From positions 1-42,320 of the forward strand of contig JALUDX010000090.1 of assembly GCA_027053355.1 (NCBI GenBank): a DNA stretch of 42,320 bases, written 5' to 3'. This document shows, piece by piece, positions 1-42,320 of the stretch. How positions within the stretch are numbered: the stretch's first letter is position 1; every line of letters begins with the position of its first letter. The translations under genes were made by a program, and so were the position numbers. This DNA is from Anaerolineales bacterium (GTDB lineage: Bacteria; Chloroflexota; Anaerolineae; Anaerolineales; DRMV01). Under the pieces are notes generated by a model, which was given only the letters and a program-made list of their open reading frames with translations, was not told the DNA's origin and did not search any database.

Positions 1-462
1 GCCAAGGCGACCCTGGACGTTGAGGTACGGGGAGACGCTAAAGACCATACTTCGGTGTCCAGTTCCATTGCCTCACACAGCTCCACCTGGAATCATGGTT
101 TTGGTTCCGAGGATGATGGCTGGGGGGGTTATCACAATGATGGCAATCACTGGCAATGGTGGCAGCCCCATGCATCAGGCGGCGTCTTCGAGCGCCCGGT
201 GACGCTTGGCAACCACCTGTTCGGCGAGGCCGGCCCCGAGATACTCGCACCCCTGCCAGGAGGTGCTGGGGCATTCGCCGAAATGGCCAGGGAGATCAAG
301 ATGCTGGCCCGTGGGCAGCGGAACCAGCCCATGACCATCATCCTGCAGACCAGCATTGCCGGCCGCAGGCTGCAGGATATCGTACTGCCGATGGTTGATC
401 GGCATATTGCCTCCAGGGAGACCAGGGGCGTTTCCGGGCGGGTGATCTATGCTGCTGGTTGA
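1..462 (+). CDS. Tail tape measure protein, C-terminal part (5' end outside window)
   Basis: The frame is open from the first base and ends at a TGA at 460-462. The segment reads like the C-terminus of a lambda/HK97-type tape measure protein: a Ser/His/Trp/Gly-rich linker, then the FGEAGPE motif that is common near the end of these proteins, then a helical tail. The rest of the gene is at 39806-42320 on the other edge of the window, so the genome appears to be circular or circularly permuted. A GTG at position 55 could serve as a start, but the upstream codons are also coding-like, so I treat this as a fragment. Joining the two window ends directly does not keep the frame (it is off by one base), so the junction is slightly incomplete or contains an error. 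The next gene starts inside this one at 449. Confidence 0.8.
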   Translation, partial: AKATLDVEVRGDAKDHTSVSSSIASHSSTWNHGFGSEDDGWGGYHNDGNHWQWWQPHASGGVFERPVTLGNHLFGEAGPEILAPLPGGAGAFAEMAREIKMLARGQRNQPMTIILQTSIAGRRLQDIVLPMVDRHIASRETRGVSGRVIYAAG

Positions 463-1588
463 GCTGACATTACCGGCCGCCGGGCTGGTACGGGTCTCCA
501 ACGAGCCGCTGGCGCTGGCGCATTACTGGCGGCCGTCGGTGGCGTCGCTGGGCCAGCTTGTCTGGTCCATGGACCAGCCATACGGCGGCTATGTGCGGCC
601 GCGCTATGGCCTTCTCGAGCTGCTGCCCGACCTGTTTACCGTTGATTGGCCGCCGCCGGTGTCCATACCGGTCACGGTCATGGTGACCGACAGCGACGAG
701 GCCTCTGCCCGCACCATCCTGCGGGCCACGGCGCACCGGACCGAGATACGGAGGGACGGGGTCACCTACCAGTTGTACGGACCGGACTACGACGGCATCT
801 TCACTGACCACGCATATGCCAACACGGTCGACGCCCTGTTCACCAACAATATCCCGCTCGCTGATGCCTCCCTGGCCGCTGATACCTCCCTGGCCGATGG
901 CGCCGCGGCCCCGGCCATCCACTACACCGATGCCGGCGAGCAGGTGGTGATCGAGTCGCTGTCCAGGGCCTGTGCCTGCGCCACGCACATGTTCTACGTC
1001 GAGGGCTCCACCGCCTACCTGGTGGACATGTTCGCCGACAACGGCAGCAGCCTCCTGACCGGGTTCGACTTTTTTCCATCGTCCTACACCGACGGCAAGC
1101 CATATGCTGTCTATCGCTGCGGCGATATTGCCCTTACCGGCTCGAACAGCTATGGCGACGACAAGCGGATCACCCCGGTTTTCCACGACCAGGCCAGCCA
1201 GGCGCAGCAGGACTATGATACCGCTGTCCGTGAGCTGGAGCTGGCCCAGGCGTCGCTGGACGCCAATCCAACTGACTCCGATCTTATCGCGGCCCGGGAC
1301 GCGAAACAGGCGGCTGTCGATTCCGCCGCCAATACCCTGGCCAACGCCCAGGCCGCGGACGAGACAGAGATCAACAAGGGGCTGACGCGAATCAAGCAAA
1401 TCCTGGAGATGCCCAGGATGACGATCAAGATGCCGATTGTCTCCGAACCGCCGCGGCCAGGGGAGAGGCTGTCATGGGTCAGTGACGCCATGGGGCAGGA
1501 CCTGTCAGGCTGGATGCGGGTCCGGGCCCTGGTCTGGGATTTCGACAATGAGCAGATGGTTGTCGAGGGGGAGGGCAGCTACACATGA
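449..1588 (+). CDS. Distal tail protein with an inserted coiled-coil
   Basis: A 379-residue protein that starts 14 bases before the tape measure stop, so it is translationally coupled to it. Its position directly after the tape measure gene fits a tail-tip or hub-associated protein. Most of it looks beta-rich. Residues about 245-305 form an Ala/Asp/Gln-rich heptad region that should be a coiled coil inserted into the fold. There is no signal peptide or membrane segment. I do not recognise a precise family, so the role rests on gene order. It overlaps the next gene by four bases (ATGA-type junction), as in the rest of this tail operon. Confidence 0.7.
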   Translation: MLLVELTLPAAGLVRVSNEPLALAHYWRPSVASLGQLVWSMDQPYGGYVRPRYGLLELLPDLFTVDWPPPVSIPVTVMVTDSDEASARTILRATAHRTEIRRDGVTYQLYGPDYDGIFTDHAYANTVDALFTNNIPLADASLAADTSLADGAAAPAIHYTDAGEQVVIESLSRACACATHMFYVEGSTAYLVDMFADNGSSLLTGFDFFPSSYTDGKPYAVYRCGDIALTGSNSYGDDKRITPVFHDQASQAQQDYDTAVRELELAQASLDANPTDSDLIAARDAKQAAVDSAANTLANAQAADETEINKGLTRIKQILEMPRMTIKMPIVSEPPRPGERLSWVSDAMGQDLSGWMRVRALVWDFDNEQMVVEGEGSYT

Positions 1589-2367
1589 TGGTCATCAAGA
1601 ACAATGCCATCCAGGGCGTGACCGCCAGCTCGGAGGATCCGGAGTATCCGGCGAGCAACCTCCTGGGCGAGCACCCGACAGAGTGCTGGCGGGCGGCGGA
1701 CAGCTCGGTGACGGCGGCGACGATCAGCGTCCAGGTGGCCGGCCGCACCGGCGGCCTGGGCATGGTGGCCATCAATGCCGACTCGGTGGCCGTCACGGTG
1801 TCGGATCCAAACGGCATCAGTTGGCCGAACGTCGAATGGCAGAATGTGGAGTGGCAGGACGTGCCGGACGCCATTGAGCTTGAGCAGTCCATCTCCGGAG
1901 AGCGCGGATCCGCGGCCCTGTGGGTGTCGTTCGAGGAGTTCGAGGCCAGCGTGGTAATCGAAATAAAGCTCTACAAACAGACAGGATCGGCAACCGTGCT
2001 GTCGGCCGGGGCCCTGGTGGTTGGCGAGGTCACGCGTGTCCCCGGGCTCCAGTACGCCCTGCGCGAGGGGCTCAAGGATCATTCCATCGAGCGCGAGCTG
2101 GACAATGGCGCCAGGTGGTACAAGCGGCGCAACATTGCCCGCACCTTTGCGGGGTCGGTCATGCAGCATCGGAAGCCGTATTTTTATGATTTTCTGCTCG
2201 GGATCGCGAGGCAGTATGGCAAGCGGCCATTGATGTGGAACCTGGTCGATATCGATACCTGGTCCGGGGATGCGGTCCTGTATGGCCACCTGTCGGTGAT
2301 GCCATCCGGTGAGCACCTGTCCATATCCCGGTCCAGGATAGATTTCCAGCTCGAGGAGGACCTGTGA
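1585..2367 (+). CDS. Tail protein with a discoidin-like N-terminal region
   Basis: A 260-residue protein whose start overlaps the previous stop. Residues 1-140 have the look of a beta-sandwich carbohydrate-binding (F5/8 type C-like) domain, opening with the pattern NNAIQGVTASSEDPEYPASNL that is familiar in phage tail-tip proteins. The C-terminal half (VTRVPGLQYALREG onward) resembles the part of such proteins that docks to the tail tip. The downstream collar-domain fibre gene starts inside its stop codon. Role in host binding or tail-tip assembly is inferred from the fold impression and the position; no enzymatic motif is visible. Confidence 0.65.
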   Translation: MMVIKNNAIQGVTASSEDPEYPASNLLGEHPTECWRAADSSVTAATISVQVAGRTGGLGMVAINADSVAVTVSDPNGISWPNVEWQNVEWQDVPDAIELEQSISGERGSAALWVSFEEFEASVVIEIKLYKQTGSATVLSAGALVVGEVTRVPGLQYALREGLKDHSIERELDNGARWYKRRNIARTFAGSVMQHRKPYFYDFLLGIARQYGKRPLMWNLVDIDTWSGDAVLYGHLSVMPSGEHLSISRSRIDFQLEEDL

Positions 2368-3176
2368 GCGTAAAAGGATACAAGTTTACGGCCCTGACCG
2401 GTGGTGGCGTCGGGGCCATGGATGCTGAGGATGGCGCCGGCCTGAATGATGGCGATATCGCGATTGTCATGGTCTCCGGCCTGCGATACGACTACGAGCT
2501 CGACGCGGACAGCGGCCTGGCCGAGTCGGCGCCGAACATCATTGCCCCGGACACCAACGCCGGCGATAAGCGATGGATCCTGCAACGGACGCCGCAGACC
2601 AACACCGTGCCGATTGGCACCATTGTCGCCTGGTCCGGGGTCTACCTTACCGGGCCCAACAACGATGCAGTGGTCAATGTCCTGGGCAACACCATTGCGG
2701 ACGCCAACGCCTACCTCAACCCGGACGGCTGGTACGTCTGCGACGGCAGCCAGCTCAACGTGCCTGGCTCGGCGAAATATGATGGCGATGGCCGCTACCT
2801 GCCAAACCTGACCGACTCGAGGTTTGTCTTGGGATCCACCGGAGCCGGCACAACGGGAGGCAGCAATACAACCTCCCATGTCCACCATGTCGGCAAGACG
2901 TTGCAGACCAACTCGACCACGCTCAGCCTCTCGCAGATCCCGTCCCACGAACATGATGTCCCACATTTGGCGTATGTATGGGGCGTTGGAACGGCCGCGG
3001 ACCACGGCTGGAAATACGACAACGGGACGCCCTACACGTCCACCGCAACGACCTATTCCGGTGGTGGCGGGGCGCACGCCCACTGGCTGACGCTGGACTT
3101 CGATTCCGGCGTACCGTCGAACACCAACAACATGCCGCAATATTTCGCGGCGCTCTACATCGAGAAGGTGACCTGA
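2364..3176 (+). CDS. Tail fibre with phage collar-like C-terminal domain
   Basis: A 270-residue protein starting at a GTG that overlaps the previous stop. The middle part, from about residue 85 (VPIGTIVAWSG, then DGWYVCDGSQLNVP and YLPNLTDSRFVLGS), is the phage tail collar domain, a small trimeric fold in receptor-binding fibres. The His- and Gly/Thr-rich stretch after it (SHEHDVPH, GAHAHW, PQYFAALYIEK at the end) is also typical of this family, where histidines bind metal along the fibre axis. It is probably a receptor-binding tail component. The C-terminal IEKV is the usual end of collar proteins, so the gene appears intact. Confidence 0.85.
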   Translation: MSVKGYKFTALTGGGVGAMDAEDGAGLNDGDIAIVMVSGLRYDYELDADSGLAESAPNIIAPDTNAGDKRWILQRTPQTNTVPIGTIVAWSGVYLTGPNNDAVVNVLGNTIADANAYLNPDGWYVCDGSQLNVPGSAKYDGDGRYLPNLTDSRFVLGSTGAGTTGGSNTTSHVHHVGKTLQTNSTTLSLSQIPSHEHDVPHLAYVWGVGTAADHGWKYDNGTPYTSTATTYSGGGGAHAHWLTLDFDSGVPSNTNNMPQYFAALYIEKVT

Positions 3177-3415
3177 TGATACTGTATACCGTCAAATACA
3201 GGTTCCCAGGCGAATCAAGGTGGACAAAGGTACGCAAGGTGAAGGGGGATGCAATTGAGAGTGGGATACGGATCTTGTTTCTGCATGATGAGTCGCAGAT
3301 CCACCTTCCTCTTGAGGCTGTGGTTATGTTCAGCAAACAACGATTTGAGTTGATCAAGGAAAAAGCAAATAAAGAATCTTGCGGGGTTGCACAGGTTAAC
3401 GGAGGTGCACAATGA
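3176..3415 (+). CDS. Small hypothetical tail-region protein
   Basis: A 79-residue ORF starting at an ATG that overlaps the TGA of the fibre gene (TGATG). It begins MILYTVKYRFPGESRWTKVRKVKGD and is basic in its N-terminal half and helical at the C-terminus. I do not recognise the family. Its tight coupling to the fibre gene and to the assembly-chaperone-like gene that follows makes it a real gene of the tail operon; it resembles small accessory proteins that sit beside phage fibres, but this is only positional. Its codons are more AT-rich than those of the flanking genes. Confidence 0.6.
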   Translation: MILYTVKYRFPGESRWTKVRKVKGDAIESGIRILFLHDESQIHLPLEAVVMFSKQRFELIKEKANKESCGVAQVNGGAQ

Positions 3416-4014
3416 GAGTTGCGATTGTTGTTGCGGACAACACGGTCTACCTGGACGGGCGGCCGGTGGGGGTTGACCTGTCGGCCATGCCGAAAGGTGT
3501 TGTTGCCGTGCAGTGGGACGGCAGCCGCGGCCAGGTGGAGTACACCGACCAGCCGCCGGCCGTGATCGATAGCCTGGACGATTATGCCAGGTTCGTTGAC
3601 GCGGCTCGGGCAGAGCTTGACAGGGTAATTGCCGCCACGGCCATGACCCCGGAGCGCGCAGCCGCCGAGGTAAAGGCAGCCATCAGGCAGCGCAAGATCG
3701 CGCAGCAGGGAGGGCCCATGGATGGGTTCGTTCTTGACCAGGCCCTGCTCAACATGCGGGCAAGGTGCCTGACCATGGCCGGCCGCAAGCCGATTCCGAC
3801 GCCACCGCCCCACGCAGGGGAGTGGCGGCTGGACGATGGCTCGTGGAGGCGCATGACCTGCAGGCAGCTCATCGACACGGTTGCCAGGATCGAGGACCGC
3901 AATGGCCTGCTGTGGGCAGCGGCCAGGGCGCACATGGACCAGGTTGACCGCATGGTAGCGGCCGGGGCAACGGTCGACGAGATCAGGCAGTACGACTATA
4001 GCGAGGGACTGTGA
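3412..4014 (+). CDS. DUF4376-like tail fibre assembly protein
   Basis: A 200-residue protein. The C-terminal 70 residues (WRLDDGSWRRMTCRQLIDTV, then helices ending TVDEIRQYDYSEGL) match the DUF4376 type of domain found in tail fibre assembly chaperones, where the helical domain follows a small beta region. The N-terminal part (YLDGRPVGVDLS, VVAVQWDGSRGQVEY) is the beta module seen in the same proteins. Such proteins usually help trimerisation or attachment of fibres and are encoded next to them, as here. Start overlaps the previous stop by four bases. Confidence 0.7.
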   Translation: MRVAIVVADNTVYLDGRPVGVDLSAMPKGVVAVQWDGSRGQVEYTDQPPAVIDSLDDYARFVDAARAELDRVIAATAMTPERAAAEVKAAIRQRKIAQQGGPMDGFVLDQALLNMRARCLTMAGRKPIPTPPPHAGEWRLDDGSWRRMTCRQLIDTVARIEDRNGLLWAAARAHMDQVDRMVAAGATVDEIRQYDYSEGL

Positions 4015-4394
4015 TGGCAGAGGGGATATACGGATACCCTGGATACGTATCTGACCTGGTTATTGGCGGGTCGCGCAAAATAAAGGTCGAGCCGATCTTT
4101 GTTGACGAGGATGGCGTGGTCCAGGAGGTGACGCTATCCGATTACGAGTTCCACCTGGATATCGCTCCTGACCTGGACAAGGACACGCCGGTCGAGCTCG
4201 CCATCGTGGTGGCGGCAGGCGACAACCTGGATAGCGCTCTGAAAACGGTTGACATCATCATCAATGCCAGCCAGTCAGGCGGCCTGACCGCTGGTGAAAA
4301 ATACTACTGGATCACCATGGTCAACGGATCGGACCCAACCGAGGTCCACATCCTGGACATGGGCAAGATCCAGGCGCAGCCAGGGGTGGCGTAA
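4014..4394 (+). CDS. Hypothetical BppU-like baseplate/fibre protein
   Basis: About 126 residues. I choose the ATG at 4014, which overlaps the previous TGA; a GTG at 4011 is an alternative. The text looks like a single beta-sandwich (DEDGVVQEVTLSDYEFHLDI, KYYWITMVNG), similar in style to the N-terminal module of upper baseplate proteins of siphoviruses that anchor receptor-binding modules. The same kind of module recurs at 9020-9331. Function is inferred from that similarity and from the tail context only. Confidence 0.55.
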   Translation: MAEGIYGYPGYVSDLVIGGSRKIKVEPIFVDEDGVVQEVTLSDYEFHLDIAPDLDKDTPVELAIVVAAGDNLDSALKTVDIIINASQSGGLTAGEKYYWITMVNGSDPTEVHILDMGKIQAQPGVA

Positions 4395-4954
4395 TGGTCG
4401 ACTGGGTAGATAACTCGCAGTTCGCCACCGACTACGCGCCGGCCAGGTTCGGGACTCCGGATGTCGCGCGGCCGACCATTGCCTGCATGGATATCTGGGG
4501 CCGGGTCCGGGCGTCGAATATCTATGCCATCGGCGCCCTGGGCACCGAGATCCTACAGGCCGACGCCAAGGGACAATCCTTTGTCCCGGATTCCAACTGC
4601 ATCCTGTCGGCGGTGCAGTTCCCGGTCGGGTCCGGGTCGACGGCCCAGGCCCTGACCATGCGTATCGGCACGTCGGCGGACCTGTCCACCTACCTGGCCG
4701 AGTACACGTCATCGGTCGTCGCCGATGACAGCGGTATGGCGACCATCACCACGGACAGGGCCCTGCAGTTGACCGGCGGCAGCAAGTATTACCTCGGGCT
4801 CATCCGCGCCACCGCGGATCCGTATTTCATCCGGGTTAACCTGTCCGACCAGTATGACGCCGGCGAGTTCCTGGCCACTTCGTCCGGATGGGCCATGACG
4901 GAGACGCCGGCCTATGATCTCAACTTCGTTGTCTGGGGGCTGGCAGGGAAATGA
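4394..4954 (+). CDS. Tail/fibre protein with a beta-sandwich, choice-of-anchor-like domain
   Basis: A 186-residue protein beginning at an ATG that shares its A with the previous TAA. Residues about 55-160 (GQSFVPDSNCILSAVQFPVGSG, then LTGGSKYYLGLIRA) follow the pattern of a jelly-roll domain that often caps fibre or surface proteins. No enzymatic residues stand out. It precedes the esterase gene with a four-base overlap, so the two are co-translated and may form one adhesin-plus-enzyme unit. I cannot name a specific family with confidence. Confidence 0.55.
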   Translation: MVDWVDNSQFATDYAPARFGTPDVARPTIACMDIWGRVRASNIYAIGALGTEILQADAKGQSFVPDSNCILSAVQFPVGSGSTAQALTMRIGTSADLSTYLAEYTSSVVADDSGMATITTDRALQLTGGSKYYLGLIRATADPYFIRVNLSDQYDAGEFLATSSGWAMTETPAYDLNFVVWGLAGK

Positions 4955-5898
4955 GCGTCATCAGCGCCATAAACCTCCGCTACGTCAGGGCAATGCTCGA
5001 CGCCATGGACCGTGACCTTGTGTCGCTCGACTCCGCCGACAGCATCGACGGACCAGGCGCCTACCTGCGCCACGTCGTCTCCGGCAGCATCGACCGCAGG
5101 TACATCGTCTACGTGCCGTCATCCTGGCGCGGCGGCTCCATGCCGGTCATCATCAACATGCACGGCGGCGGCGGCAGGGCCCAGACAGCGCGCCTGCAGT
5201 CGCTCATGGACCGGTCCGCCGAGAGCCACGGCTTCATCGCCGTCTACCCTGACGGCATCGGCGGCACAATCTACTCGCACCGCCTGCTCCACTTCTACCC
5301 GGGCAGGGAATACACGGATTTTTTCGATAAGGACTCCATTGACGATGTCCGGTTTGCCAGGGACATACTCGATGACCTGGCGTCGATATTCGGCATCGCG
5401 GGCGTGTATGCTACCGGGCTATCCAACGGGTCCATGATGGCCTACCGGCTGGCGTGCGACATGTCTGATATCCTATCCGGGGTGGCCTGTATCGCTGCCA
5501 CCATGCTGCGCAGCAACGAGCCGCAGGGGCGCATACCAGTGCTGCACATCCACGGCACCAATGATCTCAATGCCCCATACGCAGGCGGCCATGGCCTGTT
5601 CGCCGCCGTGCCAATCGATCATGTCGGCGCTGAGGAAAACATCCTCAAATGGGCCAACCATGACGGCTGCTCCCTGACCCCGTCCGTGGTCGATCGGGAC
5701 AACGCGACCATCTCCACCTACACGGCGGACGACTGGCCGGGCGCGGTCAGGCTCATCAAGGTGGATGGCCTTGGCCACGGCTGGCCAGGTGGAACACCAA
5801 TGCTCAGCGGCTTGATAGAGGGAGATATCCACGGCAGCATCGCGGCATGCGATGAGATGCTGTCTTTTTTCAAAGAATATTGTGGGATGGAGAGATGA
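4951..5898 (+). CDS. Tail-associated esterase, PHB depolymerase/LpqC-type alpha/beta hydrolase
   Basis: A 315-residue alpha/beta hydrolase of the PHB-depolymerase/feruloyl-esterase (LpqC, COG3509) type. The oxyanion-hole motif HGGGG is at residues 71-75, the nucleophile elbow GLSNGS puts the catalytic serine at 158, the aspartate is in HGTND (205) and the histidine in GLGHGWPGG (276), so the triad is complete. There is no signal peptide, unlike bacterial secreted members. About 45 N-terminal residues come before the catalytic fold and could attach it to the tail. In the middle of a fibre operon the likely job is removing acetyl or other ester groups from a host surface polymer during adsorption. 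The substrate cannot be read from sequence. Confidence 0.85.
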   Translation: MSVISAINLRYVRAMLDAMDRDLVSLDSADSIDGPGAYLRHVVSGSIDRRYIVYVPSSWRGGSMPVIINMHGGGGRAQTARLQSLMDRSAESHGFIAVYPDGIGGTIYSHRLLHFYPGREYTDFFDKDSIDDVRFARDILDDLASIFGIAGVYATGLSNGSMMAYRLACDMSDILSGVACIAATMLRSNEPQGRIPVLHIHGTNDLNAPYAGGHGLFAAVPIDHVGAEENILKWANHDGCSLTPSVVDRDNATISTYTADDWPGAVRLIKVDGLGHGWPGGTPMLSGLIEGDIHGSIAACDEMLSFFKEYCGMER

Positions 5899-6203
5899 TA
5901 ACGAAAATAGAAAACATGACCTACGGCTTTAGTGGCAAAATCCTGTCAATATCGGCAGAAGCTGTGCTGTACGCAGATGATGGGACGACAGTCCTGCATC
6001 GGGCCGGGATTTCAGCAAAGTGTAATGTTGATGACGCCGAAATGCAGCAGAAATTGTTGTCTGATTTGACGGCAGAGGCGCAGTCTGTCAAGGACACCTA
6101 CCTTGCCGTGATGGGTACCGTGGCAACATTTTATCCAACAGCAGCAACACCGGAAGAGGCTATGGGGTTGCTTGCCGCAGACGTTGAAGGGGGGATCAAG
6201 TAA
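5895..6203 (+). CDS. Small hypothetical protein after the esterase
   Basis: 102 residues from the ATG at 5895, which overlaps the esterase stop and follows a GGATGGAGAG ribosome site; an upstream TTG at 5880 is less likely. The sequence begins MITKIENMTYGFSGKILSISAEAV, followed by a helical part (DDAEMQQKLLSDLTAEAQSV). I do not recognise it. Proteins of this size beside fibres are often assembly or stalk subunits. Base composition turns more AT-rich from here, which suggests that 5900-7300 was acquired separately. Confidence 0.55.
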   Translation: MITKIENMTYGFSGKILSISAEAVLYADDGTTVLHRAGISAKCNVDDAEMQQKLLSDLTAEAQSVKDTYLAVMGTVATFYPTAATPEEAMGLLAADVEGGIK

Positions 6204-6559
6204 TGGCGGGACCAATTCCAGGGGCGGCGAGTTCCATTGCATCTGCAGTCAGTATAGCAGCAGCAAGTTCTGTGACATACGAGCATGACAGTGGACAGTG
6301 CTATTTTTTCGAGTTGTGGGCTGATGTGACTACCGACGCGTCTTCAACTGCAGGGGTGATTGTGTCTGTTCGGCGAAAAACAGGTGCGTCTGGCACTCCG
6401 GCGTCTGCTGGGCTGTCAAAATCAATAGCAGCTGCAGGCGCAAATGATGTCCTGTATCTTGGTATCTATGATGCTGGGACAGTAGATATTGTGATTGCAA
6501 ATGATGATGCCACATATGCTGCTACTCTGAATAACCTCTATGTCCGGTCTGCTGCCTAA
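6203..6559 (+). CDS. Hypothetical Ala/Ser-rich tail protein
   Basis: 118 residues, start overlapping the previous TAA. The N-terminus is Ala/Ser-rich and could look like a weak signal, but is more likely a fibre-joining segment. The rest reads as a small beta protein (CYFFELWADVTTDASSTAGVI, VDIVIANDDATYAATLNNLYV). No family is recognised. It shares its last base with the start of the large repeat fibre at 6559, so it is probably part of the same adhesin set. Confidence 0.55.
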   Translation: MAGPIPGAASSIASAVSIAAASSVTYEHDSGQCYFFELWADVTTDASSTAGVIVSVRRKTGASGTPASAGLSKSIAAAGANDVLYLGIYDAGTVDIVIANDDATYAATLNNLYVRSAA

Positions 6560-8181
6560 TGAGTTGGCGAAAGAATCCAAACCCGACCATCAAGCCGCCG
6601 TTTGGCAGCTATATTAATTATGGTCACCCGCTGGCTGAGGGGTTGGTGGGGTGTTTCGTTTTCAACGAAGCAGAAGGAAAAGCATTAAACAATTTATGCG
6701 ATAATACTAATATTAGCACATCAGGAAGCTCAGTAATATTTAATGAAGATTTCATCAAAATAGACTCAGTTGATTTATCTCCTCCAATTTTAGGCATAAC
6801 AGAAGCGTTGGCAAAGGTAACATATCAGGATCATATCATTGTTGCTCAATACGCTTCCATTGGAGACTCTAATGATGGGGATATTATAGGTAATAATATA
6901 TATGCAAGTGGAGGAGTACTTCTACAGCATGATGCAAACGGATATATCAAAGGCCACATAACCGAAGATTCAACAACAATTAGATCTGTAACAGGGACAA
7001 ATATCATAAGGACATCAACATTTAATCAAGTAGCCCAAATTGTTACAGGATCTGAGTTGTCAGTATGGGTCAATGGAGAGAAAGATACAAGCGTTGCAAT
7101 AACAGGTAGAACGCAACAAAATAATGATTTTGTTGTTGCAGGCAGGTCTGTTGCTCAAGGTAATAATAGTGATTGTCGATTAAAATATTTATATATTTAT
7201 ACCAAGAATGAAGGATTGAACCCAGATATTGTTTCGTGGTTATATGGAGAGCCTTATGCTTTTATTGTCTGGCCATCTCGCCTGGTGCTTTTTGATTTTG
7301 GAACAACGAATGTAATCAGTCTTCTTGCTGACATTCAGGCAATCAGCAGTACAACAGCCGTGCCACGTAAAGTCGCAAGATCATTACTTGCGGATATTCC
7401 AGCATCATGCGTATTGACAGACATAGCCTCATCTGTTTTCAGGTCCTTGCTTGTGGATGTCATTATGCTGAGCAACACATCCGCCATTGTGGGATCCTTG
7501 CTGCGATCCATATTGGCGCAGATTGCCGCCATCAGCATCTCGGCCGATGTAGCTGCGAGGACATCAAGAGTATTAACTGTTGATATCGCTGCTGTTTCGG
7601 ACAGCACGGTGCCCAGAGCCAATATAGCCAGACAAGTCATTGCTGACATTCAAATGGTCAGCAACACAAGTGACATCACTGCCGCATTGAGTGGCGTGAT
7701 ATCACTTGTTGCCAGCATTCCTGGAGTGTCAAGTACAAGCGACACCGGAGTAGTAATCTCACGGAACCTGCTTGCTGTCATCAATGCGGAGAGCGAGTCC
7801 GTTGATGCGCTAGCAAATATCGCCAGGTCATTACTGGCAGGCATTGCAGTGGCATCAGACACATCAGATATCACGGCAAGCCTGCAGAATATTATCTCGC
7901 TGGTGGCCAATATTACCGGGGTCAGCCTGACAAGCGATACTACTGCTGATATGGCAAGATCGCTGTCTGCCCTGGTTGCATCGCAGTCTGATGCCGATGA
8001 CATCATGGCTAGCGTCGCCAGGTCACTGCTGGCTGATATTGCCGGGACAAGCGTCACACTAGATGACCTGATCCTGGTACTCTCAGGCCTGGGGTTGATC
8101 ATTGATCCAGAAATAGAATCATTGACACCAATACACATGCTGGAATCCGTCACCAAAAAGAGAATAATTGAATCCACATGA
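6559..8181 (+). CDS. Large tail fibre: LamG-like domain plus twelve 21-residue repeats
   Basis: A 540-residue protein. Residues about 15-240 look like a concanavalin/LamG-type beta-sandwich (LAEGLVGCFVFNEAEGKALNN at the start; LSVWVNGEKDTSVAITGR and NSDCRLKYLYIYT later), a carbohydrate-binding fold frequent in phage adhesins. Residues 254 to about 505 consist of twelve tandem units, ten of 21 residues and two of 23, on the theme ARSLLADIxxxSxTSDI. The repeats probably make a regular shaft, coiled or beta-solenoid. The LamG-like half (6650-7300) is clearly more AT-rich than the flanks, so the gene looks mosaic. Receptor binding is inferred. Confidence 0.7.
   Translation: MSWRKNPNPTIKPPFGSYINYGHPLAEGLVGCFVFNEAEGKALNNLCDNTNISTSGSSVIFNEDFIKIDSVDLSPPILGITEALAKVTYQDHIIVAQYASIGDSNDGDIIGNNIYASGGVLLQHDANGYIKGHITEDSTTIRSVTGTNIIRTSTFNQVAQIVTGSELSVWVNGEKDTSVAITGRTQQNNDFVVAGRSVAQGNNSDCRLKYLYIYTKNEGLNPDIVSWLYGEPYAFIVWPSRLVLFDFGTTNVISLLADIQAISSTTAVPRKVARSLLADIPASCVLTDIASSVFRSLLVDVIMLSNTSAIVGSLLRSILAQIAAISISADVAARTSRVLTVDIAAVSDSTVPRANIARQVIADIQMVSNTSDITAALSGVISLVASIPGVSSTSDTGVVISRNLLAVINAESESVDALANIARSLLAGIAVASDTSDITASLQNIISLVANITGVSLTSDTTADMARSLSALVASQSDADDIMASVARSLLADIAGTSVTLDDLILVLSGLGLIIDPEIESLTPIHMLESVTKKRIIEST
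7318..8067 (+). repeat. Coding tandem repeat, 63-bp unit (21 residues), about 12 copies
   Basis: Twelve consecutive units inside the fibre gene. Units 1-6, 8, 9, 11 and 12 have a 21-residue period and units 7 and 10 have 23. The common core is S-L-L-A-D-I followed by a Ser/Thr-rich turn and an Ala-rich end finishing in A-R. The DNA copies have diverged, so this is a conserved protein repeat rather than a fresh DNA expansion. Confidence 0.85.
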
Positions 8182-8193
8182 CAGGAGGATGAC

Positions 8194-9009
8194 ATGGGAT
8201 CTCTCTCGTTATATTCCGAGGAAGCACTCGTCAATCATGCTTTTAACGGCATTGCTTACACTCCTGCTGCAACGCTGTATCTGGCGCTGTCAACGGCCGA
8301 CCCGCTAGATGACGCCAGCGGGCTTACAGAGCCCGCCACTGGTGGCTACGCCAGGGCGGCAATCGCCTTCTCGGCTGCTGCAGCCCGGGCGGTTGTACAA
8401 TCAGGGGTGACGACGTTCCCGCAGGCGACAGCGGCATGGGGCACGATCACGCACTATGCAATCATGGATGCCGCAACTGGTGGTAATGTGCTGGCACATG
8501 GAGCATTTACTGCTGCATTCTCCCCCGTATCCGGTAATACTCCCTCCGTGGCTGATCGGCAGGTGCAGATATCCATCAATGCTTCTGTTGGTGCAGGATT
8601 CACAGACTATCTGGTCCATGCGCTCCTGGATCTGATGTTCAATAACGCAGCCTACACTTCACCGGCAACATATGTGGCATTAACGACTGCCACCGTAGCC
8701 GATGCAGATACGACCATCACCGAGATGACTGGCACAGGGTATGCCCGTGTCCTTATTGATGCCAATGGCGGCACGTCCCCAACCTGGACACTCGCATCCG
8801 GCTCAGGGGTGATCTCCAATGCCGATGCTGTTGATATCGGGCCACCGACTGCTGATGATTGGGGGCTGCTGACATCTATGGCGATCATGGACGCCGCCAC
8901 CGGAGGCAATATCCTGGCCTATGACAACGACAACGTGGTAGACCAGACGCCGACCAGCGCAGATACCATCAGCTTCGCCGCCGGCGACATCGACATCTCA
9001 CTGACCTGA
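8194..9009 (+). CDS. Tail fibre protein built of two tandem copies of one domain
   Basis: A 271-residue protein with a good ribosome site (ACAGGAGG) ahead of its ATG. It contains two copies of one module of about 130 residues. Each begins with a line such as LYLALSTADP or TYVALTTATV, has a GYAR segment, and ends with the same decapeptide AIMDAATGGN before a small strand. This module occurs singly in structural proteins of other phages, so the gene reflects an internal duplication. Likely a capsid- or tail-surface fibre; no enzymatic residues are seen. Confidence 0.7.
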   Translation: MGSLSLYSEEALVNHAFNGIAYTPAATLYLALSTADPLDDASGLTEPATGGYARAAIAFSAAAARAVVQSGVTTFPQATAAWGTITHYAIMDAATGGNVLAHGAFTAAFSPVSGNTPSVADRQVQISINASVGAGFTDYLVHALLDLMFNNAAYTSPATYVALTTATVADADTTITEMTGTGYARVLIDANGGTSPTWTLASGSGVISNADAVDIGPPTADDWGLLTSMAIMDAATGGNILAYDNDNVVDQTPTSADTISFAAGDIDISLT

Positions 9010-9019
9010 TGAGGACAAC

Positions 9020-9331
9020 ATGATTGTCGAGACTGTCTACAATGGGAGGGACAATACAATTGATCTCCTGCTCAAGGACGAAAATGGGGTTGCTGACCTG
9101 TCGTCCGTCACCAGGATGGACCTGGTGGTTCCTGGCGGTTGGTCGGTCAGTGACAGTAACCCATCGTCATTTCCCATCCAGTGGGCTGGTACCGGTCAGC
9201 AAGGCAAGGTCATTCTCAGGCTCGGTGACGAGTATCTCCCCGTCGGGACCTATACCGCCAGCCTGGTCGTATTCGACCCATCCAACCCGGATGGCATCGT
9301 GTGGGGTAAAATCGGCCTGATTATCGAATAG
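9020..9331 (+). CDS. Hypothetical BppU-like small tail protein
   Basis: 103 residues with a plain beta-sandwich look (NTIDLLLKDENGVADLSSVTR, YLPVGTYTASLVVFDPSNPDG, WGKIGLIIE). It resembles the small immunoglobulin-like modules that connect fibres to tail tips. The start ATG follows GAGGA. It closes the fibre operon: the next gene encodes a lipoprotein and begins the lysis region. Function beyond a structural role is unknown. Confidence 0.6.
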   Translation: MIVETVYNGRDNTIDLLLKDENGVADLSSVTRMDLVVPGGWSVSDSNPSSFPIQWAGTGQQGKVILRLGDEYLPVGTYTASLVVFDPSNPDGIVWGKIGLIIE

Positions 9332-9340
9332 GAGGAGACC

Positions 9341-10057
9341 ATGCAGATGCGGCGCATCATCCTGATCATTATGGCGGTCGCCATGGCTGGATGTTCTTCC
9401 GGCGCGATCCATATCCCGAGCGAGCAGGTAATTGACTCGACTGGCAAGATCATTACCACGACGGGCCAGACAGTTGGTGATGCGTCCACATATCGGACGC
9501 ACGAGAAGTACCGTGCATGGCGCACGGCATACACGGAATACTCGAGGGCTGTCGCCAGTTCAGGCTTCCAGATGGAGTTCGCCCAGGTGGACCTGACCGA
9601 TGGCACAAAGGCATGGCTGCCGAGCAGGATCTCCTTCCGCGAGGCGCCGAAGTTTGTGCCGCCGGCAGATCTCAAGGATCACCCGGTATGGCACACCCTG
9701 GATACCGCAATCAGAACCATCACGCCATGGGGATTCGGCACCTGGGCCGCCACGTCCATTGTCGGGTCCATGGAGTCGGTGGCGAACAGGCCGACCCAGC
9801 AATACAGTGGTCCGGTACAGATGTCCGGCAGCTACAACCAGGCCGGCCATGACCAGTCAGTCTATTCCGGGCCCCTGGCCATGGACAATGCTGCCCGGGA
9901 CGGCTCGCCCGGCAACCAGGTCGGCGGCACGACCGACTCCGGCAGCGATGCCGCCATCGCGGCCTGCATCGCCAATCCGCCGGCAGGGACAAACGAAAAT
10001 GGCACACCAATGATGACGCCGACAGAGTCGTGCGAGAGCTATTACCAGGGACAATGA
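9341..10057 (+). CDS. Phage lipoprotein (lipobox)
   Basis: 238 residues with a clear lipoprotein signal: two arginines, a hydrophobic stretch (IILIIMAVAMAG) and Cys18 in the MAGC lipobox. The mature part is polar and ends in a Gly/Asn/Thr-rich region. A strong ribosome site (AGGAGGAG) precedes it. As the first gene of the lysis region it could be the outer-membrane part of a spanin-like pair, although it is much longer than classical Rz1; a superinfection-exclusion lipoprotein is another possibility. It overlaps the next start by four bases. Confidence 0.65.
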   Translation: MQMRRIILIIMAVAMAGCSSGAIHIPSEQVIDSTGKIITTTGQTVGDASTYRTHEKYRAWRTAYTEYSRAVASSGFQMEFAQVDLTDGTKAWLPSRISFREAPKFVPPADLKDHPVWHTLDTAIRTITPWGFGTWAATSIVGSMESVANRPTQQYSGPVQMSGSYNQAGHDQSVYSGPLAMDNAARDGSPGNQVGGTTDSGSDAAIAACIANPPAGTNENGTPMMTPTESCESYYQGQ

Positions 10058-10557
10058 CCACCGGACTGTCAACAGAGATGCAGATCGCCATCTGGGGCGT
10101 GATCGCCCAGTGGGTGGCCATGCTTGGATCCGGTGTGGCCTACTACCTGATCCGCATCAGGCACGATATCCGCTGGAAGGCGGACATGGAGAATCGCATG
10201 TCGGACGTGACATCGAGGGTCGCCGGGCTCGAACGGAAGCGGCGCAAGGACGACCGCTTCCAGACCAGGGAGGCCTGCCAGGAGGACAAGCAGTCGTGCA
10301 TCCAGATCACCGAGAAGGCGACCATGGAGATGTCGCGCCGCATCTCCGATATCCAGGACCGTCTCGAGCAGATGCGCAAGCAGTCAGAGGCGGATCGCGA
10401 GCGGCGCCAGGACAAGATCGAGCAGATCAGCGCCGAAATATCATCGCTCAAGGAGACGATGTCGGCCCTGATGGCATCACAGCGGGACACAACGAGGTCC
10501 ATTGACCGTCTGATGGACCATTTTTTCAGCTCAGGAGGGCAGCATGAAAGGGTATAA
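10054..10557 (+). CDS. Membrane-anchored coiled-coil protein (spanin- or holin-like)
   Basis: 167 residues from the ATG at 10054, which overlaps the lipoprotein stop. One transmembrane segment near the N-terminus (IWGVIAQWVAMLGSGVAYYL) is followed by about 110 residues of charged heptads, an almost certain coiled coil. That topology (N-in anchor, long periplasmic coil) fits an inner-membrane spanin of the Rz type, paired with the preceding lipoprotein. Assignment depends on topology and place in the lysis cluster, not on sequence family. Confidence 0.6.
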   Translation: MTTGLSTEMQIAIWGVIAQWVAMLGSGVAYYLIRIRHDIRWKADMENRMSDVTSRVAGLERKRRKDDRFQTREACQEDKQSCIQITEKATMEMSRRISDIQDRLEQMRKQSEADRERRQDKIEQISAEISSLKETMSALMASQRDTTRSIDRLMDHFFSSGGQHERV

Positions 10558-10798
10558 GACGTCAGAGCTCTACGTCATCATCTACGTCATGGCCGTGCTT
10601 GGCGCGCGCTACCTGGGGATCGATTTCCACGGCATTGATCCGGCCGCCGTCGAGCACGCCAACCAGGCCGTGCAGCAGGTGGCCGAGGCCTACAGGCAGA
10701 CAACAACCGCCACCGGTGGCGGCACGTCAATGGCGGTCCTGGCCGGGCTCTATGTCGGCGCCAGGACCATGCTCAAGTTTACAGGAGGAGAAAAATGA
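10544..10798 (+). CDS. Small membrane protein, holin candidate
   Basis: 84 residues starting inside the previous gene after an AGGAGG ribosome site. Two hydrophobic segments (YVIIYVMAVLGARYLGI and MAVLAGLYVGARTM) are separated by a polar Gln/Thr-rich loop, a class II holin-like layout. It lies three genes before the lysozyme-like gene. The overlap with the coiled-coil gene and with the next gene (four bases) shows tight coupling. Confidence 0.6.
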   Translation: MKGYKTSELYVIIYVMAVLGARYLGIDFHGIDPAAVEHANQAVQQVAEAYRQTTTATGGGTSMAVLAGLYVGARTMLKFTGGEK

Positions 10799-11148
10799 GG
10801 ATCACATTCGCAGGCCTTTTCTGGCTGACCTATGCCATCGCCATTGCCATACTGCTGGCCGGCAGGTGCCTTGCCGCGGGCCTCCACTTCACGTGGACGC
10901 CGAACACCGACGCCACACAAGGATATAGGCTGCTCATGGATGGCGGCACCAACGTGGTCCAGGAGATCCCTGGCCGTGAATCTGCCGAGACGACCTATAC
11001 CGCCCCGGATGACGGCAAGTGCCATGCCTTTTCCCTGATTGCCTATGCCGGGGACATGGTCTCCGACCCGTCTGATTTCGCCACATGGTGCCCGCAGAAG
11101 CCCGCCATGGTCGGCAGGTTCCTCCTCACCATAGAGCCGGTGCAATGA
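10795..11148 (+). CDS. Secreted fibronectin-type-III-like small protein
   Basis: 117 residues with a hydrophobic leader (residues 5-27, LFWLTYAIAIAILLAGRCLAA) that is probably cleaved or kept as an anchor. The remainder reads as one Fn3-like beta-sandwich (HFTWTPNTDATQGYRLLMDG, TYTAPDDGKCHAFSLIAYAG). Phages often carry such a domain in exported or virion proteins, where it binds surfaces weakly. Its task in the lysis region is unknown. Coupled to both neighbours by four-base overlaps. Confidence 0.6.
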   Translation: MRITFAGLFWLTYAIAIAILLAGRCLAAGLHFTWTPNTDATQGYRLLMDGGTNVVQEIPGRESAETTYTAPDDGKCHAFSLIAYAGDMVSDPSDFATWCPQKPAMVGRFLLTIEPVQ

Positions 11149-11561
11149 GCCTCGCCTACATCCATTACAAGGCTGGCTATAAGTACCAGCTCACCCGCCA
11201 GTACGAGATCCACCTGCCGCAACTGGCCGGATATTCCTGCCGGGCAAAATATTTCCAGCTCGCGGAGGATGGATATCTCGTCATCCGCGCCGGCTATGCC
11301 TGGGACGGGCCAAGCGGCCCGACCATCGATACCAGCGACGCCATGCGGGCGAGCCTGGTCCACGACGTCCTCTACCAGGCAATGCGGCTTGGCTTGCTCC
11401 CGCAGCACTGCCGCCCCATCGCGGACGACATCCTGCGCCAACTGTGCCTCGATGATGGCATGTCGCGCCTGCGGGCCTGGACCTGGTACCGGATGGTGCG
11501 GGCATTTGCCGCCCCTGCTGCCCAGCCTGGTCACCGCCGAAGGGAGCTGGTGGCGCCATGA
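11145..11561 (+). CDS. DUF1353 family phage protein
   Basis: 138 residues starting at the ATGA overlap at 11145. The core YLVIRAGYAWDGPSGPTIDT followed by MRASLVHDVLYQAMR is the signature of DUF1353 proteins, which occur in tailed-phage lysis or tail regions. The biochemical role of the family is unknown. The conserved histidine and aspartates (WDGPSGP, LVHDVLY) resemble a metal-binding or hydrolytic site. The last residues overlap the next start. Confidence 0.8.
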   Translation: MSLAYIHYKAGYKYQLTRQYEIHLPQLAGYSCRAKYFQLAEDGYLVIRAGYAWDGPSGPTIDTSDAMRASLVHDVLYQAMRLGLLPQHCRPIADDILRQLCLDDGMSRLRAWTWYRMVRAFAAPAAQPGHRRRELVAP

Positions 11562-11770
11562 CCTACGTTGTCCGCGCCGAGATCCCTGCATGCAACGGGG
11601 CGGCATGCAGGGTATGCGAAATATATCTCCCTGGCTTTTTTCGGGCCGACGGAGGGGTAACGGTCGTATCAGACCCGATATCGGTTGACGCGGCCGAAAT
11701 GGCGTCCCAGTTCTGCCCGCAGCAGTGCATTACTCTCATCCCATGCCATGACGACGGGAATCCACCCTGA
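11558..11770 (+). CDS. Small cysteine-rich hypothetical protein
   Basis: 70 residues with six cysteines arranged as two close groups (CNGAACRVC and CPQQCITLIPC), suggesting a zinc- or disulphide-stabilised mini-fold. Its start overlaps the DUF1353 stop, and its end overlaps the endolysin start at 11748 by 23 bases. I do not recognise the family; the tight packing argues that it is expressed. Confidence 0.5.
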   Translation: MTYVVRAEIPACNGAACRVCEIYLPGFFRADGGVTVVSDPISVDAAEMASQFCPQQCITLIPCHDDGNPP

Positions 11771-12221
11771 CGACCTGCGCCGCCTGATCACCGACGTCCT
11801 GCGCGGGCTGGACCTCTTCTCCCCGGCCGCCCTGGCCCTGCTCATCGGCACCGCCGCCACCGAATCAGCCTGCGGCCGCCACCTCTACCAACTCGCCGGC
11901 GGCCCGGCCCGCGGCATCTACCAGATGGAGCCGCGCGATATGCACGACATCTGGGCCAACTACCTCCCCTACCGCCCATCCATCCGAGGCCGCATTATCA
12001 CCCTGACAGGCCACGACGGCCCGGGCCCATGGCTGGCCTGGGACCTCGCCTACCAGACCGCCATGGCCCGCGTCCACTACCTGCGCATCCCAGAGCAACT
12101 CCCATCCCCGGACGACATCCGCGGCCAGGCCCGCTACTGGAAGACCCACTACAACACCCCGGCCGGCCGCGGCCACGTCACAGACTACATCCGTGCGGCC
12201 AGGACAATCCTCAACGCTTGA
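11748..12221 (+). CDS. Endolysin: lysozyme/transglycosylase-like protein
   Basis: 157 residues from the ATG at 11748 (an in-frame start further upstream would lie wholly inside the previous gene). The segment ALLIGTAATESACGRHL carries the presumed catalytic glutamate (Glu39), followed by ARGIYQMEP, the same order as the Glu and the GxYQ motif of lysozyme-like transglycosylase folds. The rest is alpha-helical with Trp and Tyr clusters. It should cut host peptidoglycan at lysis, with the holin and spanin candidates just upstream. No signal peptide is seen, so it would need a holin. Confidence 0.7.
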   Translation: MTTGIHPDDLRRLITDVLRGLDLFSPAALALLIGTAATESACGRHLYQLAGGPARGIYQMEPRDMHDIWANYLPYRPSIRGRIITLTGHDGPGPWLAWDLAYQTAMARVHYLRIPEQLPSPDDIRGQARYWKTHYNTPAGRGHVTDYIRAARTILNA

Positions 12222-12275
12222 TCTCGCCCCACCCAGAGATTTTTGCATTTTTTTTGCCCACCAATACATTTTCAC

Positions 12276-12308
12276 TTGACCAATGTACACCAAAGGTGTA
12301 CCTTATAA
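12276..12308 (+). promoter_or_regulatory. Promoter-like element with an embedded operator palindrome
   Basis: A TTGACC -35-like box (12276-12281) and a TTATAA -10-like box (12303-12308) flank a perfect inverted repeat GTACACC-AAA-GGTGTAC (12285-12301). Spacing between the boxes is 21 bp, longer than optimal. A repressor on the palindrome would block the promoter. It would drive the accessory block at 12389-14932, which follows the lysis genes and so has its own control. No second copy of this palindrome was found. Confidence 0.5.
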
Positions 12309-12388
12309 ATCAAAAGATAGGGATTGGCCCTGTCAACCACACCAAAGCCGCCGGCAACCGCACGGCGGCATGGAAGATGGAGGAAAAA

Positions 12389-12724
12389 ATGAAGGCAATA
12401 TTCATCGATCGCACCTACGACGACAACTCCATAACCGCAACCGGATACGACTTCCACCTCCGCCGCCGCCGGTCAGGTGAATTCTTCCTCTCTGCCACCT
12501 ACCGCACACGGTGGCAGGGTAGCAGGACAGGGGTCCGCTGGGAAGCTGACCTCGGACTTTACGATAAGGAAGAAGCCCTCGCAGAGGCGAAAGCTGTGAT
12601 CGCCGATCTCGTCGACGGAAACGAGCATGGCTACGGCTGGACATTTGACGGCCCTGTAGACGATCATGTCCAGGTCTATGCTATAGACTGGTACAAGACG
12701 AATAATGGTTTTAAGGTGCAGTAA
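12389..12724 (+). CDS. Hypothetical protein, first gene of the accessory block
   Basis: 111 residues starting at the ATG at 12389 behind an AGGAGGAAAAA-like ribosome site. The sequence is beta-rich with charged residues (SGEFFLSATYRTRWQG, DKEEALAEAKAVIADLVDG) and ends VQVYAIDWYKTNNGFKVQ. I do not recognise it. It follows the promoter/operator at 12276-12308 directly and leads an operon that continues into anti-CRISPR-like and DNA-binding genes, so a small anti-defence or regulatory protein is a reasonable guess but not more. Confidence 0.6.
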   Translation: MKAIFIDRTYDDNSITATGYDFHLRRRRSGEFFLSATYRTRWQGSRTGVRWEADLGLYDKEEALAEAKAVIADLVDGNEHGYGWTFDGPVDDHVQVYAIDWYKTNNGFKVQ

Positions 12725-12734
12725 ATAATTGGCA

Positions 12735-12802
12735 GCCAGTCCATATCCCATGGGCTGGCCCGCCTCCTCCAGGGCCGGATAATTCCGACCCTGGAGGAGG
12801 CG
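12735..12802 (+). promoter_or_regulatory. Tandem RNA hairpins between accessory genes
   Basis: First hairpin: CCAGTCC pairs with GGGCTGG around 12735-12757. Second hairpin: 14 perfect base pairs, 12761-12774 with 12789-12802 (CGCCTCCTCCAGGG / CCCTGGAGGAGGCG), loop 14 nt. There is no U-tract afterwards, so it is not a standard terminator. It may be a processing site, an RNA-stability element or a protein-binding leader for the gene at 12868. Confidence 0.5.
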
Positions 12803-12867
12803 CCAACTAGGGCAACACTGAAAATACCGGGCCATCAACGGCCACGGCAAAGCAGAAGGAGGTTACC

Positions 12868-13446
12868 ATGACCATTGCCACCGCAACAAAAGTCGAAAAG
12901 TTTGGGGACTTGCTGGAGGGCAATGCAGGCCAGGAGACATACCATAACCTGTCATTCCCCGCTTGGGACACCAGCCTGTCCCAGGAGTTCATCGCCGCCA
13001 TAATGGCGGCGCGTGGATTCCTCCTCCACCATGAGGTGGAGCGGGACGAGACCGGGCGGAAGACCAGGGATGAATGGTTCGCGGGCCACCCTGCGTGGGT
13101 CGCGGACTACCACAGAGGTGGCGGGATTTGGGGGTATTTCGAAGATTCTCCCAGCCCGGCGACAATCTGGCGCGAATCTTGCGCCATTCTCGGATTGGAA
13201 GATAAGTGGGGACCCAAGATTCCCGCCCGCCACATCGGTCCATGCTTTTATTGTTGTGCAGCCCAAAAGGGTTGCTGCAGCAATAAGTTTTGGGACGGCT
13301 CATGGATTCCCGGCCGGGCTTGTCTTAATCCCGGCTACGAGCGCTGGGACCAGGACCTTGAGTCAGCGGAAGAGTTTCTATTCAGGATGGCCATGGTCCG
13401 ACTGGCCGTCTGGGAAGACGGCCGGCAGGCAGAGGTTGAGGCATGA
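12868..13446 (+). CDS. Hypothetical cysteine-cluster protein in the accessory block
   Basis: 192 residues with a strong ribosome site (GAAGGAGG). It has many Trp residues and a cysteine cluster in the middle (CFYCCAAQKGCC, about residues 129-140) that could bind zinc. It overlaps the AcrVA2-like gene by four bases (GCATGA), so the two are co-translated. No family is recognised. Neighbours suggest an anti-defence role, a guess from context. Confidence 0.6.
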   Translation: MTIATATKVEKFGDLLEGNAGQETYHNLSFPAWDTSLSQEFIAAIMAARGFLLHHEVERDETGRKTRDEWFAGHPAWVADYHRGGGIWGYFEDSPSPATIWRESCAILGLEDKWGPKIPARHIGPCFYCCAAQKGCCSNKFWDGSWIPGRACLNPGYERWDQDLESAEEFLFRMAMVRLAVWEDGRQAEVEA

Positions 13447-13991
13447 AACAAAAGTTCTGCCGCCCGCTGGACCACCTGCGGGCGGCATCATGCCGGTGGC
13501 CAATGGCATGGCGCCAGTATGGCCTGATACTGGCCGGCCGCGGACAAGATGTCCCGGACTGGCCAGACTGGTGCTACTGTCCCATGGCCGCCGCCCACGC
13601 CATCATTTCTGGTGGCGTGGATGCTCCCTACCTGGACAGCACCATCTCCGCCCTGGCCGCCTTGGCCGCATGGCGGATGTCGAAAACCGTCTACCGATTT
13701 GACCAGGACCTATACGCCGCCCTGGAAACCACTAGGATGTCTCGTATACCAAGGGAGATTCTTTACCGCCTGCCCCAATGGTGCGTTTACATTGAATCCC
13801 AGGGGTGGCTGGCGAAGACAGCCGGCATGGCTGGCTTTTTTTGCCATTTGGAGTGGGATGTCAAGCACGAGCGGCCTGAGTTGCGCCTGCTCCTGGACTT
13901 AGCCGGTGGTACGATCAATGAGCTGGTCCCGGTCCCAATCCACCTGACTCAAGACACATTGACCGACGGCTTGCGGTCAATGTGGGACTAG
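13443..13991 (+). CDS. AcrVA2-like anti-CRISPR protein, N-terminal part, ends at in-frame TAG
   Basis: 182 residues. The line YRLPQWCVYIE (residues 108-118) is the motif I remember from AcrVA2 of Moraxella, an inhibitor that lowers Cas12a levels, where it reads LPDWCVYVD. The protein ends VPVPIHLTQDTLTDGLRSMWD and a TAG, about half-way through the family's usual 320 residues. Reading through the TAG in the same frame gives the expected second half (14001-14477), whose C-terminal PHIRRAHWHTYW also belongs to AcrVA2. So this is one gene of about 344 codons interrupted by a single stop. It is a pseudogene, a read-through case, or a sequencing error. The Acr assignment is from recalled motifs, not a search. 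Confidence 0.65.
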   Translation: MKQKFCRPLDHLRAASCRWPMAWRQYGLILAGRGQDVPDWPDWCYCPMAAAHAIISGGVDAPYLDSTISALAALAAWRMSKTVYRFDQDLYAALETTRMSRIPREILYRLPQWCVYIESQGWLAKTAGMAGFFCHLEWDVKHERPELRLLLDLAGGTINELVPVPIHLTQDTLTDGLRSMWD

Positions 13992-14000
13992 GCAACTTGC

Positions 14001-14477
14001 GTGGCCATGTCCATGGCCACCAGCGCCAAGCTGGCAGATTTATTGCCTGAATGTGACGGCTGGATTGACGATATTGCCATGGTCTCTGGGAAGTGCCTCT
14101 CCTTGGTGCTGTACCTATGTTCTGAATCTCCGGACTACGATCGTAAGCCTCCGGAGAATCCAAAGCCGACCCGCACCAGGCGGCGCGGGCTGAAGACCTT
14201 CCCGGCATCCTCGCCGACCACCATCAGGATCGGCGCCAAGATTGGCGCCACAATCAGGTCCAATGCCAGGGCGACAGCCCAATCTGGGGTCGGCCAAACC
14301 AAGAGGCCAGTCATGCCACACATCCGCCGCGCCCACTGGCACACATACTGGACCGGATCCGATACAAATAAGCGGCCAGTGCTGCGCTGGCTGCATCCAA
14401 TCATGGTCGGGGCGGCAAATATTGATGCCATCCCAACTACAATCAGGCCTATAACCGGCCATAGGAGGAAAACATGA
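14001..14477 (+). CDS. AcrVA2-like protein, C-terminal part (after the in-frame TAG)
   Basis: Same frame as 13443-13991, separated only by TAG, GCA, ACT and TGC codons, so it should be the second half of one gene. It contains the AcrVA2 C-terminal signature PHIRRAHWHTYWTG followed by VLRWLHP (AcrVA2 has PHIRRGHWHGYW and VRWQP). A GTG at 14001 could start it, but I see no good ribosome site, so independent translation is doubtful. Residues about 50-105 are a basic, proline-rich linker. The gene ends four bases into the next one (14474). Confidence 0.55.
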   Translation: MAMSMATSAKLADLLPECDGWIDDIAMVSGKCLSLVLYLCSESPDYDRKPPENPKPTRTRRRGLKTFPASSPTTIRIGAKIGATIRSNARATAQSGVGQTKRPVMPHIRRAHWHTYWTGSDTNKRPVLRWLHPIMVGAANIDAIPTTIRPITGHRRKT

Positions 14478-14932
14478 CAGATATCCCGAAAAAGACCGGG
14501 CTCTACATCGGCCCGGAGTTACGCGACCTCCTTGCTGCCCATACCGCAGCCGGACGGTCAATCAGCGGCACCGTCAACACCGTAGCAGACCGCTACCAGG
14601 AAACAGTCCGCCGCTCCATGCCCAGGCTCTCCCTGGGAGAGTGGTGTCTGATTTTCGATAGCCTCAATGGCTATTTCGCCAGCCCGGCATCCACGGCAGT
14701 CGGAGGGATCGCCCTCAATGTATCCGATGCCGTCGAGCTGGACAGGCTAGACGAGAAGTGGGATGTTGACGGCCGAGCCCTCGTCGATAAGCTCAGGGCC
14801 ATGTCATGGCCACAACTATTATCCATTCTGGACGCCAGCGAACGCTGGTGGATAGAAAACGACGGAAAAAGCACCGATATAGATGAGTCGGTGCGGGCGG
14901 CCGTCGGTGAGAACAACGTCACCAATGAGTGA
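14474..14932 (+). CDS. Ribbon-helix-helix-like protein beside the anti-CRISPR-like gene
   Basis: 152 residues, ATG overlapping the previous stop, with an AGGAGG ribosome site in the preceding gene. Residues 5-50 (KTGLYIGPELRDLLAAHTAA, then SISGTVNTVADRYQETV) have the strand-helix-helix look of ribbon-helix-helix DNA-binding proteins. The C-terminal 100 residues are helical and unassigned. An anti-CRISPR gene followed by a small DNA-binding gene is a well-known pairing (Aca regulators), so this may autoregulate the block, perhaps at the palindrome at 12285. It could also be a plasmid-type accessory protein. Last gene before the terminator. Confidence 0.55.
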   Translation: MTDIPKKTGLYIGPELRDLLAAHTAAGRSISGTVNTVADRYQETVRRSMPRLSLGEWCLIFDSLNGYFASPASTAVGGIALNVSDAVELDRLDEKWDVDGRALVDKLRAMSWPQLLSILDASERWWIENDGKSTDIDESVRAAVGENNVTNE

Positions 14933-14933
14933 C

Positions 14934-14951
14934 GTTGCTAAATGTTGCTAA
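14934..14951 (+). other. Candidate integrase arm-type sites, left pair
   Basis: Two GTTGCTAA octamers, at 14934-14941 and 14944-14951, ten bases apart. An inverted pair lies on the other side of the tRNA core (15092-15108). The arrangement is what one expects for integrase arm-binding sites around an attP core. Confidence 0.5.
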
Positions 14952-14964
14952 TTTGACCATGAAA

Positions 14965-15000
14965 AAGGGGTTACGGCATATACCGTAACCCCTTGTTTTT
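14965..15000. terminator. Bidirectional intrinsic terminator
   Basis: A perfect 12-bp stem (14965-14976 with 14983-14994), loop CATATA, followed by a T-run on the plus strand (GTTTTTT) and preceded by an A-run, which gives a T-run on the minus strand. It separates the accessory operon (plus) from the integrase operon (minus). Confidence 0.9.
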
Positions 15001-15046
<46 letters not shown>

Positions 15047-15054
15047 CATGGGTG

Positions 15055-16086
15055 TTAGCGCTGTGTGCCACCACTGGCCTTGCTTTGGGCCTTAGCAACA
15101 TTAGCGACCAGTGCCGCAGTGGCCGCCCGTTTGGTGACATCCGCGACCTGGGTATAGATCTGGGTTGTCGCGATCTCAGAGTGCCCAAGGAGCTCCTGGA
15201 TAGTGCGCAGGTCCTGGCCATCATTAAGTAGGGCCGTTGCGAAACTGTGACGGAATAGGTGCGGGGTGACATTACGGGTGATCCCGGCTGCGGATGCCGC
15301 TTTTCTGATTGATTTCCTGATATCTGTATATTTCCTGCCCGTCCTGGGCGATGGGAACATGAGCCCCTCTTTCCTGGCGCCGCAAATCTCCGCCAACCTG
15401 TCTGCCAGTGCCGGAGATGATATCGGGGCGATTCGCTGTTTTCCACCCTTGCCATGAATGAGCAGGGCCTGGGCCGCCGGGCTGTAATCATCGACACGCA
15501 GCCCAAATACTTCGTCACGGCGCAGTCCACAATATGTCATCAGCTCCACCATGGTTTTGATATCGCCTGTCAGATTATTGATGATCGCCGCCAGTTCCTC
15601 CACAGTTAGTGGTCTTGGCAATGGCGGTGCTGTCTCCTTTTTCGAGAACCGTTTTGGTCTCGGTACTTCCGACCCGGTGGTTTCGTTGACATAGGTAATA
15701 TAGGCAGATAGTCCGGACAGCTCGATATTGATCGTCCTTTTTTTCACGCCATCTGCCAGTCGCTTGGCCTTGTACGATTCGATCAGAGCCGGGGATAGGT
15801 GTCTCATCCTGTATGCGCCGAAAAAATCGGTGAGGTGGCGCATGGAGTTTTCCATCACCTCAGCCCCACGTTTGCTGGCCCGGTTTCGGTAGGCGATCAT
15901 GAACTCAGGCAGTAGATCGAGAAACCCTGGGTCGCTGCGATCCGTCATGCCGCGCAGATCACGCTCAAAAATTAGGGCCTCTTCCATGGACCCATGGAAA
16001 GGAATGTATTCAGCCTTGCCTTTGCGGCCATGGCTGATCTTTATCATCTGCCAGCCAGGGCGTGATGGGTGTTTGTAGACTGACAT
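15055..16086 (-). CDS. int: Tyrosine-family phage integrase
   Basis: A 343-residue site-specific recombinase. I use the ATG at 16086 (MSVYKHPSRPGW, a typical integrase N-terminus); an upstream TTG at 16104 overlaps the preceding stop. The N-terminal region and the SAM-like core-binding domain (about 55-145) precede the catalytic domain. Catalytic residues are all visible: Arg189 (CGLRRDEV), Lys216 (GKGGKQR), His276 and Arg279 (HLFRHSF), His302 (LGHSE) and Tyr311 (IYTQV). It should insert the phage into, and with help excise it from, tRNA-Pro, whose 3' half lies right after its stop. Minus-strand orientation places it in the lysogeny module. No separate excisionase is recognised. Confidence 0.95.
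   Translation of the reverse strand: MSVYKHPSRPGWQMIKISHGRKGKAEYIPFHGSMEEALIFERDLRGMTDRSDPGFLDLLPEFMIAYRNRASKRGAEVMENSMRHLTDFFGAYRMRHLSPALIESYKAKRLADGVKKRTINIELSGLSAYITYVNETTGSEVPRPKRFSKKETAPPLPRPLTVEELAAIINNLTGDIKTMVELMTYCGLRRDEVFGLRVDDYSPAAQALLIHGKGGKQRIAPISSPALADRLAEICGARKEGLMFPSPRTGRKYTDIRKSIRKAASAAGITRNVTPHLFRHSFATALLNDGQDLRTIQELLGHSEIATTQIYTQVADVTKRAATAALVANVAKAQSKASGGTQR
15092..15108 (-). other. Candidate integrase arm-type sites, right pair
   Basis: TTAGCAAC (15092-15099) and TTAGCGAC (15101-15108), reverse complements of GTTGCTAA and GTCGCTAA. They mirror the pair at 14934-14951 around the attP core and lie within the 3' end of the integrase gene. Confidence 0.45.
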
Positions 16087-16104
16087 CGCCTGCGGCCTGG
16101 TCAA

Positions 16105-16464
16105 TTATTCCGCAGGTATTATCTGCTTGGCATTGATCGTCAGGGAGGTGATAGACTCACTTGATGTGTCAACAATACATGATCCGGACACGATTACTAC
16201 GCCGCCCCGACCATCAGCCAGTTTGATTGGATTCCTATTGTTCCAGGCAAAATATGCTTCTCCGTTTCTGCCATAATTACGCGCGTATGGAACCTCGGTC
16301 TTGTTGTAATCCTTAGACAGTCCTTTGATGGTCTCCTGACAAAGACGCAGCGCCCTAAGATTAGGATCTTTGAGTCCGCTGCGAAAACCTGTACATAACG
16401 ATAAGATAACCAGCGCTCCTGCCATCATCAATAATCCTCTCCACATATTCTTCCTCGTCGTCAT
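16105..16464 (-). CDS. Small exported protein in the lysogeny module
   Basis: 119 residues with a basic start and one hydrophobic segment (MWRGLLMMAGALVILSLCTGF), which acts as a signal peptide or anchor; the rest is polar with a beta-rich C-terminus. It ends where the TTG start of the integrase would be. A gene between repressor and integrase that makes an exported product is often a superinfection-exclusion or lysogenic-conversion factor. That is inferred from position. Its DNA is more AT-rich than the structural genes. Confidence 0.6.
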   Translation of the reverse strand: MTTRKNMWRGLLMMAGALVILSLCTGFRSGLKDPNLRALRLCQETIKGLSKDYNKTEVPYARNYGRNGEAYFAWNNRNPIKLADGRGGVVIVSGSCIVDTSSESITSLTINAKQIIPAE

Positions 16465-16498
16465 ATTTTGAAATAAGATTTTGGATACCTATTTATCT

Positions 16499-16984
16499 TT
16501 ATCCACTTTTCGCCGATATATTAGTTGGTGGTCCATCAAGATGATTTGTCCTCTGCTCTTTTTTTTCGATGTATTCACGGAATGATGGGTAATTCCTCTT
16601 CAAATCCTCATAGAATTGCATCGCCATAATCTCACCCAGCTCGCCATCATACGCCTCGTTCATCCATTCTACGATAAGTTTCAGCGGCGTGACCCTATTG
16701 ACGGGGAGTTGATCAACCAGATTTAATCGAGTGCCGCCAGGATGGATAGAGGCGGCTACTTTCTGAGTTGTCTGGCATTTTTCATTGGTATCACCGATAA
16801 GCCAGCTCAACGATACGCCAGCGATAGATGCGATAGTCCACGCTGTATCTATTTTTGGCACGCTTTTTCCTATAAGGTATCTCCGCAATGTTTCCTTATT
16901 GATTCCACATTGTTGTGCAAAACTCTCTATTGAGTTTTGTCCGACCACCTCCTTTAGTCGAGCAATAAACTTTTTTTTGTCCAT
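16499..16984 (-). CDS. Phage repressor, HTH (XRE/Cro-type) without a peptidase domain
   Basis: 161 residues. Residues 4-65 form a helix-turn-helix of the XRE/CI type (SIESFAQQCGINKETLRRYL). The C-terminal part lacks the Ser/Lys S24 peptidase signature of LexA-type repressors, so it would not be inactivated by RecA-stimulated self-cleavage. It is divergent from the Ner-like gene at 17079, with palindromes between them, as in a CI/Cro-type switch. Its likely role is maintenance of lysogeny. The induction route is unclear; an antirepressor may exist. Confidence 0.8.
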   Translation of the reverse strand: MDKKKFIARLKEVVGQNSIESFAQQCGINKETLRRYLIGKSVPKIDTAWTIASIAGVSLSWLIGDTNEKCQTTQKVAASIHPGGTRLNLVDQLPVNRVTPLKLIVEWMNEAYDGELGEIMAMQFYEDLKRNYPSFREYIEKKEQRTNHLDGPPTNISAKSG

Positions 16985-17013
16985 GATTACGTAGTATTGC
17001 GATGCTGAGCATT

Positions 17014-17040
17014 AAAAAATAGCACGTAAAGCTATTTTTT
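17014..17040. promoter_or_regulatory. Operator-like palindrome in the divergent switch region
   Basis: Perfect 10-bp arms AAAAAATAGC (17014-17023) and GCTATTTTTT (17031-17040) with a 7-bp spacer, in the gap between the repressor and the Ner-like gene. Suitable as a dimeric HTH-protein operator; the A/T runs could also make a weak terminator. Confidence 0.5.
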
Positions 17041-17062
17041 GTTGCATATCGCTTTTTTTTGT

Positions 17063-17078
17063 GGCTAATATAGTAGCC
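17063..17078. promoter_or_regulatory. Operator-like palindrome touching the Ner-like start
   Basis: GGCTA and TAGCC separated by six bases (17063-17078), ending one base before the ATG at 17079. It occupies the place where a ribosome site would be expected, and none is visible there. A binding site for the repressor or the Ner-like protein is likely. Confidence 0.45.
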
Positions 17079-17267
17079 ATGGAGCCACACGAAATACGAG
17101 CAGAAATTGTCCGGTCACAGACAACAGTGACCGAAATCGCAAAGCGGCTTGGGGTGAAGCCCCCAACCGTGCATGCGGTGATTACCGGCAGGAGGCGGAC
17201 AGAGCGCATACGCCATGCTATATCCGATGCCATAGGTTTGCCGGTTCAAAATGTATTCCCGAAATAG
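17079..17267 (+). CDS. Ner-like DNA-binding regulator
   Basis: 62 residues from the ATG at 17079 (a GTG at 17061 is possible but would swallow the palindrome). The whole protein is one helix-turn-helix of the Mu Ner/Nlp type: EIRAEIVRSQTTVTEIAKRL, GVKPPTVHAVITGRRRT, RIRHAISDAIGLPVQNVFP. It probably plays the Cro role: shutting off the repressor and controlling early genes. No ribosome site precedes it, so the mRNA may be leaderless. It faces away from the repressor gene. Confidence 0.8.
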   Translation: MEPHEIRAEIVRSQTTVTEIAKRLGVKPPTVHAVITGRRRTERIRHAISDAIGLPVQNVFPK

Positions 17268-17272
17268 AAACA

Positions 17273-17344
17273 CCCGTCCCCTGGACGCACTAATGGCGTC
17301 ATGGTGGGGACCATGATCATCTTAGCAGGGGACGGGGTTTTTTC
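17273..17344 (+). terminator. Branched intrinsic terminator or small structured RNA
   Basis: Closing stem CCCGTCCCCT (17273-17282) with AGGGGACGGG (17327-17336), followed by G and a run of T. Inside it are two further hairpins, GACGC/GCGTC (17284-17300) and ATGGT/ACCAT (17301-17314). The three-helix shape is unusual for a simple terminator; it may be an attenuator or a terminated small RNA between the Ner-like gene and the next early gene. Confidence 0.6.
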
Positions 17345-17404
17345 AACGATTTTTCCATTGCAGGCGGCCATGCTTGCATAATAGCTGGCCAGGAGGAGAG
17401 GTAA

Positions 17405-17851
17405 ATGCCCAAAGGATTCCAGTCATGGCAGTTTTGGGCTGCGGCGAAAAAAACACTGGGTGAGACCAGACTCCTCCTAATACTCTGGCGCCGCAATGGC
17501 CGTACCATACGCATGTATAGCGCTGATCCGCGCTATACTCAGGATCGGTGCCGTGACCCACTTGAGCACCTCCATACAATCCTACAAGAACTCGACACAT
17601 TTGGCCGAGGCGACATATCTCGCCTGGCCATCGAGTACCTCATGACGGCGGTCGATGACCACCACATTCCACCAGTATCAGATCTCCAGCCTACAATGAA
17701 CATGGAGATCCTGATGGACTATCAGGCCATCAACGATCTCCAGAAAGCAATTTCCATTGGTGCCACCACAGACGAGGTGGCGGCCCTGGCCGAGGAGGCC
17801 AAGCGCGAGATCGATCGCACACTGGCAAAATACCTGGAGGAATCTCGATGA
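17405..17851 (+). CDS. Early-region hypothetical protein
   Basis: 148 residues, ATG preceded by AGGAGAGG. It starts MPKGFQSWQFWAAAKKTLGETR and is mostly helical, with a region around residues 50-85 (DPLEHLHTILQELDTFGRGD) and a C-terminal helix pair (TTDEVAALAEEAKREIDRTL). It lies where CII-type regulators often occur, but I do not see a convincing DNA-binding motif, so I leave it unassigned. The next gene begins four bases before its stop. Confidence 0.6.
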   Translation: MPKGFQSWQFWAAAKKTLGETRLLLILWRRNGRTIRMYSADPRYTQDRCRDPLEHLHTILQELDTFGRGDISRLAIEYLMTAVDDHHIPPVSDLQPTMNMEILMDYQAINDLQKAISIGATTDEVAALAEEAKREIDRTLAKYLEESR

Positions 17852-18069
17852 CAGACATTGAGCGCCGCCTTGACAGGATTGAGTCGCTGCTTGAGCGCCT
17901 GCTCCAGCAGTCAGGTTCCATAGCACCTCCAATTCCTGAAGGTGTAAGTCATGGATCTGCCAGGATAATGGCTCTGGCACGCCATGACCGGGACGCGGCA
18001 ATAAAAGAAGCAAGGCGGTTGTCGCGCCTGGCAACAGAAGCAAACCGCAAGAGGCGCACAAAATGCTAA
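17848..18069 (+). CDS. Small helical early protein
   Basis: 73 residues with a heptad-like N-terminus (MTDIERRLDRIESLLERLLQ), a proline linker and a basic C-terminal helix ending in RKRRTKC. It is coupled to the preceding gene (ATGA). It looks like a small dimerising, nucleic-acid-binding protein, but no family is recognised. Confidence 0.5.
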   Translation: MTDIERRLDRIESLLERLLQQSGSIAPPIPEGVSHGSARIMALARHDRDAAIKEARRLSRLATEANRKRRTKC

Positions 18070-18287
18070 GGGCGATAGTTTTTGTCATCATATATTCATC
18101 ATGCATTATCCTGTTTTTTCACCAGTTATCACTCCAACTCGGTCCGCCGCCAATTGATGGCTGCGCTTCAGGTGGCGGCCGTCTTATCAACGCCTCCTTT
18201 TCCAACCATGATGGCTGGCCCGAAGTAAACGCAGCCAGCGCCAGCCATCTCCCCCCTACCCCCTCTTTTACGGAGGCCATCAAATGA
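18063..18287 (+). CDS. Short membrane-anchored ORF (uncertain)
   Basis: 74 residues starting inside the previous gene's end. The N-terminus (AIVFVIIYSSCIILFFHQLSL) could be one transmembrane segment; the rest is low in secondary-structure signals. It may be a real small membrane protein or a chance reading frame. The following 178 bases up to the helicase gene hold no gene. Confidence 0.35.
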   Translation: MLRAIVFVIIYSSCIILFFHQLSLQLGPPPIDGCASGGGRLINASFSNHDGWPEVNAASASHLPPTPSFTEAIK

Positions 18288-18349
18288 TGATGGTCTCCAT
18301 AATCACGGGTCCTTTCCAGAATCAGCGGCGGTACGGTTTCACGACTCGC

Positions 18350-18465
18350 CGGGCGTGTTTGGGTTTGGGATTTTTTTTTGGGTGGGATTTTTTGGAATTT
18401 ATTGTGGTTGCTTGTGGATTTTGACTTATGTTTGTTGTTGAATTTATTGGAGTTTTTTAAATCAT
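18350..18465 (+). other. T/G-rich leader before the primase-helicase gene
   Basis: About 115 bases that are almost all T and G on the plus strand, with T-runs and repeats such as GGGATTTTTT and GTTGTTG, and very few C. There is no ORF here. Such strand-biased, easily melted DNA before a replication gene could be an unwinding element; it also gives an unstructured mRNA leader. Confidence 0.35.
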
Positions 18466-20070
18466 ATGGTTGATTATCGGGCACAGGTTATGGCGCGGCT
18501 TGAGCAGGCAGGATATGCGGAGCCGTCGCATGGTGGTGATGGTGACGAGGTGGTCATTGATTCTGATTTTGTGCTCGAGTGCCTGTCAGCCAATGAGCTG
18601 GGGGACGGGATCCTGTATGCCGCCCTGCACAAGGGGCGGTTCATTTTTGTCAAGAATTTCGGCGAGTGGTTTTGCTGGCGTGGACATTATTGGGCGCCGG
18701 ACGACTATGACGAGGCAATTGCCGCCGTGGAGATGGTGGCGGTCAGGTATGCGAAGGAGCTTGACCAGCTCAATGAACGGCTGGAGGCGGCAATTGCCGC
18801 CGGCAAGGATGGCAAGCTCGAGGCTGACAGGTTGGGCAAGGTCGTCACGTCCCTGCGGAAGAGGGTTGTGAAGTTGCGATCATCCAGGGGACGTGAGAAT
18901 TGCCTAAAGTTCGCGCACACGAACCCGGTGAATCAGCTCGCGGTTCATGCGCGGGAATTTGACGCAAATCCATGGCTGCTGGCGTGTGAGAATGGAGTGG
19001 TTGACCTGCGGACCGGGAAGTTACGGCCCGGGAGGCAGGAGGATTACATCTCGAAGCACTGCCCTGTTGAATGGAAGGGCCTGGATGCAGATGCAGGGCC
19101 GTGGGACGAGATCGTGCAGGAGATTTTTGACCATGACAACGCCATGGTCAAGTTCATGCGGCGCCTGTATGGATACGGGATAACCGGCCTGGTGGTCGAG
19201 CATGTCTTCTCTGTTCACCATGGCGCCGGCAGGAACGGCAAGGGGCTGATGTTCGATATGTTCATGCGGGCCCTGGGGGATTATGCCGGGCCGATCCCAT
19301 CGGAGATGCTGCTTGATTCGTCCAGGGGCGCATCGCCAAACCAGACGAGCCCTGAGCTGCTGGCGCTCAAGGGCATGCGGATGGCGATAGCGAGCGAGAC
19401 TGACGAGGGTCGCCGGTTCTCGGCCGCGAAGGTCAAGTGGTTGACCGGCGGCGACAGGTTGACGGCCCGCGGGCTCTATGATAAGAAGCCGACAAAATTC
19501 GATCCTACCCACCTGCTTGTCCTGCTGACCAACAATCGTCCCGATGCCCCGGGAACAGACTCTGCCTTCTGGGACCGGTGCCTTTTGGTTCATCATCGTA
19601 TCAAGTTCACGAAAACAGATCCGAAGCTGCCAAACGAGCGCAAGGGTGACAAGATGCTCTATGTCACTCTCCTCGATTACCTGCCAGGGATACTGGCGTG
19701 GCTGGTGCGTGGCTGCCTGGAGTGGCAGGAGCGTGGGCTTGATCCACCTGAGTCTGTCCGGGAGGCAATCAATGAGTACCGCGAGGACGAGAATTATATT
19801 GGGCAGTTCCTCCAGGCGTGCTGTGAGCTTGGGGAGGACTACAAGGTTGGGGCCAAGGAGCTGTATGCGCTCTTTGAGCGCTGGTACGTGGCAGAGGTGA
19901 ATAAGAACGAGCGGTTTGTCCCGAGCAAGAAGAAGTTCGGCAAATTACTCATGGCTACGGAATTGTTCAAGAAAAAGCGTCCTGGAGGGATGATCAAATA
20001 CTATGGCCTGCGCATCAGGATGGCGGCGATCAGCACGTACATGGGTGGTGATGATGGTGCCGATTATTGA
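18466..20070 (+). CDS. D5-like primase-helicase (SF3 helicase)
   Basis: 534 residues. The D5-N domain signature is at 170-190 (PWLLACENGVVDLRTGKLRP). The SF3 helicase Walker A, GAGRNGKG, is at 253-260. Further SF3 motifs follow: PELLALKGMRMAIASE near 305-320 with Walker B, TGGDRLTARGLY, and the sensor-like LLTNNRPDAPG. The N-terminal 150 residues include a charged helical segment (95-140). Proteins of this type (P4 alpha, phiC31) unwind DNA at the origin. The typical separate primase activity is supplied by the gene at 20214. The ATG at 18466 has no strong ribosome site. A 99-bp palindrome begins two bases after the stop. Confidence 0.9.
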   Translation: MVDYRAQVMARLEQAGYAEPSHGGDGDEVVIDSDFVLECLSANELGDGILYAALHKGRFIFVKNFGEWFCWRGHYWAPDDYDEAIAAVEMVAVRYAKELDQLNERLEAAIAAGKDGKLEADRLGKVVTSLRKRVVKLRSSRGRENCLKFAHTNPVNQLAVHAREFDANPWLLACENGVVDLRTGKLRPGRQEDYISKHCPVEWKGLDADAGPWDEIVQEIFDHDNAMVKFMRRLYGYGITGLVVEHVFSVHHGAGRNGKGLMFDMFMRALGDYAGPIPSEMLLDSSRGASPNQTSPELLALKGMRMAIASETDEGRRFSAAKVKWLTGGDRLTARGLYDKKPTKFDPTHLLVLLTNNRPDAPGTDSAFWDRCLLVHHRIKFTKTDPKLPNERKGDKMLYVTLLDYLPGILAWLVRGCLEWQERGLDPPESVREAINEYREDENYIGQFLQACCELGEDYKVGAKELYALFERWYVAEVNKNERFVPSKKKFGKLLMATELFKKKRPGGMIKYYGLRIRMAAISTYMGGDDGADY

Positions 20071-20071
20071 C

Positions 20072-20170
20072 GGAATGGTGACGATAGGACGAAACTCTCC
20101 AAAAGTCCCCCCCGCGCGCGCGCGCGCGTGGGGGGGTTTTCTAGAGTTTTATCCTATTATCACCATTTCC
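20072..20170. repeat. 99-bp imperfect palindrome with a C7-(CG)8-TG7 centre
   Basis: Left arm GGAATGGTGACGATAGGA..., right arm ...TCCTATTATCACCATTTCC. The arms match at about 22 of 29 positions inside the outermost bases, with a one-base bulge near the ends. The centre is C7 (20107-20113), eight CG steps (20113-20128) and G7 (20130-20136). As RNA this is a long hairpin; as DNA it can extrude a cruciform and the CG run can adopt Z-form. It may end the helicase transcript, or mark the replication origin. A simple terminator would not need arms this long. Confidence 0.8.
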
Positions 20171-20195
20171 TTAAAAAACATCACCTTTTATCACC
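20159..20195. repeat. ATCACC iteron-like repeats (candidate origin)
   Basis: ATCACC occurs at 20159-20164, 20180-20185 and 20190-20195, with A/T-rich spacers, between the two replication genes and overlapping the right end of the big palindrome. The spacing is not uniform. Short repeats plus A/T-rich DNA beside helicase and primase genes suggest an origin, but this is inference. Confidence 0.35.
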
Positions 20196-20213
20196 AGTAA
20201 AAAAACAGGAAAA

Positions 20214-21674
20214 ATGAAAAAAACAATGGAAGAACGGAAGGTTGGCGTTGATATCGTCGAGGTGGTTTCCTCTACGGTCAGGCTGCGGAAATCGGGCAAC
20301 AACTGGCTCGGGCTTTGTCCTTTCCACACCGAAAAGACGCCGTCGTTCTCTGTTTCCCCTTCCAGGCAGCGGTTCCACTGCTTCGGATGTGGTGTTGATG
20401 GTGATGTTATCGACTTTGTCATGCACCGTGATGGCGTCGATTTTCACGATGCCTGCAGGAGTCTCGGAATCGAGATCGGTGGCAAGGGAAAGGGTGGGCG
20501 GCGGTACATGGCCACGCCGGCGCCGAAGGTCGTCCACGGTGACGGTGGCGGCAAGGATACGCGGCCACCGCGGCAGGTCAACATGCCGTCGGACGCATGG
20601 ATGGATGCGGCGGATGGGTTCGTTTCCAAGTGCGCGATGCACCTGGCGGAGAATCGTGATGCCATGGCCTGGCTGGCCGGACGCGGCATCAGCGCCGAGA
20701 GTGCCATGGAATATCGGCTGGGATGGAATCCTGGCCGTGATGGCAAGGCTCTCTACGTGCCGCGCAAGCGGTGGGGGCTGCCGCCCGAGCGTGGGCAATC
20801 AGGGCGGCCGAAACCGTTGTGGCTGCCGGTCGGCATTGTCCTGCCTCTCCTTGACCAGGATGGAAGAGTCATCCAGATCAGGATCCGGAGGACGGATGAG
20901 GACATGCGCCAGTTCCTGCCGGCAATGAAGTATCGCGTCGTCCCTGGCAGCGGCATGGCGACCATGGTCCTTGGCCGCAGGATGATGGATTTCGTGATCT
21001 GCGAGAACGGCCTTGACGCCATCCTGATCCGGCAGGAGGCAGGTGACCTTGTTGGGGCGATATCGACATGGTCAGCGACTACCATGCCGGACACCAGGAC
21101 AGACGCCATCCTGTCGAGGGCCACCAGGATCCTGGTGGCCACTGATTACGATTCTGCCGGCCGCAAGGGCGCTGACATGATCTGTACCAGATACGAGCAG
21201 GCGACATGGTGGCCGGTACCGATAGGCAATGACATCGGAGAGGCATGGGCTGCCGGTGTCGATCTGCGGGAGTGGATCAGGCAAGGGCTGACTCCGGTTG
21301 ATGTGGAGCATGGTGATGATCGGTCGGTCGCTGCCATCGCGGAAAAATCAAGAGAGAATGGGGATAGGGAGAGTGCAGATGATTCCCCCCTGGATGGAAG
21401 GGATGATGTTTCCGGTGGCGACATGGCATGGGATGGGAGCTGGATTGTTGCGCTCGAGGACGGGACAGAGGTTTACCTGACCAATGACCGCGATCTCTGG
21501 CACCAGCTCTCAGGTGAGGGAGAGATCGTGTTCACCGAACAGGAGTTGCGCCGGCTCGGCAATGCGCTGGGCCAACTCAACGATGATGAGCGCGGGCAGA
21601 TGCTGGCGCGTGTACTTGAGGCCAAAGATGTCTTTGGCCATGCATACGTGGCGCGTGGCGCCGGGAGGGTGTGA
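20214..21674 (+). CDS. DnaG-like primase (CHC2 zinc finger plus Toprim)
   Basis: 486 residues. The zinc-binding motif is Cys35-x2-His38 ... Cys56-x2-Cys59 (LCPFHTEKTPSFSVSPSRQR, then FHCFGCG). The Toprim domain is visible at VICENGLDAI (catalytic Glu) and LVATDYDSAGRKGA (acidic pair). The C-terminal 140 residues have an extra acidic, repeat-free tail. It synthesises RNA primers in phage replication with the helicase at 18466. Start ATG follows AGGAAAA. The following gene starts within its stop (TGATG). Confidence 0.9.
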   Translation: MKKTMEERKVGVDIVEVVSSTVRLRKSGNNWLGLCPFHTEKTPSFSVSPSRQRFHCFGCGVDGDVIDFVMHRDGVDFHDACRSLGIEIGGKGKGGRRYMATPAPKVVHGDGGGKDTRPPRQVNMPSDAWMDAADGFVSKCAMHLAENRDAMAWLAGRGISAESAMEYRLGWNPGRDGKALYVPRKRWGLPPERGQSGRPKPLWLPVGIVLPLLDQDGRVIQIRIRRTDEDMRQFLPAMKYRVVPGSGMATMVLGRRMMDFVICENGLDAILIRQEAGDLVGAISTWSATTMPDTRTDAILSRATRILVATDYDSAGRKGADMICTRYEQATWWPVPIGNDIGEAWAAGVDLREWIRQGLTPVDVEHGDDRSVAAIAEKSRENGDRESADDSPLDGRDDVSGGDMAWDGSWIVALEDGTEVYLTNDRDLWHQLSGEGEIVFTEQELRRLGNALGQLNDDERGQMLARVLEAKDVFGHAYVARGAGRV

Positions 21675-21967
21675 TGGCTGGGAATGGGGACATTATTGAT
21701 AGCTGCGATGTTGTGGCTGCAGGATTTCTTGAAATGGCGAATCACAATGTGCGGCTGGCGACGCGGGCCAGGGAGATGCAGCGTCTGGCCTGCGCCGCCT
21801 GCGATGCGATCAGGAACGCCATGGACATGGTCGAGCCGATAGTTGGTCAGCACGGTGATGATGTGGTCGAGTATGTGCTGCCGGTTGAGGAGATCGAGGC
21901 CTTGCGGGCAGTGCTGTCCAGGGCCCAGTCGTGGAATATCGGCTGGGATGCAAGCAGAAACATGTAA
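21674..21967 (+). CDS. Small helical hypothetical protein
   Basis: 97 residues from the ATG at 21674, overlapping the primase TGA (GTG at 21671 is an alternative). It is almost all alpha-helical: CDVVAAGFLEMANHNVRLAT, LACAACDAIRNAMDM, LPVEEIEALRAVLSRAQSW. The size and helical content resemble small replication or DNA-binding accessory proteins, but no family is recognised. Confidence 0.55.
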   Translation: MAGNGDIIDSCDVVAAGFLEMANHNVRLATRAREMQRLACAACDAIRNAMDMVEPIVGQHGDDVVEYVLPVEEIEALRAVLSRAQSWNIGWDASRNM

Positions 21968-21985
21968 TGAACTATGGAGGGAAAA

Positions 21986-22612
21986 ATGGAAGAAAACAGG
22001 GAAAAAATCTGGACGCCGGTGAATATCGAGCCGAGGGATGTCGATCTTTCCTTCGGGACCATCTCGGCCGTTGTTTTGGGCGAGCATGGCCGTGGCCGCA
22101 GCCGGGCCGTTGTTCCTGCCGATGTTGCGCCGGCGTATACCATTGGCAGGACAAGGATCGGCAATATCCGGCTCAATGGAGCTGATCCTGATCTTGATCC
22201 GGTACGTTTCATTGTCCGGGTAAACTGTGATGGGCCATATACCAGGGGAACCAGGGGATGGGCCGGCATCATGCCTGAGCATGTCGACCTGGTTCGGCTC
22301 CTGGCCATTGGCAATGGCGCCTTCGGCGATGCCGGCCGGATAGGCACCTGGTACGACTACCTGGTCACGGTCGAGCCGACGGACGAGCATCCTGTTGTGC
22401 CGATACTCGTTGCGCCGGCCTCATCGCCTGGAAAGGTTGACCAGTATGTCATGGTTTTCCGCCGGCACGACATTCGGGCAGCAAGGATCATTGAGGATGA
22501 ATATTCCCTGGCTGCCGATGCGGAAGGATATCCGCCAATCGATCTTGGCCGGTTGATTCTCCTTAATGATGTTAGAAAATATGACGGCAGAAACAAAAAC
22601 AAGGCTGCGTGA
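21986..22612 (+). CDS. Hypothetical early/packaging-region protein
   Basis: 208 residues from the ATG at 21986, chosen because GGAGG sits just before it (an ATG at 21974 is also in frame). The sequence reads as beta-rich (VDLSFGTISAVVLGEHGRGR, VRFIVRVNCDGPYTRGTRGW, HPVVPILVAPASSPGKVDQYV). I do not recognise the family. It precedes the terminase small subunit gene, which starts inside its 3' end, so it may be expressed with packaging functions. Confidence 0.6.
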   Translation: MEENREKIWTPVNIEPRDVDLSFGTISAVVLGEHGRGRSRAVVPADVAPAYTIGRTRIGNIRLNGADPDLDPVRFIVRVNCDGPYTRGTRGWAGIMPEHVDLVRLLAIGNGAFGDAGRIGTWYDYLVTVEPTDEHPVVPILVAPASSPGKVDQYVMVFRRHDIRAARIIEDEYSLAADAEGYPPIDLGRLILLNDVRKYDGRNKNKAA

Positions 22613-23198
22613 TTTCAGGCCGTCGCCGAAGGTGGCCGATGTGCTGCGCCACCTTCGGTCCTGTGGCTATGATATTTCGCAGTCCACGCTCTACCGGCAC
22701 GTGGCGGACGGCAAGCTGCGCAAGGGGACCGGCGGCGTCTACACTCCGACCATGCTGCGCAAGTATGTCCGTGACGTTGGCCTGGTCAGGACCATGACCG
22801 CTGACGGGCAGGATGATGCCGGCGATGGCGGCGAGATGTCGGCCGACATGCTGGCTGAGGAGAAACTCCGCGCCGAGGTGGCCAAGCTCAGGGCCCAGGC
22901 CGAGCGGGAACGGCTCAAGGCGGAACGCGAGGCCGGACGCCTCATCGAGCGCGAGGATCTCTACCTGGAGTTGGCGGCGAGGGCGGTTGTCATCAACACC
23001 GGTTTCCGGCAGATGGTGGCTGTCACCATGGCTGACGTGATCGCGGCGGTGCATGGCGATCCGCTGCGCCAGCAGGAGGCGGAGGACATCCTTGTCAGGG
23101 CCTGGGACGACATGATCTCAGAGTATGCCCGCCGGGACCGTTTCGAGGTCCTGTTCGAGCGCGATGATGACGGCATGGAGGATGTGGGCGCGGAATGA
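22566..23198 (+). CDS. Terminase small subunit (Nu1-like)
   Basis: 210 residues. The N-terminal 75 residues form a winged-HTH-like part (KVADVLRHLRSCGYDISQST, LYRHVADGKLRKGTGGVYT) of the kind that recognises the packaging site. The region 90-135 is a charged coiled coil (EKLRAEVAKLRAQAERERLK) for oligomerisation, and the C-terminus should contact the large subunit. Position directly before the gpA-type large subunit, with a four-base overlap, supports the call. Several ATGs near 22566 (22569, 22581) could serve as start. Confidence 0.8.
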   Translation: MMLENMTAETKTRLRDFRPSPKVADVLRHLRSCGYDISQSTLYRHVADGKLRKGTGGVYTPTMLRKYVRDVGLVRTMTADGQDDAGDGGEMSADMLAEEKLRAEVAKLRAQAERERLKAEREAGRLIEREDLYLELAARAVVINTGFRQMVAVTMADVIAAVHGDPLRQQEAEDILVRAWDDMISEYARRDRFEVLFERDDDGMEDVGAE

Positions 23199-25267
23199 CG
23201 ACGACAGTGTCATTGATACCAGGAGTTGATGGAGCGCGCCATCCTGCCGGAGATGGTGGCCGTGGGCCGGAGGGGCGGCGGATCATGGTCCGCATCCCGT
23301 CCGGTCTCCCGTCCGGCCTCGAGGATGAGGCGGCCTGGCCGCGCGCATACAGGTTCCGCTGGTCTGTCGCCGAGCGGACCGTGTGGCGGCGGCGGAAGTG
23401 GATGGAGCCGTCGAAGTGGGCGCCGCGGCACATGGTGATCCCCACCGGGCCGTTCGAGGGCGCCAGGTACTCGCACGATGTCTCGCCGCACCTGGCCGGC
23501 ATCATGGATGCGGCGGTGCAGTCCTACGTGCGCGAAATCGTGCTCTGCGCCGCGCCGCAGACCGGCAAGACTACCCTGGCCCTGACCGTGTTCGCCTGGT
23601 TCTCAATCTATGATCCAGGTCCGGCCCTGTCGGTCTACCCAAACGAGGCGACAGGGGCAGAGAACATGCGCGAGCGGATCCAGCCATCCTACCGGCAGTC
23701 TCCGCAGCTCAGGTCGCTGATAACCGGTCGGCGCGAGGACGAGGGCAAGAGATTGCTGCGGCTGCGGACCATGTACCATCGCATCGCCTGGGCAGGGTCG
23801 CTGTCGGCCCTGGCCAACCGGTCCATCAAGCTCCTCAACCTGGACGAGGTGGACAAGTACGATGACCGCCCGTCCAAGGAGGAGACCGGTACAGTCGAGC
23901 TGGCCAAGATCCGCACCAGGGCATACCGCAACCACAAGATCTTCCTGCTCTCGTCGCCGTCCGTTCCGAGCGGACAGATATGGCACGCCATTCACGAGTG
24001 CTCGGCGGTCTTCGTCTACTGGGTGCGCTGCCAGCACTGCACCACGGAGCAGCTCATGGATTTCGACCAGGAGCGGTTCCGGTGGCCGCACGGCGAAGAC
24101 GGCCGCTCCGTTGACAGGCGCCGTATCCTTGAGCAGCGGCTGGCGCGCTACGTCTGCCACCACTGCGGCGCAGAGTGGGACGACGACGACCGGGACAGGG
24201 CGGTGCGGCGCGGGGTGTGGCGGCAGGTGACCGCCGACCTGGACAAAAATCCATACGACGCGGAGCAGGAGCCAGGCGAGACCCTGGCCAGGGTCCTGGT
24301 CGCCAGGCGGCCGCGGTCCATCGGATTCTTGTCGCCATCGTGGATATCGCATTTCGTGTCGCTCTCCGAGGTGGCGCACGATTTTCTCAAATCGCAGGAC
24401 GAGGACCTGCCGCCGGAGGAGCGGTTCAAGGCATACCAGAACTTCCAGAACAAGCACCGGTCGTTGCCGTGGCGGCGGCAGGTGGAGGCGCGCAAGAGCG
24501 AGACCATCCTTGCCCTGCGCGACGACAGGCCCATGGGACTGGTGCCAGGCATGCGGCAGGTGTCCGGCCTTGTCGCCGGCGTCGATACCCAGGACAATGG
24601 CTTTTTCTTTGCCATTGTCGCCATCGGCTATGGGCTCACAGCGCAATGTTGGCTGGTGCGGCACGGCTTCGTGCACAGCTTCGAGGACCTGGCGCAGGTC
24701 CTGTGGTTGGATCAGTACCGGGATGCGGCCGGCAACCGCTACCACGTGCAGCTCGCCATCCAGGACGCCATGGGCCACCGGACAGCGGATGTCTATGATT
24801 TCTGCCGCCGCGGCAGGGGCCAGATCCTGCCATCCCAGGGCAAGCGTGAGCTGGCCAGCCCATATAGCTGGTCGGATATCGAGTATTGGCCGGGGACCAC
24901 GAAGAAGTTCCCGGCCGGGCTCAAGCGGATCAACGTCAATACCACCTACTACAAGGACATGCTCTCCGCCAGGCTCGGCGTCTCGGTCGGTGATCCAGGC
25001 GGCATTGTCCTGCACGGCGACGTGGACGAGGACTTTGCTGCCCAGCTCTGCGCCGAGTACCGCGATATGCGCGGCCACTGGGAGCAGATCGGCTCGCGGC
25101 CGAACCATTACTGGGACTGCATGGTCCTGGCCCTGTGCGCCGCGGACGTGCTCGGCCTGCGCTACCGCCCCAGGCCGGTCAATGACGAGCGCGGCGGCAA
25201 TGATGGGCGCGACCAGCGCCGGGATGGCAATCCATATACCGGCGGCCGGTCGCTGTTCGGTCGCTAG
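23195..25267 (+). CDS. Terminase large subunit (lambda gpA family)
   Basis: 690 residues. Walker A is at about 119-127 (AAPQTGKTT) and the Walker B-like acidic line is LLNLDEVDKYDD. Two CxxC pairs (CQHC and CHHC) form the zinc-like element typical of gpA proteins. The nuclease domain starts at VAGVDTQDNGFFFAIVAIG, with the acidic residue, and ends in a conserved YWDCMVLALCAADVLG. It packages the genome into procapsids and cuts cos or headful sites. Start ATG overlaps the small subunit stop; a later ATG at 23285 is possible. A TAG stop ends it. Confidence 0.95.
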   Translation: MTTTVSLIPGVDGARHPAGDGGRGPEGRRIMVRIPSGLPSGLEDEAAWPRAYRFRWSVAERTVWRRRKWMEPSKWAPRHMVIPTGPFEGARYSHDVSPHLAGIMDAAVQSYVREIVLCAAPQTGKTTLALTVFAWFSIYDPGPALSVYPNEATGAENMRERIQPSYRQSPQLRSLITGRREDEGKRLLRLRTMYHRIAWAGSLSALANRSIKLLNLDEVDKYDDRPSKEETGTVELAKIRTRAYRNHKIFLLSSPSVPSGQIWHAIHECSAVFVYWVRCQHCTTEQLMDFDQERFRWPHGEDGRSVDRRRILEQRLARYVCHHCGAEWDDDDRDRAVRRGVWRQVTADLDKNPYDAEQEPGETLARVLVARRPRSIGFLSPSWISHFVSLSEVAHDFLKSQDEDLPPEERFKAYQNFQNKHRSLPWRRQVEARKSETILALRDDRPMGLVPGMRQVSGLVAGVDTQDNGFFFAIVAIGYGLTAQCWLVRHGFVHSFEDLAQVLWLDQYRDAAGNRYHVQLAIQDAMGHRTADVYDFCRRGRGQILPSQGKRELASPYSWSDIEYWPGTTKKFPAGLKRINVNTTYYKDMLSARLGVSVGDPGGIVLHGDVDEDFAAQLCAEYRDMRGHWEQIGSRPNHYWDCMVLALCAADVLGLRYRPRPVNDERGGNDGRDQRRDGNPYTGGRSLFGR

Positions 25268-25276
25268 GAGGGGGAG

Positions 25277-25516
25277 ATGGACAGGGGATCGCTGATTGCG
25301 GATATCGTCCTGGCCAAGGACGAGGCAGAGAGCGGGGTCGATTATTCGCCGCGCACCGGGGCCAGGTGCCCGTGGTGCGGCGCCAGGGCCAGGATCTACC
25401 GGACCATGCCATGGGATGGGCCGATCAGGGTCCGGTATCACCGGTGCGAGGCGAGCGGTTGCGCCATAGCCGCCCTGGGGGTCACCATCAAGTCGATCCA
25501 GGAGGACAAGACATGA
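25277..25516 (+). CDS. Ogr/Delta-type zinc-finger regulator
   Basis: 79 residues. Four cysteines, at 31, 34, 57 and 62, give the spacing C-x2-C-x22-C-x4-C, which is exactly the Ogr/Delta zinc-finger of P2/P4-type phage late-gene activators. The N-terminal 30 residues are an extra helical segment. It would activate RNA polymerase at late promoters. Located right after the terminase with an AGGAGGGGGAG ribosome site, it is followed by the next gene four bases before its stop. Confidence 0.75.
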   Translation: MDRGSLIADIVLAKDEAESGVDYSPRTGARCPWCGARARIYRTMPWDGPIRVRYHRCEASGCAIAALGVTIKSIQEDKT

Positions 25517-26469
25517 GCGACAGCAGGACCAAGGCAACGGAGAGCCGCAAGACACTCGCCAGGCAGGCTTTCGACGGCATGGTGATCAGGATCTGTCCTG
25601 TCACCGGCGGCAGGCCGACAAGGATGCTGCGGGAGTCGTTCCAGACGATGTGCCGGCAGCACCTGGAGCGGGCCCGGGAGAAGGAGGGCGGAGGCGGCAG
25701 AGAGGTGCCATGGTGCCTCGAGTGCGGCGGCAGGAAGCCTGCCGAGCTCGAGTATTTGACAAGAAAAGAAGTGAAAGAGCTGGAGGGTAATGAAATGAGA
25801 AAAAGTCGGAATGGAAAATGTGATCTGTGCGGACGTGACCGGCAGATCAAGAAGAATCACGGCCGCGAGGTATGCTCCTCGTGTGCCGGTGTCCAGGCAA
25901 TGATCAGCAACTATCCGGACGTCCTTGCCGCGGAATACCAGCGGCTGACCGGGAAGAGCCTGGACGGCGGAGGAGATGGCGCTGCGGCGCCTTCCGGGCA
26001 TGATGATGTCCTTCTGGCATCCATCCTCGAGGCAATGGACGGGGAGAGTGTTGCCGATGCCGCGAAGCGGATGAAGGATGTCGTGGTATCCCTGCAGAAT
26101 GACATGGCGGTAATTGCCGCTGCTGTCGGCTGCGAGATGGATGGCGTGGTGGATGAGGTGCAGACGATCGTGCACCAGTTTGCCACTGTTGGCGCCGCGA
26201 GCGAACTGGCTGATGCCATCAGGCAGGCGCTCAATGTTCCAGATGACGTCGCCGCAGACGAGCTGCCCGGGTTGATCGGCGACTTGATGCGGGAGCGCGG
26301 GGAGTATGCCGCAGAGCTGGACAAGTTACGCAAGCAAATGAGAGAGCAGCCGACCGCCATCCTGGAGAAGAAGTCTGCGCCTGCTGATCACGTATCAGTG
26401 TCCAGGCTGTTATCGGATCAGGACCTGTTGGCCAGCATCAATACGCTGTCCAACGCATTGAGAAATTGA
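25513..26469 (+). CDS. Zinc-ribbon and helical protein upstream of the csf operon
   Basis: 318 residues from the ATG at 25513 (overlapping the previous gene). Cysteine pairs at 68/71 and 103/106 plus 121/124 look like one or two zinc ribbons (GKCDLCGRDR, EVCSSCAGVQ). An internal ATG at 25795 with GAGGG ahead could give a shorter product starting MRKSRNGKC. The C-terminal 170 residues are helical and acidic (NDMAVIAAAVGCEMDG, LADAIRQALNVPDDV), and end in a coiled coil. No family is recognised. It ends 13 bases before csf2, so it could belong either to the phage core or to the csf module. Confidence 0.6.
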   Translation: MSDSRTKATESRKTLARQAFDGMVIRICPVTGGRPTRMLRESFQTMCRQHLERAREKEGGGGREVPWCLECGGRKPAELEYLTRKEVKELEGNEMRKSRNGKCDLCGRDRQIKKNHGREVCSSCAGVQAMISNYPDVLAAEYQRLTGKSLDGGGDGAAAPSGHDDVLLASILEAMDGESVADAAKRMKDVVVSLQNDMAVIAAAVGCEMDGVVDEVQTIVHQFATVGAASELADAIRQALNVPDDVAADELPGLIGDLMRERGEYAAELDKLRKQMREQPTAILEKKSAPADHVSVSRLLSDQDLLASINTLSNALRN

Positions 26470-26482
26470 ACAAGGAGACTGT

Positions 26483-27754
26483 ATGAATTCAGAATTGCAT
26501 GCGACAATCGATATGATGCGGGCCATAAAAAAGGCAAGCCGCATCAGCGTAAACAGGCATTTCGAGGGATTTTTTGCCGACAGGATATTGCAGGCCGTGT
26601 CTGCTCCGACATTGCTCGATATGATCGAGGCCCTTGCCAAGGGTCTTGATGTCAGTATCGAGTATATTGGCGGCCGGACGACGGCGGCCTTTATGACTGC
26701 GGCGCATGGTACGAAGGCTGATTCCGTTTTGGCTTGGATTCGCGAGCATCCGCGAATCGCGGCCATGGTTGCCGGTCTACGTGATGATGATGATTATGGA
26801 GAAGCGATTGGGGCGATAGAGCTTCCCGATATCGCGCCGGCAGGTGGTGGCATGGTCGATATTCCACCCAGGGAGTATGACATCCCGATAAGGGTCAGGC
26901 TTCTTTCTCCCCTGGCCCATGGAGCAGACGGTAAGGCAGGCAATGCGACCGTATTCAGGCGCCGCCAGGTCCTGACAGGTGATGGCGGCCAGATCAATCT
27001 GCCATATTATGGAGGCAATGCGCTGCGTGGCCAGCTCCGCGATCTGCTGGCTGATCATTTTCTTTCCGGACTTGGTGTCACGCCGCGGCGCGATAAGCCG
27101 CCGGTGGCGATCTGGTTTTTCCATTGCCTCTATGCTGGCGGCGTCCTTGAGGAGCGGTCAAAGGCAATGGCCGCTGTTGATACAGAGCTGGGGAAGAGCG
27201 GCAGTCTGCGGACAGATGGGCTGCGCAGGATACGTGATATGCTGCCAGTGTTGTCCTTGCTTGGGACCGCGATTGGTAACAGGATTCTGCCTGGTCGCAT
27301 ATGTGTCGGTGACCTGCGGCCAATATGCCGGGAGTGGGGGTCCGGAGATGTTCCGGTTGCAAGGCTCATGCAGTGGGAATACCTGACCAGGCATGACAAC
27401 TATGAGGGCAAGGGTGTTGATGCCGATCACGCTGGGATGATTGCGACGACAGAGTGCATACGCGAGGGAGCTGAGCTTGTCGGTGGCATTGACCTCGACA
27501 CCCATATCAGCGAGATCGAAAGATCTGCCCTGGGCATGGGTCTTCGCCTGCTCTCCGAGCGCGGTAAGCTTGGGGCCGAGAACAGGCGTGGGCTCGGCAT
27601 GGCAGAAATCAATTCTGATAATGCGCCTGATCCACAGCCGTATATCACGTGGCTGCAAGAGAATCGCACCCAGGTCATTGAATATCTCGAGAAGATAGGA
27701 GCAATTAACACAGATGCATCCTCTGTTGCTGATATACTCTGCGGTCCCTTCTGA
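26483..27754 (+). CDS. csf2: Csf2 (Cas7) backbone subunit of a type IV-B-like effector, with a fused N-terminal region
   Basis: 423 residues, preceded by AAGGAGA. Residues about 130-400 are a Cas7/RAMP-type fold: YDIPIRVRLLSPLAHGADGK, the line QINLPYYGGNALRGQLRDLL (residues 170-189) and the glycine-rich loop GKLGAENRRGLGMA (361-374), all as in Csf2 of type IV systems, where it polymerises along guide RNA. Residues 1-125 are an extra helical region not present in the plain Csf2 I know. It could be a fused small subunit (Cas11), since no separate cas11 gene exists here. An internal part of this gene (27183-27488) is copied at 31196. Overlaps csf1 by 41 bases. Confidence 0.85.
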   Translation: MNSELHATIDMMRAIKKASRISVNRHFEGFFADRILQAVSAPTLLDMIEALAKGLDVSIEYIGGRTTAAFMTAAHGTKADSVLAWIREHPRIAAMVAGLRDDDDYGEAIGAIELPDIAPAGGGMVDIPPREYDIPIRVRLLSPLAHGADGKAGNATVFRRRQVLTGDGGQINLPYYGGNALRGQLRDLLADHFLSGLGVTPRRDKPPVAIWFFHCLYAGGVLEERSKAMAAVDTELGKSGSLRTDGLRRIRDMLPVLSLLGTAIGNRILPGRICVGDLRPICREWGSGDVPVARLMQWEYLTRHDNYEGKGVDADHAGMIATTECIREGAELVGGIDLDTHISEIERSALGMGLRLLSERGKLGAENRRGLGMAEINSDNAPDPQPYITWLQENRTQVIEYLEKIGAINTDASSVADILCGPF

Positions 27755-28490
27755 TGATCCTGACTACCCTGCGATCCCGGACAAGACAGAACCTGGGATA
27801 TGCGCCGTAACGGGTGAGGAGTGCGAGACCGTCCCCAGGGCAAAGCTGCTGGGGAAATCTTTCACAGATGGAGCCCTTTTGGCCGCGCCAGGGAGCGATA
27901 GGGTAGGTGTTGGGGCATACGTGGCCATGAAATACAAGTGGGAGCGTATGTCGAGCTGGATATGCGATGGCAGGACATTTACCCGCCTGGACAGAATTGG
28001 GGTACGTGACATGCTGTTCACCGAGCCTCCTGATAGACCGTGGTGCGCGTATGCGACTACGAGCTACAAGAAGCATGGTGGCCTGCGTACTGTGGTCAAT
28101 GACCGTGATCGGCGTGTGTGGCTTTTTGAGACCAGGCTGGTAGACTGCACTGATATGGAGCGTGTCGACAGATGGTGGAACAGGCTCAATGCGGCGTTCA
28201 GATCAGGAATCGGGCGCGTTATCCTAGAAACGATGATTTGTCCTCCCCATATCATGCGCCGTGTCGGAATCAATTTCTGGCTGGAATTTGAGGCATGGGC
28301 CTTACCTCGGCACCGTTCCGCGCTGTACTCGTTCCTCTGTTACCTGCTGCCGAGCCAGCAGGAGCTGAGGGCAGAGAAGAGAAAGAAAAATGAAGAGCAA
28401 GATCAAGGACCAGAGGCTGCTGTTCACCATCCACGCGAAAACAGCGATGTACAAAGCAAGATGCGCCAGCTTGACCTCTTTTCTCTGTGA
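27714..28490 (+). CDS. csf1: Csf1 (Cas8-like) large subunit of a type IV-B-like effector
   Basis: 258 residues. The N-terminus MHPLLLIYSAVPS followed by GICAVTGEEC (Cys30, Cys37) matches the start and the zinc-finger of Csf1, the type IV signature protein that caps the complex. Further cysteines (about 83 and 110) may complete the metal site. The middle has aromatic and basic residues (FTRLDRIGVRDMLFTEPP, GGLRTVVNDRDRRVWLFET). The C-terminal 40 residues are charged and lie over the start of the cysH-like gene (overlap 101 bases). The order here is csf2-csf1, not the usual csf1-cas11-csf2. Confidence comes from motif plus neighbours. Confidence 0.75.
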   Translation: MHPLLLIYSAVPSDDPDYPAIPDKTEPGICAVTGEECETVPRAKLLGKSFTDGALLAAPGSDRVGVGAYVAMKYKWERMSSWICDGRTFTRLDRIGVRDMLFTEPPDRPWCAYATTSYKKHGGLRTVVNDRDRRVWLFETRLVDCTDMERVDRWWNRLNAAFRSGIGRVILETMICPPHIMRRVGINFWLEFEAWALPRHRSALYSFLCYLLPSQQELRAEKRKKNEEQDQGPEAAVHHPRENSDVQSKMRQLDLFSL

Positions 28491-29130
28491 TCTTCCTGTT
28501 GATCGCTGCTATGTAAGCTTTTCCGCCGGCAAGGATTCATCTGTCCTGGCCCACGCAGCAAGCATTGCCATGCCAGGCGTCCCTATCCTCATGGTGGACC
28601 CTGGCTGCCCGACCCACTGGAGCGAGGACGAGCGGAAGGCATGGAAAGAATATGCGGCCGAGGCAGGATGGAACATCATCATGTTTCCATGGGATAAGTG
28701 GTCAGACGATGATGTCCGCGCGGCAAGGACAGCGAGGCAGCATGCCTTTGCTGCGCATCGGTCGATGTTTTCAGACCTGGAACAATGGGCGTCCGCACAT
28801 GGCCGCGACCATTGTCTGCAGGGGTTGCGGGCCGAGGAGTCGAGGGGAAGAAGGGTCAGCCTGATAACCCATGGCGATATATATCGGAAGCGCGACGGGT
28901 CAATGGTAAGGGTTGCACCATTGGCCAGGTGGACATGGATGGACATCTGGGCATATATCATTGACCATGATTTGCCATGGCTGCGGATCTATGATTGCCT
29001 CGGGCCGGAGGCGCGGAACGGGTGGATAGGGCGCAATGGTCTTGAGCATGGCCGCATGGTCTATCTGCGGAAATATTATCCAGAGGCATACAGGTTTGCC
29101 CGGGACATTCTGGAGGTTCCATACGCATGA
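28390..29130 (+). CDS. cysH: CysH-like PP-loop protein of type IV-B CRISPR-Cas
   Basis: 246 residues of the PAPS reductase/adenylylation (PP-loop ATPase) fold. The PP-loop SAGKDS is at residues 45-50, and the GLRAEESRGRR line around 143-153 is the second typical motif of the CysH-like family. The catalytic Cys-containing tail of true PAPS reductases is absent. A CysH-like gene is a hallmark of type IV-B loci, where its function is still unknown; a nucleotide- or RNA-modifying step has been suggested by the fold. It overlaps csf1 by 101 bases and csf3 by four. Confidence 0.85.
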   Translation: MKSKIKDQRLLFTIHAKTAMYKARCASLTSFLCDLPVDRCYVSFSAGKDSSVLAHAASIAMPGVPILMVDPGCPTHWSEDERKAWKEYAAEAGWNIIMFPWDKWSDDDVRAARTARQHAFAAHRSMFSDLEQWASAHGRDHCLQGLRAEESRGRRVSLITHGDIYRKRDGSMVRVAPLARWTWMDIWAYIIDHDLPWLRIYDCLGPEARNGWIGRNGLEHGRMVYLRKYYPEAYRFARDILEVPYA

Positions 29131-29771
29131 ATTTCTCAATAACATTTCATCTTGACGGGTCCGGAGTTTGTTTTGATCCACGAGAGCCAATCCATCTCGA
29201 CGCATTGCTGGCCTGGGCTTTGGCCCCGCGCCAGGGTGTCCACCAGCATCTGGGGCGTGATGATGTCCCGCAGCACGTGGCCCTGCCGCTATTGCGGTCT
29301 AGGGTCAAGGGAAAGCAGGTATGGCATGCATCGGCATTGTTCCCAGACGGGTGGACTGGTGAGGATCTCCAGTATTGGCGGAAACGATTTCGCCAGTCAC
29401 GGGCAGACCTGACAAACGGTAGCCCGAATCTGACCAATGGCACGTATCGTGATTGGAATATGCCTGTCCCATTGCTATTGGTGCGGCGGTTGACTGCCTA
29501 TGCATCAGGGGGCAGGAAGCAGGTGCGCAAGGTGTTGCGTGAGTTGAAATATATTGGCAAAAAACGTGCGCATGGACATGGCAAGGTCGTTGGTATGACG
29601 ACGGAAGAAGTTCCTGAAGACTGGTCGCTGGTAAAAGACGGGATCGCCATGCGATGGTTACCAGACGACAATGGCACGCGTCTGGTCAGGACTGTGCCGC
29701 CATACTGGAACAGGCACTGCCGGGTGCGGTGTTGCGAGGTTGGAGACAGATATTCAGGTCTTGGAAAATGA
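29127..29771 (+). CDS. csf3: Csf3 (Cas5-like) subunit of a type IV-B-like effector
   Basis: 214 residues, ATG overlapping the cysH-like stop. It starts with a beta strand line (FSITFHLDGSGVCFDPREPI) and a helix (HLDALLAWALAPR). It carries the RAMP glycine-rich loop GKKRAHGHGKVVG near residue 150. These are the features of Csf3, the Cas5-like subunit that caps the 5' end of the guide. Type IV Csf3 is about 200-230 residues, so this is full length. Identification uses the glycine-rich loop and the operon partners, csf2, csf1 and cysH. A tiny gene starts inside its stop. Confidence 0.75.
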   Translation: MNFSITFHLDGSGVCFDPREPIHLDALLAWALAPRQGVHQHLGRDDVPQHVALPLLRSRVKGKQVWHASALFPDGWTGEDLQYWRKRFRQSRADLTNGSPNLTNGTYRDWNMPVPLLLVRRLTAYASGGRKQVRKVLRELKYIGKKRAHGHGKVVGMTTEEVPEDWSLVKDGIAMRWLPDDNGTRLVRTVPPYWNRHCRVRCCEVGDRYSGLGK

Positions 29772-29947
29772 TACAGGAACGGATTTTCAGGCTGCCGCCA
29801 GTTGGCAGGATCGGGCGGAGACGTGTCGATCGACTGTTCATGGAGCAGATAGAGGACAGGGCGGCCAGGATACGAAATGCGTGCCGCGCGCCCTGGAAAG
29901 ATGCCGGCGGCGAGAGTGGTGACCGGCGGCAGATGCGGATGTTTTGA
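29768..29947 (+). CDS. Short basic ORF after csf3
   Basis: 59 residues starting at an ATGA overlap with csf3 and ending at the first direct repeat. It is rich in Arg (VGRIGRRRVDRLFMEQIEDR, ACRAPWKDAGG) and probably one or two helices. It may be a small nucleic-acid-binding protein, or the surviving N-terminus of a gene cut by the inserted segment that begins at 29945. Confidence 0.4.
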   Translation: MIQERIFRLPPVGRIGRRRVDRLFMEQIEDRAARIRNACRAPWKDAGGESGDRRQMRMF

Positions 29948-29986
29948 TGAATTAGAAAAACAGTATTGTGTCACCGGAATTCTGTG
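29945..29986 (+). repeat. 42-bp direct repeat, left copy (R1)
   Basis: Contains AACAGTATTGTGTCACCGG and GAATTCTGTG and is identical to 31513-31554. Part-copies follow at 29987-30004 and 30005-30035. The core resembles the AGTATAC-type motifs with a CCGGAATTC end that I recall near REP-associated transposase (RAYT) genes. No transposase is in the window. Confidence 0.85.
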
Positions 29987-30035
29987 TGTCACCGGAATTC
30001 TGTGAGAAAAACAGTATTGTGTCACCGGAATTCTG
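29987..30035 (+). repeat. Partial repeat copies (R1' and R2)
   Basis: TGTCACCGGAATTCTGTG repeats at 29987-30004, and a nearly full unit (AAAAACAGTATTGTGTCACC then GGAATTCTG) at 30005-30035. Together with R1 this makes a tight three-step array before the methyltransferase. Confidence 0.8.
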
Positions 30036-30070
30036 AACATCAATGCGCTATCAGACGCATTGCGTGGAGA

Positions 30071-30829
30071 ATGATGAATGAGCTGGCACTTTTCGCGGGC
30101 GCTGGTGGAGGAATACTTGGCGGGATGCTCATCGGGTGGAGAACTGTCTGCGCGGTTGAAATCGATCCATATGCAGTCTCTGTACTCATCCAGCGCCAGA
30201 ACGATGGAATTCTGCCGACGTTCCCGGTCTGGGATGACGTGCGGACGTTTGACGGGACGCCGTGGCGTGGAGTTGTTGACGTGGTTTCTGGAGGTTTCCC
30301 GTGCCAGGACATCTCCATCGCCGGGAAAGGGGCTGGAATCGATGGTGAAAAGAGCGGGCTGTGGGCTGAAATGCGTCGAATTATCGGTGAGGTTCTGCCC
30401 AAGTTTGTCTTCGTGGAAAACTCACCAATGCTTGTTCACAGAGGTCTTGCCAGAGTCCTCGGTGACCTTGCCTCGATGGGGTACGATGCAAAATGGTGTT
30501 GTATCGCAGGCTATCATACCGGCTGGGAAACGAATGGTGAAAGGCTGTGGCTGGTTGCGTCGCCCACTATGGACGGATCACAAGTTTTATGTCCTGACGC
30601 GCCAACAGATGCTCACAAGGCGCAGACAGGGAAAGACGCCAATGAACTGGATGCAGCAGGCAATAGAATTAAGCGACTTGAAGAAAGCATGGGCGAACGT
30701 GCGATTTGCGGAGCACCTGTTGAGGTGGCCAATAAACTGGACCGATTTAAGGTCATTGGAAATGGGCAGGATCCAGCGATGGTTAAAACTGCATGGCAAT
30801 GTTTGACAGGAGTTCCTCATGCCACGTAA
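30071..30829 (+). CDS. DNA cytosine-5 methyltransferase, short form
   Basis: 252 residues from the ATG at 30071 (an ATG at 30074 is equally possible; longer forms run into repeat DNA). The m5C-methyltransferase motifs are present in order: motif I FAGAGGG (8-14), motif IV GGFPCQD with the catalytic Cys78, motif VI ENS (116-118), motif VIII-like GERLWLVA (157-163) and the C-terminal FKVIGNGQDPAMVK (motif X-like). The target-recognition region between motifs VIII and X is short and Asp/Ala-rich. It probably methylates phage DNA against restriction. Its origin with the inserted segment suggests recent acquisition. An unrelated frame on the same strand is a shadow. Confidence 0.85.
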   Translation: MMNELALFAGAGGGILGGMLIGWRTVCAVEIDPYAVSVLIQRQNDGILPTFPVWDDVRTFDGTPWRGVVDVVSGGFPCQDISIAGKGAGIDGEKSGLWAEMRRIIGEVLPKFVFVENSPMLVHRGLARVLGDLASMGYDAKWCCIAGYHTGWETNGERLWLVASPTMDGSQVLCPDAPTDAHKAQTGKDANELDAAGNRIKRLEESMGERAICGAPVEVANKLDRFKVIGNGQDPAMVKTAWQCLTGVPHAT

Positions 30830-31160
30830 CATGAGTTTCGCAATGACTACAGATCAGATCAAGGATGGCACAAAGACTGTTACGCGCCGTCTTGGATGGA
30901 GTTTCCTGAAACCATTCACTGACATCTGGGCGGTCGAGAAAGCAATGGGACTGAAGAAGGGCGAGAAGATAAAAAGGCTACGTTTGCTTCATGTCGTTTC
31001 CGTCCGCCGTGAGCCATTGAATGCGATCACAAAAGACGACTGCATCAAGGAAGGGTTTCCGGAGTTTGAACCTGAAGATTTTGTGAAGATGTTCTGTGAT
31101 CATTATGGATGTACTCCTGATGTACTGGTAAACAGGATTGAATTTATTTACCTGTCGTGA
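30819..31160 (+). CDS. ASCH-domain protein
   Basis: 113 residues, ATG inside the methyltransferase end. The conserved line is IKDGTKTVTRRLGWSFLKPF near the start, followed by KKGEKIKRLRLLHVVSVRRE and a C-terminal DDCIKEGFPEFEPEDF, which is the ASCH (PUA-like) pattern. ASCH domains bind modified or damaged nucleic acid bases, or RNA. Pairing with a methyltransferase is common in phages and suggests handling of modified DNA. It is followed by the third repeat. Confidence 0.7.
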   Translation: MPRNMSFAMTTDQIKDGTKTVTRRLGWSFLKPFTDIWAVEKAMGLKKGEKIKRLRLLHVVSVRREPLNAITKDDCIKEGFPEFEPEDFVKMFCDHYGCTPDVLVNRIEFIYLS

Positions 31161-31167
31161 AAACATG

Positions 31168-31196
31168 TAAAAACAGTATTGTGTCACCCGGAATTC
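31168..31196 (+). repeat. Direct repeat unit R3
   Basis: TAAAAACAGTATTGTGTCAC followed by CCGGAATTC, with one extra C relative to the other units. The csf2 copy begins directly at its end. Confidence 0.8.
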
Positions 31197-31501
31197 AGAG
31201 CTGGGGAAGAGCGGCAGTCTGCGGACAGATGGGCTGCGCAGGATACGTGATATGCTGCCAGTGTTGTCCTTGCTTGGGACCGCGATTGGTAACAGGATTC
31301 TGCCTGGTCGCATATGTGTCGGTGACCTGCGGCCAATATGCCGGGAGTGGGGGTCCGGAGATGTTCCGGTTGCAAGGCTCATGCAGTGGGAATACCTGAC
31401 CAGGCATGACAACTATGAGGGCAAGGGTGTCGATGCCGATCACGCTGGGATGATTGCGACGACAGAGTGCATACGCGAGGGAGCTGAGCTTGTCGGTGGC
31501 A
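31196..31501 (+). pseudogene. 306-bp internal copy of csf2
   Basis: Aligned without gaps to 27183-27488 (offset 4013) with one base different (31431 C, 27418 T). It corresponds to csf2 residues about 235-336, so it is neither a full gene nor its start. Bounded at both ends by the repeat motif, in the same orientation as csf2. Near-identity means the duplication is recent, or that sequence exchange keeps it uniform. It could drive loss or rearrangement of the csf locus by recombination (about 4 kb apart, deleting csf1, cysH, csf3 and the methyltransferase). Confidence 0.9.
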
Positions 31502-31512
31502 CCGGAATTCTG

Positions 31513-31554
31513 TGATGAATTAGAAAAACAGTATTGTGTCACCGGAATTCTGTG
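31513..31554 (+). repeat. 42-bp direct repeat, right copy (R4)
   Basis: Identical to 29945-29986. A part-copy ACCGGAATTCTGTG (31501-31514) sits just before it and overlaps its first two bases. Marks the right edge of the inserted segment. Confidence 0.85.
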
Positions 31555-31555
31555 C

Positions 31556-31633
31556 ACCATTGACGGCCTCACTATCGCCGGGGAACCGAAGGGCGACTGG
31601 GTTGTTACATTAAAGAGGGTGAATGCACCCTAA
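31556..31633 (+). pseudogene. C-terminal remnant of an unknown coding sequence
   Basis: In one frame the sequence reads TIDGLTIAGEPKGDWVVTLK and ends NAP-stop at 31631. The residues look like real coding sequence rather than chance, but no start is present since the repeat lies before it. Probably the end of a gene whose front was removed. Confidence 0.3.
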
Positions 31634-31716
31634 CGACAAAACTCAGCGGCTGGCCAAAGCGGATGGCCCGAAGCGCAAGAGTTAATCCCGTCCGCTGAAG
31701 TGTATTGTTATGTGTT
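31628..31716 (+). mobile_element. Integron attC-like site (tentative)
   Basis: It opens CCCTAACGAC and ends ATTGTTATGTG. The outer arms TAACGACAAAACTCAGCGG and the reverse complement of CCGCTGAAGTGTATTGTTA agree at 14 of 19 positions. The inner CAGCGG/CCGCTG pair and the length of about 90 bp fit an attC of a gene cassette. The next ORF starts in the final GTTATG, as cassette genes often do. There is no integron integrase. The GTTATGT end deviates from GTTRRRY at one base. Confidence 0.35.
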
Positions 31717-31949
31717 TAGAATTAAACACAACGTCAAATTATGAACCAATGCCTGCATGGAATTGCCCCCATAGTTGGATGAACATCGGTGCGCCAATTA
31801 AATACTGGACATCTGCTGGAACTAATGAATATGCGCCTGATGATGCGCCAGTAATGCAAAAACGTAAGTGCTTAATATGTGGCGGCGTTGAATGGAAATT
31901 TTATAAACATAACAGAGTAATAAGTGGAAAGTTTCAACTTATTGTATAG
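31710..31949 (+). CDS. Small hypothetical protein (cassette-like ORF)
   Basis: 79 residues, start at the attC-like end. Four cysteines (two as CLICGG, one in NCPHSW, one near the N-terminus) could bind zinc. Codons are clearly AT-richer than those of surrounding phage genes, which suggests transfer. No family is recognised. The stop overlaps a terminator stem. Confidence 0.5.
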   Translation: MCLELNTTSNYEPMPAWNCPHSWMNIGAPIKYWTSAGTNEYAPDDAPVMQKRKCLICGGVEWKFYKHNRVISGKFQLIV

Positions 31950-32017
31950 CACTGGCTGGATATAAAGCTGGAACAGCCCCTTCCTTATAAGTTGGTTGCC
32001 AGCCGGTGCTTTTTTTT
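31948..32017 (+). terminator. Intrinsic terminator after the cassette-like ORF
   Basis: Outer stem AGCACTGGCTGG (31948-31959) with CCAGCCGGTGCT (31999-32010), one G-U pair, followed by seven T. The loop of about 39 nt holds another small stem (TATAAAG near CTTATA). Confidence 0.6.
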
Positions 32018-32091
32018 GTCGACCGGAGGTCATGGACGTCATGTGCCGGCGGTGAACAGGTAACCACTCCCGGGGTAGCAAATTACCAAAA

Positions 32092-32133
32092 CCCCCACGT
32101 TGCTAGCAGTAGCAACGTGGGGGTTTTTTTTTT
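32092..32133 (+). terminator. Strong intrinsic terminator before the gpW-like gene
   Basis: A 14-bp perfect stem, 32092-32105 with 32110-32123 (CCCCCACGTTGCTA / TAGCAACGTGGGGG), tetraloop GCAG, followed by ten T. It separates the accessory region from the morphogenesis operon, so the genes from 32159 need their own promoter or antitermination. Confidence 0.9.
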
Positions 32134-32158
32134 GGTCGTGTTGCTGTCCCATGGAGGC

Positions 32159-32383
32159 ATGGCAACGATAAGCGAGATTCAGGAGCGGTTGGCGCTCTAC
32201 CGGCAGGCCGAGCGGTCCATCCTTGAGGGGGGGCAGGAGTATCGTACCGGGGCGGTGCGGTTCACCCGTGCCGACCTGGGGCGGATACAGGATTACATCC
32301 GCGAGCTGGAGCAGCAGCTTGCCATTGCCCAGTCATCCGGACGGCTCACCCATAACGTGACAGTGTTCGGAGGACGGCGCTGA
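32159..32383 (+). CDS. gpW-like head-tail joining protein
   Basis: 74 residues from the ATG at 32159. The pattern EIQERLALYRQAERSILEGG then AVRFTRADLGRIQDYIRELE matches the lambda gpW fold (strand-helix with basic helix). It plugs the capsid vertex after packaging. In lambda the order is Nu1-A-W-B; the same order appears here as terminase, (inserted csf/accessory region), W, portal. It overlaps the portal start. Confidence 0.8.
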   Translation: MATISEIQERLALYRQAERSILEGGQEYRTGAVRFTRADLGRIQDYIRELEQQLAIAQSSGRLTHNVTVFGGRR

Positions 32384-33942
32384 TGTCCCATCCCTCCAGC
32401 ATCGGCGCCGGAATCCGGCATAAGGTCTATGACGCAGCCACGGCGCTGGTGGCCGGGACCATCTCTGTCTTTTCCCCGGGCCGGGCAGCGATGTACCGTC
32501 ACCACCGGCGGATGTACCGCACTTATGCGGCCGGCGAGCTCACCGGTCCGAACCAGAATTTCCGGCCGCGGCCCAGGTCGGCTGACGCCGATATCCGCCG
32601 CGGCCTGAAGAATATCATTGGCCGCTGCCGCGACCAGGCCCAGAACAACCCCTACATCTCGGGATCCATCAAGCGGATCGTCAACAACGCGGTCCGCCGC
32701 GGCATCAGACCGCAGTTCCAGTTCCGCGACGCCGGCGACCGGCTCGACAGCCGGGCGAACCGCGCATGGGAACGGCTCTTCATGCGCTGGTCCCGCTATG
32801 CCGACCTGACCGGGCACGACTCCTACTGGGCACTGCAGCGGCTGGTCCTGTCCCACATGTGGTTTGACGGCGAGGTCCTGATCCACCGCGCCTGGGACGA
32901 CTCGATCCCAGGCGTTCCGCCCCTGCGCCTGGAGCTGCTGGAGCGCGATCACCTGGCCACCATGGTCGATGGCCGCCTGGAGAGCGGCAACATTGCCAGG
33001 GGCGGCATCGAGTACGACGAGGCGACCGGCAGGCCGGTGGCCTACCATCTCTATCCCTACCATCCCGGCGACACCATGATCACCATGGCCATGGCTCCGG
33101 TCAGGATTCCGGCCGCGGACATCATCCATGTCTACGACCGGCAGCGGATCTCCCAGACCATCGGCGTGCCGTGGATCGTGGCCATTGTCATGGAGGCCTA
33201 CGACCTGGAGGACTACCGGGCCTACGAGCGCATCGGCGCCAAGCTGGCCGCGGCCTTTGGCCTGTTCGTCAAGACCAATTACCCGGAGCTTGCCGGCCCG
33301 GGCATCGGCATCCGTCCAGGTGAGGATGTCTCCTTCGAGGATTTGCCGGACTATATCGAGCCGGGCCGCATCCAGGCCCTGCCGCCGGGCACCGACGTGA
33401 CAGTGGCCTCGCACAACCGGCCCGGCAACCAGTACGAGCCCTATGTCAAGGAGTCGCGGCGGGCCCAGTCTGTTGGCGCCGGCATTTCCTATGAGTCCTA
33501 TGCCAACGACTACACCGACGCCTCCTACTCGTCGACGCGCTCCGGCGCCCTGGAGGAGCGGCTGTCCTATGGCGGCATGCAGTTCTTCCTCGACGAGAAG
33601 CTCAACGACCGCGTCTGCGCCTGGTTCGTTGAGGCGGCATGGCTGGCAGGGCTCAACCCGTCGCCCATGCCGGGATACCGCTTCGACCCCAACCCCTACC
33701 TGGAGGCGGTGACGCACCAGGACCCGGGCTGGTCATGGGTCGATCCGCTCAAGGATGGCCGGGCCTCGCAGTTGCGGGTGCAGGAGGTCCTCTCCACCAG
33801 GCGGCGCGAGGCAGCGGCCCAGGGCTATGACTGGGACGAGCTCCTGGACGAGGCCATGGACGAGGAACGCCGGTTGACGCCGTTGCTGCGGTTGCGCCGG
33901 CAGAACCAGGACCTGGAGGATAGCAATGCCACGACGGCGTGA
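32383..33942 (+). CDS. Portal protein (lambda gpB family)
   Basis: 519 residues starting at an ATG that shares its A with the W-like stop. It has the lambda-type portal arrangement: N-terminal helical clip (TYAAGELTGPNQNFRPRPRS), then YISGSIKRIVNNAVRRGIRP, the wing with LSHMWFDGEVLIHRAW, and a C-terminal RQNQDLEDSNA-like tail. It forms the dodecameric ring for DNA entry. The C-terminus overlaps the protease gene. Confidence 0.9.
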   Translation: MSHPSSIGAGIRHKVYDAATALVAGTISVFSPGRAAMYRHHRRMYRTYAAGELTGPNQNFRPRPRSADADIRRGLKNIIGRCRDQAQNNPYISGSIKRIVNNAVRRGIRPQFQFRDAGDRLDSRANRAWERLFMRWSRYADLTGHDSYWALQRLVLSHMWFDGEVLIHRAWDDSIPGVPPLRLELLERDHLATMVDGRLESGNIARGGIEYDEATGRPVAYHLYPYHPGDTMITMAMAPVRIPAADIIHVYDRQRISQTIGVPWIVAIVMEAYDLEDYRAYERIGAKLAAAFGLFVKTNYPELAGPGIGIRPGEDVSFEDLPDYIEPGRIQALPPGTDVTVASHNRPGNQYEPYVKESRRAQSVGAGISYESYANDYTDASYSSTRSGALEERLSYGGMQFFLDEKLNDRVCAWFVEAAWLAGLNPSPMPGYRFDPNPYLEAVTHQDPGWSWVDPLKDGRASQLRVQEVLSTRRREAAAQGYDWDELLDEAMDEERRLTPLLRLRRQNQDLEDSNATTA

Positions 33943-34525
33943 GGACGTGATACGGGAGGAGCTGGCCAGGGCCGGCCTCTACCATGGGTTGACCGTGCGG
34001 GCCCTGTCCGTGCGGGCCGGGACCGCTGATAACGATACCGTGCGCTGGATCCTGACCACGGAGCAGCCAGCCATGGTCTGGGACTGGGACCGGTGGGATT
34101 TTGTCGACGAGGTCCTGATCGTCTCCGGCATGGAGGTGCCGGCGTCGCGGCAGGTGCCGTTCCTGGACTCCCATTCCAGGCGCTCGGTGGACGACATCCT
34201 TGGCTCGGTGAGTGATTTTTCAGAGGTCGAGGTTGCCGGGTATCGGGGGATTGACGGCCTGGTCAGGTTCGCCACCGACGAGCGGGGCCAGGTGGCACTG
34301 CAGAAGGTGCGCGACGGCCACCTCACCGACGGCTCGGTGGGCTACGAGGTCACCAGGGCCGTCTGGATCCCGGAGGACGAGGAGGCAGTGGTCGATGGAC
34401 GCACCTGGCGCGGGCCGCTCAAGATCAGCTACCGGTGGCGGCTGAAAGAGTTTTCAGGGACGCCGATCGGCGCGGACACGCTCGCCAAGGTGCGGTCGCT
34501 CTGCTCCAAGGGCGTGTGCCGATAA
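33926..34525 (+). CDS. Prohead protease (U35-like)
   Basis: 199 residues. His83 in FLDSHSR and Ser137 in LTDGSVGYEV are the expected His-Ser pair of U35 prohead proteases, with the N-terminal strand VLIVSGMEVPASRQVPFLDS. It cuts the delta domain of the capsid protein and itself during maturation. It lies between portal and capsid genes, as usual for HK97-type phages. Confidence 0.85.
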   Translation: MPRRREDVIREELARAGLYHGLTVRALSVRAGTADNDTVRWILTTEQPAMVWDWDRWDFVDEVLIVSGMEVPASRQVPFLDSHSRRSVDDILGSVSDFSEVEVAGYRGIDGLVRFATDERGQVALQKVRDGHLTDGSVGYEVTRAVWIPEDEEAVVDGRTWRGPLKISYRWRLKEFSGTPIGADTLAKVRSLCSKGVCR

Positions 34526-34556
34526 CCCATAAACAGAGGATGCAGAGGAGGACACG

Positions 34557-36134
34557 ATGCACCCGAAATTGAGAGCATTTCTCGAGGCAAACGGGCTCCG
34601 CGCCGGCGCGACAGAGCAGGAGGCGTGGGAGCACTACAGGAAGATGCGGGCGGACGGGGTCGAGTATTCCGGCCCGGAGCGTGCCGAGCCCGATGGCGCC
34701 ACTGGCGCGGCCCGGTCGGCTGCCGGCGCGCGGAGCGGCCCTGGATCCGGCGATGATGGCGCCGATGATGGCGCCGATGGCGACGGCGATGCCGGCGACG
34801 GCAACAGCCGCGATGATTCCGGTTCTGCGCCGCCTGCGGCGCCGCCTGTTGACGCGGATGCCATTGCCGCCGCGGTGCGGGCAGAGCGGCAGCGGTGCCA
34901 GGAGATCGAGGACGCCTGTGCCGTGGCCGGCATTGACCAGGCCCGGGCCAGGCAGATGATCGACCGCGGCATGACCATTGACGAGGCCCGGGCCGAGATC
35001 TTTCAGGAACTGCGCCGCCGCGGCGCCATCGGCGCCGGTGCCGGCCGCACGGTGGGGGTCGGCCGCGAGTCGCGCGACAAGCTGCGCGACGCCATCCGCG
35101 ACGGCCTGTCCCTGCGCGCCGGTATGGAGGTGGAGAATCCGGCGGCCGGGGCGCGCGAGTTCCGCTCCCGGGCCCTGCACGAGATCGCCCGCGAGTGCAT
35201 AGAGCACGCCGGGATCAGCACCCGCGGCATGTCGCGGTTGCAGGTGGTGGGGAGGGCACTGGCGTCCGGATCGACCTCAGACTTCCCGCAGCTCATGTCC
35301 GGCCTGGTCAACAGGACCCTGCTCGCGGCCTACAACGAGTGGCCACAGACGTGGCGGCCGTTTGTCGCTGTTGGCGACGCCAACGATTTCAAGGACATGC
35401 ACGCCATCAAGATGAGCGAGGCGCCGGACCTTATGGAGTTGAACGAAAACGGCGAGTACCGGACCGCCAGCTTTTCCGACTCCGGAGAGACCTACCGCGT
35501 GGTCACCAAGGGCCGGACAGTGGCGCTCACCCGCCAGATGATCATTAACGACGACCTGCGCGCCTTCACCCGAATCCCGCGCCTGTTCGGCGCCGCGGCC
35601 CGGCGCATGGAGGCGGATGCCGTCTATTCGCTGCTGACGGCGGATCCCATTATGAGCGACGGCAAGCACTTTTTCTCCACAGATCACCGCAACCTGGGCA
35701 CTGCCTCGGCCCTCGACTCGTCCGGCCTGGCCGCTGACCGGGCCGCCATGCGCAAGCAGCGCGGCATGTCAGGCGCCACCATCGACGTGACCCCGGCCTT
35801 CCTGGTGGTCGCGGTCGAGCAGGAGCTGGACGCCGAGATCCTGCTCCGCTCCGCGGCCCTGCCGGACGATAACAAGTCGAGCGGGGTCTACAACCCGTGG
35901 GCCGGCAAGCTGACGCCCATCGCCGACCCCCATATCACCAGCCCCAACCGCTACCTCCTGGCCCATCCCAACCAGTTCCCGGCCATCGAGGTTGCCTACC
36001 TGATGGGCGAGACCCAGCCTTTCGTGGACGAGGAGCTGGACTTCGACTCCGACGCCCTCAAGATCAAGGTGCGGCACGACTTCGGCGCCGGCCTGGTCGA
36101 CTGGATCGGGGCCTACAAGAATCCGGGCGCGTAA
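34557..36134 (+). CDS. Major capsid protein with N-terminal delta/scaffold domain
   Basis: 525 residues. The front 160 residues are an Asp/Gly/Ala-rich low-complexity part (GDDGADDGADGDGDAG) plus helices (ADAIAAAVRAERQRCQEIED); together they act as an internal scaffold. The capsid domain follows (LMSGLVNRTLLAAYNEWPQT, YRVVTKGRTVALTRQMIIND, HFFSTDHRNLG), like Mu-type HK97-fold proteins. A prohead protease is encoded before it. The protein is complete and has a GAGGAGG ribosome site. Confidence 0.9.
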   Translation: MHPKLRAFLEANGLRAGATEQEAWEHYRKMRADGVEYSGPERAEPDGATGAARSAAGARSGPGSGDDGADDGADGDGDAGDGNSRDDSGSAPPAAPPVDADAIAAAVRAERQRCQEIEDACAVAGIDQARARQMIDRGMTIDEARAEIFQELRRRGAIGAGAGRTVGVGRESRDKLRDAIRDGLSLRAGMEVENPAAGAREFRSRALHEIARECIEHAGISTRGMSRLQVVGRALASGSTSDFPQLMSGLVNRTLLAAYNEWPQTWRPFVAVGDANDFKDMHAIKMSEAPDLMELNENGEYRTASFSDSGETYRVVTKGRTVALTRQMIINDDLRAFTRIPRLFGAAARRMEADAVYSLLTADPIMSDGKHFFSTDHRNLGTASALDSSGLAADRAAMRKQRGMSGATIDVTPAFLVVAVEQELDAEILLRSAALPDDNKSSGVYNPWAGKLTPIADPHITSPNRYLLAHPNQFPAIEVAYLMGETQPFVDEELDFDSDALKIKVRHDFGAGLVDWIGAYKNPGA

Positions 36135-36206
36135 GCTGATACCCTGGCCGGGCACCATGCGCCCGGCCGTCCAGGAAGCGAGGAACATAACCGAGAGGAT
36201 AATATC

Positions 36207-36533
36207 ATGGCACAGAATCACGTACAGAAAGGGGCGGTCATGCCCTGGACAAACGGGACCGGCGCCGCGGTGAGCAGCGGTGACCCGGTGGCGGTCGGCG
36301 ACATGGTCGGCGTCGCCCTGGGTGACATCGCAGACGGAGCGTCCGGACAGCTCGCCGTCTCCGAGGTCTTCACCCTTCCCAAGCTCGCGGCCGGCGCCAT
36401 TGCCCAGGGGGCGAGCGTCTATCTCTCCGCGGCGGGCGAGATCTCCACCACCAACACCGACACCCCGGCCGGCAAGGCGTTTGCCGCTGCCGCCGACGGC
36501 GCAACGACCATCCAGGTCCTGCTCAACGCCTGA
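36207..36533 (+). CDS. DUF2190-like capsid decoration protein
   Basis: 108 residues. The run NHVQKGAVMPWTNGTGAAVS, then SGDPVAVGDMVGVALGDIAD and GASVYLSAAGEISTTNT, is typical of DUF2190, a small capsid-associated protein encoded after the capsid gene. It likely stabilises or decorates the head. The stop codon overlaps the next start. Confidence 0.8.
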   Translation: MAQNHVQKGAVMPWTNGTGAAVSSGDPVAVGDMVGVALGDIADGASGQLAVSEVFTLPKLAAGAIAQGASVYLSAAGEISTTNTDTPAGKAFAAAADGATTIQVLLNA

Positions 36534-36844
36534 TGGCCTTTGCCGATCACCTGGCCGCGGACATGGCGGCGATCACCACCGGCGAGTTCGCCCTGGCCGT
36601 CAACTGGGACGGCTCTGACGTGCAGGCGGTGCGCATCGACCTGGTGACCCGCAACGAGGACCGCGGCCGCAACGGTATCCACGACGAGCTGGACCTGCTG
36701 GTGGCCAGGGCCGACGTACCGTCCCTCTGGTACCGGCAGGAGGTGGTGGTGGACGGTGAGTCCTGGTGGGTGCAGTCCTGGTCCCGTGAAAACGACGCTG
36801 CCTGGCGCGTGCGCCTGGTGCGGCGCAACAGGCCGAGGATCTAG
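36533..36844 (+). CDS. Head-tail connector protein (gpFII-like)
   Basis: 103 residues. A small beta-barrel-like protein (GEFALAVNWDGSDVQAVRID, VDGESWWVQSWSREND) in the place and size range of gpFII or stopper proteins that join head and tail. It starts with its A shared with the previous stop. It ends in TAG. Specific family by position and general look only. Confidence 0.65.
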   Translation: MAFADHLAADMAAITTGEFALAVNWDGSDVQAVRIDLVTRNEDRGRNGIHDELDLLVARADVPSLWYRQEVVVDGESWWVQSWSRENDAAWRVRLVRRNRPRI

Positions 36845-36847
36845 GCG

Positions 36848-37456
36848 ATGGCTGGTGGAATGCGGGCGAAATTCGGGGTGCGCAACGTCAGGGCCTTCAT
36901 GCGGGCCATGGAGGCCGGTGGCAAACAGGCGGAAAAGGCGGCCTCCACGGCCATCCGCGTCGAGGGCTACCGGTTGATGCGGGCCCTGGGCCGGGAGATC
37001 CGCGAGGGCGCCCCAGGCGGCCACAGGTTCGCGCCCCTGTCCGTGATCGCCGCCTATGGCCGCCGGCCCTATGGCCGGACCGCCTACCGACGCCTGGGAA
37101 GCGTGGTGCGCTACCAGGTGGATCATGGCCCTGGCGGCATGTCCAGGTTTGTCTTTGGCTTCATCGCCGCCCGCTCCAGCGCCTCCTGGGTCAAGATCGC
37201 GGAACGGGCCCAGGAGGGGGCGGATTTCCCGATCACCACGGCCCGCCGCCGTAGCCTGCGCCGCATGGCCGCCAGCCTGCCGGCCGGGGCCCAGGCAGCC
37301 GGCGAGGGGAGGTACTTTTTCCTGCGCCGTGGCACCACCATGGCCCACACGCCGCCGCGGCCGATCATTGCCCCGTTCTGGCGGAAACGGCAGGCCGAGG
37401 CGGCCGTCAACATCAAGCGCAACTTTGCGCGCAAGATGGCTGGTGAGCGCATATGA
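36848..37456 (+). CDS. Minor tail protein (gpZ/HK97 gp10-like)
   Basis: 202 residues, basic, N-terminal helix (VRNVRAFMRAMEAGGKQAEK) typical of gp10-type tail-completion proteins. The rest includes ASWVKIAERAQEGADFPITT and a C-terminal FWRKRQAEAAVNIKRNFARK. It should connect the connector ring to the tail. It overlaps the next gene start by four bases. Confidence 0.7.
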   Translation: MAGGMRAKFGVRNVRAFMRAMEAGGKQAEKAASTAIRVEGYRLMRALGREIREGAPGGHRFAPLSVIAAYGRRPYGRTAYRRLGSVVRYQVDHGPGGMSRFVFGFIAARSSASWVKIAERAQEGADFPITTARRRSLRRMAASLPAGAQAAGEGRYFFLRRGTTMAHTPPRPIIAPFWRKRQAEAAVNIKRNFARKMAGERI

Positions 37457-37929
37457 CCACCATGCTCGAGCTCCTGCACCTTGTCCGCGACAGCCTGGCC
37501 GCGGCGCCGAAGATCCTGTTCTGGGCCCAGCAGTCCTATGGCCGCGACCACGCGGTATACCTGGGCCTGGACCAGGCCAACCCGCCGGACGAGACCGGTT
37601 ACCCGGCCCTGCACGTGACCCCGGTCTCCCGCGACGGCAGCATGACCCCGGGCGAGGACTCCTACCGGGTGTCCATCCTGTGCGGGGTGCACGAGGATGG
37701 CGCTGCCGTGGCAGTGCCTGGCACGGACCAGGCAGTGGAGCTGCCCGGCGTGACGCGCCTGGAGGAGCTGGTGGCCCTGGTCGTCGAGGCCCTGGATGGT
37801 ATCGCCGCCGGTGATATCTTCCTGGCCGGCATCAGCGTGGAATATGAAACAGTCGAGTTCTATCCCTATTACCTGGCCGATGTCTCCGCCCTCTACGAGC
37901 GGCCGCGCGAGCCGGGTCTCTACATGTGA
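37453..37929 (+). CDS. Tail terminator (gpU-like) protein
   Basis: 158 residues of mixed alpha/beta pattern (LHLVRDSLAAAPKILFWAQQ, ETGYPALHVTPVSRDGSM, YRVSILCGVHEDGAAV) with C-terminal helical segment and FYPYYLADVSALYERPREPG. In its place between minor tail and tail-tube genes this fits the terminator that stops tail polymerisation. The name is by synteny. Confidence 0.65.
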   Translation: MTTMLELLHLVRDSLAAAPKILFWAQQSYGRDHAVYLGLDQANPPDETGYPALHVTPVSRDGSMTPGEDSYRVSILCGVHEDGAAVAVPGTDQAVELPGVTRLEELVALVVEALDGIAAGDIFLAGISVEYETVEFYPYYLADVSALYERPREPGLYM

Positions 37930-37938
37930 GGTATCACC

Positions 37939-39084
37939 ATGGCCAACAGAATTGCACGGGCGCGTGAGCAGGTCGTCTTTGCCGTCGCCGAGACCACCAG
38001 GGGTACCCTGGTGGCTCCGGCCGCATCCGACCTGGTCGTTGTTGCCGGCTATGCCAAGCTCGGCCAGCAGCCGAGCTACACGGATTCGCCGGAGATCGTC
38101 GATAGCCGGGACATCATCGCCGATTTCCAGGACCGGACCCCGGCCGGGACCTGGTCGTTTCCCATCATCATCCGGCCCAGCGGCTCCCTGGGCGTGGAGC
38201 CCAACGGCTCCGTGCTCTACGAGTCCCTGCTGGGCACGAGAACCGTCAACGCCGGCGCCTCAGTGGTCTACAGCCCGGCCATCGAGAAGCCGAGCTTTTC
38301 CCTGTGGGTCAAGAAGTCCCACAGCGTCATGCACGCCAGCGGCTGCACCGTGGGCAAGGCAACCCTGCGCACCGGTGCCAAGGGCGGCCTGACCCTGGAG
38401 CTGTCCGGTGGCTTCATGCAGATGGGCTGGGCCGGCGAGGACACGCTGGCGGCTGACGCGGCCCAGGGCGCCACGGATATCACGGTCGGCGACGCGCGCA
38501 AGTACACGGTCGGCGCCATGGTCCAGCTCGAGGGCGACGACAATGGCGGTTCCGGCTACCAGGTGACCGCGGTCAACACCACCACCAACGTCGTCACCCT
38601 GGCCAGCGGCCTTGCCGTGGGCGGATCGGCCGGTGACGCGGTCAGCGGATGGTTGCCCACCGGCAGCCAGACATCGAACCCGCTGGAGAACCGCAAGTCC
38701 AGCGCCGAGATCGCCGGCTCCAGCCTGCCCATCAAGTCCATGGAGGTCACCATCACGGATGATGTCCAGTACCTGGAGGACGAGATCTCCACCGACGACT
38801 ACCCAACAGAGTATGTCGAGTCGACCCGCCAGGTCGGCGGCAGTCTCGAGGTCTACTTCCGCCAGGACGACCTGGTCTATTTCCAGGCCGGCCGCTCCGG
38901 CACCGAGCAGGCCGTGGCCCTGGTCTGCGGCGATACGGCCGGGTCCAGGGTCCGGGTAGAGATGCCCCGCGCCCGCCTGGCCGTGCCAGACATCCAGGAG
39001 GCGGACCCGACCGTTGCCCTGCAGATGCCGCTCAAGGCGCTGGGCACGGACGGCGAGGACTCGATCTCGTTCACCTTTACCTGA
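37939..39084 (+). CDS. Major tail tube protein
   Basis: 381 residues, larger than the lambda tail tube (246), because it carries an inserted Gly/Val-rich beta domain at about 165-235 (ATDITVGDARKYTVGAMVQL, VVTLASGLAVGG). The flanks match tail-tube strands (TWSFPIIIRPSGSLGVEPNG, LKALGTDGEDSISFTFT at the end). Forms stacked hexamers around the tape measure. The next gene is the chaperone G. Confidence 0.8.
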   Translation: MANRIARAREQVVFAVAETTRGTLVAPAASDLVVVAGYAKLGQQPSYTDSPEIVDSRDIIADFQDRTPAGTWSFPIIIRPSGSLGVEPNGSVLYESLLGTRTVNAGASVVYSPAIEKPSFSLWVKKSHSVMHASGCTVGKATLRTGAKGGLTLELSGGFMQMGWAGEDTLAADAAQGATDITVGDARKYTVGAMVQLEGDDNGGSGYQVTAVNTTTNVVTLASGLAVGGSAGDAVSGWLPTGSQTSNPLENRKSSAEIAGSSLPIKSMEVTITDDVQYLEDEISTDDYPTEYVESTRQVGGSLEVYFRQDDLVYFQAGRSGTEQAVALVCGDTAGSRVRVEMPRARLAVPDIQEADPTVALQMPLKALGTDGEDSISFTFT

Positions 39085-39124
39085 TTCGCTAGGGAGCGTA
39101 AAAACTCAACCGGAGGGAAGCACT

Positions 39125-39478
39125 ATGAAGCTCAGGATGAAAAAACAGCAGTACACGGTGGCGGTCGGCGATGTCACGGTCACCTGCGAGCCGCTGACTG
39201 CGCGGGAGACCAAGGATATCCGCCGCGCGTGCCGGACCGTGACCGGGGTCGGCGCCGAGGCGGTCGAGGATGTCGACCGCGAAGAGTTCGCCTGCCGTGT
39301 CTTCTGCGCCACGGTCAAGGCATGGGATGGGGCCCAGGACGGCGATGGATTCGACATCGCCTGTACGGATGAAATCAAGCGGCTGGTCTGGGACCATGAC
39401 CAGGAGTTCTGCGAGGCGGTCCTGCGGGGCCTGCGCGACCAGATCGAGGCCGACCGGAGGATTGTCACAAAAAACTGA
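39125..39478 (+). CDS. Tail assembly chaperone G
   Basis: 117 residues (ATG at 39125, GGAGG ribosome site). It opens MKLRMKKQQYTVAVGDVTVT, a small beta part, then helices (ARETKDIRRACRTVTGVGAE). It holds the place of lambda gpG before the tape measure. It ends at TGA 39476 right behind the slippery A-AAA-AAC, so a fraction of ribosomes should shift to make a G-T fusion. It binds the tape measure during assembly. Confidence 0.8.
   Translation: MKLRMKKQQYTVAVGDVTVTCEPLTARETKDIRRACRTVTGVGAEAVEDVDREEFACRVFCATVKAWDGAQDGDGFDIACTDEIKRLVWDHDQEFCEAVLRGLRDQIEADRRIVTKN
39469..39475 (+). other. Programmed -1 frameshift slippery heptamer A AAA AAC
   Basis: Zero-frame codons are ACA AAA AAC TGA. Moving back one base re-pairs AAA and AAA and continues CTG ACA TGC TGG, which opens a 117-codon frame. 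A small hairpin (CAGGT with ACCTG at 39488-39501) follows about 12 bases downstream. This is the X-XXY-YYZ type used by tailed phages for G-GT. Confidence 0.85.
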
Positions 39479-39828
39479 CATGCTGGGCCAGGTGGTACCT
39501 GCGGCCGGGACGGGTCGGGTCCTGCGCCGAGTGCAGGGATACCTGGTCCGGCGGCCCGCCGTGCGGCGAATGCGGCAAGCCGCGCGGCCTGCACCCGGAC
39601 GCCGAGATACCGTGGCGGGCGTGGCGCCGGTGCCACGAGTCCGGCAGCGGCCGGGACGGGATGAGCGGCCGGCTGCGCATCGAGGCGGTCCTGGCCGTGC
39701 TGGCCGCCATGGACGGTGATGTGGATGACATTGACCTCGTGCTCCTGGTGGAGCGAATCTACCAGGAGATCGTGGCCGAGGTAAGGGAGAGCATGGAGAA
39801 CGACAATGAGCAGCAGGGCAGCCCTTGA
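39475..39828 (+). CDS. Tail assembly chaperone T part (product of -1 frameshift)
   Basis: No start codon of its own; the frame begins with the shift at 39475 and ends at TGA 39826. It encodes about 117 residues starting LTCWARWYLRPGRVGSCAEC. Two cysteine pairs (CAEC and CGEC) form a zinc-ribbon-like knot, followed by an alpha-helical tail (EAVLAVLAAMDGDVDDID). The G-T fusion would be about 234 residues. It ends in the first codons of the tape measure gene (39806). Such T-domains are seen in other phages as zinc-binding tail chaperone modules. Confidence 0.75.
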   Translation: MTCWARWYLRPGRVGSCAECRDTWSGGPPCGECGKPRGLHPDAEIPWRAWRRCHESGSGRDGMSGRLRIEAVLAVLAAMDGDVDDIDLVLLVERIYQEIVAEVRESMENDNEQQGSP

Positions 39829-42320
39829 GATAGCGCTCGAGCTTGTCGATCGCGCCACGGCGCCGCTCAAGCGGTCCATGGGCGAGGTGGAGCGGTCCGT
39901 GGTCTCGCTGGACCGGCGCATGGAGCGCGTCTCCTCCACGGTCAAGGCCCTGGGCGCCGCGTTCGGCGGCTGGCAGCTCATGCGCCTGGCCGGCGATGTC
40001 ATCGCCCTTACCGACAAGTACACCCTCCTCGAAGGCCGTCTCGGCCTTGTCACCACCTCCTCGGCCCAGCTCGCCGAGGTCCAGGAAAGGCTCTACCGGC
40101 AGGCCCTGCAGACCCATGCCGAGTACGAGGCCACGGTCACCATGTACACCCGCTTTGCGCGGGCCACCCAGGACCTGGGCACGAGCCAGGAGGACATGCT
40201 GACCGTCACCCGCGCGGTCAACGAGGCCATCATGGTCTCCGGCGCCACCAGCGAAGAGGCCAAGGGTGCAATTATCCAGCTCTCCCAGGGCATGGCCTCC
40301 GGCGTTTTGCGTGGCCAGGAGCTCAACTCGGTCCTGGAGCAGACGCCGCGCATTGCGCGGATGATCGCCGACGGCCTGGGTATCTCCATCGGCGAGCTGC
40401 GCAAGTGGGGCCAGCAGGGCAAGCTGACCACCGAGGCGGTCCTCGGCGCGCTGAAGAGCCAGGCCGCCACGGTCCACGAGGAGTTCGCGCAGATGCAGGT
40501 CACGGTGGGCAAGGCCTGGGGCGACCTGCAGACCGTGCTCGCCGGTATCGTCAACGACGGCGGCCAGGCGGTTTCCATCACCGAGACGCTGTCCGGGGAG
40601 ATCGAGGACTTTGCCGCCTACCTGGACGAGCACCGGGACGACATCCGGAAGTTTTTCGTCGGCGGCGTCGAGGGGGCCAAGCGGTTCGGCCAGGAGGCCC
40701 TGCCGGTGGTCGAGGATCTCTGGCATGGCCTGGAGACGGTTATCGACGGATACAACAGCCTGGACCCGGTGGTCAAGGACATGGGTATTGTCCTGGCCAT
40801 ATTTGGCGGCAAGAAGGGCATGGCCGCCCTGGCAGCAATGTCGGCGGCGGCCGGTGCCGGCCATGCCCTGTCCGACACCATGCTCAAGGTCCTTGGCATC
40901 CAGAAGCAGCAGGTTGCCGAGACCGGCGGCCTGGCCGAGCTGTGGCATCGGTATGACCACTGGGTTGGCCGGACGGTCCAGTCACTCAAGGAATGGTATG
41001 CCGGCTCGCCCAGGTTGCAGGAGTTCACCGGCGTCTTTATTGACCAGGAAAAGGCTGTCAGGGACACGGCAACAGCGGTCTCCGACCTTGGGCAGGATGT
41101 CGACGCCCTGGTGTCATACTACGAAGCTGCCGGGGAGGCGGCCGAGAAATCAGGAAAGAAACAAAGCCAGGCCCTCCACAAGGTCATCAAGTACACCCAC
41201 CAGCAGCTCCAGGAGTGGCAGATCCAGGGCAAGCTGGTCGGTAAGGACATGTGGCTGTCCTATGCCGAGGGCGCAGAAGAAGCGGGCAAGCGGGCCGAGG
41301 CGGCGATCAAGGACCGCAATGACTCCATCACCGCCGACCTGGAAGACATGATGGCGAAGAATGATGACCTGTGGGGGTTCGAGGCCGAGCAGGTCTCGCA
41401 GCTCCAGCAGGACATGGTCAATGACCTGGGCAGGATCTTTGACGGGTATATCAACGACATCCTCGATGGCCAGATCCATTCCATCGAGGATCTTTTCTCG
41501 GGTCTGTTCGACTCGATCCTGAAGATGTTTTTGCGGACCGTCTCTCAGATGGCTGCCAACAGTCTCGTGGAGGCCATTTTCGGCAAGGGATCGTCCGGCG
41601 GTCCTACCCTGTCCTCTCTAGGCGGTATCGCAAGCAGTATCAGCAGTGCTCTCGGTGGCCCATCTATTGGGTCGCTGGCCTCGTCAGCCGCCAGTTCGCT
41701 CGGGATTGTTGGAGGAGCTACGACCATTGCGCCATATGCCGCCGGCGGGACCTATGCCACTCTGGGAGGCGGTGTTTCTGCGGCTGGCGGAACAGCGGTT
41801 GGCGGTATGGCGACGTTTGGTTTTCCGCAAGAGGGAAATATTGCCGGAGCGACAGCAGGGGGCGGGGCAGGTGTTGGTGGCTCGCTTGGATCCATAGGGG
41901 CCATGCTTGGGCCTGGTTTGATGGCGGCAATCGGTGGTGGCGCCATCTACGAGGTTTTACATGGATTCTTTGGAGGCAAGTCACATTACAATACCTATTC
42001 CACGACCGGTGGCGACCAGGTAAGCGTGCGTGATGCTGGCCTTGGCATGGCCGGCAATATCACGCAGATGTTTGACGCCACCATCAGGAGTTTTGAGCAT
42101 CTAAAACAATCATCAAGCGCGGTGTCTCTAAGGATAGACGGTCTGACTGATGATACTATGAAGATGCTTGATGTCATGGCTCAGGCCGGGGACGGTTATG
42201 CGCGGATGGCGCTCCAGCTTGACAACACTACGTCCACCACAGACAGATACCTTGACGCGTTGACCGGGCAAGACGTGGCGTTGAGCTCTACGGAGAAAGC
42301 ATTGCGTATGGCAGCCAGCG
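39806..42320 (+). CDS. Tail tape measure protein, N-terminal 838 codons (3' end at 1-462)
   Basis: Open from the ATG at 39806 to the edge, 838 full codons plus one base. It starts MSSRAALEIALELVDRATAP and contains the tape measure domain around residues 70-230 (LNSVLEQTPRIARMIADGLG, the lambda gpH-like 'small tape measure' line), a long charged helical part (360-530), and a Gly/Ala/Ser-rich hydrophobic region (560-690) with membrane-like stretches. It determines tail length and can help DNA entry. Continuation at the left edge gives about 990 residues in total. The reading frames at the two edges differ by one base. Confidence 0.85.
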   Translation, partial: MSSRAALEIALELVDRATAPLKRSMGEVERSVVSLDRRMERVSSTVKALGAAFGGWQLMRLAGDVIALTDKYTLLEGRLGLVTTSSAQLAEVQERLYRQALQTHAEYEATVTMYTRFARATQDLGTSQEDMLTVTRAVNEAIMVSGATSEEAKGAIIQLSQGMASGVLRGQELNSVLEQTPRIARMIADGLGISIGELRKWGQQGKLTTEAVLGALKSQAATVHEEFAQMQVTVGKAWGDLQTVLAGIVNDGGQAVSITETLSGEIEDFAAYLDEHRDDIRKFFVGGVEGAKRFGQEALPVVEDLWHGLETVIDGYNSLDPVVKDMGIVLAIFGGKKGMAALAAMSAAAGAGHALSDTMLKVLGIQKQQVAETGGLAELWHRYDHWVGRTVQSLKEWYAGSPRLQEFTGVFIDQEKAVRDTATAVSDLGQDVDALVSYYEAAGEAAEKSGKKQSQALHKVIKYTHQQLQEWQIQGKLVGKDMWLSYAEGAEEAGKRAEAAIKDRNDSITADLEDMMAKNDDLWGFEAEQVSQLQQDMVNDLGRIFDGYINDILDGQIHSIEDLFSGLFDSILKMFLRTVSQMAANSLVEAIFGKGSSGGPTLSSLGGIASSISSALGGPSIGSLASSAASSLGIVGGATTIAPYAAGGTYATLGGGVSAAGGTAVGGMATFGFPQEGNIAGATAGGGAGVGGSLGSIGAMLGPGLMAAIGGGAIYEVLHGFFGGKSHYNTYSTTGGDQVSVRDAGLGMAGNITQMFDATIRSFEHLKQSSSAVSLRIDGLTDDTMKMLDVMAQAGDGYARMALQLDNTTSTTDRYLDALTGQDVALSSTEKALRMAAS

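Follow-up and report, generated by a model that had tools for sequence, protein, structure and literature searches.

A near-identical partial copy of csf2 lies between short repeats in the cargo patch of a putative temperate phage

We analyzed a window of 42,320 bases, which is the entire length of contig number 90 of a 215-contig MAG. The contig carries genes for an integrase (15055-16104, minus strand), a repressor, the small and large terminase subunits, a gpW-like connector, a portal, and head and tail proteins, and the integrase and repressor genes point to a temperate phage. An earlier note on this DNA had spoken of lysogens, which agrees with the presence of these two genes, but every gene identified is of phage type and the contig shows no recognisable host flank, so lysogeny is suggested rather than seen. 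Between terL and the gpW gene lie, in this order, a 367-aa gene, csf2, csf1, a cysH-like gene, csf3, a 59-aa ORF, three copies of a short repeat, dcm, and an ASCH-like gene, followed by one repeat copy, a fragment of csf2, two further repeat copies, a 450-bp AT-rich stretch, and then gpW. The features of this interval described below are on the plus strand.

The csf operon begins with csf2 (26483-27754; type IV Cas7, 423 aa; PADLOC typeIV_Cas7, E = 1e-43, residues 132-406), whose product has an N-terminal extension of ~125 aa, and continues with csf1 (27714-28490; type IV Cas8-like; PADLOC Csf1, E = 2e-13), the cysH-like gene (28390-29130; Pfam PAPS_reduct, E = 9e-15), and csf3 (29127-29771; type IV Cas5; PADLOC Csf3, E = 2e-38). 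The operon has the csf1, csf2, csf3, and cysH-like genes of type IV-B, and the contig contains no array-like repeats, as in type IV-B. The NCBIfam scores of the csf genes fall under the curated cutoffs, so the operon represents a divergent branch. Described type IV-B systems consist of csf1, cas11, csf2, csf3, and cysH without an array, and none of them includes a csf2 fragment; the phage operon differs from them in its order (csf2-csf1-cysH-csf3) and in having no separate cas11, although the probably helical N-terminal extension of Csf2 may be Cas11.

The AT-rich cargo patch between csf3 and the gpW gene holds dcm, the ASCH-like gene, the repeats, and the csf2 fragment. The first of these is a gene for a C5-cytosine DNA methyltransferase (dcm-like, 30077-30829; Pfam DNA_methylase, E = 3e-26), with nucleotide identities of 71-76% to genes in Acinetobacter, Pseudomonas, and Salmonella phages and in a Leptospira plasmid; it appears to be a widely travelled cargo gene, here upstream of the ASCH-like gene (30819-31160; 113 aa; Pfam ASCH, E = 0.002, just under the curated cutoff; 12 viral relatives). 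The right border of the patch is the gpW-like head-tail connector gene (32006-32383), next to which stands the portal gene (32383-33942). The AT-rich stretch before gpW contains a 79-aa cysteine-containing ORF (MCLELNTTSNYEP..., 31709-31948) with no clear relative.

The csf2 fragment (31196-31501) is a copy of codons 234-336 of csf2 (27183-27488), a segment inside the Cas7-like domain. BLAST and direct alignment give 305 identical bases out of 306 without a gap (E = 4e-173), on the same strand and at an offset of 4,013; the single mismatch (T27418/C31431) is at the third position of codon 312 and is synonymous (GTT/GTC, both Val). The alignment thus bears out what the earlier note had read from the letters, a 306-bp copy of the middle of csf2, one base different, internal to the gene, in the same direction, and 4 kb away. 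No other long repeat exists in the 42,320-base contig, so the duplication is not due to chance. The parent ORF is uninterrupted, whereas the copy, covering codons 234-336 of 423, has neither the start nor the end of csf2 and so only incomplete coding capacity; a near-identical internal piece of this kind is a partial gene duplication, or pseudogene fragment. The copy had also been said to have no start, which is right for csf2's own start codon, but an internal ATG in frame opens an 87-aa ORF (31252-31515). The copy is documented in one MAG contig.

Both ends of the copy abut repeat copies (31169-31196 and 31500-31514), in agreement with the earlier description of a piece bounded by repeat motifs. 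The repeat core, CACCGGAATTC, is nearly palindromic and is found nowhere in the contig outside 29972-31550, where it occurs five times exactly and once with an extra C; the core starts are 29972, 29990, 30023, 31185 (extra C), 31500, and 31540, and the full repeat reads AAAAACAGTATTGTGT-CACCGGAATTCTGTG. Three copies, two full and one an 18-bp half, lie upstream of dcm (29945-30041). On its left the csf2 fragment is bordered by the copy with the extra C (31168-31196) and follows AAAAACAGTATTGTGTCACCCGGAATTC (31169-31196); on its right it is bordered by a half repeat, CACCGGAATTCTGTG (31500-31514), after which comes a full repeat (31513-31554). This last repeat is identical over 42 bp to 29945-29986 and has the same direction, 1,568 bp apart, and the outer pair encloses dcm, the ASCH-like gene, and the csf2 fragment; this cargo could thus also be lost by recombination. 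The fragment sits between a core ending GGAATTC on the left and a core starting CACCGG on the right, with junctions TTC/AGAGCTG and GGTGG/CACCGG (slashes mark the joins) that share one base (C) and two bases (CA), respectively.

Direct repeats near cas genes resemble a CRISPR array, but an array has constant repeats with unique spacers of ~25-45 bp, whereas here the core starts are 18, 33, 1162, 315, and 40 bp apart, repeat sequence fills the short intervals, and the repeats lie end to end, or separated by a few bases, or on either side of 306 bp and 1.1 kb. The repeat has no copy elsewhere in the MAG or, with up to three mismatches allowed, in 400 genomes of the order, and searches of known phages and plasmids returned nothing beyond chance-level matches; the absence from the MAG and the order gives no sign that the repeat is the end of a known mobile element. 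Ends of an IS21-type transposon were considered and rejected: the 18-base core gave five matches in genome and viral collections, all single, neighbourless, and at about the chance level, and BLAST matches in plasmids and phages were weak (E of 3 or more). The frame DELEKQYCVTGIL...VNAP (31514-31630), considered as a coding remnant, yielded no significant relative, and no Rfam family matched the repeat as an RNA element. Shuffled sequences fold less well than the repeat pair at 31495-31560 (z = -3.2), which is explained by the nearly palindromic core, and promoter and terminator scans were near chance.

Two further phages (L004 and L014), whose Csf2 proteins are 52-53% identical to that of the window, carry neither the repeat nor the csf2 fragment. 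L004 has the order terL, a 170-aa gene, csf2-csf1-cysH-csf3, a gpW-like gene (so named for its place and length rather than by family match), and portal, and 30 bp separate the gpW-like gene from csf3; the csf genes of L014 lie between Mu-type-portal-like and MuF-like genes, both named from sequence alone. A third phage (L035), whose portal shows 67% identity, lacks csf genes and has different cargo in the terL-gpW interval, with Bro-N and AbiU2-like genes among it. This interval is a cargo spot, and among the phages found the patch of repeats, dcm, and fragment is specific to that of the window. No such fragment was seen at the other csf loci compared, a csf2 scan of the genome collection gave no relative, and an exact-match search of viral contigs with a pattern from the fragment was empty. 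Relatives of the csf genes were likewise absent from 60 related genomes (csf2 query) and from 300 genomes of the order (csf1 query).

We infer that the fragment is probably an ordinary copying accident of recent date, in which templated insertion or illegitimate recombination placed part of csf2 inside a repeat; this inference takes in the mechanism, the direction of copying (from csf2 to fragment), and the lack of function. The dcm cargo would already have been flanked by the repeat. While the phage DNA was being replicated or repaired, an end in the repeats downstream of dcm and the ASCH-like gene probably changed template to csf2, ~4 kb upstream, was extended by 306 bases, and came back to a repeat copy, unless an equivalent illegitimate recombination joined the pieces. 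Either route would leave a piece of csf2 that lacks head and tail and is enclosed by two copies of the repeat core; such a piece would persist because it is young and in a tolerant spacer, and it most likely has no function. The identity of 305/306 indicates a young copy. Consistent with a copying accident, each junction lies at the repeat core and shares 1-2 bp, the source gene is intact but neither of its ends occurs in the copy, the repeat appears at no other locus searched, and the relatives have no fragment. A short nearby copy, an intact source, 1-2 bp junctions, and insertion at a repeat are also features of templated insertion, or microhomology-mediated partial gene duplication, as known elsewhere, but here the mechanism is read from one sequence, and 1-2 bp of microhomology cannot diagnose it: such a length is about what chance would give, so a template switch looks the same as simple end joining. 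The copied frame has stayed open over the 87-aa ORF, which counts against an accident, and the repeats on both sides of the fragment leave room for a site-specific mechanism.

Such a mechanism would make the repeats recombination or transposition sites, that is, cassette borders between which a dedicated enzyme captured the dcm-ASCH pair and the csf2 fragment. The repeats do flank both the pair and the fragment on either side, the outermost being identical over 42 bp, and the close nucleotide relatives of dcm in unrelated phages and plasmids indicate that the cargo is mobile. However, these relatives align only inside the genes and not across the repeats, the same ends were found at no other locus in the MAG, in the 400 genomes of the order, or, above chance level, in the phage and plasmid searches, and no transposase or recombinase was recognised among the proteins beside the repeats, the phage integrase being 14 kb off. 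We consider capture by such an enzyme unlikely. That the repeats belong to an unrecognised phage cassette system, which takes up DNA between cores in the csf3-gpW interval and so acquired part of the phage's own csf2, is very improbable.

The earlier note had also raised an assembly chimera, and the second csf2 copy could in principle reflect a misjoined path through the repeat in the metagenome: the contig belongs to a MAG in 215 pieces, a single sequence supports the copy, and repeats together with a 306-bp duplication are a typical trouble spot for short-read assemblers. An artefact would, however, need two distinct junctions, each at a different repeat copy, and the two copies of the csf2 segment differ by one base. 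The repeat units (31-42 bp) are presumably below the usual assembly k-mers, so reads probably contained the junctions. A chimera is thus conceivable but disfavoured, and we regard it as rather improbable. That the fragment is functional, for example as an expressed 87-aa piece of Cas7 or as an RNA used by the Csf complex, is very unlikely: its frame is open with an ATG, and the type IV-B complex can load heterogeneous RNA (PMC7937560), but it encodes a truncated part of the Cas7 domain, is in sense orientation and so not antisense to csf2, and does not recur in the relatives found, and the repeats have neither unique spacers of CRISPR size nor an Rfam match.

Taken as a partial duplication left by a copying accident, the fragment is in itself a small record of breakage and rejoining in phage cargo patches. 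Provided that the duplication is real, homologous recombination across the 306-bp direct repeat could excise the entire csf operon, and this offers a simple population test of selection on the operon. Recombination between the copies had been predicted to delete csf1, cysH, csf3, and the methyltransferase block, and the computed geometry of this event is correct: a deletion of 4,013 bp would remove these genes and also the ASCH-like gene, and would leave csf2 as 335 residues plus TGIL. The earlier note had also suggested that the copy might serve gene conversion, which, like the deletion, would be a hypothetical event.

A better lead to IV-B-like function than the duplication is the position of the csf operon within the head genes of three unlike phages. 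IV-B-like operons lie inside the head and packaging genes of the window phage (26483-29771), L004 (3286-7136), and L014 (5305-8633); in all three the gene ends overlap and a separate cas11 is absent, and Csf2 has an N-terminal extension of ~125 aa (26483-26860; L004 3286-3693; L014 5305-5679). The extension is predicted to be helical in a low-confidence model of Csf2 (mean pLDDT 42.5). Against a PADLOC Cas11 model, the N-terminus gave E = 8e-4 in L004 and a weak 0.04 in L014, with no match for the window protein, and a PDB search with a profile of the three Csf2 sequences reached a Cas11c at E = 0.34; a profile comparison was weak as well. Csf2 of this branch may thus be a Cas11-Cas7 fusion, which we offer as a lead rather than a result. 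In type IV-B, cas11 has been described as a separate gene (PMC8175902, PMC7937560). In other IV-B-like operons, for example on a Mycolicibacterium plasmid and in Skermania phage SPI1, a separate small gene matching Cas11 models precedes csf2. The operon of Skermania phage SPI1, deposited as a complete genome (L045 3807-6739; KR011061 Orf40-43), comprises csf1, cas11, csf2, and csf3, all of them annotated as hypothetical.
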